Source of the DNA: Sunxiuqinia indica
GTDB lineage: Bacteria > Bacteroidota > Bacteroidia > Bacteroidales > Prolixibacteraceae
Assembly: GCF_009847015.1 (NCBI RefSeq)
Contig: NZ_WVEM01000007.1
Coordinates: 155,341 to 219,340, forward strand
Length of the DNA stretch: 64,000 bases
Direction: 5' to 3'
A program made the translations under genes and the position numbers. How positions within the stretch are numbered: position 1 is the first letter of the stretch; every line of letters begins with the position of its first letter. Of this stretch, positions 1 through 64,000 are shown piece after piece. The notes under the pieces were generated by a model that saw only the letters and a program-made list of their open reading frames with translations, ran no database searches and was not told the DNA's origin.

Positions 1-3000
1 CACTCAGGTTCACCGTGTGCATTTGAAACAGGTCGCGCATATTGGTTCCGAACAGGGAAAAATCGACAAACCAACCCTGACCGTATAGCCATATCATCAT
101 AAACCCGCCGCTAAATGCCATGGCAATCCCCGAGAAGACCATTAGGGAGGTGGTGACTGACTTAAACTGGAAGTAAAGAATCAGGAAAACAATGACCAAT
201 ACCAGCGGAACAATAATCGAGAGGCGTTTTTCGGCTCGCACCTGGTTTTCATAACTTCCGGAGAACTTGTAGCTTATTCCCGAAGGCACATCTAAATCTC
301 CGGCATCAATCCGGGACTGAATCGCATTCTGCGCATCATTGACTACACCAACTTCTGAAAAGCCTTCTCGTTTGTCGAATAAGACGTACCCGACCAAAAA
401 GGTCTCTTCACTTTTAATAGCCTGCGGCCCCCTTACATATTCAAAGTCAACAATCTGGGAGATTGGGATTTGTGCTCCTGTGGGGGTTGGGATTAAAATT
501 TTCCCTAACGATTCCGGGTCATCCCGAAGTTCGCGCGGATAGCGAACCCTGACCGGAAAACGTTCGCGGCCTTCTACGGTAGAAGTGATTTTCATACCGC
601 CAATAGCGGTTTCAATGGTTTGCTGGACATCCTCTACATTCAGGCCATAACGCGAAATCTGATCGCGGTTGATGTTGAGATGCAGGTAAGGTTTACCAAC
701 AATCCGGTCGGCAAACACCGCTTCGGCTTTTACCGAAGGGACTTCTTTCAATATCTCTTCCAGTTGCATCCCAAATGCTTCAATGGTTGGCAGGTCGGGG
801 CCATACACCTTAATTCCCATGGGCGCGCGCATACCCGTTTGCAACATAACAAGCCTCGTTTCAATGGGCTGCAGCTTTGGCGCAGAGGTAACCCCCGGTA
901 ATTTCGCCACCTTCACAATTTCGTTCCAAATATCATCGGGCGATTGGATATGGGGGCGCCAGTTACGGAAATAATTACCCCACTCATCGGGCACTAAATC
1001 GTTGCTGGTCACTCCGCGTTTCAAGGCTTCCTCGTTGCTAAGGGTGTCTCCATTCACAAGAATGAAGCGATCCTCCTTATCAACCTTAAACCGCTTGCGG
1101 TGCCCTTTTTCGTTAAGCATGTACTCCGGGCGGTAGTTGATCACGTTTTCGTACATCGAAATAGGAGCCGGGTCAAGCGCAGATTCTACCCTGCCTAATT
1201 TTCCAACGGTAAGCTCAACTTCAGGAATGTTGGTCAACAACATATCCAGTTGGCCTAAAACCTTCCGGTTGTACTCAAAACCCGAATGGGGCATGGAGGT
1301 AGGCATCAGCAAAAAGCTACCTTCGTTAAGTGAAGGCATAAATTCTTTTCCTATTGCAGGAAAAGTATGTGTCAGACCTGACCACACTTTAGTGGTCCGG
1401 ACATTCCATCCTACAGCATCAAAACCTTTGGCTACAAAGCCAAACAAAGAATTAAAACCGATAAAAGTTGTTGTTCCGAAGAGAATTAAAAAAGTAGGAA
1501 TCAACAGAAAGGTAACCTTATGCTCCAGGCACCATTTCAATATTGGTTTGTAGAAATACTCCAAAACGGTGAAGAACCCTAAAATAAGTATCACAATCAA
1601 AGCGACGAAAACCACATTCATCACCAAACTTTTGGAGGGTCCCAGCGGGAGCCAGTATTTGGCCAGCAGCCAAATCACACCAATAACTACGAGGATGATT
1701 TCAGCATGCTTAAGCATCCAATAGGCGAATGATTTTGCTTTTTGTTGAACTGATTTATTGGAAGAAGTAGCACCTTTGCTTCCGTTTAGTACCTCTCCTC
1801 CAGTATTTAACCTCGATCCTCTAAGCTCTTTTAACACACCTACAAGCCCAAATGCCAGGAACATCATTCCGCCCCAGATTTGCCCGAAAAAAAGAGCAGC
1901 AATACCAATGGGAATCAATATGATATTCACCCATTTCCTGATTTTCTGATTTTTGATTTTAGCGCCAAAAAACCAGTGGGCCAGCATGGGTAAAATAAAC
2001 AAGGAGACTATCAATGCGGCTATCAGTGCAAAGGTTTTGGTGAAAGCCAGCGGCCCAAAGAGTTTTCCTTCGGCAGCCTGCATCGTAAATACCGGAATGA
2101 AACTCACAATGGTGGTCGAAACTGCAGTAAGTATTGCAGAGCTTACTTCGGAAGCACCATTGTAAATGGTCGTTATCAGTTTTTGTCCGGGCGGGGCTTC
2201 ATCCACATGCTTGATGATATTTTCCGAGAGAATCACCCCTAAATCGACCATTGTTCCAATCGCAATGGCAATACCGGATAAAGCGACGATGTTGGCATCG
2301 ACACCAAAATAGCGCATAGCGATAAACACCATCAGTACGGAAATGGGCAACAAACTGGAGATTAAAAATGAGGCCCGGAGATTGTACACCATGACAATGA
2401 CCACCAGAATCACAATCAGAATTTGAAGTGAAATGGCCTCTTCCAATGTTCCCAATGTTTCGTATATCAATCCGGAGCGATCGTAAAAAGGCACGATCGT
2501 TAATTTGCTAACCACGCCATTTTCCAATGTTTTTTGTGGCAGTCCGGGCGAAATCTCCTTGATTTTGTCTTTCACATTGTTGATAACCTGCAACGGGTTG
2601 GCACCGTAGCGGGCAACGACCACGCCACCGACCACCTCCGCGCCATCTTTGTCCAGCGCGCCACGGCGGGTGGCAGGTCCTAAACTAACCACCCCAATGT
2701 CCTGAACGCGGATCGGTACATTTTCCTGAACGGCTACCACCGCTTTTTCAATGTCCTCCACCTTTTTGATGTAGCCTAACCCACGAACCAGATACTCCGC
2801 CTGGTTGATTTCGATAGTCTTGGCGCCAACGTCCCTGTTTGATTTTTGAACCGCCTGCATCACTTTATGCAGTGGTATGTTGTAAGCTTTGAGTGCATCA
2901 GGGTTTACGTCAATTTGGTATTCTTGCACAAAACCGCCAATCGAAGCTACTTCCGAAACACCTTCGGTGGCATTCAATCCATATTTCACGTAGAAATCCT

Positions 3001-3532
3001 GTACCGACCGGATCTCATGCAAATCCCAGCCGCCAGTTGGATTCCCTTCCTTGTCGCGGCCCTCAATCGTATACCAATACACTTGTCCCAAGGCTGTGGC
3101 ATCGGGTCCAAGTGCCGGCTGCACACCCTCCGGGAGCAAACCCGAAGGCAGCGAACTTAGTTTCTCAAGAATTCGAGAGCGCGACCAGTAAAACTCAATG
3201 TCTTCGTCAAAAATGATGAAGATGCTGGAAAATCCGAAAATCGATGAACTCCGGATGGATTTTACCCCCGGGATTCCAAGAAGATAAGTGGTTAATGGAT
3301 AGGAAATTTGATCTTCAATATCCTGAGGCGAACGCCCCATCCATTCGGTGAAAACAATCTGTTGGTTTTCGCCAATGTCGGGAATGGCATCTACCGGAAC
3401 CGGATCTTTTGGTAAAATACCGGTATCCCAGCCAAATGGAGAAGTTACGATTCCCCAACTCACAAAAAGGATGAGTATTAATGATGTAACGAGCTTATTT
3501 TCGAGAAAAAAACGAATTGTTTTATTCAACAT
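1..3532 (-). CDS. cusA: CusA/CzcA-family heavy-metal efflux RND permease, 3' end cut by window edge
   Basis: Inner-membrane RND pump subunit that drives export of Cu(I)/Ag(I) or divalent metals across the envelope using protons. Reading the minus strand from the ATG at 3532 gives an open frame to the window edge (about 1177 codons) starting MLNKTIRFFLENKLVTS, with the typical N-terminal membrane segment, then VPVDAIPDIGENQQIVFTEW and GRSPQDIEDQISYPL, all hallmarks of the HME-RND group. A central transmembrane block around 2290-1940 contains GTMVDLGVILSEN, where the Asp and Glu match the proton-relay pair of CusA (MVDAAIVMIEN). A second long periplasmic domain and C-terminal helices follow; the final part is outside the window. 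It is the last visible gene of a minus-strand metal island, with the HYC_CC_PP gene directly upstream. The family is certain; the preference for copper/silver over zinc/cobalt/cadmium is inferred from the neighbouring multicopper oxidase. Confidence 0.95.
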   Translation of the reverse strand, partial: MLNKTIRFFLENKLVTSLILILFVSWGIVTSPFGWDTGILPKDPVPVDAIPDIGENQQIVFTEWMGRSPQDIEDQISYPLTTYLLGIPGVKSIRSSSIFGFSSIFIIFDEDIEFYWSRSRILEKLSSLPSGLLPEGVQPALGPDATALGQVYWYTIEGRDKEGNPTGGWDLHEIRSVQDFYVKYGLNATEGVSEVASIGGFVQEYQIDVNPDALKAYNIPLHKVMQAVQKSNRDVGAKTIEINQAEYLVRGLGYIKKVEDIEKAVVAVQENVPIRVQDIGVVSLGPATRRGALDKDGAEVVGGVVVARYGANPLQVINNVKDKIKEISPGLPQKTLENGVVSKLTIVPFYDRSGLIYETLGTLEEAISLQILIVILVVIVMVYNLRASFLISSLLPISVLMVFIAMRYFGVDANIVALSGIAIAIGTMVDLGVILSENIIKHVDEAPPGQKLITTIYNGASEVSSAILTAVSTTIVSFIPVFTMQAAEGKLFGPLAFTKTFALIAALIVSLFILPMLAHWFFGAKIKNQKIRKWVNIILIPIGIAALFFGQIWGGMMFLAFGLVGVLKELRGSRLNTGGEVLNGSKGATSSNKSVQQKAKSFAYWMLKHAEIILVVIGVIWLLAKYWLPLGPSKSLVMNVVFVALIVILILGFFTVLEYFYKPILKWCLEHKVTFLLIPTFLILFGTTTFIGFNSLFGFVAKGFDAVGWNVRTTKVWSGLTHTFPAIGKEFMPSLNEGSFLLMPTSMPHSGFEYNRKVLGQLDMLLTNIPEVELTVGKLGRVESALDPAPISMYENVINYRPEYMLNEKGHRKRFKVDKEDRFILVNGDTLSNEEALKRGVTSNDLVPDEWGNYFRNWRPHIQSPDDIWNEIVKVAKLPGVTSAPKLQPIETRLVMLQTGMRAPMGIKVYGPDLPTIEAFGMQLEEILKEVPSVKAEAVFADRIVGKPYLHLNINRDQISRYGLNVEDVQQTIETAIGGMKITSTVEGRERFPVRVRYPRELRDDPESLGKILIPTPTGAQIPISQIVDFEYVRGPQAIKSEETFLVGYVLFDKREGFSEVGVVNDAQNAIQSRIDAGDLDVPSGISYKFSGSYENQVRAEKRLSIIVPLVLVIVFLILYFQFKSVTTSLMVFSGIAMAFSGGFMMIWLYGQGWFVDFSLFGTNMRDLFQMHTVNLS

Positions 3533-3624
3533 GCTATTTCAGTTATGATTTTTTTGTTTATGATATACAACAAGTTAGTCACCGCAAAGTTGTTGTCTTG
3601 CGGCTCTTGGTAATCATAATAAAA

Positions 3625-3999
3625 TCATAAAAGAAATACTTCTTTTAACGCGAGTGTTTTTTGAATGGGAAGTAAAGGAGGTGCTTCAATAAAACTAAGA
3701 CTTGCAACTTCTGTTACAGGAGCATTTAATAATCCCACAGCGAGCAAATCATGCCCCAAAATATCGAGTTCGGCTAAAACCGGGATGCATGAAACAGCAG
3801 GGACTGAAAAATCCTCTTTAACCTGATAGACCTGCGTTTCGTTGCGGCAGCAGCTGTCCATGTCACAGCAGGATTTTGCTTCATTAAAAATAGCAACTGA
3901 TTCGAGTGAACCTGCGCAATAATGTTTTGACACAGCCATCCCCATTGTTGAAATCAACAACAAGGCAGATAAAATGATATGGCTGATTCTTTTTAACAT
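3625..3999 (-). CDS. HYC_CC_PP family small exported protein
   Basis: A 124-residue protein with an N-terminal signal-like hydrophobic segment (residues 5-22), then a SKHYCAGSL motif, a Cys cluster CCDMDSCC near residues 44-51 and a C-terminal APPLLP. This combination matches the Bacteroidota HYC_CC_PP family, whose name describes these motifs. Members are commonly seen beside RND metal-efflux genes, and here it lies 92 bases upstream of the cusA start. The clustered cysteines suggest metal binding outside the cytoplasm, but no biochemical role is established that I know of. The assignment to the named family rests on motif recognition alone. Confidence 0.8.
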   Translation of the reverse strand: MLKRISHIILSALLLISTMGMAVSKHYCAGSLESVAIFNEAKSCCDMDSCCRNETQVYQVKEDFSVPAVSCIPVLAELDILGHDLLAVGLLNAPVTEVASLSFIEAPPLLPIQKTLALKEVFLL

Positions 4000-4151
4000 G
4001 ACAGCAAATTAAACAAATTATTTCTAAAGGTGTTCTCTCAAAACTGATAATTTTTGTTAATTGGAAACAAACACAGACTATTTGCCCGGTACTTTTCAAC
4101 TATTTTAACTGATGCAAACTATGCGATACCGGAAAATTGAAATGTTATTCG

Positions 4152-4184
4152 ATTCTAGAAAAATGGTATCTGTTTTTCTAGAAT
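4152..4184. repeat. 12-bp perfect inverted repeat, possible terminator
   Basis: ATTCTAGAAAAA at 4152-4163 and TTTTTCTAGAAT at 4173-4184 are exact reverse complements around a 9-base loop. It lies 20 bases past the stop of the APC permease (minus strand) and upstream of the HYC_CC_PP gene. The stem is AT-rich with A/T arms inside the hairpin, unlike a classical GC-stem terminator, so an operator role (a TTCTAGAA core on each arm) is also possible. Confidence 0.45.
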
Positions 4185-4203
4185 TTCATGAATTCGTAAA
4201 CCT

Positions 4204-5502
4204 TTAGTTTGATTCTTCTTGTCTTGAAAGAAACCATTTCTCACCAAAGTAAATAAGTAACATAGCTCCTATAGCAACAAGCACCACTGGCAAGTCGTTT
4301 TTTGCTTTCGTTAAAACAAAACCGGATAGAACAACCAGATCGAGTACAATCGCAGAAATTACGATTGCTGGTTTAAAGTCAATCTTTCCGCGTAAATTTT
4401 TTAGCAGTCCGTAGTGTATCCCAATGTCCATAACCAGGTAAAAAATTGCGCCGAGCGAAGCAATTCTGGAGAGGTCGAATAAAACAGTAAGCAGGATTGC
4501 AAGCCCGGCGATGTACACCAGCATGTGTTTTTGAATCCTGCCCGACATCCCAAGGTGGCTGTGGGGGATCAGTTTCATTTCGGTGAGCATGGCAGTCATT
4601 CGCGAAACGGCAAATATGCTTGCGATTATTCCAGAGATTGTGGCAATGATGGCCACAAAAACAGTGACCCAAACGCCATATTTCCCAAAAGCAGGACGAG
4701 CTGCTTCGGCAAGCGAATAATCCTTTGCAGAAATGATTTGCTCAATTGATAAAGACGAAGCCACCGAAATGGCTACTAAATAATAAAGCACCACACAAAT
4801 AGCAATGGAAATGATAATAGCGCGGCCTACATTTTTGTGTGGTTTTTTAATCTCATCACCACTGTTGGTAATGGTTGTAAACCCTTTGTAAGCCAAAATG
4901 GTAAGTGCCAATGCACCTATAAAGCTTGTTATTGACTTGTCGGGAAGGGTTTTTGGAAGGGGGGCGCTGAAACTAAAACCAGCAGCCCACAAACCTCCGA
5001 TGGCCAAAACCGCCAATCCGCCAACTTTTAAAACCGCCATCGTAAACGATGATTTTTCAATGAATTTATTGCCCGAAATATTTACCACAAATGCCAACAC
5101 GATAAGGGCAACTCCAAGCACCGGCACCCAGAAGGTATTTTTTTCCACATCAAACAACTGCAACACATAGGTGCCAAATGTACGGGCAACCAAACTTTCA
5201 TTGATGATCATTGAAAAAGCCATCAGCAGCGCCGCAAATGCGGTGAAGGTGGTTTTGCCATATTCCTTTTTCAGGTACATACCAATGCCGCCGGCCGAGG
5301 GAAACGCATTGGATAATTTAACGTATGAATAGGCGCTAAAAGCAGATATTATCGCGCCAATTACAAATGCGATAGGAAAAAGATTTCCGGATAATTCGGC
5401 AACCTGTCCCAACAATGCAAATATTCCGGCACCAATCATCACTCCCGTCCCCATAGAAACGGCGCCAGTTAACGAAAGACTATTTTTTTTGTAATCATTC
5501 AT
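4204..5502 (-). CDS. APC-family amino acid permease
   Basis: A 432-residue polytopic inner-membrane protein with about 12 hydrophobic segments. The N-terminal segment GVMIGAGIFALLGQ fits the APC-superfamily TM1 motif (GxGIF) that binds the substrate amino group and carboxylate, and a conserved FGKYGVW segment appears before TM8. The family exchanges or takes up amino acids with protons. It sits inside the metal island, which is unusual; a link to metal stress (for example uptake of metal-binding amino acids) is only a guess. A decayed beta-barrel fragment runs into its start codon, suggesting the gene was joined here by rearrangement. Substrate cannot be told from sequence. Confidence 0.88.
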   Translation of the reverse strand: MNDYKKNSLSLTGAVSMGTGVMIGAGIFALLGQVAELSGNLFPIAFVIGAIISAFSAYSYVKLSNAFPSAGGIGMYLKKEYGKTTFTAFAALLMAFSMIINESLVARTFGTYVLQLFDVEKNTFWVPVLGVALIVLAFVVNISGNKFIEKSSFTMAVLKVGGLAVLAIGGLWAAGFSFSAPLPKTLPDKSITSFIGALALTILAYKGFTTITNSGDEIKKPHKNVGRAIIISIAICVVLYYLVAISVASSLSIEQIISAKDYSLAEAARPAFGKYGVWVTVFVAIIATISGIIASIFAVSRMTAMLTEMKLIPHSHLGMSGRIQKHMLVYIAGLAILLTVLFDLSRIASLGAIFYLVMDIGIHYGLLKNLRGKIDFKPAIVISAIVLDLVVLSGFVLTKAKNDLPVVLVAIGAMLLIYFGEKWFLSRQEESN

Positions 5503-5647
5503 GATTTAGAATCTTCTGGGTAATCTGCCTCCCGCTACCAAATCGGCTAGAGTAGTTTGCCATTAATAAAACATTTTTTGAAAGCCTGTATTCAACACCG
5601 GTACTCCAACCTGTATCAAGGATGAAATAGTATCCGATTGCAGTCTG
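5495..5647 (-). pseudogene. 3' fragment of an outer-membrane beta-barrel gene
   Basis: Minus-strand translation of this stretch gives 50 open codons after an in-frame stop (5650-5648), with no plausible start. The peptide includes IGYYFILDTGWSTGVEYRLS followed by KNVLLMANYSSRFGSGRQI, showing the alternating aromatic/polar pattern of paired barrel strands. Its stop codon overlaps the ATG of the APC gene. It is best read as the tail of a lost outer-membrane protein, perhaps of the small MetA/transporter-like type found in copper loci, but the family is not identified. Confidence 0.4.
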
Positions 5648-5666
5648 TTAACCCCATCCCTTCAGG

Positions 5667-6125
5667 CTATTTTCCTTTTTCTACCGGCAATCCTAAAGTT
5701 ACCCAGTCGTGCATACCACCGCGGTAGTACAATATTTTATCGGGCGGGTAACCGGCCTCCAGTAAATTGCGGATGGCGGATGGCGATTGCGGGCATTGCG
5801 GCCCGTTACAAAAGAAAATGGCAGGTTCATCACGGTTCAATTCATCCATCCGATCGACCACTTCTTTGTGCGGTATGTTTTTCGCTCCGGGGATGGTCGA
5901 CACTTTGTAGAAATCCGGAGTGCGGCCGTCGATAACCTGCTTCCCTTTTTCCAGCGAATCATTTAGTTCAATCTCATCTACCGTTCTAATTCCATCGGCT
6001 ACTTTAATTGGCTGAATTTTGCCCCATGTGGTATCAACCTGTACCAATCCGGTTTTGTCTTTCACCGGTTGCGGCACCATTTGCGAATCGCCTTTTTTTT
6101 GATTACGTTTTTCATTAATATCCAT
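5667..6125 (-). CDS. Rhodanese-like domain protein with C-x-G-P-x-C active loop
   Basis: A 152-residue protein with a single rhodanese domain over roughly residues 35-150 and no signal peptide, so probably cytoplasmic. The putative sulfur-carrier loop reads FFCNGPQCPQSP, that is C-N-G-P-Q-C, a two-cysteine loop like the CRGPYC subtype known from ArsR-rhodanese fusions rather than the canonical single-Cys loop. The downstream LYYRGGMHDWVTLGLPVE is the conserved C-terminal rhodanese signature. The gene lies 15 bases after the SHOCT gene and appears co-transcribed with it and the Spy-like gene. Role is probably persulfide transfer or thiol-based metal handling; the substrate is not known. Confidence 0.88.
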   Translation of the reverse strand: MDINEKRNQKKGDSQMVPQPVKDKTGLVQVDTTWGKIQPIKVADGIRTVDEIELNDSLEKGKQVIDGRTPDFYKVSTIPGAKNIPHKEVVDRMDELNRDEPAIFFCNGPQCPQSPSAIRNLLEAGYPPDKILYYRGGMHDWVTLGLPVEKGK

Positions 6126-6140
6126 TTTGTATTTCTTATT

Positions 6141-6374
6141 TTATAATAAATCTTTCTTCTGTTCTTCAAATTTCTGCTTGTCAATTTCACCGCGGGCATA
6201 TCGTTCTTTTAAAATGTCCAAAGCCGTTTTACCGGTTCTTTGATTCGTTGATTGATTGTTTTGATTCAATCCTTTTACAAGCATCCAAACAACCACAACT
6301 ATTATAATAAGACCGATGATCCACCACCAGCCCATTCCCATTCCCCAGCTGTGTCCTTCAAATCCGTTCATCAT
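6141..6374 (-). CDS. SHOCT-domain small membrane protein
   Basis: A 77-residue protein: a Gly/Trp/Met-rich N terminus, one transmembrane helix (about residues 17-34, WIIGLIIIVVVVWMLV), then a C-terminal SHOCT domain (LDILKERYARGEIDKQKFEE). SHOCT domains are short oligomerisation modules often placed at protein termini. It is 17 bases downstream of the Spy-like gene and 15 bases upstream of the rhodanese, so an operon is likely. Small SHOCT membrane proteins are frequent in copper-resistance clusters; no reaction is known. Confidence 0.85.
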   Translation of the reverse strand: MMNGFEGHSWGMGMGWWWIIGLIIIVVVVWMLVKGLNQNNQSTNQRTGKTALDILKERYARGEIDKQKFEEQKKDLL

Positions 6375-6391
6375 AAGATTCTCCTTCCTTT

Positions 6392-6970
6392 TTACTGGTT
6401 ATTATGATTTTGCATCATTCCGCCTTGTTTGTGCATCATTCCCTCCTCATGCTGCATCATACTTTTCATTTGTTCTTTTTGGTCGCTATTCAATACAGCT
6501 TTCATTTTTCCGGCGGTTTCGTAAGCGGCCACTTTCATGCTGATTTTGGTGTCGGTACAATCCTGCATCTGTTTTTCAATCTGGTTTGCAGACGCCATAT
6601 CACCCAACAGGTTTTTGAGCTTCATCTTTTTTTTGCGTAGTTCCGATTGATAGTCAATTTGTTGTTTTTTAAACTCAGCCTGCAAGTCATACAATTGTTC
6701 AACCTGGTCATCGTTTAGTGATAACTGTTGCTGCATATTGGGGAGGTGATTGACCATGATCCCGTACTTTTTCATGGGCATGTCCTGACTCATCATTTTA
6801 CTGCACATGGGGCACATTCCGCTGTTCATCATGGCCTGCATCATGTCACTTTTTTGCATCATCATGCCTTGTTTTTTATTTTGACTGTTTTTCTGTCCCA
6901 TCATTTGGGCGTTTGCTGTGTACCCTGCCATAAAGAATAGGGCCGTTACTATAATTATTAACTTTTTCAT
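6392..6970 (-). CDS. Met-rich Spy/CpxP-like (LTxxQ) periplasmic protein
   Basis: Starts at the ATG at 6970 (MKKLIIIVTALFFMAGYTANA, a clear signal peptide); a further upstream ATG at 6997 would put a charged extension before the signal and is less likely. The mature protein is very rich in Met (MMGQKNSQ, MMQKSDMMQAMM, a CPMC pair, and a C-terminal Met/His tail). Two helix motifs, LNDDQ and LNSDQ, correspond to the LTxxQ repeats of the Spy/CpxP/CnrX-like fold, which is a periplasmic chaperone or metal sensor. The Met, His and Cys content suggests Cu(I) or Ag(I) binding. First gene of a tight three-gene group with SHOCT and rhodanese, 95 bases after the multicopper oxidase. Confidence 0.82.
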   Translation of the reverse strand: MKKLIIIVTALFFMAGYTANAQMMGQKNSQNKKQGMMMQKSDMMQAMMNSGMCPMCSKMMSQDMPMKKYGIMVNHLPNMQQQLSLNDDQVEQLYDLQAEFKKQQIDYQSELRKKKMKLKNLLGDMASANQIEKQMQDCTDTKISMKVAAYETAGKMKAVLNSDQKEQMKSMMQHEEGMMHKQGGMMQNHNNQ

Positions 6971-7065
6971 TTTTATTAGTTTTAAGTATTCATACAAAGT
7001 ATTTGATAATTAACTTCTTAATCGTTGCGTGATTTTAAGAAGAATTTACAGTGTTTTATCCGTTG

Positions 7066-8646
7066 TCATACTACTTCATAATTGCGCATCATTCCCATAT
7101 CCTCGTGTTCCAAGTTGTGGCAGTGATAGACATATGTTCCTTTAAAATCTTTGAACTTCATCACTATCTTAACTTTCATGCCCGGCATTAGCAAAAAGGT
7201 ATCTTGCCAGCCTTCATCCATGAAACCGTCTTTTATCGTTTCCCAAACTGCGCTTTCCATTCCGGAAACATCGCGGTCGATAATTTGAAATTGCAAACCA
7301 TGCAGATGAACAGGGTGAGGCATGCGCATCATATCCTGCATCATGCCCATGCCGCGGCCATCGTCGCCGTTGATAAATTCCCAAATCTCGGTAGTTCCCA
7401 GTTTTACTTTTTCCCAATCGGCCACTTCGGTCATCCCAAATGTTTCGCCATTGATGACCCACTGCATGCGCTGGTTATAAAAATAGAATTGTCTGGGCGA
7501 GTTAGAATTTACCGCTTTTACGGCGTCTGTTTTTTTTATGGGTGAAAAAGAAGCAGGCAATGTTTTGATTTCGCCCTCGTTTTTGGTGATTTTAAAACGG
7601 GCAACATTGAATGCATTGCCGTTTTGTGTGTCTTCGGATTGCATCATCCCACCCATCATTCCGCCGCCCATCCCCATGGATGTACCACTGTTAAAAGCAA
7701 GACTTTCTAATTGAATTTCGTCGGTGTTTTTCGCTTCTGAAAAGTCTTTCCAGATTTCGGCACGTTGACCAGGAGCAAGCATCAGGTAGTTTTTTTTGAT
7801 TGGCTTTTCTAAAAGTCCGCCATCCGTGCCGATTACAGTCACATCGCTGCCATCGCTCCATGCTAATTTATATATTCGTGAGTTGGAACCGTTTAGCACC
7901 CGAAATCGATAGGTCGCCTTCGAAACTTCCATTATTTGTTCCGGGGAACCGTTCACGATGATTTGCTTGCCTAAAAAACCCTGCATTTGCCCCATCCGGC
8001 TATTCTGCAAATAAACCAGTTGGTTGTTGTTGTCGAACGTTCGATCCTGGATAATTAATGGGATATCATATTCACCGCTTGGCAAATCCTCATTCACACC
8101 TTCAACGATAAACATTCCTGCCAAGCCTTGATAAACCTGCGGCCCGGTAATTTTATCGGGATGAGGATGGAACCAATAGGTGCCGGGTCGATTGTTTACT
8201 TCAAATTCGTAAATGTATTGTTTGCCGTTTTCAATGGCATACATCGGATGCCCGTCCATTTCGGGCGGAATGTGCAACCCATGCCAGTGTATTACACTTT
8301 CGTGTGGAAGCTGGTTTTTAAAACGAACGCGAATTTTTTGCCCATTTCTTACCCGGACGACTGGACCGAGATATGAATCCGGCAATTTTTCGAGTGATGC
8401 ATTTTCGCCTTTCAACAATTTTGACTGATAAGAATAAATATTTGTTGGGTTGCCGGGGAAAAGTTGTAATTCCGATGGAGTAGCTGTCAGTTCAAGATCA
8501 ACATCAGGCTCAAAATCACTATTAACTCGATAATTTCCCGAGATTGTTTTTTGTTGACCATCAGTGGAGCAAAAGACCAACGAAGGAACTAATGTGGTCA
8601 AGGTAACTCCTTTGGCAGAATTTTTTAAAAATTGCTTTCGGTTCAT
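7066..8646 (-). CDS. Multicopper oxidase (CueO-like)
   Basis: A 526-residue exported oxidase probably converting Cu(I) to less toxic Cu(II). The N terminus MNRKQFLKNSAKGVTLTTLV resembles a Tat-type or lipoprotein-like signal ending in VFCS. All copper-site motifs are present: HWHGLHIPP and YWFHPHPD in the first cupredoxin domain, and HPVHLHGLQF and YHCHNLEHEDMGMM in the last (type 1 and trinuclear sites). A Met-rich insert (GMGGGMMGGMM) near residues 328-338 recalls the Met-rich loop of CueO that delivers Cu(I). It is the first gene of the minus-strand metal island, preceded by a roughly 600-base gap from the divergent epimerase gene. Confidence 0.93.
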   Translation of the reverse strand: MNRKQFLKNSAKGVTLTTLVPSLVFCSTDGQQKTISGNYRVNSDFEPDVDLELTATPSELQLFPGNPTNIYSYQSKLLKGENASLEKLPDSYLGPVVRVRNGQKIRVRFKNQLPHESVIHWHGLHIPPEMDGHPMYAIENGKQYIYEFEVNNRPGTYWFHPHPDKITGPQVYQGLAGMFIVEGVNEDLPSGEYDIPLIIQDRTFDNNNQLVYLQNSRMGQMQGFLGKQIIVNGSPEQIMEVSKATYRFRVLNGSNSRIYKLAWSDGSDVTVIGTDGGLLEKPIKKNYLMLAPGQRAEIWKDFSEAKNTDEIQLESLAFNSGTSMGMGGGMMGGMMQSEDTQNGNAFNVARFKITKNEGEIKTLPASFSPIKKTDAVKAVNSNSPRQFYFYNQRMQWVINGETFGMTEVADWEKVKLGTTEIWEFINGDDGRGMGMMQDMMRMPHPVHLHGLQFQIIDRDVSGMESAVWETIKDGFMDEGWQDTFLLMPGMKVKIVMKFKDFKGTYVYHCHNLEHEDMGMMRNYEVV

Positions 8647-9252
8647 TTTTTTTGTGGAAGTAACGAAAAGACCATGCCATGATACATCAATAGTTGCAAA
8701 TGACTAAGTGGCTTATATTAAGAAAATTAAGCAGAGGGTGTGTCGGGTGGCTAAGTGTGGATAAATTTCCTCATTTGTTGAGGGATATTACCAACATTAA
8801 AAATAAAGTTAAGGGTACCGTTTTTGATTGAATATTCTATATTTCTGCAAGTTATCTTATGCACCCCAGAGAACCCTAATAAAAATCCCGGATAAACATC
8901 GGCTTTGGATACCTTAAAAACCATCGAATTCAACTATGCGACACATTGCAAAAAAGCTGTTGTATGTTTTGGGTCTGTTTATGATCCGGAAACTTGGACA
9001 TAATAGATTAGAAACAAAAGATGATATGGAAGAAAAGCAGAACAATTCATACCAGAAAAGAATCGTGTTTCGTTCTGTTAAAACCGTTTGGTGAAATTAC
9101 CAGAAGGAGAATCATAGGGAAGTAAAGATTTTTTTTTTGCTCATCTGTTATATTCGCCGTAAATTTTTACATAAATTTGTTTGATTTGATAAAAGTAAAT
9201 TTGACTTTTTAAACTCAGTTGTATAACTATTAATTCAATAACGCTAACACTT
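8647..9252. other. 606-base intergenic stretch, no convincing gene
   Basis: This lies between the divergent multicopper oxidase and aldose epimerase genes. A 60-codon minus-strand frame (8751-8933) and a 52-codon plus-strand frame beginning near 8937 have no recognisable domain. The right-hand 130 bases are AT-rich and carry promoter-like elements for the epimerase. The middle could be decayed coding sequence, but I cannot identify it. Confidence 0.5.
9176..9203 (+). promoter_or_regulatory. Candidate Bacteroidota promoter for the aldose epimerase
   Basis: TAAATTTG at 9196-9203 is an exact match to the TAnnTTTG -7 element. A TTTG at 9176-9179 sits 16 bases upstream, somewhat closer than the usual spacing of about 18-21. 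A second TAAATTTG is at 9172-9179. The start codon follows 49 bases later. AT-rich context makes chance matches likely. Confidence 0.35.
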
Positions 9253-10389
9253 ATGGAAAAACTAGCTTTTCTGTTATTAATTTTCGCTTTTGCTTGCCAG
9301 CAGCCTGAAGAAAAGTTTCAGGTTCCTTACACAAAAGCTGATTTTGAAACCACTGTTGATGGTAAATCAGTCAGTTTATATACGTTGGAAAATGAGAATG
9401 GCCTGCGAGTTGACATTACGAATTATGGAGCCAAAATAGTTGCCATCCTGGTACCCGGCCGAAATGGAAAATTGGCAGATGTAAATTTAGGTTTTAAATC
9501 GATTCAGGAATATTTGGATCATCACAATGAGATTGGTGCCATTATTGGACCTTATGCCAATCGTATTGGAGATGCCAACTTCTCGATTGGAGATTCTACC
9601 TACCAGCTTCCTGCAAATGATAATGGCAACTGTTTGCACAATGGGTTAATTGGTTTTAAAAACCGGGTTTTTGATGCCGAGAAAATTGACTCAGCAGAAG
9701 GTGACGCTGTTGTAATGAGCATTGAGAGTCCGGATGGAGAATTTGGTTTCCCGGGCAATAAAGAAGTAAAAGTAACTTACACGCTAACTGCTGAAAATGA
9801 ATTGAAAATTGATTACGAAGCAACTACAGACAAGGCAACTCCATTTAACCTGACAAATCATGCTTACTTCAATCTGAAAGGAGAGGGTAATGGAGATGTT
9901 TTGGGGCATGTGATGGTGATTGATGCAGATTCAACAACCGCAATTAACGAAGAATTGATTCCCACGGGAGAGATTGTTTCAATCAAGGGAACTGATCTGG
10001 ATTTTACGTCTCCACATACCATCGGTGAGCGAATCAATTCAGATTACGAACCGATCCGGATCGGCAAAGGATATGACCACAATTATATTTTGAATAAGGA
10101 TCAGAATGGCAATGAGTTGACATTTGCAAGTAGCGTTTACGATCCTGAGTCAGGCCGTTATATGGAAGTGCTGACCACAGAGCCAGCTATTCAATTTTAT
10201 TCGGGGAACTTCCAGGATGGATCGTTGACCGGGAAATATGGTAAGCCATTTGAATTTCGTACCGGAATTTGTTTAGAAACTCAGCATTACCCTGACTCAC
10301 CTAATCACCCGAACTTTCCAAGCACTATTTTGGAGCCGGGTGACACGTTGGAATCGACAACGATTTATAAGTTTTCTGTGAAAGAATAA
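9253..10389 (+). CDS. galM: Aldose 1-epimerase (mutarotase), lipoprotein
   Basis: A 378-residue GalM-family enzyme interconverting alpha and beta anomers of free aldoses. The N terminus MEKLAFLLLIFAFACQQPEE has a lipobox (FAC), so it is membrane-anchored outside the cytoplasm, as in many Bacteroidota. Conserved motifs include YGAKIVAILVPGRNGK, GPYANRI, the catalytic-His segment LTNHAYFNL and the catalytic-Glu segment CLETQHYPDSPN near the C terminus. It is monocistronic, ending at a hairpin terminator. Its location among other exported sugar enzymes suggests it prepares anomers for uptake or for the PQQ dehydrogenase encoded downstream. Confidence 0.93.
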   Translation: MEKLAFLLLIFAFACQQPEEKFQVPYTKADFETTVDGKSVSLYTLENENGLRVDITNYGAKIVAILVPGRNGKLADVNLGFKSIQEYLDHHNEIGAIIGPYANRIGDANFSIGDSTYQLPANDNGNCLHNGLIGFKNRVFDAEKIDSAEGDAVVMSIESPDGEFGFPGNKEVKVTYTLTAENELKIDYEATTDKATPFNLTNHAYFNLKGEGNGDVLGHVMVIDADSTTAINEELIPTGEIVSIKGTDLDFTSPHTIGERINSDYEPIRIGKGYDHNYILNKDQNGNELTFASSVYDPESGRYMEVLTTEPAIQFYSGNFQDGSLTGKYGKPFEFRTGICLETQHYPDSPNHPNFPSTILEPGDTLESTTIYKFSVKE

Positions 10390-10409
10390 GGACGCATTTC
10401 ACAATAAAT

Positions 10410-10450
10410 GAAAGCCGAATGACAACAGTTTTTTCGGCTTTCGTTATTTT
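10410..10450 (+). terminator. Rho-independent terminator after galM
   Basis: GAAAGCCGAA at 10410-10419 pairs perfectly with TTCGGCTTTC at 10433-10442, followed by a T-rich stretch. It begins 21 bases after the epimerase stop. Confidence 0.75.
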
Positions 10451-10587
10451 ATGAAACTGAATAGAATAATCAAAGAGAGGCAGCTGATAGCGAAGCGATG
10501 GACCACCTGTTTTCTCAAAACCAGTCTAGGTTAGTTAATAAAAAAATACTAGTTTGGCTAGTTCAAAAATCGATTTAGTTTATTGTT

Positions 10588-11418
10588 ATGAAAAAATATC
10601 TCATTTTCCTTTTGTTTGTTGGAATTTGTCAATTCTCTCTCGCACAACAACCCTATAAATATGTCATTATTCCAACTCTGTTTCCTGATTTTACAGAAGG
10701 CTTTAATCCTTATGGGTTAAGCACATCGCTGCAAAAGGAACTAAATGCGAAGTCTATTGAAACTGTTTTCCAATCGGATGAGGTTCCTGCCAATTATTGC
10801 GACGCGGTGACCGCCGGTTTAGTGAAACTGAAAAGTACATTTCGTAATAAATTGACGGTGGAATTGAAGGACTGCCGGAATAGGGTGATCTGGTCGCAAG
10901 AAGGAACAGGGCGATCGAAAGATTTCAGAGAAGGTTATGGAGAGGCGATTGCAGATGCCTTGAAAAATTTAAATGAATTGCCGATTAATCAGAATCCAAG
11001 CGCGGCTGAAAAAGGAGTGACAACTAAACCTACCGAAAACGAAGACAATCCACTTCCTGCTATTACGGACAAGCCACAACAAAAAGCGGAAGTTGAGATT
11101 GCGGAAGTCGCAGGAGGGCAGAAGTCAATCTACAAGCCTGAAAATCTGTTTTATAACTACTCTTATTTTGTTGATTTTGTTGCAAAGGGAAATGGTAAAA
11201 AAGAACTCGTTATTGTAAATGGAGAACTGCTGGGTTATCAAAACCTGCAAGTTATCGCGACTTTAATTCCTTCGGGGCTCGATCAGGTGTTTACGGTCAA
11301 TTGGATAAACACGGATGGAACAACGGTTCGGGGAGTAGCCAATCTGACTAGCGAAGAATTAAATGTATCACTGCCCAATGGAGATGAAATGGAAGTTATT
11401 CAGTTGCGAAAATATTAA
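10588..11418 (+). CDS. Secreted protein of unknown function
   Basis: A 276-residue protein with a clean signal peptide (MKKYLIFLLFVGICQFSLAQ). An N-terminal alpha/beta-like part (residues about 25-125) with two cysteines (NYCDAV and KDCRNRV) is followed by a low-complexity Pro/Lys/Glu linker (about 130-175) and a C-terminal beta-rich region (about 180-276). It resembles generic Bacteroidota secreted proteins in which the N-terminal part may sense or bind something and the C-terminal part is a small beta-sandwich, but I do not recognise a named family. It stands alone, ending at a terminator shared with the convergent DUF4382 gene. Confidence 0.8.
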   Translation: MKKYLIFLLFVGICQFSLAQQPYKYVIIPTLFPDFTEGFNPYGLSTSLQKELNAKSIETVFQSDEVPANYCDAVTAGLVKLKSTFRNKLTVELKDCRNRVIWSQEGTGRSKDFREGYGEAIADALKNLNELPINQNPSAAEKGVTTKPTENEDNPLPAITDKPQQKAEVEIAEVAGGQKSIYKPENLFYNYSYFVDFVAKGNGKKELVIVNGELLGYQNLQVIATLIPSGLDQVFTVNWINTDGTTVRGVANLTSEELNVSLPNGDEMEVIQLRKY

Positions 11419-11455
11419 AGGTGGAACACGATTTGTTAAAAGATATTGAAAAAAG

Positions 11456-11497
11456 GAAAGGGAGCACAAACGCAAATTTGTAGCTCCCTTTCTTTTT
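11456..11497. terminator. Bidirectional terminator between convergent genes
   Basis: GAAAGGGAGC at 11456-11465 pairs with GCTCCCTTTC at 11483-11492; the loop contains a further ACAAA/TTTGT pairing. T5 follows on the plus side and A-rich sequence precedes it, so it can serve both convergent genes. Confidence 0.8.
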
Positions 11498-11517
11498 ACT
11501 ATTGCAGGTGTATTTTA

Positions 11518-12489
11518 TTATATGACTGATATTTCCATGTCCAGATTAACCTGGCTGTTTGCTTCTACCTGAATGGAGTTGAGCAATAGACCACTAATTA
11601 TACTTGTGACATTAACAGTTCCCTTGAAGGTAACTTCTCCGCTTGAGTCTTCTTCGTAGGATGCAACATGAATCTCATATTCACCTTCTTCAAGAAAAGA
11701 CAATTGATAATTACCATTACCATCCACTTTTGCACTGGTTTTGGCATTTGCGAATAATACCATGCTTTCTCCTTGTCCATTTGTTTCGGTGTTCATATCG
11801 AATGTTCCTTTCTCGTAGGCATAGACAACCAATTTATCGTCGCTGGCAGAATTGTTGCTGATCGTTCCCTCGATTTCACCACAATTATCTTCTTCAACAA
11901 TGCGCAGGGAATTGATCAATTCAGCAGTTGTAACAAACTTGTAGTTACTTTCTGAATCAGTGTCTTCATCGCGGACAATTGCTTTTCGCAAATCAAAGTC
12001 AATTACTAAGTTGGTCACACCATTAGCTTCAACGGCAAAAGGCTTGTTGAAGGTTACTTCGGTCGTCGAACTTGATGAAGCTTCCAATGAATGTTTACTG
12101 TTGTCGTCAGTTAAGACATAACAGCCGGGTGAGTCGCCATTTTCATCAGCTTGGTTGTCGAGAACAACGGTGACACTTGAGTAGTTCCCTGCTTCAACCA
12201 TTTCACTGGCCAGCAATTTGGCATTCCCATTTTGATAGGCCGATACTTCGATTGTTTGTTTGGCAAACCCTTCAACTTTTTGGCCGTTAACATGGACTTC
12301 AGAAACCGTTACAAAGGTTCCTTGAATATTGGTATCATCAGAAGGGGCATCCGTTAATTTCACACTGAGTTCGCCCTGTTGTTTTTCAATTTCATTATCA
12401 TCAGAACACTGGACCATTGCCAGTGCAAAAATTAGCATACTTAATAAAATTGAGATTTTAGATTTCATCATTTTTGAAATTTTCAACAT
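11518..12489 (-). CDS. DUF4382-domain lipoprotein
   Basis: A 323-residue surface or periplasmic lipoprotein. The signal peptide is best read from the Met at residue 7 or 8 (MMKSKISILLSMLIFALAMV) with Cys in VQCSDD as the lipidated residue, so the true start may be 12471. Residues about 35-190 match DUF4382: GELSVKLTDAP, then VTVSEVHVNG and LVIDFDLRKAIV. A C-terminal carboxypeptidase-regulatory-like or prealbumin-like beta-sandwich (about 205-320) follows. DUF4382 proteins are widespread exported proteins of unknown role. Convergent with the upstream unknown gene; monocistronic. Confidence 0.88.
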   Translation of the reverse strand: MLKISKMMKSKISILLSMLIFALAMVQCSDDNEIEKQQGELSVKLTDAPSDDTNIQGTFVTVSEVHVNGQKVEGFAKQTIEVSAYQNGNAKLLASEMVEAGNYSSVTVVLDNQADENGDSPGCYVLTDDNSKHSLEASSSSTTEVTFNKPFAVEANGVTNLVIDFDLRKAIVRDEDTDSESNYKFVTTAELINSLRIVEEDNCGEIEGTISNNSASDDKLVVYAYEKGTFDMNTETNGQGESMVLFANAKTSAKVDGNGNYQLSFLEEGEYEIHVASYEEDSSGEVTFKGTVNVTSIISGLLLNSIQVEANSQVNLDMEISVI

Positions 12490-12782
12490 TACATTTAAAT
12501 TTTAGTTAATTACTTTCTTCTTCTCGTTTTTTCTAACAGTATCCATCCACACATGTTCAATTTTTTCATATGGACTTTACTTCGCCCGAAAATTGCAAAC
12601 GAAGTGCCAAAACACTGGTGTTTTGGTTAGTTTTTTGAGTATTAGGAGCATAGGTTAATTGGAGCCTTCCCGTTATTCTCATGATGAATAAGGTTTTATC
12701 AGAATGAGACAAAAAGGTCTTAATTTGATGAGTGGGAGCGTATTTAGCAATCAACTATTTCCAACGGAATCCAGGGTTTCAG
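12490..12782. other. Intergenic stretch, nothing recognised
   Basis: The gap between the DUF4382 gene and the CDGSH-gene terminator is AT-rich. A 62-codon minus-strand frame at 12566-12754 has unconvincing composition. No RNA gene or repeat was seen. Confidence 0.5.
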
Positions 12783-12814
12783 ATAAAAAAAGGGAAACTA
12801 AAATAGTCTCCCTT
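12783..12814 (-). terminator. Terminator of the CDGSH gene
   Basis: On the minus strand AAGGGAGACTA (12814-12804) pairs with TAGTTTCCCTT (12800-12790), with one A-C mismatch, and is followed by a T7 tract (12789-12783). It lies 22 bases beyond the CDGSH stop codon. Confidence 0.7.
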
Positions 12815-12835
12815 CATCATTAATTTTGTAAGAGT

Positions 12836-13072
12836 TTACAATTTATTGTGCGATCCATCGCAAAATGGTGGGTTGTCCGTCTGTTTGCATCGGCACCAAA
12901 ATACGGTCTGTTCTTTTTCAATCTTAACTTCTTTTGGGGTGAATTCACTTCCTTGATGTGAACCATCGCAAAATGGTTGATTGCTACTTTTGCCACAGGC
13001 ACACCAGTAGTAGGTGCCGGGTTTCATCTCCATCATGATTGGACTTTTTTCTGCAATTTTTCCTTTTGCCAT
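12836..13072 (-). CDS. Dual CDGSH iron-sulfur domain protein
   Basis: A 78-residue protein with two complete CDGSH motifs: C24-x-C26 with C35 and H39 (CACGKSSNQPFCDGSH), and C60-x-C62 with C71 and H75 (CRCKQTDNPPFCDGSH). Each can coordinate a 2Fe-2S cluster with three Cys and one His, as in the single-chain, two-motif CISD3 (MiNT)/bacterial type-3 group. No signal peptide or membrane segment is present, so it is cytoplasmic. Likely role is redox or cluster transfer. It stands alone upstream of a terminator; the neighbouring genes give no functional clue. Confidence 0.93.
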   Translation of the reverse strand: MAKGKIAEKSPIMMEMKPGTYYWCACGKSSNQPFCDGSHQGSEFTPKEVKIEKEQTVFWCRCKQTDNPPFCDGSHNKL

Positions 13073-13139
13073 AATTTAAAGGTTTTTGTATTCAACTTGT
13101 CAATTCGGTTTTCAACTTTGAAAATTGAATTTCAAGTTA

Positions 13140-13970
13140 TCATTTTTCAATACGATAGGCAACAACCTGATTGTTAAAAAATGTAGGCACTAACAATAAA
13201 TTAAGGTCATTAGCAAAAAAGATATCGGCTGTGTTAATTTCCTCCTTTGTTGAATCCCACATTTTGGTCATCTGTCCGTCTTCGAGATAAAAAATACGCC
13301 CTGCCCAATTTGAGAAAACAAAGTTGTCATCATTATCCTTGTCAAGTCCATCAATCCCCTGACAATCGGCTTGAACTTCTTTTAATTCTTTTGTTTTGAC
13401 GTCAGCAACATGTATTTTGTCCGATCCAATGTATAATTTCCCCATTTCGGTGTAGAGGCCATTTATTCCTTTTAAATCATCGCTTTCAAGCCAAACTGTA
13501 AACTCACCATCCGACAGTGCGTGAATTTTATTTGTTCTGCTGTCGGTAACAAAAATTGTCCCGTTACTACAGGCAGCAACATCATTCAAAAAAATTGAGC
13601 CGGGAGCCGGATAGCGGTTGATAATTTTTGCTTGGTCAATGTCAATTTCAACTAATTCATCAACGTCAGAAACGTAGAGCTTTCCATCAAAAATTGCCAT
13701 CCCTTTTGGGGCACTCAGTCCGGAAACCCAATTCATGTTTTTCACTGATCCGTCGGCGTTTAGCTGCGTAATAAACCCATTTCCGTCTTTCTCCGATGGA
13801 TTATCGTTGATGTTGGCTACAAAAATCACATCGTGATCGGGACTATAATAGACCGACTCGGGTGTTTTCATGGTAGGGCCTGTTCGCCAAACTTCAACCA
13901 GTTTTTGTCCGAAGCTGTGTGACGAAATAGCTAAAATAAAAATGGTGAAAAATGTTTTTGCTAGCTTCAT
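13140..13970 (-). CDS. Secreted SMP-30/gluconolactonase-like beta-propeller
   Basis: A 276-residue protein with a signal peptide (MKLAKTFFTIFILAISSHSFG). It has repeated propeller blades: ESVYYSPDHDVIFVANIND, APKGMAIFDGKLYVSDVDEL, NDVAACSNGTIFVTDSRT and NGLYTEMGKLYIGSD, typical of six-bladed SMP-30/gluconolactonase/NHL-like proteins. Family enzymes hydrolyse sugar lactones using a metal held by Glu, Asn and Asp in blade loops; the exact ligands were not confirmed here. It is divergent from the lactonase-family gene at 14048 across a 77-base gap, so the two may share control. Function as a lactonase is tentative; it may be a binding propeller. Confidence 0.75.
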   Translation of the reverse strand: MKLAKTFFTIFILAISSHSFGQKLVEVWRTGPTMKTPESVYYSPDHDVIFVANINDNPSEKDGNGFITQLNADGSVKNMNWVSGLSAPKGMAIFDGKLYVSDVDELVEIDIDQAKIINRYPAPGSIFLNDVAACSNGTIFVTDSRTNKIHALSDGEFTVWLESDDLKGINGLYTEMGKLYIGSDKIHVADVKTKELKEVQADCQGIDGLDKDNDDNFVFSNWAGRIFYLEDGQMTKMWDSTKEEINTADIFFANDLNLLLVPTFFNNQVVAYRIEK

Positions 13971-14047
13971 TTCCTTTATTTTTAGGTTTTCAATATAAAA
14001 TCTAAAACAACAGAATTACCAGATAGTTTGAATTTAAATTGATCATT

Positions 14048-15175
14048 ATGAGAGCACTTCTTCTGATTACTGCACTGATTTCCGTTTTATTGATTTCTTG
14101 TGAAAAAGATACGAATGAAACCTTACTTTATGTTGGAACATACACCGACGCAGGGAGTGAGGGAATTTATTGTTATCAGTTTGATGAACGGACCGGGGAC
14201 CTTAGCTTAAAATCGATTACTGAGAATAAAGAGAATCCTTCTTTTTTAGCGATAAGTCCGGATAAAAAATATTTATTTGCAGTATCGGAAGTGAAAGAGA
14301 GTCCGGGGATTGATAGTGGCTCTGTTACTTCATATCGGATTTCGGCTTCAGGAGAACTGAATAAAATAAACCAAAAGCCAACTAAAGGCTATCACCCGTG
14401 CCATGTAGCTGTGTCGCCAGACGGCCGTTTTGTGGTGGCATCAAATTATTCCAGTGGAAGTTTAAGTTTATTTGAGGTTAATGATGATGGTGGTTTAACC
14501 GATTGTTTTCAGCAGATCCAGCATACTGGTAGTGGCCCCGATTCCGCCAGGCAAAAAGCACCGCACGCTCATTCCGCTCAGTTTAGTTTTTCGGGCGAAG
14601 TGTTGGTGTCTGCAGATTTGGGAACCGATAAAGTTGAATTTTATCGGTTCAATCAGGCAGCGAATAAGTTTGAAGAAGCTGAACAAGCTTTTCTAAACAT
14701 GACTCCCGGGGCCGGACCTCGGCATTTTGATTTCTCGCCCGATGGAAAGTTTATCTATGTCATGAATGAGATGCACTCCACTGTTTCTGTTTTAGAGAAA
14801 ACAGGTGATACTTTCGATCTGATTCAGACTCTATCTAGTCTGCCCACGGATTTTGTCGGCTCTAACTCAGGAGCTGATATCCATGTGAGTTCCGATGGGC
14901 GATTTGTTTATAGCTCAAACCGGGGGCATAATTCAATTGCCGTGTTTGAGCGAGATGATAAGGGGAGGTTAACCTTAGTTGAAACAGAACCGGTAGTTGG
15001 AGATTGGCCTCGCAATTTTACAATTTCGCCTGACGGAAACTACCTGTTGGTGGCCAATAAAAAAAGTAATAATATTACGCTGTTTGACATTGATGCGGAA
15101 TTAGGGATGTTAACTTATACCGGAAAAAGTTTAGAAGTCCCACGTCCGGTTTGTCTTGAATTTTTAGTTCGTTGA
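14048..15175 (+). CDS. Lactonase-family (7-bladed propeller) lipoprotein
   Basis: A 375-residue protein of the YbhE/6-phosphogluconolactonase-like lactonase family. The ATG at 14048 is preferred over an in-frame TTG at 14039 because it begins the signal MRALLLITALISVLLISCEKD, a lipobox-type signal (Cys18). Repeated blades contain the family signatures: LYVGTYTDAGSEGIYCYQ at the N terminus, PCHVAVSPDGRFVVASNYSSG, GPRHFDFSPDGKFIYVMNE, and WPRNFTISPDGNYLLVANK. Because it is exported, the cytoplasmic pentose-phosphate role is unlikely; it may open extracytoplasmic aldonolactones. The next gene downstream makes such lactones. Confidence 0.88.
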   Translation: MRALLLITALISVLLISCEKDTNETLLYVGTYTDAGSEGIYCYQFDERTGDLSLKSITENKENPSFLAISPDKKYLFAVSEVKESPGIDSGSVTSYRISASGELNKINQKPTKGYHPCHVAVSPDGRFVVASNYSSGSLSLFEVNDDGGLTDCFQQIQHTGSGPDSARQKAPHAHSAQFSFSGEVLVSADLGTDKVEFYRFNQAANKFEEAEQAFLNMTPGAGPRHFDFSPDGKFIYVMNEMHSTVSVLEKTGDTFDLIQTLSSLPTDFVGSNSGADIHVSSDGRFVYSSNRGHNSIAVFERDDKGRLTLVETEPVVGDWPRNFTISPDGNYLLVANKKSNNITLFDIDAELGMLTYTGKSLEVPRPVCLEFLVR

Positions 15176-15306
15176 GGCTGATCGGACTTTTCTATATTTA
15201 GGACGAATAATTAATTTCAGGTATACATTAGTCATTTATTAACAAAAAAGCGTTAACTTTTTGATTCACTTTTTGTTTTGAAGTTAAATGTTAAAGCTTT
15301 CTTGTT

Positions 15307-16719
15307 ATGATTCGTTTTCTTGTTAATTCATCATTCTTATTTGCCTTTTTTGTAATTTCATTGAGTAGTTGTTCAATGGGAAATGGTCAACATAGTGATA
15401 AACAGCGTGTAAAGGCGGCTGAAAATTATCAAAATTATTGTGCAGGTTGCCATGGTAATAATCTGGAAAAGTTTGACGAGAAAGAGTGGATGTTTGGAGA
15501 TGATAATTCCAGTTTAGTGGCCAGTATAACCTACGGGCGAGACGAAATGGGAATGCCTGCTTTTGAGGCAACATTTTCTGACGAAGAAATTATTGCGCTT
15601 GCTGAGTATGTAAAAGAAGGTGTGCCGGAAGATAAGGAAACATTGAAGCCCGCTTTGTCGGCAAATGCTACGGTGCAATCAGAGGTTCAGAATTTTATTG
15701 TTGATACGGTTGTTTCGGGCTTGGGTATTCCTTGGGGACTGGAATTTTTACCCAATGGAGATCTGTTAATTGCTGAACGATCTGCAAAGTTGTATCGGTT
15801 TACCAATAATGAGTTACAGGAAATATCCGGCTTGCCTGAAATTATGGTAAAAGGACAGGGCGGTTTGCTCGATCTAGAATTACACCCTGATTATGAAAGT
15901 AATGGATGGTTGTATTTTTCCTACTCCGGATATGCTGATGACAATAAAAAGACTGGCTGCACCAATGTGATGCGAGCAAAACTAGACGGGAACCAACTGG
16001 TCGGTCAACAAGTTATATTTAATGGTTTTCCCGATACAAACAAAGGCCAGCACTGGGGGTGTAAGCTTGAGTTCGATCGGGAGGGGTATTTATTCTTTGG
16101 AGTTGGAGACCGTGGAAATCGCGACGAAAATCCTCAGAGTTTGACAAATACCTGTGGGAAAATTCACCGGGTGAATGATGATGGTTCAATTCCGGCAGAC
16201 AATCCGTTTTTGGATACGCCTAATGCTGTTCCCAGCATATACTCGTATGGACATCGTAATCCGCAGGGAACTTGCATGAACCCCGAGACTGGCGAAATAT
16301 GGGAAACCGAACATGGTCCGCGTGGTGGAGATGAACTAAACCTAATCAAGCCCGGGGTGAATTATGGTTGGCCGGTCATTTCATACGGAATAAATTACAA
16401 TGGTACAACTTTCACCGAACTAACGGAGAAGGAGGGGATGGCTCAGCCTGTTACTTATTGGGTTCCATCGATAGCTCCATGCGGAACAACCTTTGTTAAA
16501 GGAGATCGGTATAAAAACTGGAAGAATAATATTTTAGTTGGGTCACTCCGGTTTATGTATTTAGAGCGGATTGTTTTGGAAGGCGAACAAGTGACTCATC
16601 AGGAAAAATTGTTAGAAAATATTGGTCGGGTTCGGAATGTTGAAATGAGTCCTGATGGATATATCTATGTAGCCATTGAAAATCCGGGCAAAATCCTGCG
16701 GTTGATTCCGGTAGAATAA
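15307..16719 (+). CDS. Cytochrome c / PQQ-dependent sugar dehydrogenase fusion, lipoprotein
   Basis: A 470-residue exported enzyme. The signal ends in a lipobox (SLSSC, residue 22). Residues about 35-115 form a class I cytochrome c: heme motif YCAGCHG and a probable axial Met in MGMPAFE. Residues about 130-470 are a PQQ glucose/sorbosone dehydrogenase propeller: GIPWGLEFLPNGDLLIAE, GQGGLLDLELHPDY, YGHRNPQG and HGPRGGDELNL. The fold oxidises aldoses to lactones; the fused heme would pass electrons on to the respiratory chain. The usual order in such fusions varies; here the heme is N-terminal. Located 131 bases after the lactonase gene on the same strand. PQQ synthesis genes are not in the window, so the cofactor may be made elsewhere or scavenged. 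Confidence 0.9.
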   Translation: MIRFLVNSSFLFAFFVISLSSCSMGNGQHSDKQRVKAAENYQNYCAGCHGNNLEKFDEKEWMFGDDNSSLVASITYGRDEMGMPAFEATFSDEEIIALAEYVKEGVPEDKETLKPALSANATVQSEVQNFIVDTVVSGLGIPWGLEFLPNGDLLIAERSAKLYRFTNNELQEISGLPEIMVKGQGGLLDLELHPDYESNGWLYFSYSGYADDNKKTGCTNVMRAKLDGNQLVGQQVIFNGFPDTNKGQHWGCKLEFDREGYLFFGVGDRGNRDENPQSLTNTCGKIHRVNDDGSIPADNPFLDTPNAVPSIYSYGHRNPQGTCMNPETGEIWETEHGPRGGDELNLIKPGVNYGWPVISYGINYNGTTFTELTEKEGMAQPVTYWVPSIAPCGTTFVKGDRYKNWKNNILVGSLRFMYLERIVLEGEQVTHQEKLLENIGRVRNVEMSPDGYIYVAIENPGKILRLIPVE

Positions 16720-16747
16720 TTGTAGTCAACAAAATTTTAGGCAAAAA

Positions 16748-16775
16748 AAAACTCCCCGGAGATAAGGGGAGTTTT
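16748..16775. terminator. Bidirectional terminator between convergent genes
   Basis: AAAACTCCCC at 16748-16757 pairs with GGGGAGTTTT at 16766-16775 around an 8-base loop, with A-rich and T-rich flanks. It lies between the converging PQQ dehydrogenase and ammonium transporter genes. Confidence 0.85.
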
Positions 16776-16797
16776 GAGCATATAAAAGAGCGACAAG

Positions 16798-18138
16798 TTA
16801 AAGCATTTTGTCGCTTTTATATTCAAAGTCGTATGATTCGTTGTGCTGACTAATATCCAATCCAACTTTTTCACCTTGAGGCGAAACACGTAATGGAACA
16901 ATCATATCCGTAATTTTATACATTAATATAGAACCTCCAAATGTGAAAATACCTACAATTAACAAGGCTAACAAGTGATAAAGAAAAGTGGTGAATTCTC
17001 CGTAAATTAACCCAACTTCCTGGGCAAAAACGGCCGTGAGAAGCATTCCAACAATACCACCCATTCCGTGAGCCGGGAATACATCGAGGGTATCATCCAG
17101 TCTTGTTTTAGAGCGAAGTTCAATTGCGTAGTTACTAACAAGAGCAGCGACAACACCAATGAAGATACTAGAGCCGACATTTACAAAACCAGCAGCAGGG
17201 GTAATGGCAACCAGACCTACAACTAAGCCAATTGAAGCTCCCATACCAGTTGGTTTTTTACCTTTCACCATATCGTAAAACAAGTAGGCTAACATAGCAG
17301 CTGCCGAAGCAGTATTTGTATTCATTAGTGCAAGGGCTGCAGTTGAGTTGGCTCCAAGTGCAGATCCGGCATTAAAACCAAACCACCCAAACCAAAGCAT
17401 ACCTGCTCCCAGCAATACAAATGGAATGTTGGCCGGCCGCACTTCTTGGCCAAAGTCTTTTCGTTTTCCGAGAAACATGGCTCCTGCCAAAGCTGCAAAA
17501 CCAGCAGACATGTGTACAACAGTACCTCCAGCAAAGTCAAGTACACCCCAGTTTCTCAGGAATCCGTTCGGATGCCACGTCCAGTGGGCTAATGGTGCGT
17601 AAATAAACAGCGAGAAAAGCACCATAAATAGCATGTAGGAACGAAACCGCACCCTACCCGCAAATGATCCGGTAATTAATGCCGGAGTGATAATGGCAAA
17701 TTTAAGCTGAAACATCGCAAATAGCGCTAATGGGAATGTTGGCGCCAGATCTGGATCAGTGTGTCCTGTTACTCCTTTAAACATGAAGAAAGTCCAGGGA
17801 TTACCAAACAAACCATATCCGTCGGGACCAATACTGTCACCAAATGCAATACTAAAACCACAAATTACCCAAATTACACTAATTACACCCATGGCAATAA
17901 AACTTTGCAACATGGTTGATAAAATGTTTTTGGAGTGAATCATTCCCCCGTAGAAGAATGCAAGACCAGGAGTCATTAATAAAACCAAAGCTGTTGCAGT
18001 AAGCATCCAGGCTGTATCTCCTGTGCTGATGTTCGGATCATTTAGTCCACCAAAACCACTTGGGAAAAATACTCCCACTACTGCTGCAACAACCAATAAT
18101 AATAGAATAAAAAGCCAACTTAGATTAGCGTTCTTCAT
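16798..18138 (-). CDS. amt: Ammonium transporter
   Basis: A 446-residue Amt/Mep/Rh channel with about 11-12 membrane segments. It has the family signatures DFAGGTVVHMSAGFAALAGA, containing the first pore His, and FPAHGMGGIVG, containing the second pore His. It conducts ammonium across the inner membrane. No glnK/PII gene lies next to it, which is unusual because bacterial amt genes are often paired with one. An Lrp/AsnC regulator is divergently transcribed across 340 bases that contain promoter-like and inverted-repeat elements, suggesting local control by that regulator. Confidence 0.95.
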   Translation of the reverse strand: MKNANLSWLFILLLLVVAAVVGVFFPSGFGGLNDPNISTGDTAWMLTATALVLLMTPGLAFFYGGMIHSKNILSTMLQSFIAMGVISVIWVICGFSIAFGDSIGPDGYGLFGNPWTFFMFKGVTGHTDPDLAPTFPLALFAMFQLKFAIITPALITGSFAGRVRFRSYMLFMVLFSLFIYAPLAHWTWHPNGFLRNWGVLDFAGGTVVHMSAGFAALAGAMFLGKRKDFGQEVRPANIPFVLLGAGMLWFGWFGFNAGSALGANSTAALALMNTNTASAAAMLAYLFYDMVKGKKPTGMGASIGLVVGLVAITPAAGFVNVGSSIFIGVVAALVSNYAIELRSKTRLDDTLDVFPAHGMGGIVGMLLTAVFAQEVGLIYGEFTTFLYHLLALLIVGIFTFGGSILMYKITDMIVPLRVSPQGEKVGLDISQHNESYDFEYKSDKML

Positions 18139-18478
18139 AATGTCAAATTATTTTAAGTTTACCTATAATTTCTACGTGTTGTCAATTAGAATTTCTTCAG
18201 CCGTATTAAATTGACATTAATCTGGGCGTAAAAGTAGAAAATCAAAGAATAATTCAAAAATATTTATTCAAATTGATAAAAAATGTCTCTGTGAACCTCT
18301 TCGGATTTAACATTTAGGAAATGTGTAACTGATCATTTATTTCGAATACAGCTAGTTAGGAGTGAACCGAAAATATGACTTTCGTTTGCATATTGAAAGA
18401 TAAGTTTTTGTTTATTTATCTATCTGCTAAAATTTATTTAATTTTAGACGCATAAATTTAAGGCTGAAGTTAAATTAT
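18139..18478. promoter_or_regulatory. Divergent amt / lrp regulatory region with inverted repeat
   Basis: A 340-base AT-rich gap between divergent genes. TGTCAATT (18180-18187) and AATTGACA (18209-18216) form a perfect 8-bp inverted repeat around 21 bases, and TGTCAAAT occurs again at 18141-18148 beside the amt start. These are candidate sites for the neighbouring Lrp-type regulator. This is inference: the same octamer also occurs upstream of the CDGSH gene (13098-13105). Confidence 0.4.
18229..18258 (-). promoter_or_regulatory. Candidate amt promoter
   Basis: On the minus strand TTTG (18258-18255), an 18-base spacer and TACTTTTA (18236-18229) match the Bacteroidota -33 TTTG and -7 TAnnTTTG elements, with one mismatch at the last base. 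It would give a leader of roughly 85 bases that contains the inverted repeat. Confidence 0.45.
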
Positions 18479-18946
18479 ATGACACTAAGAAACAATTTGG
18501 ACCAGATAGATTTACACATTCTGGACATTATTACTAAAAATGCACGTGTTCCTTTTAAGGACGTTGCTTCCGAAGTTGGCGTATCTCGAGCTGCTGTTCA
18601 CCAACGCGTAAATCGGATGGTTGAGATGGACGTAATTACCGGATCAGGGTATCATATTGATCCCAAAAAGGTTGATTATAAGACATGTACTTATGTTGGC
18701 GTTTTTCTTGAAAAAGGTGGGTTTTACGAAGATGTTGCCAACCAATTAAAAGAAATTCCAGAAATTGTCGAATGTCATTACACTACAGGGCAATATGCTA
18801 TTTTTGTGAAAGTGTATGCACGTGATAATGAACATTTGAAGGAAGTTTTAAGTGACAAAGTCCAACGAATTGGCGGCATTTCGAGTACCGAAACGTTCAT
18901 TTCGTTGGAGGAAACCTTTAAACGTCAGGTGCCCATTCATGAATGA
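18479..18946 (+). CDS. Lrp/AsnC-family transcriptional regulator
   Basis: A 155-residue regulator with an N-terminal winged helix-turn-helix (about residues 8-60; VPFKDVASEVGVSRAAVHQRVNRM) and a C-terminal RAM/AsnC ligand-binding domain (about 70-150; EIVECHYTTGQYAIFVKV). Such proteins assemble into octamers and respond to amino acids. It is divergent from the ammonium transporter, which suggests nitrogen-linked control. Its last 10 bases overlap the end of the convergent rlmB gene. It is clearly paralogous to the regulator at 26160-26639, sharing the IPEIVECHYTTG, TETFISLE and FKRQVPI segments. Confidence 0.93.
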   Translation: MTLRNNLDQIDLHILDIITKNARVPFKDVASEVGVSRAAVHQRVNRMVEMDVITGSGYHIDPKKVDYKTCTYVGVFLEKGGFYEDVANQLKEIPEIVECHYTTGQYAIFVKVYARDNEHLKEVLSDKVQRIGGISSTETFISLEETFKRQVPIHE

Positions 18947-19701
18947 TGAAGGCGTTGCCTGACGGCTTCGTAAATTAATAGTCCGGCGGCTACCGAAACA
19001 TTAAGCGATTCAATTTTACCAAGAATAGGAATTTGAACTTGCTCATCGGCTAAGTTCAATAGTTGCATTTCAATCCCTTTTTCTTCCGAGCCCATGATGA
19101 TGGCTGTGGGCCCCGAAAGGTTGGCCTGGGTATAGTTGAATGAAGATTTTTCGGTAGCTGCCGCTATTTTTAACCCTGATTCTTTCAGAAAAATAATGCT
19201 TTCCTTTAGGTTTTTAGTTCTACAGATTGGTAGCAGATGCAACGCTCCAGCCGAAGTTTTTACTGCATCGGCGTTAATCCTGGCAGCTCCTTTCTCGGGA
19301 ATCACGATTGCGTCAACCCCCGCACATTCTGCCGTGCGTACGATCGCACCAAAATTTCGAACATCGGTTACCTGATCCAATACCAAAATCAATGGGTTTT
19401 TGCCAGCTTCGAATACCGATGGAAGAAAGTTTTCCAATTCATAAAAAGTAACTGGCGAAATAAAGGCCAATACTCCCTGGTGATTTTTTCGGGTAATGCG
19501 GTTGATTTTTTCCATCGGCACATACTGAAACGGAACCTGGAATTCCCTGATCTTTTCAAACAGCTCTTTAAACAATTCGCCACCCAAGCCTTTTTTGATC
19601 AGTATTTTATCAACTTCTTTTCCTGAGTCGATGGCTTCAATAACGGCACGGATGCCAAAAATAAAGTCGTCGGTATTTTTCTGCGGTTTTGCTTTATACA
19701 T
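18937..19701 (-). CDS. rlmB: 23S rRNA (guanosine-2'-O)-methyltransferase RlmB
   Basis: A 254-residue TrmH/SpoU-family SPOUT enzyme that 2'-O-methylates a conserved guanosine of 23S rRNA (G2251 in E. coli). It has an N-terminal L30e-like RNA-binding domain (FGIRAVIEAIDSGKEVDKILI) and a C-terminal trefoil-knot domain with DQVTDVRNFGAIVRTAECAG, IMGSEEKGI and SLNVSVAAGLLIYE motifs. Its end overlaps the end of the lrp gene by 10 bases, and it starts one base before the stop of the ABC-F gene upstream, suggesting co-transcription with it. Confidence 0.93.
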   Translation of the reverse strand: MYKAKPQKNTDDFIFGIRAVIEAIDSGKEVDKILIKKGLGGELFKELFEKIREFQVPFQYVPMEKINRITRKNHQGVLAFISPVTFYELENFLPSVFEAGKNPLILVLDQVTDVRNFGAIVRTAECAGVDAIVIPEKGAARINADAVKTSAGALHLLPICRTKNLKESIIFLKESGLKIAAATEKSSFNYTQANLSGPTAIIMGSEEKGIEMQLLNLADEQVQIPILGKIESLNVSVAAGLLIYEAVRQRLHHS

Positions 19702-19702
19702 G

Positions 19703-21652
19703 TTACCAGGTTTTTTGTTCTTTCAATGTTTCGTATTCCAGTTGGTTGTTTTCCCATGCTGTCATAACTTCTTCAAGTTTGGCTTTTAGTTGATCATACT
19801 CTTCAAAGATGCTATGATCTTCCAGCGAATCAGGATTTGCCATTCTCTTGTCGTAATCTTCAATCGTATTTTCCAGGTTTGTAATTTCCTGCTCTGCTTG
19901 CGCTATTTGCTTTTCCAGCCGGCTAATGTTCTTATTTATTTCCTTGCGCTCGTTGTAGCTGAATTTGCTTTCAACCTGTTGGGGTTTTTCTTTTTTTTCA
20001 GAATTGGAATTAACTTGACTTTTGTGCTCCAATTCTTTCATCGATTCCATCTTCTTGCGACGGAGGAATTCGTAAATACCACCAAGGTGTTGTTTTACTT
20101 TTCGGTCTTTAAATTCATAAACACAATTGACCAGCCCATCCAAAAACTCACGATCGTGTGATACAACTAAAACAGTTCCTTCGTAACTAGCCAAAGCTTG
20201 TTTCAAAATCTCCTTCGAACGCATATCCAGGTGGTTGGTTGGTTCATCCATCACCAAAAAGTTCACAGGCTCCAGCATCAGCCGGATCATCGCTAGGCGT
20301 GAGCGCTCACCTCCCGACAGCACTTTTACTTTTTTCTCAACATCTTCGCCCGAGAACATAAAAGCCCCAAGAATATCCCTGATTTTAGTTCGAACATCGC
20401 CAACAGCTATTTCGTCGATTGTTTCCAATACCGACAAATTCTCATTTAATCGTTGAGCCTGATCCTGAGCAAAATAACCGATTTTCACATTATGACCGAT
20501 TTTCAAGTTACCCTGGTAATCGAGTTCATTCATAATAACGCGAGCCAACGTTGTTTTTCCTTCGCCATTTTTACCTACAAAGGCAATTTTGTCACCGCGC
20601 TCAATCATTAAATGAATGTCGTCGAGAACTAATAAGTCGCCATATCTTTTTGTCAAGTGTTTGCAGTCGGCAACAATTGTTCCTGAGCGTTCCGGTGGTT
20701 GAAAACGGATGTTGAGTCGCGAGTTATCTTCCTCATCAATTTCAATTCGGTCCAGTTTTTCAAGCATTTTCGAGCGCGATTGCACCTGAACAGCCTTTGT
20801 TGCCTTATACCGAAATCGCTCAATAAATTTTTCGGTATCTTCAATTAGTTTTTGCTGGTTTTTATAAGCAGCCAATTGGGTTTCCTTGTGTTCTTGCCTA
20901 AGCTCCAGGTATTTGGTGTAGTTGGCCTTGTAATCGTATATTCTTCCCAGCGAAATCTCAATGGTTCGGTTAGTTACCGCATCCAAAAAAGCGCGGTCGT
21001 GCGAAACTAAAACAACTGCACCGGCATAGCTTTTCAGGAAATCTTCCAGCCACTGGATCGATTCAATATCCAGGTGGTTGGTCGGCTCATCGAGTAAAAA
21101 GACATCCGGTTTTTTTAGCAATATTTTTGCCAACTCAATACGCATGCGCCATCCACCACTAAATTCGCTTGTTTGCCGAGTGAAATCACTTCGTTTGAAC
21201 CCAAGACCGGTTAATGTCTGTTCAATTTCGGCTTCGAAATTTGCCCCGCCAACCATATGGTGATGATCATTCAACTCAGTAACCTTGGTAATCAATCCCA
21301 TGTATTCGTCCGACTCGTAATCTTTGCGAGTAGCAATTTGGTGATTAATGTGTTCAATTTCATTTTTGATTTGCAGGATCTCATCGAAAGCCTTTTTCGC
21401 TTCGTCAAAAACGGTATGTTTATTCGAAACATTCATATGCTGAGGTAAGTAGCCAACGCGAATATCTTTTGGAACAACGACTGATCCTTCAGATGGCGAC
21501 TGCTGTCCGGCAATGATTTTAAGTAAGGTTGATTTTCCCGCTCCGTTTTTACCTGCCAACCCAATCCGGTCTTTAGGGGTTACCAAAAACGATATCTTCT
21601 TTAAAAGTTCAAATCCTCCAAAACTTACGACTAACTGATCAACTGAAATCAT
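19703..21652 (-). CDS. ABC-F family ATPase
   Basis: A protein of 649 residues from the ATG at 21652 (MISVDQLVVSFGG); an upstream in-frame TTG at 21676 is less likely. It has two ATP-binding domains on one chain and no membrane segments. Domain 1 carries Walker A GLAGKNGAGKST, signature FSGGWRMR and DEPTNHLD; domain 2 carries Walker A VGKNGEGKTT, signature LSGGERSRL and DEPTNHLD. A long charged coiled coil forms the C terminus (about 540-649), as in Uup/YdiF-type members. ABC-F proteins act on the ribosome E site to resolve stalled or blocked translation. The neighbouring rRNA methylase genes fit a translation-related cluster. Confidence 0.92.
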   Translation of the reverse strand: MISVDQLVVSFGGFELLKKISFLVTPKDRIGLAGKNGAGKSTLLKIIAGQQSPSEGSVVVPKDIRVGYLPQHMNVSNKHTVFDEAKKAFDEILQIKNEIEHINHQIATRKDYESDEYMGLITKVTELNDHHHMVGGANFEAEIEQTLTGLGFKRSDFTRQTSEFSGGWRMRIELAKILLKKPDVFLLDEPTNHLDIESIQWLEDFLKSYAGAVVLVSHDRAFLDAVTNRTIEISLGRIYDYKANYTKYLELRQEHKETQLAAYKNQQKLIEDTEKFIERFRYKATKAVQVQSRSKMLEKLDRIEIDEEDNSRLNIRFQPPERSGTIVADCKHLTKRYGDLLVLDDIHLMIERGDKIAFVGKNGEGKTTLARVIMNELDYQGNLKIGHNVKIGYFAQDQAQRLNENLSVLETIDEIAVGDVRTKIRDILGAFMFSGEDVEKKVKVLSGGERSRLAMIRLMLEPVNFLVMDEPTNHLDMRSKEILKQALASYEGTVLVVSHDREFLDGLVNCVYEFKDRKVKQHLGGIYEFLRRKKMESMKELEHKSQVNSNSEKKEKPQQVESKFSYNERKEINKNISRLEKQIAQAEQEITNLENTIEDYDKRMANPDSLEDHSIFEEYDQLKAKLEEVMTAWENNQLEYETLKEQKTW

Positions 21653-21791
21653 AACACATAAAAAATTGAAGTGCAAAGATAGAAGAATCCATTAGAAAAT
21701 AGAGTGAAGATTAAGTTGTAAGAGTGTGGGATTAATTAATCATTTCATTTACAATTTAAGAGATTGACAGCTGCTCGTTCATCTATTTTCC

Positions 21792-21799
21792 TATTTTTG
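21792..21799 (+). promoter_or_regulatory. Candidate -7 element for rlmD
   Basis: TATTTTTG at 21792-21799, followed by C, matches the Bacteroidota TAnnTTTG -7 box and lies 17 bases before the rlmD start, implying a very short leader. No well-spaced TTTG was seen at -33. Confidence 0.4.
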
Positions 21800-21816
21800 C
21801 ACCAAAATAGAACTGT

Positions 21817-23226
21817 ATGGGACGAAGCCGCCGAAAAAAGCCTTTTTATGAGCAAGTTACAATAACCGACATTGGTGCCGAAGGAAAAGCCATTGCACGT
21901 GTTAACGACATGGTTGTGTTTACGACACACGCTATTCCGGGAGATGTAGTGGATTTGCAGGTGACCAAAAAACGGAAAAAATACCAAGAAGCCCGTGTGG
22001 TTAAAGTACATGAAAAGTCGGCTGATCGGGTAGAAGCGTTTTGTGATTACTTTGGAGTTTGCGGCGGCTGTAAATGGCAATTTTTACCCTACGAAAAGCA
22101 ATTGTATTATAAGCAACAGCAAGTTGTTGATCAGTTGAAAAGATTGGGGAAAATTGAGTTGCCTGAAGTGAGTCCAATTCTCGGCTCTGAAAAAAACACT
22201 TTTTATCGGAACAAGCTTGAATTTAGTTTTTCAAATAAACGCTGGTTGACTATTGAAGAGATTGACTCTGAAGAGGAGCCGGTAACGATGAATGCGCTGG
22301 GATTTCATATTCCACGCATGTTTGATAAGATCATCGATATAGAAAAGTGCTGGCTTCAGCCCGATCCCTCCAACCCAGTCCGTAATTTCATTCGATCGTA
22401 CGCGCTTAAAAATAAGCTGGAGTTTTTTGATATTCGAAATCAGGAAGGTTTTTTACGGAACATGATTATCCGGACAGCTTCAACCGGAGAGACCATGTTG
22501 ATATTGGCTTTTTACCAGGAAGATGTTGAAAAACGGGAAGGATTGCTGAATGCAATTGATGCTGAATTTCCGGAACTGACTTCACTGATGTACGTGATCA
22601 ATAGCAAAGGAAACGATACGATAACCGACCAGGAGGTGATTGCTTACAAAGGACCGGATCATATCTATGAGGAAATGGAAGGATTACGGTTTAAAATTGG
22701 ACCCAAAAGTTTTTACCAAACCAATTCGGCTCAAGCTTATGAGTTGTATAAAGTGGCTCGCGAATTTGCTGACTTGTCTGGCAGCGAAGTGGTTTACGAT
22801 TTGTATACCGGAACCGGAACAATTGCCAATTTTGTAGCCCGAAAAGCTAAAAAGGTAGTTGGTGTTGAGTATGTCCCGGAGGCGATTGAAGATGCCAAAA
22901 TCAATTCAGAAATAAATGGTATTGAAAACACGAGTTTTTTTGCCGGCGATATGAAAGATGTCTTGAACGATGAATTTATCTCAACCCACGGGACGCCGGA
23001 CGTGATTATTACTGATCCCCCACGTGCTGGCATGCACGAAGATGTGGTGAAGACCATTTTGAATGTTGCTCCCGAAAAGGTGGTCTATGTTAGTTGTAAT
23101 CCGGCATCGCAGGCACGCGATTTGGCGATGATGGATGAAAAGTACCGGGTAACTAAAGTTCTGGCAGTGGATATGTTTCCGCATACCCACCATGTTGAAA
23201 ATGTGGTTTTGCTGGAGCGGAAATAA
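21817..23226 (+). CDS. rlmD: 23S rRNA (uracil-5-)-methyltransferase RlmD/RumA family
   Basis: A 469-residue enzyme that methylates C5 of a conserved 23S rRNA uridine (U1939 in E. coli). An N-terminal TRAM RNA-binding domain covers about residues 8-68. A 4Fe-4S site is formed by C76, C82, C85 (FCDYFGVCGGCKW) and a later Cys (IEKCWLQP). The C-terminal Rossmann domain has YDLYTGTGTIANFVA (SAM binding), DPPRAGMHEDVV, and the catalytic Cys in YVSCNPAS. The start is a clear ATG preceded by a -7-like box. The next gene, yaaA, begins 52 bases downstream and may be co-transcribed. Confidence 0.93.
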   Translation: MGRSRRKKPFYEQVTITDIGAEGKAIARVNDMVVFTTHAIPGDVVDLQVTKKRKKYQEARVVKVHEKSADRVEAFCDYFGVCGGCKWQFLPYEKQLYYKQQQVVDQLKRLGKIELPEVSPILGSEKNTFYRNKLEFSFSNKRWLTIEEIDSEEEPVTMNALGFHIPRMFDKIIDIEKCWLQPDPSNPVRNFIRSYALKNKLEFFDIRNQEGFLRNMIIRTASTGETMLILAFYQEDVEKREGLLNAIDAEFPELTSLMYVINSKGNDTITDQEVIAYKGPDHIYEEMEGLRFKIGPKSFYQTNSAQAYELYKVAREFADLSGSEVVYDLYTGTGTIANFVARKAKKVVGVEYVPEAIEDAKINSEINGIENTSFFAGDMKDVLNDEFISTHGTPDVIITDPPRAGMHEDVVKTILNVAPEKVVYVSCNPASQARDLAMMDEKYRVTKVLAVDMFPHTHHVENVVLLERK

Positions 23227-23278
23227 GCTAAACTTTTCAATTGTTCCGCTTGTTTTAAAAGTTACAAAAACAAATGTT

Positions 23279-24043
23279 ATGCTGATAGTTATTTCGCCCG
23301 CAAAGTCGTTGGACTTTGAAACAAAGCCGGCTACTGAAAAATATTCTCAACCTTCTTTTCTAAAAGAATCGCGTCTGATTCATAAAGAGCTGAAGAAACT
23401 TTCACCCAAAGAGTTGTCTGAGTTGATGAGCATTTCGGATAAGTTGGGCGAGCTGAACTTTGAACGCAACCGGAAATGGAAGACTCCGTTTACTCCCGAA
23501 AATGCAAAGCAAGCGGTGTTGGCTTTTACCGGAGATGTCTATCAGGGGATGGATGCCGAAAGTTTTACTGACAAGGACTTTGAAGTCGCTCAGGAAAAAA
23601 TCAGAATATTGTCGGGACTTTATGGTGTGTTGAAACCCTTGGATCTGATTCAGCCTTACCGGTTGGAAATGGGAACTAAATTTGGAGTTAATGGCAGAAA
23701 TAACCTGTACGATTTTTGGCAGGAAAAGGTCACAAAAGCAATCAGCAAGGAACTGAAAGCAGGGGGGCCATTGATCAATTTGGCTTCAAATGAATACTTT
23801 AAAGCGATCGATACGGAAAAGATTGGTTATGAGGTTATTACCCCGGTCTTTAAAGATCTGAAAAGCGGAAAATATAAAATGATCTCTTTTTATGCGAAAA
23901 AAGCGCGCGGTTTAATGTGCCGGTTTATCGTTCAAAATCGGATTACCAATCCAGAGGATTTAAAAGCGTTTGATTTGGACGGGTATTATTTCAATAATGA
24001 CCTTTCGAAAGGAAAAGAGTGGGTTTTTACACGCGACCACTGA
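23279..24043 (+). CDS. yaaA: YaaA family peroxide-stress protein
   Basis: A 254-residue cytoplasmic protein starting at the ATG at 23279 (MLIVISPAKSLDFE); the longer frame upstream overlaps rlmD and is not needed. It has the family signatures PAKSLDFETKP, LAFTGDVYQGMDAESF, GLYGVLKPLDLIQPYRLEMGT and NLASNEYFKAI. In E. coli YaaA lowers free intracellular iron under hydrogen peroxide stress and binds DNA. It is on the same strand and 52 bases after rlmD. Confidence 0.92.
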   Translation: MLIVISPAKSLDFETKPATEKYSQPSFLKESRLIHKELKKLSPKELSELMSISDKLGELNFERNRKWKTPFTPENAKQAVLAFTGDVYQGMDAESFTDKDFEVAQEKIRILSGLYGVLKPLDLIQPYRLEMGTKFGVNGRNNLYDFWQEKVTKAISKELKAGGPLINLASNEYFKAIDTEKIGYEVITPVFKDLKSGKYKMISFYAKKARGLMCRFIVQNRITNPEDLKAFDLDGYYFNNDLSKGKEWVFTRDH

Positions 24044-24120
24044 GGGAGTTGCTCGTTTTAGGTTGCCAGTTGCGAGTTTGAGTTTTTTCGAATACCGTGA
24101 GCTTGTGCCGCTTCCCCGAA

Positions 24121-25086
24121 TTAATAACAGTACTCTGCTGCTAAATAAGATTTGATGTAATCGTCAATAGCATCTTCTAACTTTGTAAACGGTTTGTTGT
24201 AACCGGCTATTCTCAGTTTCTCGATTTTTGCACAGGTGTAATATTGATAATTGTCGCGGATATCCTCAGGTGTATCAACAAAACTAATGTCTTCTTTCAT
24301 GTCCATGGCTTTGAAAACAGCTTTGGCCAAATCGACGTAAGTTCTTGCAGTTCCTGTTCCCACGTTGTAGATTCCCGAATGTTTGCGGGTTTTCATAAAA
24401 TGCAACATCACATCAGCGACATCGTCTACATAGATAAAATCGCGTGCTTGTTCTCCATCTTTATACGCCGGACGGTGGGAGCGAAATAAAGTCATTTTTT
24501 GTGTTTCAGAAACACGGTTAAATGCCTGGTAAACAACAGAAGCCATTCGCCCTTTGTGATATTCGTTCGGCCCAAAAACATTAAAGAATTTTAATCCTGC
24601 CCAGAAATAAGGCTTTTTTTCTTGTGCCAGAGCCCAAAGATCAAAATCATGTTTTGATTGCGCATAGCAATTCAGTGGTTTGAATTGATCAACAAGCTGA
24701 TGATTATCGTCAAATCCAAATTCTCCGTCGCCATAAGTTGAAGCTGATGAGGCATAAATTAATGGCAATCCAAATTGCACACAGCTTTTCCAAATGCGCT
24801 TCGAGTAATCGAAATTGAGTTGCTTGTATATTTCAGGTTCTTGCCCGATGGTATCAGTTCTTGCGCCAAGGTGGATGATGCATTGAACAAATTGGTGATT
24901 GTCATTGAGCCATTCGAAAAAATTATCGCGGTCAAGTAGTTGGTTGTATGTTTTCGAAATGTAGTTCGATATTTTTAAGGGGTCGTTGAATTTGTCAACA
25001 AGAATTAAATCCTGAAATCCTTCCTGATTAAGCTTTCCCACCATGTAACTTCCAATGAATCCTGCAGCACCCGTAACAACGATCAT
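24121..25086 (-). CDS. hldD: ADP-glyceromanno-heptose 6-epimerase
   Basis: A 321-residue extended short-chain dehydrogenase/epimerase. The nucleotide-binding motif VTGAAGFIGSYMV is at the N terminus and the catalytic pair is Y141/K145 (CYAQSKHDF), with Ser residues in YASSASTYGD. The segments GLKFFNVFGPNEYHKGRMASVV and DFIYVDDVADVMLHF are diagnostic for HldD/RfaD, which makes ADP-L-glycero-D-manno-heptose for lipopolysaccharide core. It is monocistronic, converging on yaaA. Confidence 0.92.
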   Translation of the reverse strand: MIVVTGAAGFIGSYMVGKLNQEGFQDLILVDKFNDPLKISNYISKTYNQLLDRDNFFEWLNDNHQFVQCIIHLGARTDTIGQEPEIYKQLNFDYSKRIWKSCVQFGLPLIYASSASTYGDGEFGFDDNHQLVDQFKPLNCYAQSKHDFDLWALAQEKKPYFWAGLKFFNVFGPNEYHKGRMASVVYQAFNRVSETQKMTLFRSHRPAYKDGEQARDFIYVDDVADVMLHFMKTRKHSGIYNVGTGTARTYVDLAKAVFKAMDMKEDISFVDTPEDIRDNYQYYTCAKIEKLRIAGYNKPFTKLEDAIDDYIKSYLAAEYCY

Positions 25087-25300
25087 ATAAGTAAGATTTA
25101 ACTACCTAAGTAGGTTTTAGTTTACACTCAAACTTAAAAAATGTTAAAATTATTGTGTCGCCTACCGATATATTTTAATTTTTCTGACACAAAAATATTA
25201 TTTCTTCTCGTTTTGAGAAGATTAACGGCAAAAATAAAGTGATCAAAAGAGCTTATTATTGATAATTTCTTCTGATTTATGAATTAAAAGGATAAGTTTT

Positions 25301-25308
25301 TACTTTTG
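25301..25308 (+). promoter_or_regulatory. Candidate -7 element for folE
   Basis: TACTTTTG, an exact TAnnTTTG match, lies 46 bases before the folE ATG. No convincing -33 TTTG was found at the usual distance. Confidence 0.4.
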
Positions 25309-25354
25309 CTGTTTGCAATATTCGGATCGAAAAATCAATGGGAAGCATTTTGAC

Positions 25355-25978
25355 ATGGAAGAATCATTTAATGGCGAGCAAAGCGGTTATCGCCGCATCG
25401 AAAGATTTAATAGTAAAAATACGGAAAAAATAAGTGGACATTACCGGCAGATAATCGATTTGTTAGGAGAAGATATGTCGCGCGAAGGTCTGGAAAAAAC
25501 TCCGCTGCGAGTTGCTAAGGCAATGCAATATTTATTGCAGGGATATGAGCAGGATCCTGAGGCCATGTTGCGTTCGGCCATGTTTAAAGAAGATTATCGC
25601 CAGATGGTTATTGTGAAAGATATTGAGATTTACTCGATGTGTGAACATCATATGTTGCCATTTATTGGAAAGGCACATGTTGGATACATACCCAATGGAT
25701 ATATTACCGGACTGAGCAAAATTGCCCGGGTTGTTGATGCTTTCTCCCGTCGATTGCAGGTGCAGGAGCGGCTCACCCTTCAGATAAAAGAATGTATACA
25801 GGAAACCTTAAATCCGCTTGGGGTGGCTGTCGTTATTGAGGCTCAGCATTTGTGCATGCAGATGCGGGGAGTCCAAAAACAACATTCGATCACAACAACT
25901 TCTGATTTTACCGGTGCTTTTGAACGGGTTGCTACTCGCGAAGAGTTTATCAAATTGATTAGTTCCAGACTTTCGTAA
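25355..25978 (+). CDS. folE: GTP cyclohydrolase I
   Basis: A 207-residue enzyme that converts GTP to dihydroneopterin triphosphate, the first step of folate and tetrahydropterin synthesis. The ATG at 25355 is chosen over a TTG at 25313. Conserved features: [25 protein letters not shown], zinc ligands in [12 protein letters not shown] and HLCMQMRGV, and [13 protein letters not shown] near the N terminus. The enzyme is usually a decamer in the cytoplasm. It is a single-gene unit with its own -7-like box and a downstream hairpin. Confidence 0.95.
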
Positions 25979-26105
25979 TTTCTGAATACTCCTTTCATTG
26001 TCATGGACTAAATAGAATTGAAAACAAATCTCCTTGTCGGCTTTAATTGTTCTCTTCAATGCTGGATGAATGAACCGGAGAAGCAGAAATCAAAAAGTAG
26101 GACAT

Positions 26106-26133
26106 AAAAAAAACGCCCCAAAATGAGGCGTTT
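26106..26133. terminator. Bidirectional terminator between folE and lrp
   Basis: AAACGCC at 26111-26117 pairs with GGCGTTT at 26127-26133, preceded by an A-run. It lies between convergent folE and the second Lrp-type gene and suits the minus-strand gene best. Confidence 0.7.
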
Positions 26134-26159
26134 CTATATGGTTTGGTAATTGTTTGTTT

Positions 26160-26639
26160 CTATTTGATTGGTACTTGTCGCTTAAATTCCATTTCTAACG
26201 AAATGAATGTCTCCGTGCGGGCGATACCTTCAATGTCCTGCATTTCTTCGTCAATAATTCGTTTCAAATCATTGTTGGTTTTTGTTTGAATTTTTACAAA
26301 AATAGCATATGACCCTGTTGTATAATGGCACTCTACAATTTCCGGGATTTTGCTTAATGCTTCAACCACAGGAGCATGAAATTTGGCTTTTTCAAGGAAT
26401 AATCCCATGTATGCACAGGTGTTGTAACCCAATTTTGATGGGTTAACAATGAATTCACTACCGGAAACAACCCCTAAATTTAGAAGTCTTTGTACGCGCT
26501 GATGAATAGCAGCTCCGGAGACACCACACTCCCGGGCAACTTCCAAAAATGGAATACGGGCATTTTTAGTAATAAGCCGCAGAATTTTTTCATCTAATTC
26601 ATCTATTTGTGGCAGCGGATTTGTATTTTCTTTATTCAT
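26160..26639 (-). CDS. Lrp/AsnC-family transcriptional regulator (second copy)
   Basis: A 159-residue regulator from the ATG at 26639 (MNKENTNPLPQIDELDEK); the longer reading begins at a TTG. The winged helix-turn-helix is at about residues 15-67 (IPFLEVARECGVSGAAIHQRVQRL) and the RAM ligand domain at about 75-155 (EIVECHYTTGSYAIFVKI). It is paralogous to the regulator at 18479-18946. No obvious target is divergent from it; the upstream gap (26640-26866) is AT-rich and contains AATTGACA at 26821-26828, the same octamer found upstream of amt. Confidence 0.93.
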   Translation of the reverse strand: MNKENTNPLPQIDELDEKILRLITKNARIPFLEVARECGVSGAAIHQRVQRLLNLGVVSGSEFIVNPSKLGYNTCAYMGLFLEKAKFHAPVVEALSKIPEIVECHYTTGSYAIFVKIQTKTNNDLKRIIDEEMQDIEGIARTETFISLEMEFKRQVPIK

Positions 26640-26866
26640 TCTGGTTGTGTTTTTCAACTTTGAAATTAAAAGTTAAAGATATAAAAACCCAATAAATTAT
26701 AAATAATCGGATAACTTTTTAAGTCTTTAGTAATAATTTATAAGCAGATACTTGTAATGTATGAGTAATAAGTTGGTTCAAATTCAGGTCGGCAAAAGTA
26801 TATTATTTTTTTCATATTCTAATTGACACTATCTGATACAATATGATTTTCCGACTCATTTACTCG

Positions 26867-28138
26867 CTATTTTTTTGAAGTGCCGTTGGGTTGACTGATG
26901 TAGTCCGATATGTCGTAACCACTTGGATTTTGAAAAACACGGAGTCCGAATTCGGGTAATATCGCTAAAATGTGATCCATGATATCAGCCTGGATAGCTT
27001 CGTACTTAGCCCAATTCTGATCTTTGCTGAAAACATAAAACTCCAGGGGTAGTCCTTTTTCTGATGGTTGTAAATGACGAACAAGGAAGGTCAGCTCCTG
27101 ATGAATCATCGGATGTTGGCGAAGATAGTTTTCAAGGTAACGTCGAAAAATTCCAAGGTTGGTTTGTCTGCGTCCATTGTATACGTCGCCATCTTCTATT
27201 TTAAGATTTTTATTGAACGCTTTGATCTCTTTTTCTCGCTCTTCCAGATAATCTTTCAGCAAATAAAAATGACTTAATTTTTCAAGTGTCGCTTTATCAC
27301 AAAAACGGACACTGCGCATATCCAGGTTTACTGATCGTTTAATTCGGCGACCCCCGGATTCCTCCATGCCAATCCAGTTGTTGAACGATTCGGACACCAA
27401 CGCATAGGTTGGAATGGTCGTAATTGTTTTGTCCCAGTTCTGGACTTTCACTGTATTTAAGCTGATGTCAATTACTGTTCCGTCAGCATTGTGGCTTGGC
27501 ATTGCAATCCAGTCGCCGGGTTTCAGCATTTTGTTGGCCGACAGCTGAATACTAGCTACAAGGCTTAAAATTGTATCCTTAAAAACTAAAAGCAATACGG
27601 CGGCAATAGCTCCCAATCCACCAAGCAGGTAGAGGGGGGTTTTGTCAATAAGCACTGAAATGACAAAGATGATTGCTACACAAAAGATCAATATCTGAAA
27701 CAGCTGGATATATCCCTTGATTGGACGGTTGATAGCGTATGGAGTAGTTTGGTAGATGTCGTTGGCAGCATTACCAATTCGTATTGTGAAGAAGGTAAAG
27801 ATTCCGATAAAGTAAATTCTTGAAAAACCATAAAGTAGCTTGTTGACTAATTCACTATCAGAAAAACCAGAAGCGTAATAGATAATGAGTGCAGATGAAA
27901 GATGAGCCAAAGCACTAAATACTTTTCGCTGAACCAGAAAATCATCCCACTGGGTTTTTGTTTTTTGAACAAACTGGTGAACAATTTTAGCTAGTGCTAT
28001 TCTGGTTATCCACTGAGCAAGGTACGAAACCAACGCCAAAACAAGCAGGCATGCAAAAATTGAAATGTGATTCGCACTGTTCTCAGGGACACTTAAGTCT
28101 GATAAAATTGTTCTAAAAAGCTCTAGTAAGTAGTTCAT
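26867..28138 (-). CDS. MscS-family mechanosensitive ion channel
   Basis: A 423-residue inner-membrane protein with about five hydrophobic segments in residues 20-190, including the pore-lining helix region (LGGLGAIAAVLLLVFKDTILS), followed by the MscS beta-domain (LKPGDWIAMPSHNADGTVIDISLNTVKVQNWD) and a cytoplasmic alpha/beta domain. The length and the PTYALVSESFNNW segment resemble the YbdG-type subfamily rather than minimal MscS. Such channels open on membrane tension to release osmolytes. Transcribed alone. Confidence 0.9.
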   Translation of the reverse strand: MNYLLELFRTILSDLSVPENSANHISIFACLLVLALVSYLAQWITRIALAKIVHQFVQKTKTQWDDFLVQRKVFSALAHLSSALIIYYASGFSDSELVNKLLYGFSRIYFIGIFTFFTIRIGNAANDIYQTTPYAINRPIKGYIQLFQILIFCVAIIFVISVLIDKTPLYLLGGLGAIAAVLLLVFKDTILSLVASIQLSANKMLKPGDWIAMPSHNADGTVIDISLNTVKVQNWDKTITTIPTYALVSESFNNWIGMEESGGRRIKRSVNLDMRSVRFCDKATLEKLSHFYLLKDYLEEREKEIKAFNKNLKIEDGDVYNGRRQTNLGIFRRYLENYLRQHPMIHQELTFLVRHLQPSEKGLPLEFYVFSKDQNWAKYEAIQADIMDHILAILPEFGLRVFQNPSGYDISDYISQPNGTSKK

Positions 28139-28205
28139 CTGACGAATATCAATTTATTCTAATTAATTTGTTCCTAATTTAGACGCTAAAATTAATGATT
28201 TTGTT

Positions 28206-29489
28206 ATGATTAGAAAATGGATGCTTATCAGCTTGTTGAGTGTTTTTACATCCGGGGTTTTAATGGCAAAACCTCAGTTTTCGGACTATTTTATAAACAA
28301 GACCTTGCGTATTGATTACTTATTGACCGGAACGGCTGATACGGCTGAAGTTATTCTGGAACAGTTAAAGAAGGAGCCTAATTATGGCGGTTCGCATTTT
28401 AATTTAATTGACGAATTTGATTTTGGAACCTATCGGTATCAGCTTTTCGACAAAGAGTCGAACGAGTTGATTTTTTCCAAAGGATTCTGTCCCATTTTTC
28501 AAGAGTGGCAAACCACTGATGAAGCAAAAAAACAAAAGCGCAGTTTTTACCAAGTGGCTATTTTGCCGTTTCCTAAAAAAACGTGCTCTTTTGTTGTAGA
28601 AGAGCGAAACTGGGAAGGAGAATTTGTAAGCGTTTATTCGACTGATGTAGATCCAGAGAACTATTTTATTCTGAATGAAAATCCGATAAATCTGAAGTCA
28701 GAAAAAATTATCGACAGTGGAGAACCCGAAAAAAAGGTTGATCTGGTTATTTTGTCGGAAGGCTATACTTCAGAAGAGATGGATAAATTTGAAGCCGATG
28801 CCAGGCGGATGATAGACGCCTTGTTTTCCGCTGCTCCGTTCAATAAGCATAAAGACGATTTTAATGTTTATGCTGTTGAGGTTCCGTCTGATGAATCGGG
28901 AACAGACGTGCCAGGCGAACACATTTATAAGAATACAGCCTTCAACTCCAATTTTTACACCTTTGATACACCGCGCTACCTGACGTCACAAGATATGCTT
29001 GCAATTCACGATGCCGCAGCTGTAGTCCCATATGATCATATTTACGTGTTAGTAAATACCGATAGATATGGAGGTGGTGGATTTTACAACTATCTGTCAC
29101 TGACTTCAGTTGACGATAGTTTATCCGAAATTGTGTTTATTCATGAATTTGGACATGGCTTTGCCGGATTAGCTGATGAGTATTATACTTCTGATGTAGC
29201 TTATGCTGATTATTATAATTTGGAGGTGGAGCCTTGGGAACCGAATATTACTACGTTGGTTGATTTTGAATCAAAATGGACGGATTTGATTCAAGAAGGC
29301 ACACCACAACCAACGCCTAGAAATGTTGCCAATAGCAAACTGGTGGGTGTTTTTGAAGGTGGTGGTTATCTGACAAAAGGAATTTATAGCCCAATGATGG
29401 ACTGTCGCATGAAAACCAATGAAGCCAAAGGGTTTTGCCCGGTTTGCCAAAAAGCGATCGAAAAAGTAATTGAATGGCACTGCCAATAA
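28206..29489 (+). CDS. Secreted M64-family zinc metallopeptidase
   Basis: A 427-residue exported protein with a signal peptide (MIRKWMLISLLSVFTSGVLMA). Residues about 25-145 form a beta-rich M64 N-terminal domain; the catalytic domain carries H313-E-F-G-H317 in FIHEFGHGFAGLADEYY, the signature of IgA-peptidase-type M64 enzymes. A C-terminal Cys pair region (MDCRMKTNEAKGFCPVCQ) is also typical. Many Bacteroidota encode it; substrates of environmental members are unknown, so immunoglobulin cleavage should not be assumed. A strong hairpin follows. Confidence 0.92.
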   Translation: MIRKWMLISLLSVFTSGVLMAKPQFSDYFINKTLRIDYLLTGTADTAEVILEQLKKEPNYGGSHFNLIDEFDFGTYRYQLFDKESNELIFSKGFCPIFQEWQTTDEAKKQKRSFYQVAILPFPKKTCSFVVEERNWEGEFVSVYSTDVDPENYFILNENPINLKSEKIIDSGEPEKKVDLVILSEGYTSEEMDKFEADARRMIDALFSAAPFNKHKDDFNVYAVEVPSDESGTDVPGEHIYKNTAFNSNFYTFDTPRYLTSQDMLAIHDAAAVVPYDHIYVLVNTDRYGGGGFYNYLSLTSVDDSLSEIVFIHEFGHGFAGLADEYYTSDVAYADYYNLEVEPWEPNITTLVDFESKWTDLIQEGTPQPTPRNVANSKLVGVFEGGGYLTKGIYSPMMDCRMKTNEAKGFCPVCQKAIEKVIEWHCQ

Positions 29490-29584
29490 TAAATATAGAG
29501 CGTAGCATTAGGAATTGAGTTTTTAGAGTGCTATTGTATCAATCGAAATCCAGCTGAATTATCGGACGAGAAGTAAAAAGACTT

Positions 29585-29626
29585 AAAAGCGCGTAAATTG
29601 ATAATTTATGTGCTTTTTTATTTTGC
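29585..29626 (+). terminator. Terminator after the M64 gene
   Basis: A 15-base arm at 29585-29599 pairs with 29603-29617 around the loop GAT, with two G-U pairs, and is followed by a T-rich tract. It lies about 95 bases downstream of the stop. Confidence 0.7.
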
Positions 29627-29779
29627 CTAACTTTTTGTTGTTCCAAGTTCTTTCAACATGAAGAAAATGCTCACCTTTTCTGATTTTAACGATGTCGATC
29701 TGTACAACCGATCATATAAAGATGTAATTTTGCAATTGAATGAGCTTATTTCAATTTAATAAAGCTAAAATAGAACATT

Positions 29780-29881
29780 ATGGCAAAATCACATGACGCT
29801 AAAAAAACTGCAAAAAAGGAGCCACTGAAAACTCCAAAAGAAAAGAAGGCAGAAAAGAGAGAGAAAAAGGCAAAACGATAG
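29780..29881 (+). CDS. 33-residue Lys-rich basic protein
   Basis: ATG at 29780 to TAG at 29881 encodes MAKSHDAKKTAKKEPLKTPK and then EKKAEKREKKAKR, about 45% Lys plus Arg. Very similar short, highly basic proteins beginning MAKS-DAKK and containing KEP-KTPKEKK are, from memory, common and largely unannotated in Bacteroidota. It is followed directly by a strong hairpin terminator (29909-29941), which supports expression as an independent small transcript. It may bind nucleic acid or ribosomes by charge; no function is established. It is easily missed by length cut-offs. Confidence 0.65.
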   Translation: MAKSHDAKKTAKKEPLKTPKEKKAEKREKKAKR

Positions 29882-29908
29882 GTCGTTTTGAGTAAAAATA
29901 ACTCGATG

Positions 29909-29945
29909 AATGAGGATTAACATGAAATGTTAGTCCTCATTTTTG
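29909..29945 (+). terminator. Terminator of the small Lys-rich gene
   Basis: AATGAGGA at 29909-29916 pairs with TCCTCATT at 29934-29941, with inner TAACAT/ATGTTA pairing, followed by a T-run. Confidence 0.8.
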
Positions 29946-29952
29946 TTAAAGT

Positions 29953-29983
29953 AAAAAGGAACCAGGTTTCTGGCTCCTTTTTA
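29953..29983. terminator. Terminator of rocD (minus strand)
   Basis: AAAAAGGA-A-CCAG pairs with CTGG-C-TCCTTTTT (one mismatch) with A-rich and T-rich flanks. It lies 14 bases past the rocD stop and could work for both convergent units. Confidence 0.7.
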
Positions 29984-29996
29984 CTTAGGTGACATT

Positions 29997-31220
29997 CTAA
30001 AAACCAAAAGTGTTAAATGTCTCTTTAATCCGATTGATGGCCTCCATCATTTGAGTTTCGTTAATGATTAATGGTGGGGTAAACCGGATAATATGTTCGT
30101 GAGTTGGTTTGGCCAATAATCCATTTTCTTTCATCGCTAAACACACATCCCAGGCTGTTTTGCCATCCATCGGCTTTATGGCGATGGCGTTGAGCAGTCC
30201 TTTCCCTCTTACTACTTCAATCATTTCCGAATCAATCGCTTGCATTTCACTTCGAAAAAGTCGTCCCATTTTTTCAGCGTTTTCGGCTAGCTTTTCATCC
30301 TGAATAACATCCAGTGCTGCCATGGCTACTTTTGCCGCAATCGGGTTACCTCCGTAGGTTGATCCATGTTCTCCGGGTTTGATGGTGAGCATAATCTCGT
30401 CATCAGCCAGCACGCAGGACACCGGAAGCATACCGCCGGAAATAGCTTTCCCGAGTATCAGGATATCGGGTCGAACATTTTCATGGTCGCAGGCCAGCAT
30501 TCGGCCTGTTCTGGCCAAGCCGGTTTGTACTTCGTCGGCAACAAATAAAACATTGTGTTTTTTACACAAATCAGCTGCTTTTTTCAGAAAACCATCTTCA
30601 GGAACATAAACGCCCGCTTCAGCCTGAATAGGTTCAACTAAAAATCCGGCAACATTCCGATCTTGCAAAGCCTGTTCAAGTGCATTGGTGTCGTTGTAGG
30701 GGATGTTGATAAAGCCGGGAGTGTACGGTCCGTAATCACTATAAGCATCCGGATCCGAAGACATGGAGATAATGGTGATTGTTCGCCCGTGGAAATTCCC
30801 GTTGCAGACTACAATTTTAGCCTCATTTTTTTGCACCCCTTTCACTTTATAGGCCCACTTTCGAATAAGTTTCAGTGCGGTTTCATCGGCTTCGGCTCCG
30901 GAATTCATCGGCAGCATCTTGTCGTAATCAAAAAGCTTGCACATGTATTCTTCCCATTCGCCTAATACATCGTTGTAAAAAGCCCGTGAGGTTAAAGCTA
31001 GTTTTTGTGCCTGTTGGGTGAGTGCTTCAACAATTTTTGGGTGGCAATGTCCTTGGTTAACTGCTGAGTAAGCGGCCAGGAAATCCAGATATCGGTTGCC
31101 GTCAACATCCCAAACATAGATTCCTTCGCCACGTTCCAGCACTGCAGGTAGTGGATGATAATTGTGGGCTCCATAACGTGCTTCACGATCAATGAAGGAT
31201 TGAGTAGAACGAGTTTCCAT
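29997..31220 (-). CDS. rocD: Ornithine--oxo-acid aminotransferase
   Basis: A 407-residue class III PLP aminotransferase that converts ornithine to glutamate semialdehyde. Signatures include [23 protein letters not shown] at the N terminus, [53 protein letters not shown] and the PLP lysine in [14 protein letters not shown]. These together fit RocD better than acetylornithine aminotransferase. Cytoplasmic, monocistronic, ending at a hairpin. Confidence 0.94.
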
Positions 31221-31398
31221 AATCGTAATAATTAATGGGTTATTTTGATAACAGAATTACGCATAATCTCCTGTATTTCAAAGAAATTTAGACTGTTAAA
31301 TAAAATCTTATGGGGTGATAAAACTGTTTTTTAGTTACATATTTTTTTCTCTACCACGTTTCAACTTTCAATTTCTAAGATTCTATATTCTTTTATCT

Positions 31399-31406
31399 TA
31401 TATTTG
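31399..31406 (+). promoter_or_regulatory. Candidate -7 element for the TPR histidine kinase
   Basis: TATATTTG, an exact TAnnTTTG match followed by C, lies 30 bases before the ATG at 31437. No well-spaced TTTG was seen upstream. Confidence 0.4.
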
Positions 31407-31436
31407 CAGCCGAGTTGGGCTAATCTGAAGTTCGTT

Positions 31437-33335
31437 ATGAAATTTAAACTGATTCTATTATTTCTGTTTTTTGTTGGGGGAGGGATTGTCAGTGGGTATT
31501 CTGTTAACACCGATTCTCTGAAAACAATTATAGCAGCGGATGAAAAAGATAGGGTAGATGCATTGCTTGATTTTAGTGACCAATACCTTGATTCCATTAT
31601 CTATTATGACTTTGTGGTTACTTGTCTGAATGAAGCTTTGGACAGTGCTGAATCAGCTGAAAATGATTCCCTACAAGTGAAAATCTACAATTACCTTGGG
31701 TTGGCTGATTTTAATATTGGAAACTACGAAAGTAGTACCAATTATTTTTATAAGGCACTAAATATTTTGGATCGCAAACCGAACGTAAGACAAAAATCGA
31801 TCGTTTATAATAACCTGGGGATGATTTTTGATGAGCTGGAAGACTTTGACCGCGCTCTCGAATTTTACCATGAATCATATCTTATAGACAGTTTGGCTAA
31901 TAACAAAGAGGGATTGGTTTTTTCATATATCAATTTGGGAATCAGTTATCAGAATCTCAAACAATACGAGCGGTCAAGAAAATATAATAATCTGGCTTTT
32001 GAGCTAGCCAAAGAGTTGAATGACAGCCTTTCGATGGTGAATGTTGTTAATAATCTGGGAACACTTGAATACGATCTTAAAAATTACGATGAAAGCTTAA
32101 GTTATTATCTACAAGCGTTGGAATTGTATGAGGAATCCAGAGATCGAGCAGGGGTTGCGATTGCAAAAAACAATATTGGTTTAGTTTATCTGGACCTTAA
32201 AGATTACCCGAAATCGTTGGAGAATTTTAAAACTGCATTAAAAATAGCATCCGAATTGAACATGTATGATTTTACAGGTGATATTTACGGCAACCTTTCT
32301 ATTTATTACGAAGATATTGGGGATTACAAAAATGCTTTTGAGTACTACGATCAATACAATACGGTGTATGATAGTTTGATAGGAGAGAAACAAGAACTTA
32401 AAATCCGAAAGCTGGAAACCCAATACCAATTTGAAAAAAAGCAGCGTGAAATATTGGAGCTTCAAAAGAAAAATGAACAGCAGGAAAAGCTATTGGTAGA
32501 CTCCAGAAGTATTCAGCACTATTTGTATTTAATTATTTTGCTGGTTGTTATTTTTCTGTCCGTCTTGTTTTTCCTCTTGCGAAAAGAACGAACACTGGCC
32601 CGCGAGCTGCACGATAAAACTCAGGAGCTGAAAAAACTAAACTTGTCAAAAGACCGTTTTTTCTCCATTATAGCTCACGACCTGCGAAATCCGTTTAATG
32701 CCTTAATTAGTTTTACCAGCCTGTTGCGCGAACAATTTGACTCCTTTAGCCGAGATGATCTCAAACGGATTATTATCGACTTAAATAATGCAACCGAGCA
32801 AGGATTCTCATTATTGGAGAACCTGCTACACTGGACTCGGTCACAGACCAATATGATCAAAGTATACAATACCAATTTTAAACTGAAGGAAGTTGTTGAT
32901 AGTATTTTAAGTTTGGCAGCCCCAAATTTGTTAGAAAAATCTCAGGTTGTTGAAGTCGATATGGATGAAGAATTGAAGATTTATGGCGATAAAGATATGA
33001 TTGCAACAGTCATTCGTAACTTAGTTTTCAATGCGATCAAGTTTTCTTATCCTGAAACAGTTATTCGTATAGAAGGTAAGCAGATTGGTGCAAATATTCA
33101 ATTTTCAGTGTCCGATCAAGGGGTTGGAATGACAGAGGAAGTTCAGCGCAATATTTTTGATAGTCAGAACTATTCAACGTCGGCAGGAACTTCGGGCGAA
33201 ACTGGTAGTGGTTTAGGATTGGTGATCTGTCGCGAATTTATCGAAAAGAACAAGGGGGTTATTTGGGTTGAAAGCGAGGAAGGAAAAGGAGCAATATTTC
33301 GGTTTTCAATTCCAGTTGTTAAAGGCAAGCCTTAA
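31437..33335 (+). CDS. TPR-containing sensor histidine kinase
   Basis: A 632-residue kinase from the ATG at 31437 (MKFKLILLFLFFVGGGIVSG, signal peptide); an in-frame TTG at 31404 is less likely. A periplasmic region of about six to seven TPR repeats (YNYLGLADFNIGNYESS, YNNLGMIFDELEDFDRA and so on, about residues 75-310) is followed by a coiled coil, one membrane helix (about 360-380), then HisKA with FFSIIAHDLRNPF (phospho-acceptor His) and an HATPase domain with NLVFNAIKFS, SDQGVGM and GSGLGLVI. There is no fused or adjacent response regulator. It precedes the ECF sigma gene by 122 bases; a link to the polysaccharide locus is possible but unproven. Confidence 0.93.
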   Translation: MKFKLILLFLFFVGGGIVSGYSVNTDSLKTIIAADEKDRVDALLDFSDQYLDSIIYYDFVVTCLNEALDSAESAENDSLQVKIYNYLGLADFNIGNYESSTNYFYKALNILDRKPNVRQKSIVYNNLGMIFDELEDFDRALEFYHESYLIDSLANNKEGLVFSYINLGISYQNLKQYERSRKYNNLAFELAKELNDSLSMVNVVNNLGTLEYDLKNYDESLSYYLQALELYEESRDRAGVAIAKNNIGLVYLDLKDYPKSLENFKTALKIASELNMYDFTGDIYGNLSIYYEDIGDYKNAFEYYDQYNTVYDSLIGEKQELKIRKLETQYQFEKKQREILELQKKNEQQEKLLVDSRSIQHYLYLIILLVVIFLSVLFFLLRKERTLARELHDKTQELKKLNLSKDRFFSIIAHDLRNPFNALISFTSLLREQFDSFSRDDLKRIIIDLNNATEQGFSLLENLLHWTRSQTNMIKVYNTNFKLKEVVDSILSLAAPNLLEKSQVVEVDMDEELKIYGDKDMIATVIRNLVFNAIKFSYPETVIRIEGKQIGANIQFSVSDQGVGMTEEVQRNIFDSQNYSTSAGTSGETGSGLGLVICREFIEKNKGVIWVESEEGKGAIFRFSIPVVKGKP

Positions 33336-33457
33336 GTTACTTACTATCTTCTGTAGGCAGTTTGTAGCTTTAAAGTGGAAACTTCGTTAAGATGACCTCT
33401 TCAAAGTTTTCATATCTTTTTGCTCGTTTTTATTTTATATGATGCGAAGTACAACCA

Positions 33458-34084
33458 ATGAAAAGGTTATATTTGAGCAAAGCCATAACAAAAACTTACT
33501 CCTTGAAAAAACTCGAACTTCATAGTGAGATTGAACTGGTAACGAGATTGATAAATCAAGACCATTTCGCCTTTGAAGTCCTTTTTTATAAATACAAAAA
33601 CAAAGTAAAAGGGTTTGTACTCAAATTTGCCCCATCTCAAATTGATGCAGACGACATCGTTCAAAAAGTGTTTATTAAGGTTTGGCTTCAAAAAGAAAAG
33701 TTGTCTATCGACAAGTCTTTTTCTGCATTCTTGTATACGATCGCCAAAAATGAAATCATTGATCAACTGAAGTCTTCAGTAAATCGCCGTATTTATTTTA
33801 TGGGCAACAACCTGATCGCCGACCTGAATATTAGGGAGCAGTCTGACAATACAGATGAACAATTGGGATTAGAGAAAAAAATAACTGAGTTGATTCATCA
33901 ATTGCCGGAACGCCGGAAGGAGATTTTCGAACTGAGTAGATTCGGAGGCTTGACCTACAGACAGATCGCAGAAAAGTTGGAAATTTCAGAAAATACAGTA
34001 GACACCCAAATTCGGAAGGCGTTGAAATTTTTGAGAGAAAAGTTAAAGATAGTTCGCAATAACATTCTGCTGATAATTTTCTAA
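33458..34084 (+). CDS. ECF RNA polymerase sigma factor (SusC/FecR-associated)
   Basis: A 208-residue sigma-70 family factor. Region 2 is at about residues 25-95 (FEVLFYKYKNKVKGFVLKF and DADDIVQKVFIKVW) and region 4 at about 145-200 (LPERRKEIFELSRFGGLTYR, QIAEKLEISENTVDTQI). It lacks sigma-3 and belongs to the Bacteroidota group that works with FecR anti-sigma factors to turn on SusC/SusD operons. It lies directly before fecR (258-base gap) and the SusC gene with an STN domain, so it likely switches on the locus when substrate loads the transporter. Confidence 0.94.
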   Translation: MKRLYLSKAITKTYSLKKLELHSEIELVTRLINQDHFAFEVLFYKYKNKVKGFVLKFAPSQIDADDIVQKVFIKVWLQKEKLSIDKSFSAFLYTIAKNEIIDQLKSSVNRRIYFMGNNLIADLNIREQSDNTDEQLGLEKKITELIHQLPERRKEIFELSRFGGLTYRQIAEKLEISENTVDTQIRKALKFLREKLKIVRNNILLIIF

Positions 34085-34342
34085 TCAAATAATTCTTTGA
34101 AACTCAGTCTCGAGGGTTCATATTTTCTTTCCTGAAAATCGGGGAAGTTGTCAGTCTTCCGACTGACGGAGGCGTGAAATAGGGAACATTCGATTTTAGG
34201 CTTTTGGGGCGAAATAAAGTTGCCGCGCTACTTCGTAGTAGAACCACGTGGATAGTCAGCTTTAAGAATTTTCTTTATTTTTTTTGATTTGGCTTCACGG
34301 AAACTGAGTTTGCTTTCGTATTGAATACAAACTATCGAATCT
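34085..34342. other. Structured 258-base gap between ECF sigma and fecR
   Basis: Sigma and FecR genes are normally closer together. This gap holds a perfect 7-bp hairpin with a TTCC loop (GTCAGTC 34150-34156, GACTGAC 34161-34167), a second 5-bp hairpin (CTACT 34228-34232, AGTAG 34237-34241), and is bracketed by a 9-bp inverted repeat (AAACTCAGT 34100-34108, ACTGAGTTT 34303-34311). It could be a small non-autonomous insertion, a structured leader or a regulatory RNA; none is proven. Confidence 0.4.
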
Positions 34343-35338
34343 ATGAGCGATCAAAGCTTGTCTCTGTTAAAAAGATTTATACAAGACGATTTCCTGTCAA
34401 AACAGGAATTAAAGGCCCTTAAGAGGGGGTTGGAAGATCCAAAAAATAGCCAGGTGATTGATGTTTGGATGCATGACTACTGGAATATTGCACATGAAGT
34501 TGAGTCCAATACTTCATTCTCTGATATAATTGCCCAGGTTAACCAAGCGTATCAAACACGGAGTCAGGAAATTTTCTGGGATCGGAAATGGGTTAAACAA
34601 CTACAAAAGATAGCAGCAATCCTTATTCTACCTCTTGTTTTAGTGTCAGGCTACCTCGTTCTTTCGCGAGTAGATTCTAATCTTCAATATGCAGAGGCCA
34701 TCGTGCCAAATGGTCAAAAATCAGAAATTGTATTGCCCGATAACACGCATATCTGGTTGAATTCTGGAACGCGATTAAAGTATCCTGTGAAGTTTGGAAG
34801 TGGCAAAAGAGAAGTTTTTCTGGACGGGGAGGCTTATTTCGAGGTTGCCCATAATGCCAATGCTCCCTTTATCGTAAATGCTAAGAACGTGGCTGTTAAG
34901 GTGCTGGGTACAACATTTAATGTAAAGGCCTATTACGATGAAAGTCAGGTTGAAACGGCGCTTTTATCCGGGAAAATCAAATTGTTGATAGAGAATCGTG
35001 ATGAGATTGATGTCCATCCGGGAGAACTTGTCAATATTTCCGGTAGCCAAAAGTCGGTGTCAAAATCAGGGTTTAATTCTGAAGAAATTGTTGGGTGGAG
35101 GAATAACCGATTGGTTTTCAGAGATGATACATTTAGTAACCTTGTTAAGAAAATTGAACGCTGGTATGATGTCGAAATCGTTTATGATGAAAAACTGTAT
35201 GACCATAAAAGACTGACGGTTGAATTACAGGAAGGAGAAAGCATTGATCGGTTAATGCAGATTATCGAAAAGACAATGAATATAAACTATCACATAAACA
35301 AACAAAAAATATATATCAAACCGAAAATGAAAAGCTAA
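34343..35338 (+). CDS. FecR-family anti-sigma factor
   Basis: A 331-residue inner-membrane protein. The N-terminal cytoplasmic part (1-85) would hold the sigma factor, a single membrane helix is at about 87-107 (IAAILILPLVLVSGYLVLS), then the periplasmic FecR domain (about 125-220: EIVLPDNTHIWLNSGTRLKY, VFLDGEAYFEVAHNANAPF, VLGTTFNVKAYYD) and a C-terminal DUF4974 (about 255-325) that contacts the STN domain of the transporter. It transduces substrate binding at the SusC protein to the ECF sigma encoded upstream. A hairpin separates it from susC. Confidence 0.95.
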   Translation: MSDQSLSLLKRFIQDDFLSKQELKALKRGLEDPKNSQVIDVWMHDYWNIAHEVESNTSFSDIIAQVNQAYQTRSQEIFWDRKWVKQLQKIAAILILPLVLVSGYLVLSRVDSNLQYAEAIVPNGQKSEIVLPDNTHIWLNSGTRLKYPVKFGSGKREVFLDGEAYFEVAHNANAPFIVNAKNVAVKVLGTTFNVKAYYDESQVETALLSGKIKLLIENRDEIDVHPGELVNISGSQKSVSKSGFNSEEIVGWRNNRLVFRDDTFSNLVKKIERWYDVEIVYDEKLYDHKRLTVELQEGESIDRLMQIIEKTMNINYHINKQKIYIKPKMKS

Positions 35339-35355
35339 GCTATTTGAAAAAGTAA

Positions 35356-35388
35356 GCGGGTAGTTCTGCGCCAACATACACTACCCGC
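35356..35388 (+). terminator. Hairpin between fecR and susC (possible attenuator)
   Basis: GCGGGTAGT at 35356-35364 and ACTACCCGC at 35380-35388 are perfectly complementary around a 15-base loop. Only a weak T-stretch follows, so it may act as a partial terminator or as an mRNA-stabilising 5' structure for susC. Confidence 0.5.
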
Positions 35389-35435
35389 CATCTTTACGTG
35401 TAAACCTTAAGTTTAACGAAAAACTAAACAAATTT

Positions 35436-38400
35436 ATGAAAAAATGTAAAACCAATGGGTTTGGGGATCGATTTCTCCATTACTCAAAGTTCTTAAGAGT
35501 TATGAAACTATTATTGATCCTGATTTTTTCCGGACTTATGACTTTTGCTTCCCAGTCATATTCACAAGTGAGCACCGTCACGATGAATATGTCTCAGGCT
35601 ACAATTCTGGATGTTTTTAATGCAATTGAAAACCAAACGGATTATCAAATTGCATACAACAGTAACAATCTGGATATCCTCGAAAAGATTAATCTTAATG
35701 TTGAAAATAAGACCGTAGAAGAAATTCTAGATCTTATTTTGAAGCCTTCAAGTTTGAAGTATGAATTCATTAGTCATTACATTGTTATAACAGATCAAAA
35801 TAAGACTAATCCAAATGCAACAGGGCAAGAGCTGCTAACAGTTTCTGGTAGAGTTACAAGTCTTTCGGGTGAGCCTATCCCGGGGGTAACCGTTACAATT
35901 GCAGGAACTATGAATGGAACGATTTCGGATATCGATGGTCATTATTCTATTTCAGAGGTGCCGTCAGCTGGAACATTAACCTATTCATTTGTCGGAATGC
36001 GAACCACTCAAATTCCTGTTGACGGACGGAAATCAATTGATGTTAGCCTTGAGGAGGAAACCATCGGGTTGGAAGAGGTTGTTGCTATTGGTTATGGCAC
36101 CGTAAAAAAGAGAGAATTAACCGGCTCCGTTGCTTCAGTAAAAGCAGATGATTTTAATCAAATTGCTTCTTCCGATGCGATGCAGTTAATTCAGGGTAAA
36201 GTAGCCGGATTGAGTATCACCCGAACAAATGGTGGCGACCCAACTAGCGGTTTTGAAATTCGCTTGCGTGGTTCTTCTAGTATCAGTGCCGATCAAGAAC
36301 CTTTGGTTGTTGTTGATGGTATTCCGGGGGGCGATTTGAATTCTATTGCTCCGGAGGATATTGCATCAATGGATATTTTGAAAGATGGTTCGGCTGCGGC
36401 AATTTACGGTACGCGCGGAACGAATGGAGTTATTCTGATAACGACTAAAAGAGGGAAGCAAGGGAATGTTCAAGTAGAGTATTCATCCAGATTGACGACT
36501 CAGTCCATATTAAAACAAGTTGAAGTTTTGAATGGAGATGAATATCGTGAAATGAAAACCAGGCTGCAAGCGTCTCACCCCGAAGTTGCGAGTGGTATGA
36601 TTGATCATGGTTATGATACGGATTGGTTTGATGAAATCACTCGTTCTCCTTTCAGTCATGTACAACACTTGTCGATGAGTGGTGGAGCGGATAAAACGAC
36701 TTACCGTTTGTCATTATATTACACTGATCAGGAAGGTGTGATGTTGAACTCAAAAATGGAAGAGTATCGTGCCAATATGAATTTACGGCAAATGGCGTTA
36801 AATGATAAGTTGCAATTGACCGTTCAACTTGGTTTGTCAGATCGTGCTTCAAATCCTGTAAACTACGATGCATTCCGCCAGGCAATCAAACGGAATCCAA
36901 CAGAGCCTGTTTACAATGATGATGGTAGTTTATTCGAGATAGCCGGATGGCAATATGAAAATCCGGTTGGTCAATTAACTGAAAGAACTCGTGATGATGG
37001 CTCTTCAACTTTATTTGCGAATCTGGGAGCTGAGCTTTATCTAACAGATTGGTTGAAAGCTGGTGTTGTTGGAGGAATTCAAAAATATCGTTCGTTAAAT
37101 GGTTATTATGAACCCAGTTATGCATTTACACAGGAAACTGCAGGAACTTCGGGTACGGCAAGTCGAGAGGCAATTGCCAGGGATACGAAAACCTTAGAAA
37201 CCACAGTCGACTTCAACAAGTCCTTTGATGAGCATACAATTAGTGCGACTGCTGGTTACTCGTTTCAGTCATTTGTTGATGAAGGGTTTGATGCAGAAAA
37301 CACAAATTTTATCTCGGATGATCTATTGTATAACAACTTGGGATCTGGAACCAAACTAAAGGATGGAAGTGCTGATATGGGCTCCTACAAATCAGAAAAC
37401 AAGTTGGTTGGTTTCTTCGCTCGCGCAGCTTATAATTACAAAGGAAAATATTTCTTGTCGGGCAGTGTTCGTCGAGAGGGCTCTTCTAAGTTTGGGGCCA
37501 ACAATAAGTGGGGTACGTTTCCCGCGATATCCGGAGCTTGGGATTTAACTCAAGAAGGGTTTTTGGATGATTCAAACTTTGATTTATTGAAGATTCGTGC
37601 CGGATACGGTGTCACAGGTAATCAGGGAATTGATCCTTACTTATCGTTGTCCAGAATGGCCGAAGCAGGTTACTTCTTTTATAATGGAGAGTTTATTCCG
37701 GGCTATGGCCCTGACAGTAACCCAAATCCGAACCTGAAATGGGAAACCAAACATGAATATAACTTTGGTATTGACTGGTCTGTAAGTCAAGGACGAGTGG
37801 GTGGTACGGTTGATTATTATGTGCGTGATACCAAGGATCTTTTACACTTGTACGATGTGCCGGTTCCTCCAAACTTGTATGAAGAGACCATGGCCAATGT
37901 TGGTTCAATGCGTAATTCCGGATTAGAATTCACAATTAGCGCGATTCCTGTTCAAAGTAGGGATTTCCAATGGAATATTGATTTAAATTTTGACTACCGG
38001 AAAAATAAATTGTTGTCATTATCCAACGAGTATTATTCTCTGGAATACCGAAATGTGGGTGAAATTGGTTCACCGGGTGTTTCTGCATGGACACACCGTT
38101 ATTACGAAGGTGGTTCAATCGGTAATATTCATGGATTCGTTTATGAGGGGTTAACCGAAGATGGTAAATGGATTTTTAAAGATACGGATGGTGTTGATGG
38201 TATTACCGTTGAAGACCGGACAAACATTGGAAATGGAATTCCGGATTTCTACGCCGGGCTAACCAATACGTTCCGTTATAGAAATTGGGATATGTCATTA
38301 ATGTTCCGTGGTATGTTTGGTCATCAGATTATCAACCAAAAACGAATTTTCTACGAAAATCCAATTATGCTTCCTTTGAATATTATGAAATCAGCAATGG

Positions 38401-38684
38401 ATTCTGAAATTTGGGACACGCAAAACTTCTCTGATTTCTACCTTGAGAATGGTGATTTTGTGAAATTGGATAACCTCACTATCGGATATAATATTCCATT
38501 GCAAAGTTCAAAATGGTTAAAATCAGGACGAATATTCTTTACAGGAACAAACTTGTTAGTGATAACCGGGTACAAAGGAATTGACCCTGAAGGTTCAATC
38601 GGAGGATTGGAACCGGGAGTAGATTCCAGAGGTGACTATCCAAGTACAAGAACTTATACTATTGGTTTTAACCTTAAATTTTAA
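35436..38684 (+). CDS. SusC/RagA-family TonB-linked outer-membrane transporter with STN domain
   Basis: A 1082-residue outer-membrane importer of glycan fragments. After a signal segment (MKLLLILIFSGLMTFASQSYS, residues 23-43) it has an STN/secretin domain (about 50-120: ILDVFNAIENQTDYQIAYNS), a carboxypeptidase-regulatory-like domain (about 135-205), the family motif LEEVVAIGYGTVKKRELTGS, a plug with RGSSSISADQEPLVVVDG, and a 22-strand barrel ending in YTIGFNLKF. The STN domain marks it as a signalling transporter that works with FecR and the ECF sigma. SusD follows after 12 bases. It is the first structural gene of the rhamnose locus. Confidence 0.96.
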   Translation: MKKCKTNGFGDRFLHYSKFLRVMKLLLILIFSGLMTFASQSYSQVSTVTMNMSQATILDVFNAIENQTDYQIAYNSNNLDILEKINLNVENKTVEEILDLILKPSSLKYEFISHYIVITDQNKTNPNATGQELLTVSGRVTSLSGEPIPGVTVTIAGTMNGTISDIDGHYSISEVPSAGTLTYSFVGMRTTQIPVDGRKSIDVSLEEETIGLEEVVAIGYGTVKKRELTGSVASVKADDFNQIASSDAMQLIQGKVAGLSITRTNGGDPTSGFEIRLRGSSSISADQEPLVVVDGIPGGDLNSIAPEDIASMDILKDGSAAAIYGTRGTNGVILITTKRGKQGNVQVEYSSRLTTQSILKQVEVLNGDEYREMKTRLQASHPEVASGMIDHGYDTDWFDEITRSPFSHVQHLSMSGGADKTTYRLSLYYTDQEGVMLNSKMEEYRANMNLRQMALNDKLQLTVQLGLSDRASNPVNYDAFRQAIKRNPTEPVYNDDGSLFEIAGWQYENPVGQLTERTRDDGSSTLFANLGAELYLTDWLKAGVVGGIQKYRSLNGYYEPSYAFTQETAGTSGTASREAIARDTKTLETTVDFNKSFDEHTISATAGYSFQSFVDEGFDAENTNFISDDLLYNNLGSGTKLKDGSADMGSYKSENKLVGFFARAAYNYKGKYFLSGSVRREGSSKFGANNKWGTFPAISGAWDLTQEGFLDDSNFDLLKIRAGYGVTGNQGIDPYLSLSRMAEAGYFFYNGEFIPGYGPDSNPNPNLKWETKHEYNFGIDWSVSQGRVGGTVDYYVRDTKDLLHLYDVPVPPNLYEETMANVGSMRNSGLEFTISAIPVQSRDFQWNIDLNFDYRKNKLLSLSNEYYSLEYRNVGEIGSPGVSAWTHRYYEGGSIGNIHGFVYEGLTEDGKWIFKDTDGVDGITVEDRTNIGNGIPDFYAGLTNTFRYRNWDMSLMFRGMFGHQIINQKRIFYENPIMLPLNIMKSAMDSEIWDTQNFSDFYLENGDFVKLDNLTIGYNIPLQSSKWLKSGRIFFTGTNLLVITGYKGIDPEGSIGGLEPGVDSRGDYPSTRTYTIGFNLKF

Positions 38685-38696
38685 AACACACGAATC

Positions 38697-40229
38697 ATGA
38701 AAAAATTAATCATATTATTTGCACTATTTGGACTGTGGTCGTGTACAAATCTTGACGAAGAGGTGTACGATACCATTGTTACCGAGGAATTTTATCAGAC
38801 CGATAAGCAGGTTCTGGCAGCAGCTGGTCCCGCGTATAACGAACTCCGCAGATTTGTACAAGTTTACGGAACATGGGGGGTTAATAGTCTCTGTACCGAT
38901 GAAGCGGTGCTGCCTACAAGAGGTATCCATTGGGACAATGGCGGTATGTACCGAAGAATGGCATTGCATACCTGGACTTCGGAAATGGATCTTTTCAATT
39001 CGGCCTGGAGGTCTGTATATAATACTGCTTCAAACTGTAACCGGATTCTATATCAATTTGATTTAATTGAAAACAAAAGTGATGCTTTGATTAGTATTAT
39101 GGATGAGCTGCGTGCCATTCGGGCGTTCGCTTATTTCATGGGTTTGGATCAATTTGGGAATATTCCTATTGTTGATCAATTTGATGTACCGGAGGGATAT
39201 GCGCCTGCGAACAATACACGGCAAGAGGTTTTTGATTTTGCTAAAACCGATTTGGAGAACAGTCTGGATGTGTTAAGTAAAAAAACAGACATGACTTCAT
39301 ATGGGCGTATGCATTATTATGCAGCTCAGGCTATTTTGGCAAAACTGTATTTGAATGCCGAAGTTTATACAGGTACTTCTATGCTTGATGAATGTATTTC
39401 GGCCTGTGATGCCATCATCAGTTCAGATAATTATTCGTTGGCTTCCGAGTATTTTTCAAATTTTGCTATTGAGAATCAAGGCTCTCCTGAAAACATTTTT
39501 GTGATTCCGTTTGATGATGTTTATACAACAAGTTGGGATTATATGAATCAATTTCAATATTGGACTCTTCATTTTAACTCCAATAAGACATTTAATATGG
39601 AAGCTGGAGGTTGGAACGGTTTCTGTGCCATGCCCTCTTTTTACAGGTCTTATGATGAGACCGATGTTAGAAGAAATGCTTGGTTAGTTGGTCCACAGTA
39701 TGCGTTAACAGGAGAACAATTAGTTTGCAATCAAGAGTTGGCTGGTAAGCCATTATCTTTTAGTATCGATTTAACCTCGTTAGAAGGTTCATTTGAGGAC
39801 GAAGGTGCGCGTTTAGCCAAGTATGATTATACCGGAGCTAAGAACTATACCGTATCCTGCGACTATGCCGTAATACGTTATGCTGATGTTCTTTTGATGA
39901 AAGCAGAAGCGTTGATGCGTAAAAATGGCGGTAATGCTACTGCTGAAGCTGTTGAGCTGGTCAATGAGGTAAGAAGCCGTGCTTTTGACGATCCTTCTGG
40001 CAAGCTTTATACAACGGCCACATTAACCATGGACGCTTTATTAGCTGAACGCGGATGGGAATTTGCGGGAGAAGGATGGAGACGAAATGATCAGGTTCGG
40101 TTTGATAAATTCACCAAAGGGAGATGGACCTTCAAGGATAGCGATGACCCTGACACCAGAAATATATTTCCAATTCCACAATCACAAATGAATGCCAATC
40201 CGAACCTAACCCAAAATGCGGGTTACTAA
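38697..40229 (+). CDS. SusD/RagB-family glycan-binding lipoprotein
   Basis: A 510-residue surface lipoprotein (lipobox LWSC, Cys16) that caps the SusC barrel and binds oligosaccharide. The N-terminal helical TPR-like region (AWRSVYNTASNCNRILYQ, LRAIRAFAYFMGLDQFGNIP) and the C-terminal RagB/SusD domain (VIRYADVLLMKAEALMRKN, LLAERGWEFAGEGWRRNDQ, FPIPQSQMNANPNLTQN) are both complete. It is 12 bases after susC and is followed by a strong terminator-like hairpin that should lower transcription of the enzyme genes downstream relative to susCD. Confidence 0.96.
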   Translation: MKKLIILFALFGLWSCTNLDEEVYDTIVTEEFYQTDKQVLAAAGPAYNELRRFVQVYGTWGVNSLCTDEAVLPTRGIHWDNGGMYRRMALHTWTSEMDLFNSAWRSVYNTASNCNRILYQFDLIENKSDALISIMDELRAIRAFAYFMGLDQFGNIPIVDQFDVPEGYAPANNTRQEVFDFAKTDLENSLDVLSKKTDMTSYGRMHYYAAQAILAKLYLNAEVYTGTSMLDECISACDAIISSDNYSLASEYFSNFAIENQGSPENIFVIPFDDVYTTSWDYMNQFQYWTLHFNSNKTFNMEAGGWNGFCAMPSFYRSYDETDVRRNAWLVGPQYALTGEQLVCNQELAGKPLSFSIDLTSLEGSFEDEGARLAKYDYTGAKNYTVSCDYAVIRYADVLLMKAEALMRKNGGNATAEAVELVNEVRSRAFDDPSGKLYTTATLTMDALLAERGWEFAGEGWRRNDQVRFDKFTKGRWTFKDSDDPDTRNIFPIPQSQMNANPNLTQNAGY

Positions 40230-40245
40230 TTGGTAATATTTATGC

Positions 40246-40284
40246 AAAAATAGAGGCTCAAGTATTATTGGACCTCTATTTTTT
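40246..40284 (+). terminator. Strong terminator or attenuator after susD
   Basis: AAAAATAGAGG at 40246-40256 pairs perfectly with CCTCTATTTTT at 40273-40283; the loop can pair further, and T-rich sequence follows. It is 16 bases past the susD stop and 31 bases before the next gene on the same strand. Confidence 0.8.
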
Positions 40285-40314
40285 AATCTTATAATTAACC
40301 TAACTCAGATCCAT

Positions 40315-41412
40315 ATGCCTGATCAATTTAATCGTCGTGATTTTATCAAGAAATCTGCTATGGCTTCTGCAATGGCAGGAATTGGAATGAAAGGTTTCGC
40401 TTCTACTTCTGTTCCTTCTGTTTCTGAAAATATTCAAAAAACTGGTGTGCAAAGGTTATCAGTTAGCCAGTTAGAGCAATGGACCGAACAGGAATATGGG
40501 ATGTTTATCCATTTCGGAATGAGTACTTTTTCCGGTGAAGAGTTGGGCTCAGGGAAAGATCCTTGCTCACTCTATAATCCTAAGGAACTGGATGTCGATC
40601 AATGGGTGAAGGTTGCCCGTGATGCTGGCATGAAATACATTGTTTTGACTGCCAAACACGTATCGGGTCATTGTCTTTGGCCTAGCAAATATACTGACTA
40701 TCATGTTGGAAATTCGGGAAATAAAACGGATGTGATGGAAGCCTTTATTTCCGCTTGCCAGAAATATAATATCAAACCTGGTTTTTATTATTGCTCGTGG
40801 GATAATCATCATTTATTTGGGTCGGCAACACCATCCAATGTTCCATGGGAAAGTAAGTTTACAACTTCAGAATATTGTGATTTTCAGTTTAGTCAGGTTG
40901 AGGAATTGATGACTAACTATGGCCCGTTTGCCGAAGTTTGGATTGATATCCCTGGAATGCTCAGTTATGAAAACCGGGTTAGACAATATGAGCTAATTAC
41001 ACAACTGCAACCTGATACGTTCGTGATGATGAATGGTGGAGTAGGGAAAGGGCATCAAATCAAAACCGACTATTCCTGGCCAACTGATTTGGTGTCTATG
41101 GAACGGGGGTTGCCTCCTTCGCGCGACGGCTATAATCCTTGGTACGTGGTGAAAGATTATTTGGGAAAAGATCAGGATTATTATATCCCCGGAGAAGTTT
41201 GCGATACAATTTGCTATACCTGGTTTTGGAAGGAAAATAATAAGATTCGCTCGGCAGATGAAGTTTTGGGAATGCGATTGATTGCAAAAGAAAGAGGATC
41301 AAATTTTTTATTGAATGTTCCTCCTGATCAAACAGGTCAGATTCCTCAAAAGATGGTTGATGTGTTAGTTCGTGCTAAAATGAAATATGATAAAATCGTA
41401 GAAACTTTTTAA
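40315..41412 (+). CDS. GH29-like (alpha-L-fucosidase family) exported glycoside hydrolase
   Basis: A 365-residue enzyme with a Tat-like N terminus (FNRRDFIKKSAMASAMAGIG). The GH29 barrel is recognisable from EYGMFIHFGMSTF, DQWVKVARDAGMKYIVLTAKH and the candidate nucleophile D211 in FAEVWIDIPG. The usual KHHDGF substrate-binding motif reads KHVSGHCLWPSKYTDY (residues 114-129), which changes a key position, so the substrate may be a fucose-like sugar such as L-galactose rather than L-fucose. The protein is shorter than most fucosidases, lacking an obvious C-terminal beta-sandwich. First enzyme gene after the susCD terminator. Confidence 0.82.
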   Translation: MPDQFNRRDFIKKSAMASAMAGIGMKGFASTSVPSVSENIQKTGVQRLSVSQLEQWTEQEYGMFIHFGMSTFSGEELGSGKDPCSLYNPKELDVDQWVKVARDAGMKYIVLTAKHVSGHCLWPSKYTDYHVGNSGNKTDVMEAFISACQKYNIKPGFYYCSWDNHHLFGSATPSNVPWESKFTTSEYCDFQFSQVEELMTNYGPFAEVWIDIPGMLSYENRVRQYELITQLQPDTFVMMNGGVGKGHQIKTDYSWPTDLVSMERGLPPSRDGYNPWYVVKDYLGKDQDYYIPGEVCDTICYTWFWKENNKIRSADEVLGMRLIAKERGSNFLLNVPPDQTGQIPQKMVDVLVRAKMKYDKIVETF

Positions 41413-41466
41413 TTTTAATCTACTTTTTTAAATCTCCAAAATGAATCTGACTTCAACAATAAATTT

Positions 41467-42255
41467 ATGAAACCTAAAAACGTTACTCGACGAAGATTTC
41501 TGCAAACAGCGGGTATTGCCACTGCATTGGCTGGCTTTACTGCTTCAGATACGTTTGCCAACAGGACAAATGAAATCCCAGAAATAGAAAAAGACCTGAC
41601 CTTTTTATTTCAGGGAGATTCTATTACCGATGGCAATCGGGGACGCAATAACGATCCCAACCATATCATGGGGCATGGTTATGCTTTTTCTATTGCAAGT
41701 CGGATTGGTGCGGATTTTCCTCAGGCGGGCTTTTCATTTTATAACCGGGGAATTAGCGGCAATAAAGTCCCTGATTTGGAGAAGCGTTGGCAGGAAGATA
41801 CGCTGAATCTCAAACCCGATGTGCTCAGTCTTTTAGTCGGAATTAACGACGTTGCTGCAGTTGTTGAAAAAAATCCGAGTGCCAAGGATTTAGGCGAATT
41901 TGAGGAGGGCTATCGAAAATTATTGACTATGTCAAAACAAGCCAATCCCGATATTCTTTTTGTACTGGGTATTCCGTTTGTTTTTCCTGTTGGCGCACGA
42001 AAGGAGAATTGGGAGTGGTGGAAGAATGAAACATTGGCACGCGCTGAAATTGTTAGAAAAATTGCCAAAGAGTTTGCTGCTGTAGTTGTTGATTTCGCTC
42101 AGGTATTTGAGCAGGCAGCAGATTTAGCCCCGATTGATTACTGGATTTGGGATGGTGTTCATCCAACTGTTTTTGGACACGAGCTAATGGCCCGGGAGTG
42201 GATAAGGCAAGTGAGTTCGAGCTTAACTTTTTTGAAAAACTACTCCTATTCTTAG
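41467..42255 (+). CDS. SGNH/GDSL-family exported esterase
   Basis: A 262-residue hydrolase with a Tat-like signal (RRRFLQTAGIATALAGF). Block I FQGDSITDG holds the nucleophile Ser52, NRGISGNKV is block II, VGINDV is block III and D229-G-V-H232 in WDGVHPTVFGH supplies the catalytic Asp and His. Related enzymes remove acetyl groups from pectins or other glycans; a rhamnogalacturonan acetylesterase-like role is plausible given the locus, but the ester substrate is not defined by sequence. 54 bases after the GH29-like gene. Confidence 0.88.
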   Translation: MKPKNVTRRRFLQTAGIATALAGFTASDTFANRTNEIPEIEKDLTFLFQGDSITDGNRGRNNDPNHIMGHGYAFSIASRIGADFPQAGFSFYNRGISGNKVPDLEKRWQEDTLNLKPDVLSLLVGINDVAAVVEKNPSAKDLGEFEEGYRKLLTMSKQANPDILFVLGIPFVFPVGARKENWEWWKNETLARAEIVRKIAKEFAAVVVDFAQVFEQAADLAPIDYWIWDGVHPTVFGHELMAREWIRQVSSSLTFLKNYSYS

Positions 42256-42681
42256 CCTGTTATTTGGGCCTGAAACAGGAATAAGGCAACCCACAATTGT
42301 TTCTTGAGATACTTTCAGAATCTATCTGTTTGAAAGATAGTATTTTAGTGTTTTGGGGTGGAGTTGGAGATTGGATTTCATGACTTGAAGGTGTTATAAC
42401 GTTTTCAAATATCTGGTAATTTTTGTAATATTAAAGTCCATTAAAACAGTAATATATAAAATGTAAACGTTATCATTAATCGACTAAAAGTTAGGAAATT
42501 ATCTGAAAAGAGTCTCACAACTGTGTGGCATGCTTTTCAACCGGAAATTCTCTTTTTGTGATTTTAGGTATTTAGATAATGTTTTCAAGGAGTAATTTAT
42601 TTCACTTCAAATCGTAAAAAAATAGAACTGTTTTAATGATAGTTTCACTTAAAAACCGAGATTGATAATAAAAACAAACCA
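42256..42681. promoter_or_regulatory. 426-base regulatory gap before the rhamnosidase gene block
   Basis: The longest gap in the locus. Three related elements were seen: ATAACGTTTTCAA (42396-42408), GATAACGTTTAC on the minus strand (42474-42463) and ATAATGTTTTCAA (42576-42588). An AACGTT core is typical of LacI-family operators, but no LacI gene is in the window. The following GH78 gene probably begins a second transcription unit here. No coding frame of note. Confidence 0.4.
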
Positions 42682-45480
42682 ATGAAACGCCTATTGCTTA
42701 TTTTGCTCATATTTAGCATTTTTTATAGTTGCAGTAAAGAGCATGCCAAACTTAAAGTGACAGCTATTCTTTGCAATAATGCGGAGCATCCAATTGGGAT
42801 TGAGTCAAGATATCCAATACTTAGTTGGGTGGTTGAATCTCAGCTTAGCGGAGCAAGTCAGTCTGCTTATCAGGTTTTGGTTGCAGATAGTCGCGAGAAA
42901 CTTGTTGACAATGCTGGAAATTTATGGGATTCGGGTAAGATGCAATCCAATCAATCTATAAATGTTTCTTACGCTGGAGAACAGCTCGAGTCAGCAAAAA
43001 AATACTATTGGAAGGTCAAGGTTTGGGATAATTGGGGCAACGAATCCAATTGGAGTGAAATCGCTAGTTGGCAAATGGGTTTGCTATCCGATTCTGATTG
43101 GGAAAATGCTCAATGGATTGGTTACGAAAAGATGGACTCATCGAAACGTGTGGTTGAAGGAGTAACAGGTTATGGAAATCTTTCGAAAGATAAAGTGGAA
43201 GAAAGGGCTGTAGTCCCTTTATTTCGCAAGGAGTTTGACCTGACGAATGAGATAGAATCAGCTACTTTATTTATTTCAGGATTGGGGCAATACGAAGCTT
43301 CAATTAATGGAGATAAAGTAGGCAACGATTTTCTGACACCCGGCTGGACTCATTATGATGAGACGGTACTTTACAATACTTACGATGTTAGTTCGCAGCT
43401 CAATCAGGGAGAAAATGCTATCGGTGTGATTGTTGGCAATGGCTTTTTATACAACAACCGCGAGCGTTACCGAAAATTGGTTATCGCTTATGGCTTTCCA
43501 AAGATGATCTGTAAGTTGTTGATCAACTATACAAATGGAGAAACACAAACGATTGTTTCGGATAAAAGCTGGCTGACCAAGCCGTCGCCTATTACTTTTT
43601 CAAGTATTTATGGTGGCGAAGATTACGATGCGCGCTTGGCAGAAAGTGGCTGGAATCTGGTAGGTTTTGATGCCGTAAACTGGAAGCCGGTGCAGCTAGT
43701 AAAAGCACCATCAGGAAAACTGATTGCTGATAATAACCATCCGATTCGGGTAATGGATACGTTTGATCCGGTTGCTGTAAATCAACTAAACGATAGTGTT
43801 TGGATTTACGATTTTGGGCAAAATGCATCCGGTATTGTTTCGTTAAAAATAAGAGGAGAGAAAGGCCAACAAGTGCAGCTTCGCCCGGGTGAAGTTTTAA
43901 AGGAAGATGGCTCTATTGATCAGCGAGGTTCCGGTTCGCCGTATTTTTATACATATACACTGGATGGTGGCGAAGCAGAAAGCTGGCAGCCGCGTTTCAC
44001 CTATTATGGTTTCCGCTATGTGCAGGTTACCGGGGCATCACCTGAAAACGATGAAAAAGAAACCGGTAATTTGCCTGAGATTATAAAATTGAAATCTTTG
44101 CATACCCGCAACTCAATGCCCCAAGCCGGACAATTTGAATGTTCCAAGGAGTTGATGAATCAAACGTTCGACTTGATAAATTGGGCTATTAAAAGCAATT
44201 CACAAAGCGTATCGACCGACTGCCCCACGCGCGAAAAGCTTGGCTGGATCGAGCAGACTTACCTGATGGGAGAGAGCGTACATTTCAATTTCAATATTTA
44301 TCAGTTGTATAAGAGCTTAATTCGAAATATGAAGGATGCACAGACCGAAGCTGGTCTGGTTCCCAACATTGTTCCCGAATACGTTAATTTCGATTATTAC
44401 GATACCGATTTTAGCGATTCTCCCAGCTGGGGTGTTGCTTCTGTTGTTGTTCCCTGGATGATTTATAAATGGTATGCCGATCCATCGGTTATGCAAGAAG
44501 CCTGGCCAATGATGAATGACTACATGAGCTATCTGGAGAGCAAATCATCTGCCTATACCTTGTCGCACGGATTAGGCGATTGGTATGACATTGGACAAAA
44601 TCCTCCGGGGTTTGCGCAGCTAACGCCAGTTCCGTTGGTGGCTACGGCCACTTATTTTTATGCGGCAAGGCAAATGGCTCAAATGGCCGAAGTTCTCAAT
44701 AAAAACGAAGAAGCGAAAAAGTATCATTCGCTAGCCGAAAAAATTAAAGAAGCTTTCAATCAGGAGTTTTACACAACTGAAACGAAGCTTTATTCGACAG
44801 GAAGTCAAACAGCCATGGCCATGCCTTTAAGCCTGGGAATGGTACCTTCAGGAGATGAGCAACAAGTGCTGCAAAACCTGATCGATTCAATTCATTCGAA
44901 TAATAACGAGATTACTGCGGGAGATATTGGTTTTCATTATTTAGTAGATGCTTTAACCAAATATGGAGCTTCTGAATTGCTTTTTGAAATGAATAACCGT
45001 GATGATGTTCCCGGATATGGCTACCAGTTGAAAAAGGGAGCAACTTCTCTGACTGAATCATGGATGGCTCTGCCTTCAAAATCGATGAACCACCTGATGC
45101 TGGGTCATCTTATGGAATGGTTTTACAAAGGATTGGGCGGAATTCGACAAAGTAATCAATCGGTGGGCTACAAGCACGTTGTGATTCATCCTGAGATCGT
45201 TGAAGATATTGATTTTGTCAAGGCTTCGTATGAGTCTCCCTACGGAACAATTCAAAGCAATTGGGAGAAAAAAGCCGATCAATTTATCTTGAATATTGAA
45301 ATTCCTTTCAATACAACCGTAAAAATTTACCTGCCATATAGTGGAGAAGTAAAAGTAGACAATGGAAGCGATGTTGCTGGAAACGACCCGACCTATAAAT
45401 ATTTGGGAGAAGAAGGGGATCGTATGGTTTACGAAACCGGTTCCGGCGTTTATAAGTTTACGGTTCAGCATGGCAAATAG
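42682..45480 (+). CDS. GH78 alpha-L-rhamnosidase, lipoprotein
   Basis: A 932-residue enzyme that removes terminal alpha-L-rhamnose from glycans. Lipobox FYSC (Cys17) suggests anchoring at the cell envelope. The domain order fits GH78: N-terminal fibronectin-like domain (about 25-135), an N-terminal beta-sandwich with GQYEASINGDKVGNDFLTPGWT, a second sandwich near VWIYDFGQNASGI, an (alpha/alpha)6 barrel with the catalytic-acid region TDCPTREKLGWIEQ (about 510-525), and a C-terminal sandwich after the GLGGIRQ segment. Starts the second block of enzyme genes. Confidence 0.95.
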   Translation: MKRLLLILLIFSIFYSCSKEHAKLKVTAILCNNAEHPIGIESRYPILSWVVESQLSGASQSAYQVLVADSREKLVDNAGNLWDSGKMQSNQSINVSYAGEQLESAKKYYWKVKVWDNWGNESNWSEIASWQMGLLSDSDWENAQWIGYEKMDSSKRVVEGVTGYGNLSKDKVEERAVVPLFRKEFDLTNEIESATLFISGLGQYEASINGDKVGNDFLTPGWTHYDETVLYNTYDVSSQLNQGENAIGVIVGNGFLYNNRERYRKLVIAYGFPKMICKLLINYTNGETQTIVSDKSWLTKPSPITFSSIYGGEDYDARLAESGWNLVGFDAVNWKPVQLVKAPSGKLIADNNHPIRVMDTFDPVAVNQLNDSVWIYDFGQNASGIVSLKIRGEKGQQVQLRPGEVLKEDGSIDQRGSGSPYFYTYTLDGGEAESWQPRFTYYGFRYVQVTGASPENDEKETGNLPEIIKLKSLHTRNSMPQAGQFECSKELMNQTFDLINWAIKSNSQSVSTDCPTREKLGWIEQTYLMGESVHFNFNIYQLYKSLIRNMKDAQTEAGLVPNIVPEYVNFDYYDTDFSDSPSWGVASVVVPWMIYKWYADPSVMQEAWPMMNDYMSYLESKSSAYTLSHGLGDWYDIGQNPPGFAQLTPVPLVATATYFYAARQMAQMAEVLNKNEEAKKYHSLAEKIKEAFNQEFYTTETKLYSTGSQTAMAMPLSLGMVPSGDEQQVLQNLIDSIHSNNNEITAGDIGFHYLVDALTKYGASELLFEMNNRDDVPGYGYQLKKGATSLTESWMALPSKSMNHLMLGHLMEWFYKGLGGIRQSNQSVGYKHVVIHPEIVEDIDFVKASYESPYGTIQSNWEKKADQFILNIEIPFNTTVKIYLPYSGEVKVDNGSDVAGNDPTYKYLGEEGDRMVYETGSGVYKFTVQHGK

Positions 45481-45518
45481 GACTTTTAAAGTAAAACGGA
45501 TATACAAGAATAAAACCG

Positions 45519-46643
45519 ATGAGAAGGAAATTAGTCTTTTTGATTTTGGCAGGTCTTTTTGCAGGAGCCTGCTCTTCGCCAATAAAGGAGCTGCCTAAAA
45601 CAGTTTCAGAAGAGAAAATGCAACAAGTTTACGAAGAAGTAAAAACGCCATACAAATACGGATTGATTTTGGTTCCGGATAGCAATTCGTACAAAATGGA
45701 TTGCCCGACTATTTTTCGTCACGATGATAAATGGGTAATGACTTATATTATTTTTGACGGCCGCGGTTACGAAACTCACTTGGCTTGGAGTAATGACTTG
45801 ATTCATTGGGATGAGCAAGGAACAATTATGCAATTTTCTGATACGACCGATTGGGATGTTAACCAAAAAGCCGGTTATCCTTCATTAATCGACTATGAGT
45901 GGGGTGGTGATTATTCCATCAATTCATATGACGGTAAATATTGGATAAGTTATTTTGGTGGAAATTCTACCGGCTACGAAAAAGGCATACTCTCAATCGG
46001 GATGGCCTATACGAATCAGGATCCTGCCACTTTGCACGATTGGAAACGTTTAGACAAGCCGGTAATGATGCCAACTGATGCGGATGCCCGCTGGTACGAC
46101 AACAGCACTATTTATAAAAGTTTTGTGATTGAGGATAAAGGAAAGCTTACGGGGCATTCTTTTGTGATGTATTACAACGCTCGTGGTGACAGCATTAATC
46201 CGGATCGTGGCGCTGAGCGAATTTCCATGGCGGTATCGGATGACATGGTCAACTGGCGGCGATTTGGTGATGAACCTATTTTGAATCACCATAAGGGAAT
46301 TACAGGTGATGCCGTAATTCAAAAGATTGGCGACGTTTATGTGCTTTTCTATTTCCGTGCTTATTGGCCCGACGGGAAAACAGTCGTTTATAATAGCTTC
46401 GCCTGTTCCTATGATCTGATGAACTGGACCCAGTGGGAAGGTCCTCACCTGATTGAACCATCTGAAGAATACGACAATTTATTTGCGCACAAAGCTTACG
46501 TCATCAAACATGATGACATCGTATATCATTTTTACAATGCCGTGGATCAATTGGGGAATCGTGGTATTGCATTAGCTACATCAAAAGACATCGGAACAAG
46601 TGAAATGACTTTTAATTCAAACGAAGAATCGGAGATCAAATAA
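45519..46643 (+). CDS. Five-bladed beta-propeller glycosidase (GH43/GH32/GH130-like), unassigned family
   Basis: A 374-residue lipoprotein (lipobox AGAC, Cys18). Sequence shows repeated propeller motifs: DCPTIFRHDDKWVMTYIIFD, LAWSNDLIHWDEQG, ISMAVSDDMVNWRRFGDEP and CSYDLMNWTQWEGPH, typical of clan GH-F/GH-J and related five-bladed glycosidases. Candidate acids include Asp in MDCPTIF, Asp in WYDNST and Glu in AERISMA, but exact catalytic residues were not determined. I cannot place it in a CAZy family by eye. It lies 38 bases after the GH78 gene and 13 bases before a GH2 gene. Confidence 0.75.
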   Translation: MRRKLVFLILAGLFAGACSSPIKELPKTVSEEKMQQVYEEVKTPYKYGLILVPDSNSYKMDCPTIFRHDDKWVMTYIIFDGRGYETHLAWSNDLIHWDEQGTIMQFSDTTDWDVNQKAGYPSLIDYEWGGDYSINSYDGKYWISYFGGNSTGYEKGILSIGMAYTNQDPATLHDWKRLDKPVMMPTDADARWYDNSTIYKSFVIEDKGKLTGHSFVMYYNARGDSINPDRGAERISMAVSDDMVNWRRFGDEPILNHHKGITGDAVIQKIGDVYVLFYFRAYWPDGKTVVYNSFACSYDLMNWTQWEGPHLIEPSEEYDNLFAHKAYVIKHDDIVYHFYNAVDQLGNRGIALATSKDIGTSEMTFNSNEESEIK

Positions 46644-46656
46644 ATAGCAATTAACC

Positions 46657-49086
46657 ATGACAAACCAATTTAAAACTTCCATAAAACTTATCGCTTTATT
46701 CGTCTTTGCTGTCGGGTTTTTTTCTTGCTCTGAGAACCTTGTTGAAACACGCCAAAATTTTGATAAAGATTGGAAGTTTCAATTAGGCGATGATTCGCTG
46801 GCTTTTCAACCTGATTATAATGACCAGAATTGGCGGGCATTGAATTTACCACACGATTGGAGCATTGAAGGCGAGTTCAGCAAAGATAATCCTGCAAACC
46901 CGGAAGGTGGAGCTTTACCAACAGGCATTGCTTGGTATCGCAAAACATTCAAGCTTGATTCGGAGTCAAAAGCTGAAAATTACTACATCGATTTCGATGG
47001 GGTGATGCGCAATAGCGAAGTGTGGATCAATGGGCATTATCTTGGCAAGCGACCTTTCGGATACATTTCTTTTCGATATGATTTAACTCCTTATTTAAAT
47101 GCGAAAGGGGAAGAAAACGTACTTGCTGTAAAAGTTGATAATTCGGCTCAGCCAGCATCGCGTTGGTACACCGGGTCGGGTATTTATCGGCATGTGTGGC
47201 TTGTTCCCGAGCAAGCAGTGCATGTTGCTCATTGGGGAACGTTTGTTACAACTCCGGAAATCAATACGGAATCGGCACAAGTTAAACTCGATCTTAAAGT
47301 TCGAAATACAACCAGTTCAGCTCAGCCCATTCAGGTGAAAACCACGATTTTCGATGCTGAAGGAGTTGAGCTTGTAAAATCTACCAGCCAGATAGAAGCC
47401 ATTGATTCCATTTCCGCACTATCTCAACTAGTTGAAGTTCCCAATCCAAAACTTTGGTCGGTTGATTCGCCAACTCGTTACCATGCAATTACTGAAATTT
47501 ACTGGCAGGACGAGCTGGTTGATCGATATGAAACACCATTTGGAATTCGCTCGTTTGAATTTACACCCGACAGAGGGTTCTTTTTGAATGGTGAGCATCT
47601 TAAAATTTATGGTGTGAATCAACACCACGATTTGGGAGCTTTGGGAGCGGCTGTAAATACTCGTGCGATGGAGCGTCAGCTTGAGATTCTGAAGGAAATG
47701 GGTTGCAATGCCATTCGAATGGCACACAATCCTCCGGCACCTGAATTATTGGATCTGTGTGATGAAATGGGATTTCTGGTAATTAATGAGTCATTTGATG
47801 AATGGAAGAAAACCAAGGCAAAGAAAGGATACCATCTTTACTGGGATGAATGGCATGGTCGTGACTTGCAAGACATGGTGCTTCGTGATCGAAACCACCC
47901 TTCAATCATCGCCTGGAGCATTGGAAACGAAATTCCTGAGCAGTTTGATACAACCGGAATCGCCATTACTCGAGAGCTGGCTGCTATCGTGAAAGAACTG
48001 GATGCAACACGGCCGGTGACCAGTGCTTTGACCGAGAATGATCCGGAGAAAAACAACATCTACAAATCGGGTGCATTGGATCTTCTGAGCTTTAATTACA
48101 AACATAAAGATTACCTGGATTTTCCAGAAAAATATCCGGGCGAATGCATGCTGGCATCAGAAAATATGTCGGCACTTTCCACTCGTGGACATTACGATAT
48201 GCCATCGGACAGCGTGCGAGTGTGGCCACCAGCCTATAACCAGCCATTTGATGGGAACGACGACTATACCGCCTCTTCGTACGATAATGCCATTGCTTAT
48301 TGGGGAGCAACTCATGAAGATACCTGGGCTGTGATTAAAAACAACGAGTTCATTCCGGGCATGTTTATCTGGTCTGGATTCGACTATATTGGAGAGCCAT
48401 TACCGTACCCGTATCCGGCACGAAGCAGCTATTTGGGGATTATTGATTTATGTGGTTTTCCAAAGGATGTTTATTACATGTACCAAAGCGAATGGACTGA
48501 TAAAACCATGCTTCACCTTTTTCCACACTGGAATTGGGAAGAAGGTCAGTTGGTCGACCTGTGGGCGTATTCCAATAATGCCGATGAACTGGAGCTGTTT
48601 GTCAATGGCGTATCCCAAGGACGGAAATCCATACCGAAAGATCAGTTTCATGTGATGTGGCGGGTTCCTTTTTCTCCCGGGAGAATTAAAGCCGTGAGCT
48701 ATAAAGATGGTGAAGAGGTGATGGAAAAGGAAATTCACACTGCGGGAAAACCTAGTCAAATTGAACTGACTGCTGATCGGAATACAATTTCGGCAGATGG
48801 TAGCGACTTATCATTTATCACGGTAAAAGTGCTGGATGAAAATGGCAATTTGGTTCCCGATGCTGATAACCTGATCAATTTTGAAGTAACAGGAAATGGA
48901 TTTAACGCTGGTGTAGATAATGGTTACCAGGCAAGCTTGGAACCGTTCAAGGCAAACTATCGGAAAGCTTTTAATGGTAAGTGCTTGCTGATTGTGCAAG
49001 CAACGGAAGAAGTCGGTGAAATAGCTGTTTCTGCTTCGGGTGAAGGACTGGGAATGACCAATATCGAGATTAAAACGACTAATTAG
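46657..49086 (+). CDS. GH2 beta-galactosidase-like enzyme with C-terminal Ig-like domains
   Basis: An 809-residue lipoprotein-type exported enzyme (signal LFVFAVGFFSC). GH2 sugar-binding domain (about 30-185), Ig-like domain, then a barrel with the acid/base Glu in IIAWSIGNEIPEQ (about residue 425) and a nucleophile candidate in CMLASENMSALS (about residue 502). The C terminus matches DUF4982 (VDLWAYSNNADELELFVNGV) followed by an invasin-like Ig domain (about 700-800). This layout is usual for beta-galactosidases and beta-glucuronidases of glycan loci; specificity is not fixed. 13 bases after the propeller glycosidase. Confidence 0.92.
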   Translation: MTNQFKTSIKLIALFVFAVGFFSCSENLVETRQNFDKDWKFQLGDDSLAFQPDYNDQNWRALNLPHDWSIEGEFSKDNPANPEGGALPTGIAWYRKTFKLDSESKAENYYIDFDGVMRNSEVWINGHYLGKRPFGYISFRYDLTPYLNAKGEENVLAVKVDNSAQPASRWYTGSGIYRHVWLVPEQAVHVAHWGTFVTTPEINTESAQVKLDLKVRNTTSSAQPIQVKTTIFDAEGVELVKSTSQIEAIDSISALSQLVEVPNPKLWSVDSPTRYHAITEIYWQDELVDRYETPFGIRSFEFTPDRGFFLNGEHLKIYGVNQHHDLGALGAAVNTRAMERQLEILKEMGCNAIRMAHNPPAPELLDLCDEMGFLVINESFDEWKKTKAKKGYHLYWDEWHGRDLQDMVLRDRNHPSIIAWSIGNEIPEQFDTTGIAITRELAAIVKELDATRPVTSALTENDPEKNNIYKSGALDLLSFNYKHKDYLDFPEKYPGECMLASENMSALSTRGHYDMPSDSVRVWPPAYNQPFDGNDDYTASSYDNAIAYWGATHEDTWAVIKNNEFIPGMFIWSGFDYIGEPLPYPYPARSSYLGIIDLCGFPKDVYYMYQSEWTDKTMLHLFPHWNWEEGQLVDLWAYSNNADELELFVNGVSQGRKSIPKDQFHVMWRVPFSPGRIKAVSYKDGEEVMEKEIHTAGKPSQIELTADRNTISADGSDLSFITVKVLDENGNLVPDADNLINFEVTGNGFNAGVDNGYQASLEPFKANYRKAFNGKCLLIVQATEEVGEIAVSASGEGLGMTNIEIKTTN

Positions 49087-49102
49087 AAAATTTCTTATCA
49101 AG

Positions 49103-50179
49103 ATGACGAAAATTAAAGGCTATCAATTATTCTCAGCGAAGGCGCAGCTGGAAAAGCCTATTTCAGATGCAACGCATAGGCTAACTGAAATTTCATTCAT
49201 TGTTCTTCGAATTCAAACTGAAAGTGGAATAGTTGGAGAGTCATATCTTTTAAGTTTTCAATACAGTCCGAAAGCCATTGTAGGCGCACTTCAAGATGTT
49301 GCTCAATTAGTTGTTGGAGAAGATGTTTTCAACACGGTTAAGGTTTTCGAAAAGATCAATCAGGCCAACGAGTATTTTGGTTTGGAAGGTGTTAATCGTT
49401 GGGCGCAGGCAGCATACAACATGGCTATGTGGGATGCGTGGTGTAAAAAACTGGGCCAGCCCATTTGGAAAGTGCTGGGGACGTCAAGAACTGAGGTTCC
49501 GATTTATGGAAGTGGCGGTTGGCTTTCTTACACGATTGATGAACTGATCGATGAAGTAACTGATTATAAAAATCGTGGGTTTAAAGCGGTGAAAATTAAA
49601 GTTGGAAGCGCTAACTGGCGACAGGATTTAGAGCGACTTCGGCTAGTGAGGGAAGCTGTTGGAAATGAGATTGATATCATGATGGATGCCAACCAGGGGA
49701 TGGATGTTGCTTCGGCTTTATCACTGGCAAAAGCTACACAGAAATTACAAATTACTTGGTTTGAAGAACCGATCAACCACACCGATTTTCAGGGATTTCA
49801 ATTGCTGAGGAATCAGGCGGGTATTTCATTGGCCATGGGAGAGCGTGAGTATTCATCACTTCCACTCAGGGAATTGCTTGTTCGTAACGCAATCGACATT
49901 TGGCAGCCAGATATCCTGCGGCTCGGCGGTGTGGAATCTTGGCGCGACAGTGCCGCCTTGGCCGGAAGCTTTAACGTTCCGGTATTGCCGCATTATTACA
50001 AAGATTACGATATTCCCCTGTTGTGCACCATACCAAACGGTGCAGGAGCTGAGTCATTTGATTGGATCGACCCGTTAATTGATAACCCATTGGTTATCGA
50101 GAATGGAATGGCTCGACCTCATGATCGTCCGGGGTGGGGATTTTCTTTTAAAGATGAATGTTTGACTGAAATTGACTGA
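49103..50179 (+). CDS. Mandelate racemase/muconate-lactonising family enzyme
   Basis: A 358-residue cytoplasmic enolase-superfamily enzyme. The base motif is K164-I-K166 (VKIKVG), metal ligands are D195 (MMDANQG), E221 (WFEEPI) and E247 (MGEREY), and the D270/H297 dyad (WQPDILR, LPHYYK) places it in the mandelate racemase subgroup, many of which dehydrate sugar acids. Inside a rhamnose/galactose locus it may act on an aldonic or uronic acid released from the glycan. It sits between two GH2 genes, 16 bases after the first. No dehydrogenase partner is seen nearby. Confidence 0.88.
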   Translation: MTKIKGYQLFSAKAQLEKPISDATHRLTEISFIVLRIQTESGIVGESYLLSFQYSPKAIVGALQDVAQLVVGEDVFNTVKVFEKINQANEYFGLEGVNRWAQAAYNMAMWDAWCKKLGQPIWKVLGTSRTEVPIYGSGGWLSYTIDELIDEVTDYKNRGFKAVKIKVGSANWRQDLERLRLVREAVGNEIDIMMDANQGMDVASALSLAKATQKLQITWFEEPINHTDFQGFQLLRNQAGISLAMGEREYSSLPLRELLVRNAIDIWQPDILRLGGVESWRDSAALAGSFNVPVLPHYYKDYDIPLLCTIPNGAGAESFDWIDPLIDNPLVIENGMARPHDRPGWGFSFKDECLTEID

Positions 50180-50256
50180 AATAGATAAAATACAGGAGTT
50201 ATTCTCAATGGACAGGATTTTTAGTTGATGATGATACTCTTGCTTTTGGTTTTTAA

Positions 50257-53559
<3,303 letters not shown>

Positions 53560-53579
53560 ACTAGCTTCTGAAATCAAAT

Positions 53580-56500
53580 ATGCAAAACATACACCTTTAT
53601 AAAGTCGTCATCTTTCCAATTTTAGCACTTCTGCTTCAGGGATGTGGAAATTCTTCTTCAACGAAGGACTCCCTATTGGAGCAGCGAACAGCAGAGGAAA
53701 ATGAAAAATCACTAGTCTTCTGGCACTGGATACATGGAGCCATTTCAAAAGAAGGAATTACGGCTGACTTAGAAGCTATGAAAAGTGCCGGACTTGGCGG
53801 TGCTTATATATTCTCAATTCGCGGAGTTACTGAGCCTCCTTTATTCGACCCTTCGGTAGAGACTTTATCTCCGGAATGGTGGGGAATGATAAAACATGCG
53901 ATGAGTGAGGCCGATCGTTTGGGGCTGGAATTAGGAATGAACGGAACTGACGGCTTTACCTGTGCCGGAGGTCCGTGGATTACACCCGAAATGTCGATGC
54001 AGAAAGTCGTTTGGGCAGATACGGTTGTTGATGGTTCGCAAATCTTTAATGACAAGTTGCCCCAGCCTGAAATGTACGAAGATTATTATGAAGACATCGC
54101 CACGTTTGCTTATCCGGCTGTTGATGGGGCAGGGATGAGCTCATATAATCTACAACCTGTTGTAACCACCAGTTTAAAAGGGAAAGATCTTCAGTTTTTG
54201 GCAGGAAAAGACAATGACAAACAGTTTTCAACCGATGAACCATGTTGGATTCAGTTTGCTTTTGATGAGCCGTTTACCTGTCGTTCTGTTGTCATTAATA
54301 CCGGATGGAATAATTACCAGTCGAATCGTTTGATTATTGAAACGAGCAATGACGGCACTCTTTTTAAAAGACATACCCGGTTAGTGCCTCCGCGCGCTGG
54401 TTGGTTGGATCTAGATGCTGATGCCACTCAAACGATTGAACCGGTAACTGCTCGCTATTTTCGCTTTGTTTATGATCCCAAAGGTTCTGAACCGGGTGCT
54501 GAGGATTTGGATGATGCCAAGTGGAGTCCAACCCTCAGAATTAAAGGACTGGAATTATCTGGAGAAGCTAAAATTCATCAGTTTGAAGGGAAGAATGGAA
54601 GCATTTGGCGAATTAGCTCTAAAACGGACGATCGACTGTTACCCGCTTCGGCCTGCGTTCCGAAGGATCAACTGATCAATATCAGCGAATCATTACAAGC
54701 TGATGGCCGTTTGAATTGGAGTGTTCCTGATGGAAAATGGGTGATCTTGCGGATGGGACACACATCAACCGGTCATGAAAACTACGTTGGTGGTGCCGGA
54801 AAAGGCTTGGAATGCGATAAGTTTAATCCCGAAGTGGTGAGATTACACTTCGACCATTGGTTTGGAGAGGCTTTCCGACAAATAGGGGCGGAACTCGCAC
54901 CAAAAGTATTGAAGAATTTTCTGATTGATAGTTGGGAATGTGGAAGTCAGAATTGGTCTCCGGTTTTTCAGGATGAATTTAAAAAACGCAGGGGTTACGA
55001 TATAACGACCTATTTGCCACTCATGGCTGGCGTTGCCATTCAAAATAGTGGTTTTTCGGAACGGGTTTTGGCTGATGTTCGGAAAACGGTTGCCGAACTG
55101 TTTAATGATAACTTTTATAAGGTGCTGGTTGATGAAGTTCATGCAAAAGGATGCTTGTTTGCAGCTGAAAGTGTCGCTCCGGTGGGCGTGACAGATGGAA
55201 TGTTACACTTTAAAGATGTTGATATTCCGATGGGGGAGTTCTGGTTTCGCAGTCCTTCGCACGACAAACCAAACGATATTTTAGATGCTGTTTCGGGGGC
55301 CCATGTTTATGGGAAAAAGATTATTCAGGCCGAAAGTTTTACTGAAATACGACTCGACTGGGATGAACACCCGGGAATGCTGAAAACGACTGTTGATCGG
55401 AATTTTGCAGATGGAATCAATCGAATTGTTCCCCATGTTTATGCGCATAATCCTTGGCTCGATCGCAAGCCCGGAATGACTCTGGATAAGATTGGAACGT
55501 ATTTTCAACGCGATCAAACCTGGTGGAAGCCCGGCCGAGCTTTTTTTACCTATCTGACCAATTGCCAACGCCAGTTACAAAAAGGAAATCCGGTTGTTGA
55601 TATTGCGGTATTTACTGGTGAAGAAGTTCCCAGAAGAGCTTTATTACCCGATCGTTTGGTTGATATTTTACCGGGAATTATGGGTGAGGAACGGGTAAAG
55701 ACTGAGCAAATCCGTTTAGCAAACGAAGGAGCTCCAACGTGGGTGCGTCCTCAGGGAGTAACCACCCAGGAGAATATGGCAAACCCCGAAGAATGGGTTG
55801 ATCCGCTGAATGGCTACGCGTATGATTCTTTCAATAAAGATGCTTTAGTTCGATTAGCAAAGGTTGAAGATGGCCGGATTGTGTTGCCGGGTGGCGCAAA
55901 TTACGGAATGCTGATTATTCCGGGTAATCGTAAAATTGCTCCACACGGTGGTGAGCAGATGAGTGTTGAAGTAGCACAAAGGTTACTACAACTAGCCGAG
56001 GATGGAGCAACTATTCTGATGATGGATAAACCAACCCGCACAATTGGGATGACTTCGGAATTGTCGAACGATGAGGAGTTGAAAACGATAGTCGAAGAGC
56101 TGTTTCGTGGCGATCGTAAAATGATTTCAGATGTGGATGGGCGCCAATTTGAGATGTGGAAAAAAGGCAAAGGGAGAATTCTTCAAGGACCATATCGGGC
56201 TTCTTCGTTTGACCTGGTCGGAATTGAGAAGGACTTTCAATCCATTGATCAAGAAAGTAATGCCGCAAAGATGATGGCCTGGAATCATCGAAATGAGGGT
56301 GATGAGGATATTTATTTCATTGCGAATCAGTTGGACGAAGAAAGAGTGCTGGAATTGTCGTTCCGCATTCAAAGTAAAATACCGAAGATTTATAATCCGG
56401 TTACGGGAGATACGATTGATGTTAACAATTGGGAAAATGAAAATGGTCGTACAAAATTGACTTATAAATTCAGTCCGAATGAGTCATTGTTTGTGGTATT

Positions 56501-57044
56501 TAAAGAAGGTACATCTTCAGAAAGTACAGTAGGTGAAAACAATTGGATTGAACAAGAAACCATTGAAACGATTGATGGTGTTTGGCAGGTGAATTTTGAT
56601 CCGGCTTTTGGCGGCCCTAAAAAAACTGTCGCATTTTCAAGGTTAACCGACTGGAGTAAAAATCAGGATGTCCGGATTCGCTATTATTCAGGCACGGCAA
56701 CTTATTCCAAGGTTTTTCAATTTGGAGGAAGTATTGATGAGAATTCCAGTTACTGGATTGAATTAGGAGACTTTGCGAACATCGCTGAAGTGAAGTTGAA
56801 CGGGCAAAATGTTGGAGTAAGCTGGACTCCACCATTTCGTTTGCAGATTGATGGTGCATTAAAACAAGGCGAAAATATTTTGCAAATTGAAGTGACCAAC
56901 ACATGGGCAAATCGCCTGATTGGTGATCATGATTTGCCCGAAGAGGAACGGGTAAGCTGGACAACTGCTCCCTATCGATTGGAGGGCCGTCCATTGCTTC
57001 CAGCCGGCTTGTTTGGACCGGTAAAAATTAGTCAGTCAAAATAG
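53580..57044 (+). CDS. GH106 alpha-L-rhamnosidase-like protein
   Basis: A 1154-residue lipoprotein (lipobox LLQGC, Cys22). The opening FWHWIHGAISKEGITADLEAMKSAGLGG and NGTDGFTCAGGPWITPEMSMQ are typical of GH106 (Glyco_hydro_106) enzymes, which cleave alpha-L-rhamnose in complex pectic glycans. The central barrel includes FLIDSWECGSQNWSP and GADIGINRIVPHVYAHNP-like segments, and a C-terminal galactose-binding-like beta-sandwich (about 1010-1154: WIELGDFANIAEVKLNGQNVG) completes it. A second rhamnosidase family in the locus implies at least two rhamnose linkage types. 20 bases after the LacZ-like gene. Confidence 0.9.
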   Translation: MQNIHLYKVVIFPILALLLQGCGNSSSTKDSLLEQRTAEENEKSLVFWHWIHGAISKEGITADLEAMKSAGLGGAYIFSIRGVTEPPLFDPSVETLSPEWWGMIKHAMSEADRLGLELGMNGTDGFTCAGGPWITPEMSMQKVVWADTVVDGSQIFNDKLPQPEMYEDYYEDIATFAYPAVDGAGMSSYNLQPVVTTSLKGKDLQFLAGKDNDKQFSTDEPCWIQFAFDEPFTCRSVVINTGWNNYQSNRLIIETSNDGTLFKRHTRLVPPRAGWLDLDADATQTIEPVTARYFRFVYDPKGSEPGAEDLDDAKWSPTLRIKGLELSGEAKIHQFEGKNGSIWRISSKTDDRLLPASACVPKDQLINISESLQADGRLNWSVPDGKWVILRMGHTSTGHENYVGGAGKGLECDKFNPEVVRLHFDHWFGEAFRQIGAELAPKVLKNFLIDSWECGSQNWSPVFQDEFKKRRGYDITTYLPLMAGVAIQNSGFSERVLADVRKTVAELFNDNFYKVLVDEVHAKGCLFAAESVAPVGVTDGMLHFKDVDIPMGEFWFRSPSHDKPNDILDAVSGAHVYGKKIIQAESFTEIRLDWDEHPGMLKTTVDRNFADGINRIVPHVYAHNPWLDRKPGMTLDKIGTYFQRDQTWWKPGRAFFTYLTNCQRQLQKGNPVVDIAVFTGEEVPRRALLPDRLVDILPGIMGEERVKTEQIRLANEGAPTWVRPQGVTTQENMANPEEWVDPLNGYAYDSFNKDALVRLAKVEDGRIVLPGGANYGMLIIPGNRKIAPHGGEQMSVEVAQRLLQLAEDGATILMMDKPTRTIGMTSELSNDEELKTIVEELFRGDRKMISDVDGRQFEMWKKGKGRILQGPYRASSFDLVGIEKDFQSIDQESNAAKMMAWNHRNEGDEDIYFIANQLDEERVLELSFRIQSKIPKIYNPVTGDTIDVNNWENENGRTKLTYKFSPNESLFVVFKEGTSSESTVGENNWIEQETIETIDGVWQVNFDPAFGGPKKTVAFSRLTDWSKNQDVRIRYYSGTATYSKVFQFGGSIDENSSYWIELGDFANIAEVKLNGQNVGVSWTPPFRLQIDGALKQGENILQIEVTNTWANRLIGDHDLPEEERVSWTTAPYRLEGRPLLPAGLFGPVKISQSK

Positions 57045-57070
57045 AAAAATACAATATCAAAATTTTCAAA

Positions 57071-58507
57071 ATGAATAAAATTACATGTAAACTCGTACTC
57101 CTGTTTTTTGCTTGTGTTGCTATTTTTAGTTCAGTGCAAGCCAAAGTGAAAATGTCCGCTTTATTTGCTGATCACATGGTGTTGCAGCAGCAGTCCGAAG
57201 TTGCTATCTGGGGTTGGGCTGATGCCCGATCGGAAGTAAACGTAACGACTTCCTGGAACGATAAATCGTATACCGCAAAAGCAGCAAAGGATGGTAAATT
57301 TAAGTTGATGGTGGAAACGCCTGCAGCAGGAGGACCTTATGAAATTATCGTTAGTGATGGTGAAGCATTAACCATCGAGAATGTTCTGATTGGCGAGGTT
57401 TGGTTGTGTTCGGGGCAGTCGAATATGGAAATGCCCATGAAAGGTTTTCGCGGGCAGCCGGTGCTTGGTTCCAATATGGATATTCTGAAATCAAACAACG
57501 AGAATATTCGTGTAATCACCGTGCCACGTAGTTCACAAACTGTTGCTCAGGAGAATTTTGAAGCGAAATGGAAAGTGGCCGATGCTGCAGCAATTCGCAA
57601 TTTCAGTGCTACAGGCTATTATTTCGGACGACTGCTCAATGAAATGCTGGATGTGCCCATTGGATTGATCGAAGTGAGCTACGGCGGCTCCTGTGTTCAG
57701 GCTTGGATGAGCCCCGAAACATCAGTGGCATTTGAAGGTAAACAAGTGCCCGCTCCAGGAGATACTATCCCGGTTCCCAATCGCACTCCAACCGTACTTT
57801 TCAATGGCATGCTGAATCCGGTAATTGGCTATGGAATGAAAGGGTGCATTTGGTACCAGGGTGAAACAAACTACCAGGAACCTGATCGTTACGAAGAGCT
57901 CTTTCCAACAATGGTAAACGAGTGGCGAGAGTTGTGGGGAATTGGCAATTTTCCTTTCTACTACGCACAAATTGCTCCGTTTGATTATTCGGTATTTTAT
58001 AGTTCCGAAGATGTCAAAGAGAAATATAATTCGGCTTATTTGCGCGATGCCCAGCGAAAAGCCTTGGATGATATTCCCAACAGTGGAATGGCAGTGTTGA
58101 TGGATGTGGGCGAAGAGACTTGTATTCACCCCATGCACAAACAAGAGGGTGGTGAACGCCTTGCTTTGTGGGCTTTGGGAGAAACATACGATTTGCCCGA
58201 TTTTAGCTACAAAAGCCCAGCCTATGATGCTTTCGAAGTAAAAGGCAGTCAGGTTGTTGTTTCGTTTAAAGATGTAGCAAATGGGTTAACTACCTTCGGC
58301 AAAGAGCTTACTGGTTTTGAAATTGCCGGAGAAAACAAAGTGTTTTACCCCGCCGATGTTTTTTTGCGCACAAAGTCGGTTGTTGTTTCATCTCCCCGGG
58401 TTGAAAAACCTGTTGCTGTGCGCTACGCCTTTAAAGATTTCATTGTTGGAACTCTTTTCGGAACTGATGGATTACCAGTTTCTTCATTCAGAACCGATGA
58501 CTGGTAA
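57071..58507 (+). CDS. Sialate O-acetylesterase family (SASA) exported esterase
   Basis: A 478-residue exported protein with a signal peptide (LVLLFFACVAIFSSVQA). The catalytic Ser117 is in EVWLCSGQSNMEMPM, CIWYQGETNY is the second conserved block, and the C-terminal His is in CIHPMHKQEGG. The split SGNH fold is interrupted by a beta-sandwich, as in the family. Despite the name, members in glycan loci remove acetyl groups from various plant sugars. It is 26 bases after the GH106 gene and is followed by a hairpin. Confidence 0.92.
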   Translation: MNKITCKLVLLFFACVAIFSSVQAKVKMSALFADHMVLQQQSEVAIWGWADARSEVNVTTSWNDKSYTAKAAKDGKFKLMVETPAAGGPYEIIVSDGEALTIENVLIGEVWLCSGQSNMEMPMKGFRGQPVLGSNMDILKSNNENIRVITVPRSSQTVAQENFEAKWKVADAAAIRNFSATGYYFGRLLNEMLDVPIGLIEVSYGGSCVQAWMSPETSVAFEGKQVPAPGDTIPVPNRTPTVLFNGMLNPVIGYGMKGCIWYQGETNYQEPDRYEELFPTMVNEWRELWGIGNFPFYYAQIAPFDYSVFYSSEDVKEKYNSAYLRDAQRKALDDIPNSGMAVLMDVGEETCIHPMHKQEGGERLALWALGETYDLPDFSYKSPAYDAFEVKGSQVVVSFKDVANGLTTFGKELTGFEIAGENKVFYPADVFLRTKSVVVSSPRVEKPVAVRYAFKDFIVGTLFGTDGLPVSSFRTDDW

Positions 58508-58520
58508 GTCACATATTGGT

Positions 58521-58550
58521 GCTCCTCAATTCATTTCAGGAGCTGTTTTT
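58521..58550 (+). terminator. Hairpin with T-run inside the enzyme operon
   Basis: GCTCCT at 58521-58526 pairs with AGGAGC at 58538-58543 around an 11-base loop, followed by TGTTTTT. It lies 13 bases after the esterase stop and 71 bases before the next gene, so it may lower downstream expression or end one unit. Confidence 0.65.
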
Positions 58551-58621
58551 GGTTAAAAAGATAATCTGAAGCAATTACAGCCGGCAGGCTAAAGTTCAGA
58601 ATAACCTATAATTGTTGAACT

Positions 58622-60925
58622 ATGAAGACCCACTATTCATTCCTGATAATCGTAAGTTGCGTATTTTTAATACAAAATCTGAAGGCTCAGCCAACGCAAT
58701 TGGATCAATACAATGTGGTTTGGAATACGTCAAGTGAAAATTCTTCAGAATCGATGCCCTGTGGGGGTGGCGATATTGGGTTGAATGTGTGGTCGGAGGA
58801 TGGCGATGTGCTGTTTTACCTTTCAAAAAGTGGTACGTTTGATGAAAACAATTCCTTCCTGAAATTAGGTCGGGTCAGGTTGAAATTGAATCCCAACCCA
58901 TTTGATAGAGGCGTGTTTAAGCAAGAACTTCATTTAAAAGATGGCTATGTTTCGTTAAGTGCTAAAAAGGGAGATTTAGCAGCCGACGTGAAAATTTGGG
59001 TGGATGTCTTTCGGCCTGTTGTTCATGTTGAGGTTAATGCCTCTCAAAGAGTCAACGCACAAGCTCATTACGAAAGTTGGCGGTATCAGAATCGTTTTCT
59101 TCGGAAATTGGAGAATTTTCAGAATTCTTACAAATGGGTAAATCCTGAAGGGTTGAAAACGTATGCCGACCAAATCCTCTTTTCAGATGGAGGCGTGCAG
59201 TTTATGCATCAGAATAATTCGGAGACTGTTTTTGATGTGACGGTGAAACAGCAAGGAATGGAAGCTGTTAAAGATTCGCTCTATAATCCAATCGCCGGGT
59301 TGACTTTTGGCGGATTTATGACTGGCGAGAACATGATTGCTGCGGGGAATGAAAATGGAAGGTATCAGAATACGAATTTCAAATCCTGGGTTTTGGAAAG
59401 CAAACGACCATCAAAATCGCATGAATTTGAAATTTTTCTGACTACTGCTGATAGTCGCAGCGAATGGCGCTCGAAAATAGATCAATTGCAAAAGGAGGCT
59501 CGTGATAACCGGAAAACTGCTTTTGAAAATACAACGGTCTGGTGGCAGCAGTTGTGGGAACGAAGTTTTGTGTTTATCAATTCAGATGATGCCGCTGAAG
59601 CAGATACGGTTTGGCAGGTAGGGCGAAACTATCAGCTGTTTCGTTATATGCTTGGATGCAATGCTTATGGTAATTATCCCACAAAATTTAATGGCGGACT
59701 TTTCACCGTCGATCCCGTTTTTACTGATTCTACACGCGCTTTTACACCCGACTTCCGAAATTGGGGAGGTGGCACTTTTACTGCTCAAAATCAGCGGTTG
59801 GTATACTTCCCGATGCTTAAGAGTGGCGATTCTGAGCTGATGAAGCCTCAATTCAACTTCTACAAGAGGTTACTGCACAATGCAACCTTGCGAAGTCAGT
59901 TTTATTGGGGACATGATGGCGCTTGTTTTACCGAGCAAATAGAAAATTTTGGCTTGCCAAATGGTAGCGAGTATAACTGGGATCGACCTGACGATTATCC
60001 GAAAGGACGACAGTACGATACCTCGCTGGAATTTTGTTTTATGATATTGGAAACCGCTCGATACAATGGAAATGACCTCTCAGATTATCTGCCTTTGATC
60101 AAGAGTTGTCTGACGTTTTTTGATGAGCACTACCAATATTTGGCGACGCAGCGCGGGCGCCAAACACTCGATGGAAATGGTCATTTGGTACTTTATCCCG
60201 GGTCAGCCTGCGAAACGTATAAGATGGCTTATAATTCGACAACCACTATTGCCGCTTTGAAAATAGTGCTGGAACGTTTGATTGCATTGCCCAATAAATA
60301 TGATGACCAAATTGATCGTGAAAAATGGAAGGCGATGCTGAATCGGATTCCTCCAATCAGTTTTACGGAGCATGATGGCCATCAAACCATAGCTCCGGCA
60401 AAGCTGTGGGAGCGGGTCAACAATACTGAAGTGCCACAGTTGTACCCGGTTTACCCGTGGGGAATTTACGGTGTGGGTAAGCCTGATTTGAACATTGCTA
60501 TCAATACGTGGAAGTATGATCCGGATGCTGTAAAATTTCGAAGCCATATTGGTTGGAAGCAAGATGTGATTTTTGCTGCTCGATTGGGATTGACCGATGA
60601 AGCGGCAGATTTGTGTGTTGCAAAAATGAAAAATTCCGGCAGACGATTTCCGGCTTTCTGGGGGCCAGGATTCGATTGGGTGCCCGATCACAATTGGGGT
60701 GGGTCGGGCATGATTGGTGTTCAGGAAATGCTGATGCAAACCGTAGATGATAAAATCTACATATTTCCTGCATGGCCCAAAGAATGGGATGTCCATTTCA
60801 AACTACATGCATCCGATCAAACAACAATAGAAGTCGTTCTGAAAAAGGGCGAAATTGAATCGCTAAAAGTTTTTCCTGAAAGCAGAACTGCAGATGTAGT
60901 CAATTGCTACGAAACCAATAAATAA
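58622..60925 (+). CDS. DUF5703-domain exported protein, GH95/GH65-like barrel
   Basis: A 767-residue exported protein (signal up to NLKAQ). The N-terminal beta-sandwich (about 25-270) with VVWNTSSENSSESMPCGGGDIGLNVWS matches DUF5703, and the rest is an (alpha/alpha)6-type region with WWQQLWERSFVFI, FYWGHDGACFTEQ, HLVLYPGSACETYKMAYN and PDHNWGGSGMIGVQEMLMQ, resembling GH95 and related glycosidases. The activity is not known to me. It is common in loci for rhamnose-containing glycans, and its position here among rhamnosidases suggests it is an unassigned glycosidase. Confidence 0.85.
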   Translation: MKTHYSFLIIVSCVFLIQNLKAQPTQLDQYNVVWNTSSENSSESMPCGGGDIGLNVWSEDGDVLFYLSKSGTFDENNSFLKLGRVRLKLNPNPFDRGVFKQELHLKDGYVSLSAKKGDLAADVKIWVDVFRPVVHVEVNASQRVNAQAHYESWRYQNRFLRKLENFQNSYKWVNPEGLKTYADQILFSDGGVQFMHQNNSETVFDVTVKQQGMEAVKDSLYNPIAGLTFGGFMTGENMIAAGNENGRYQNTNFKSWVLESKRPSKSHEFEIFLTTADSRSEWRSKIDQLQKEARDNRKTAFENTTVWWQQLWERSFVFINSDDAAEADTVWQVGRNYQLFRYMLGCNAYGNYPTKFNGGLFTVDPVFTDSTRAFTPDFRNWGGGTFTAQNQRLVYFPMLKSGDSELMKPQFNFYKRLLHNATLRSQFYWGHDGACFTEQIENFGLPNGSEYNWDRPDDYPKGRQYDTSLEFCFMILETARYNGNDLSDYLPLIKSCLTFFDEHYQYLATQRGRQTLDGNGHLVLYPGSACETYKMAYNSTTTIAALKIVLERLIALPNKYDDQIDREKWKAMLNRIPPISFTEHDGHQTIAPAKLWERVNNTEVPQLYPVYPWGIYGVGKPDLNIAINTWKYDPDAVKFRSHIGWKQDVIFAARLGLTDEAADLCVAKMKNSGRRFPAFWGPGFDWVPDHNWGGSGMIGVQEMLMQTVDDKIYIFPAWPKEWDVHFKLHASDQTTIEVVLKKGEIESLKVFPESRTADVVNCYETNK

Positions 60926-60933
60926 CTAACCGA

Positions 60934-61980
60934 ATGAAACTAACGCACAAAGAACGCTTTTTAGCCACGATCAACTATGAGCCGGTCGATCGTCCAGCCT
61001 CCTGGCTGGGACTGCCGGTTCCTCAGGCTGAAAGCGCATTGACCTCGCACTTTGGAGTAAATTCAGTGGATGAGCTGCGATCAAAGATTGACGACGATAT
61101 TTATCCCATAGAGGTGCCCTACAAATACGAGCCATCAAATCATATTGCCTGTGCTTTTAAATTTGCCAAGGTTGATCATTTGGATTCGCCGGATGAGCGC
61201 ACACTGACAGCTCCTGGTTTCTTTGAAGATTATAATGATCCGGCAGATGTCGATAAATTTGATTGGCCGGATCCGGAAAAATATCTTGATCGGGAAGAAT
61301 CGCTGCGAAGGGCGAAGGCTGTTGATCCGGATTACGTGCGAATGGGGGTGATGTGGAGTGCCCATTTTCAGGATGCTTGTTCAGCTTTCGGAATGGAACA
61401 GGCGCTGATGACCATGTTAATGGCTCCGGATATGTTTCAGGCTGTGATTGACCGGATTACTGATTTTTATCTGAAAGCCAATGAGATTTTCTACGAAACG
61501 ACACAAGGATATTTGGACGCCGTTTTGATTGGCAATGATTTTGGCAGTCAAACCGGTTTGATGGTCGATCCTGAATTGCTGCGAACACATGTTTTTCCGG
61601 GAACTAAAAAGTTGATTGATCAGGCGAAAAGTTACGGGCTGAAAGTTATTCATCATTCCTGTGGTTCTATTTTTCCAATTATTGATGATTTAATTGAGTT
61701 GGGAGTAGACGTTATTCACCCCATTCAGGCCTTGGCTGCCGATATGGACGCCGCGCATCTGAAAGAGCACTACTACGGAAAAATTGCTTTTTGTGGTGGA
61801 GTCGATGCCCAGTATTTGCTTGTTAAAGGAGATGCAAAGTCGGTGTCCGAAAAAGTTGAAGAACTGAAACGCTTATTTCCGACCGGTTTGGTCATCTCGC
61901 CAAGTCATGAAGCCATATTACCCGATATTCCACCTGTAAATATTCAAGCCATGTTTAACTCAATCAATAAAATGAAATGA
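60934..61980 (+). CDS. Uroporphyrinogen-decarboxylase-fold protein, probably not HemE
   Basis: A 348-residue cytoplasmic protein of the URO-D superfamily. It opens MKLTHKERFLATINYEPVDRP like many MtaA/MtbA-type methyltransferase relatives. It carries H241-x-C243 in KVIHHSCGSIFP, reminiscent of the zinc-thiolate site of corrinoid-dependent methyltransferases, and C287 in AFCGGVDAQ that could be a further ligand. HemE-type active-site features were not recognised. It starts 8 bases after the DUF5703 gene and overlaps rhaM by four bases (ATGA), so it is almost certainly translated with it. Possible role is demethylation of O-methylated sugars or an unknown step in rhamnose use. Confidence 0.8.
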   Translation: MKLTHKERFLATINYEPVDRPASWLGLPVPQAESALTSHFGVNSVDELRSKIDDDIYPIEVPYKYEPSNHIACAFKFAKVDHLDSPDERTLTAPGFFEDYNDPADVDKFDWPDPEKYLDREESLRRAKAVDPDYVRMGVMWSAHFQDACSAFGMEQALMTMLMAPDMFQAVIDRITDFYLKANEIFYETTQGYLDAVLIGNDFGSQTGLMVDPELLRTHVFPGTKKLIDQAKSYGLKVIHHSCGSIFPIIDDLIELGVDVIHPIQALAADMDAAHLKEHYYGKIAFCGGVDAQYLLVKGDAKSVSEKVEELKRLFPTGLVISPSHEAILPDIPPVNIQAMFNSINKMK

Positions 61981-62303
61981 ACAGGCGCTTTGGACAAATG
62001 ATTCGGTTAAAACCAGAAGGTTCTGAAGAATATATCCGGCAACATGCCAATGTGTGGCCCGGAGTATTGGTAAAAATCAAGGAGTGTCATTTAGAAAACT
62101 ATTCCATCTTTTTTCGCGACAATTACCTTTTTGCCTACTTCGAATATTCGGGAGATGATTTTGATACCGATATGGCAAAAATGGCAGCTGATGAAGAAAC
62201 ACAGCGTTGGTGGGATGTGGTGAAGCCGCTAATGAGCCCTCTGGAAAATCGAAGCCCCGGAGAGTTTTGGAGCGAGATGGAAGAAATATTTCATTTGGAT
62301 TAG
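61977..62303 (+). CDS. rhaM: L-rhamnose mutarotase
   Basis: A 108-residue cytoplasmic enzyme that interconverts anomers of L-rhamnose. It aligns well to E. coli RhaM: the catalytic His is H23 in YIRQHANVWPGV, and YSIFFRDNYLFAYFEYSG and QRWWDVVKPLMSPLE match conserved parts. The ATG overlaps the stop of the upstream gene (ATGA). Together with RhaT it shows that the locus delivers L-rhamnose to the cytoplasm. Confidence 0.94.
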   Translation: MNRRFGQMIRLKPEGSEEYIRQHANVWPGVLVKIKECHLENYSIFFRDNYLFAYFEYSGDDFDTDMAKMAADEETQRWWDVVKPLMSPLENRSPGEFWSEMEEIFHLD

Positions 62304-62371
62304 CTTAATATTACAAATTATATATAAATGAACGATAAAGGTCAGGTAATGAGAATATAATTCATCGATTT

Positions 62372-63100
62372 ATGGAAAATAAAAAATCAAAGTTTGATGC
62401 TGGAAGTCCTTTGTCGGGTATATTATTTCAAAATCTTAGATATATCTATTTTACAGAATTGAAGAAAGGCTTAAAAGAAAAGATAAGCAGGAATAAATAC
62501 CACATTCAAAGCCAACAAAGTATTACTGCATTCCCGTTAGCAATTGCGGTATGGGAGTCTTTATTAAATGAGGTTTTTTTATCAGATATTGTAAGGCATC
62601 ATTACAGAGATAATTTACTTGTTGAAATTAGCAATGAAGCTGAAAGGTGGGACTTGAAAACAAAAACATTAATGTATCCTAAATTTCTATTTGGGAAAAC
62701 ATTTGACAAAACGTCTCATAATTTTGCCAATTTCCAGACCATTGCAAAGATTAGAAATGATATAATTCATTACAAGTTTAGTCTTTATGAAGGGCCAGAT
62801 AAAGCTATGAAAAATCTAAGAAGTTTGAATGTTTCATACCCAAAGCCAAAAGATGTCAAATGTCCATGGCACATGGAAATTGAGACTTCTGAATGTGTTA
62901 GGTTTTGCATAAATACAATTTCAATTTTGGTTGGTGAACTCTTCGGGCTTCAAACGGAATTTTACAAAGGTCAATGTGGTTCCATATACAAGGAAATTTA
63001 TAAGGGAATCTCGGAAGACGAGATAAATGCAATTTTTAATGAGTATGGAATTGATCCTATATCAGTACATGAAGATATGTTTGGTAATAACAGAGATTAA
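62372..63100 (+). CDS. HEPN-like protein of unknown function
   Basis: A 242-residue, probably helical cytoplasmic protein without signal or membrane segment. A central helix SITAFPLAIAVWESLLNEVF and the motif R128-N-D-I-I-H133 in IAKIRNDIIHYKF match the R-x4-H signature of HEPN domains, which form RNA-cutting or nucleotide-binding dimers in toxin-antitoxin and defence systems. No antitoxin-like partner is adjacent. The gene is more AT-rich than its neighbours and separates rhaM from rhaT, suggesting later insertion. The HEPN call is by motif only. Confidence 0.6.
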   Translation: MENKKSKFDAGSPLSGILFQNLRYIYFTELKKGLKEKISRNKYHIQSQQSITAFPLAIAVWESLLNEVFLSDIVRHHYRDNLLVEISNEAERWDLKTKTLMYPKFLFGKTFDKTSHNFANFQTIAKIRNDIIHYKFSLYEGPDKAMKNLRSLNVSYPKPKDVKCPWHMEIETSECVRFCINTISILVGELFGLQTEFYKGQCGSIYKEIYKGISEDEINAIFNEYGIDPISVHEDMFGNNRD

Positions 63101-63218
63101 AGACATATATTGGCAGAGCTACAGTGTTTTGTTGAAAGTCGAGTTCAACAAACGAATTAGAATAAGGAAGTACCAAACAACTAATAATAAACAACTAACT
63201 GACTAAACAACTTAAACT

Positions 63219-64000
63219 ATGGTACCAACCAGCCCGATAATCGGAACAATGCTGCACGCCATCGGAGGCGTATCTGCCTCATCATGCTATGTTCCTTTTC
63301 AGAAAACAAAAAATTGGTCTTGGGGAACTTTCTGGCTTGTACAAGGCTTGTTTGCCTGGATTTTGATGCCCATACTTATTGGTGTAATTACGGTTCCTGA
63401 TTTCTTCTTCATTTTAAAGCATGCTCCCTCGAAGCCAATTTGGGCTGCTTTTCTTTTGGGCGCTGCCTATGGATTCGGCAGCATGTCGTTTGGCGTTTCT
63501 ATACAGTATATTGGCTATTCATTAACTTATACGCTGGCTATCGGTATTTCTGCTATCGTAGGAACTATTTTGCCTTTGATGATCTTTGGCGGATTAGTCG
63601 AATACTTCACAGCTCCCGGTGGGATGGTTGTTCTGGTTGGGATGATTATTTCGATACTGGGTGTAGCCGGATGCGGTTGGGCCGGTTTTCGAAGAGAGCA
63701 CGAAATGACGATGGCACAAGGAGGATTGAAAAGATCCAATATGTTGATTGGATTGATTTTAACAATAATTGCCGGAGTTCTTTCAGGCGTATTTAATATT
63801 TCATTGGAATTTGGACAACCCATTGCCGATATGGCTGCGAAACACGGAGCTGGTCATTTTGAGGGAAATGCCAAATTAATTGTTTCAACAGCCGGATGCT
63901 GGGTGGTGAATGTAATTTGGTTTGTCGTATTGGGTGTGCGAAAAAAAACGTTAAAAGAATTTACAACTAAAAGCGGACTGAAAAGTAGCGTTATTACTAA
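63219..64000 (+). CDS. rhaT: L-rhamnose/H+ symporter RhaT, 3' end cut by window edge
   Basis: The frame from the ATG at 63219 stays open to the edge, giving about 260 of the roughly 340 residues of RhaT. It starts MVPTSPIIGTMLHAIGGVSA and contains KTKNWSWGTFWLVQGLFAW and GAAYGFGSMSFGVSIQYIG, which match the E. coli L-rhamnose/proton symporter, with at least seven hydrophobic segments. It imports free L-rhamnose across the inner membrane. It is 118 bases after the HEPN-like gene. Confidence 0.93.
   Translation, partial: MVPTSPIIGTMLHAIGGVSASSCYVPFQKTKNWSWGTFWLVQGLFAWILMPILIGVITVPDFFFILKHAPSKPIWAAFLLGAAYGFGSMSFGVSIQYIGYSLTYTLAIGISAIVGTILPLMIFGGLVEYFTAPGGMVVLVGMIISILGVAGCGWAGFRREHEMTMAQGGLKRSNMLIGLILTIIAGVLSGVFNISLEFGQPIADMAAKHGAGHFEGNAKLIVSTAGCWVVNVIWFVVLGVRKKTLKEFTTKSGLKSSVIT

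Follow-up and report, generated by a model that had tools for sequence, protein, structure and literature searches.

Three small genes of Sunxiuqinia indica lie nearly end to end and encode a methionine-rich Spy-like protein, a SHOCT membrane protein, and a rhodanese, which raises the question of whether they act together as one unit or belong to something larger. An earlier note on this DNA, a window of 64,000 nucleotides, had interpreted them as a co-transcribed set in which a periplasmic metal-binding protein, a membrane oligomeriser, and a cytoplasmic thiol protein could relay a metal or redox signal across the membrane.

The three genes and their surroundings

All three genes are on the minus strand. 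They encode a Spy/CpxP/CnrX-like Met-rich protein of 192 aa that begins at the ATG at 6970 (6392..6970; assigned from Pfam and predicted fold), a single-helix SHOCT membrane protein of 77 aa (6141..6374; PF09851 at 30.1 bits against a cut-off of 27, covering the C-terminal residues 50-77 of 77, together with a family motif and metal-gene context), and a single-domain rhodanese of 152 aa (5667..6125; PF00581 at 53.6 bits against a cut-off of 22.2, together with conservation). The intergenic gaps are 17 nt between the Spy-like and SHOCT genes and 15 nt between the SHOCT and rhodanese genes. The open reading frames, the Pfam matches, and a second genomic copy all agree that the three-gene unit is real, with the gaps and domains described earlier, and its gene set and order are directly established. 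That second copy, carried elsewhere in the genome on contig C34, has the same core order, with genes for a thioredoxin-like protein and a DUF302 protein inserted between SHOCT and rhodanese; as both are absent from the window copy, a compact trio is left there. A search at E 0.01 located the thioredoxin-like gene of this genome in the C34 copy only. The window and C34 proteins share 72% (rhodanese), 64% (SHOCT), and 73% (Spy) identity, while dN is 0.16-0.25 and dS is 1.4-1.7 across the trio. By this comparison, the trio genes are under purifying selection, and because the second copy has diverged with dN far below dS, the arrangement is not due to chance. A Cu P-type ATPase gene is also found on C34. 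The same contig contains a broken extra SHOCT copy (G000:C34:192118-192335, minus strand), which consists of two overlapping fragments, one of them with an internal stop.

The trio is part of a longer heavy-metal efflux cluster, all on the same strand. A CueO-like multicopper oxidase gene (7066..8646; the best NCBIfam model is CueO at 257.6 bits, below its cut-off of 525) precedes the Spy-like gene at a distance of 95 nt, and on the other side of the trio are an APC-family permease (4204..5502; Pfam), a HYC_CC_PP family protein (3625..3999; NF047658 at 47.5 bits, cut-off 28), and a CusA/CzcA-type heavy-metal RND pump that runs off the window (1..3532; TIGR00914), the truncated protein scoring 690.7 bits against a cut-off of 701.45. 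Beyond the window, the same strand continues with genes for a CusC-type OEP, a CusB-type adaptor (HMBD, DUF3347), and an HMA protein. The CusCBA-type set of pump, adaptor, and outer-membrane factor is therefore complete (ACR_tran 498.5, HlyD_D23 239.2, and OEP 139.4 bits). The cluster resembles CusCBA/CueO copper-silver clusters in its RND pump, adaptor, outer-membrane factor, CueO-like oxidase, and HMA protein, but differs from them in its extra Spy-like and SHOCT pair, APC permease, HYC_CC_PP protein, and rhodanese with a CNGPQC loop. CusA/CzcA pumps also export other metals, which counts against an assignment to Cu/Ag. From the oxidase gene through the HMA gene, no anti-sigma/sigma partners of the CnrYXH type were found among the identified genes. 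Just past the HMA end of the cluster is a gene for a GDCCVxC-domain protein (L181:15212-15424, minus strand; NF041374 at 91.6 bits, cut-off 40).

Promoter and terminator scans at the cluster found no excess over shuffled sequence. Bacteroidota promoters follow a -33/-7 pattern, and zero sites of this pattern were found at the cluster. The 95-nt intergenic stretch 5' of the Spy-like gene (6971..7065, minus strand) holds TTAATTATCA followed by TA.TTTGTA, an arrangement common to four of five aligned upstream regions, and this stretch is a possible promoter of the Spy-like gene's own.

Co-occurrence of the three genes

Among 61 genomes (that of S. indica and its relatives), the rhodanese was found in 2 (E 1e-10), the Spy-like protein in 4, and the SHOCT protein in 12 (E 0.001). 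A sample of 296 Bacteroidota genomes yielded the rhodanese in 5 (E 1e-15), the Spy-like protein in 31 (profile, E 1e-5), and the SHOCT protein in 49 (E 1e-5). Thirteen of the 296 genomes have both Spy-like and SHOCT matches (Fisher p 3e-4), a matching SHOCT is present in all five rhodanese genomes (p 1e-4), and a Spy-like match in two of these five (p 0.09), all three p values ignoring relatedness. The full trio is present in only 2 of the 296 genomes, so we rejected the trio as a conserved unit on the co-occurrence counts; rare co-occurrence, which the earlier note had named as evidence against its proposal, is largely what is observed. Direct adjacency of Spy, SHOCT, and rhodanese genes was seen in the window and at locus L032, where the rhodanese is a thioredoxin-rhodanese fusion. 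L006, L027, and L031 keep this order, but other genes separate SHOCT from the rhodanese there.

What does recur, as observed directly, are couples: the Spy-like protein with SHOCT and, apart from that, the rhodanese with either SHOCT or the thioredoxin-like protein. For 67 rhodanese loci (65 from searches, plus the window and the C34 copy), phmmer clusters within 6 kb were compiled. SHOCT proteins occur near 35 of them (22 at a stricter E 1e-8), multicopper oxidases near 29, DUF302-like proteins near 18, APC permeases like that of the window near 17, other Met-rich proteins near 14, and Spy-like proteins near 6, being absent near the remaining 61. Oxidase, Cu ATPase, or Cus genes are within this distance at 41 loci, and 26 are without any of them (both at E 1e-8); when limited to the 59 loci of at least 8 kb, 22 are without. 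The loci are partly redundant, since L058/L063 and L059/L061 are near-identical pairs, and cluster 3 (a mix of HMA and ATPase proteins) is an impure single-linkage cluster that was left unused. At Flavobacteriia-type loci (L048:10764-11321, L063:8943-9509, and others), other Met-rich proteins with MMxKNPEMM-like repeats are encoded near SHOCT and rhodanese; these are perhaps stand-ins for the Spy-like protein.

The Spy-like protein and its SHOCT partner

The Spy-like protein begins with a signal peptide, recognised by eye, followed by a Met-rich head containing C-P-M-C, a helical domain at approximately residues 64-181, and a Met-rich tail. With the LTXXQ (Spy/CpxP) model PF07813 the window protein scores 21.8 bits, just below the cut-off of 24.3, whereas the orthologue from Sunxiuqinia dokdonensis (L031) scores 28.0 and is above it; the model matches five of the six rows of A4 at E 0.01. 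The paired LTxxQ-type motifs are present as LNDDQ and LNSDQ under the relaxed pattern L[TSN]xxQ, and the C34 copy has exact LTDDQ and LTNDQ. The AlphaFold2 model has block-mean pLDDT values of 89-94 at residues 81-170 and low values for the head and the last residues, and the head is probably disordered. In VIA, ranks 1-12 were occupied by CnrX, NccX, CpxP, and Spy with Z of 9.0-10.2 (CnrX 10.2, CpxP 9.7, Spy 9.0), next to 8.5 for unrelated I-BAR domains and 8.3 for ZraP, a range in which, by the tool's own note for Z below ~13, a match may reflect a common helical arrangement. Foldseek also placed CnrX/NccX at the top, although weakly (best E 0.25, with zero matches at E 0.001 or better). Together, these models are suggestive of a CnrX/CpxP/Spy-type fold, in agreement with the LTxxQ-type motifs. 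A PDB sequence search with the Spy-like profile was empty, and a plasmid collection gave zero Spy-like matches at E 1e-5. The predicted helical fold and the paired motifs resemble those of the Spy/CpxP/ZraP/CnrX (LTXXQ) family, while the high Met content (16% here), the Met/Cys head, the Met-rich tail, and the frequent SHOCT membrane partner set this protein apart. Our literature search found no paper in which CnrX, Spy, CpxP, and ZraP are treated together.

In the phylum sample, a SHOCT gene is within 500 bp at 10 of 33 Spy-profile loci. This adjacency follows Met content, as it was observed at 10/12 loci encoding at least 15% Met versus 0/20 loci at 11% or less (Fisher p 1e-6), with the cut having been set after inspection of the data, locus G107 of the 33 left out, and the G126 locus scored by L038, a contig of equal length. 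SHOCT-paired relatives contain 15-26% Met, and the ten pairs come from five genera, half of them from a single genus.

The SHOCT protein itself has one membrane helix preceded by the N-terminal motif HSWGMGMGWWW. Across 75 homologues (E values above 1e-6 and lengths above 100 aa excluded, very short segments such as MMW included), the segment before the helix contains 16.2% Met, 7.8% His, and 16.4% Trp, compared to 1.7%, 0.5%, and 0.4% in the part after it; the segments as counted run three or four residues into the hydrophobic window. At least two Met/His residues are found before the helix in 63/75 homologues, and Met/His near Trp in 61/75, a count that is partly circular because the homologues were chosen by similarity to the window protein. 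Since the arrangements differ (HSWGMGMGWWW, GPHMVWGMHWGWW, HFGGMHLIWW, FGGGWMMFFWW), it is composition that is conserved, rather than exact sequence. From its charge, judged by eye, we infer that the Met/His/Trp segment faces outside.

For a comparison independent of the trio, we searched 118 genomes with PF09851 and took 20 of the 46 small SHOCT matches (frame of at most 120 aa), with ~6 kb per side; the 26 omitted were chiefly beside Spy-like or rhodanese loci that had already been fetched, plus several others. Fifteen of the 20 loci encode a protein like that of the window (E 1e-8), and multicopper oxidase, Cu ATPase, or Cus genes were present at 12 of these 15, as opposed to 2 of 20 control regions (p 4e-5), the controls being hand-placed rather than random, with 19 sharing contigs with the SHOCT loci. 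One of the three window-like loci without metal genes (L219) is on a 3.7-kb contig. When the unlike proteins are included, metal genes were found at 13/20 loci. Four of the five unlike proteins have no Met/His/Trp segment, and the fifth (L231) has both the segment and metal genes nearby.

In its C-terminal two-helix SHOCT segment above the Pfam cut-off, the window protein is like other SHOCT-domain proteins (PF09851), whereas its length of 77 aa, single membrane helix, and preceding Met/His/Trp segment distinguish it from SHOCT proteins generally. The paper describing SHOCT, Eberhardt et al. 2013 (PMC3581485), leaves the function of the domain open and reports a negative self-association test for one SHOCT domain; its initial experiments thus lend no support to the membrane oligomeriser of the earlier note. 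In Haloferax, according to PMC10694973, a SHOCT membrane protein is induced by silver. PMC10656224 describes SilF as binding Ag(I)/Cu(I) by His63, Met74, and Met76; its Ag(I) site also includes Trp71. The window protein has an H-x-W-x-M-x-M that resembles this, but by its sequence it has no beta-barrel, its spacing is different, and it is membrane-bound. We rejected membership of CusF/SilF, as its 77 aa appear to contain only a short pre-helix segment, a hydrophobic stretch, and the SHOCT segment. Our literature search found no paper linking the 77-aa Met/His/Trp type of SHOCT protein to copper clusters, and none tying SHOCT to rhodanese and copper resistance, LTXXQ, or multicopper oxidase.

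The rhodanese and the role of the set

The rhodanese has the loop CNGPQC (C-x-G-P-x-C) with cysteines C106 and C111 and, by eye, no signal peptide. C106 is kept in 67/67 rows and C111 in 65/65 ungapped rows, and C.GP.C..S is matched by 57/67, given that one seed pattern of the locus search included the CNGPQC loop. The loop was also found in four phylum matches from a pattern-free whole-genome search, two of which lie on contigs equal in length to L038 and L039. Homologues are also found in Actinobacteria and Chloroflexi. Zero NCBIfam models are above cut-off for this protein (best 35.5 versus 115). It shares the rhodanese fold with ArsR-rhodanese fusions and other single-domain rhodaneses, and one ArsR-rhodanese sequence has a CRGPYC loop, but it differs in its own N-terminal DTTWGxIQP segment and in its frequent fusion to a C-x-H-R thioredoxin-like domain.

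This thioredoxin-like domain is fused to the rhodanese at 14/67 loci and is encoded by a separate same-strand gene at 12/67 (26/67 in total); 11 of the 12 separate genes are within 1 kb of the rhodanese, and two are partial ORFs. In the fusions (L032:6755-7450, L041:9773-10450, and 12 further loci), it forms the N-terminus. Pfam Thioredoxin_3 is above cut-off for L006 and L032 and below it for L041, and the model of the L032 fusion has a thioredoxin-type strand/helix order with pLDDT near 95. With this model, rhodaneses head the Foldseek list, and no thioredoxin-fold entry is among the 50 best matches listed; the domain call therefore rests on Pfam and the predicted strand-helix order. A PDB sequence search with the thioredoxin-like protein was empty. 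The coupling of the two proteins favours thiol or sulfane-sulfur chemistry. Plasmid records include one with SHOCT and multicopper oxidase genes within 7 kb of the rhodanese and one with DUF302 and multicopper oxidase genes, while in two plasmid relatives that are more distant no oxidase, Cu ATPase, or Cus gene is annotated nearby, the second having an RND permease of unstated substrate. Given these two relatives and the 26 loci without metal genes, a metal role for the rhodanese is not a given.

Two further features were observed at rhodanese loci. AraC-type regulators near 6/67 loci (L005:9391-9951, minus strand, and relatives) have an N-terminal C-x-R-C (CQRC, CPRC) in a region that looks by eye like an HMA remnant, Pfam giving the HTH part only. 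Locus L005 also encodes three small proteins in a row (7767-7997, 8116-8334, and 8407-8619, minus strand) with a C-P-M-K-C or C-L-M-K-C motif and, by eye, the look of heavy-metal-binding domains, beside a Cu P-type ATPase and fairly close to a TraG-like conjugation gene (L005:463-2472, by eye).

We consider it fairly probable, judging from sequence and gene context, that the trio are accessory genes in a cluster for Cu(I)/Ag(I) tolerance, in which the Spy-like and SHOCT proteins would buffer periplasmic Cu(I)/Ag(I) and the rhodanese would serve as a thiol or sulfane-sulfur accessory. The tight same-strand spacing, the Met-rich protein with its predicted metal-sensor/chaperone-type fold, and the metal context of the earlier interpretation stand, whereas the oligomeriser and the three-part relay find no support. 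Such a relay would have the Spy-like protein sense periplasmic metal, the SHOCT protein transmit its state through the membrane, and the rhodanese respond in the cytoplasm. The topologies are compatible by eye, the metal sensor CnrX is the best fold match, and SHOCT adjoins both partners, but the rarity of the full trio, the couples that exist without the third member (including Spy-SHOCT pairs in genomes without a rhodanese match), the few Spy-like genes near rhodanese loci, the occurrence of the rhodanese in Gram-positive phyla, and the failure to find a regulator, sigma or anti-sigma gene, or signal-output domain among the identified cluster genes make it highly improbable.

Somewhat less improbable, though still unlikely, is that the Spy-like protein is an envelope folding chaperone that curbs periplasmic aggregation in metal stress, with its methionines as oxidant sinks and the other two proteins as passengers. 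The predicted Spy/CpxP-type fold would suit this, as would the repair of oxidised methionines in E. coli Spy that PMC12503329 describes; the pairing of SHOCT with the Met-rich subset, and not with Met-poor LTxxQ proteins, indicates metal ligation instead. The rhodanese could also be a general sulfide/persulfide-detoxification gene that is merely carried in metal islands, which we regard as rather unlikely. Its DUF302 and thioredoxin-like partners and its many loci without scored metal genes agree with this, as does an Arthrobacter plasmid sulfur module (PMC6305408) in which two rhodaneses occur with a CsoR-family regulator and DUF302. Opposed to it are the 41 loci with oxidase, Cu ATPase, or Cus genes, the 35 with SHOCT, and the matching SHOCT in every phylum genome that has the rhodanese.

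For the preferred reading, that of accessory genes in a metal-tolerance cluster, we infer Cu(I)/Ag(I) as the metal. The secreted Spy-like protein may bind Cu(I) via its Met/Cys head and tail and shield or chaperone periplasmic proteins. The SHOCT protein would span the inner membrane, its small Met/His/Trp site exposed on the outer side and its SHOCT helix pair on the inner. There it could dock the Spy-like protein or else pass or buffer Cu(I) at the membrane face, close to the oxidase and pump. The rhodanese, in the cytoplasm, would be an addition apart from these two, a thiol or sulfane-sulfur protein often accompanied by the C-x-H-R thioredoxin-like protein, that under metal stress might preserve cytosolic thiols or Fe-S clusters, or bind Cu(I). 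A bolder and quite tentative proposal is that SHOCT proteins with a CusF-like periplasmic Cu(I)/Ag(I) site, docking Met-rich Spy-type proteins, may form a widespread metal module that is unnamed within the searches made. The parts are new in combination, not in kind, and should this proposal fail, an ordinary copper-tolerance cluster would remain. If it is true, SHOCT would gain its first concrete role, to hold Cu(I) at the inner membrane or pass it on, a function that is directly testable, as this type of SHOCT protein comes with metal clusters, a candidate motif, and a frequent partner. The CNGPQC rhodanese and its thioredoxin-like partner would provide an equally testable cytoplasmic set.
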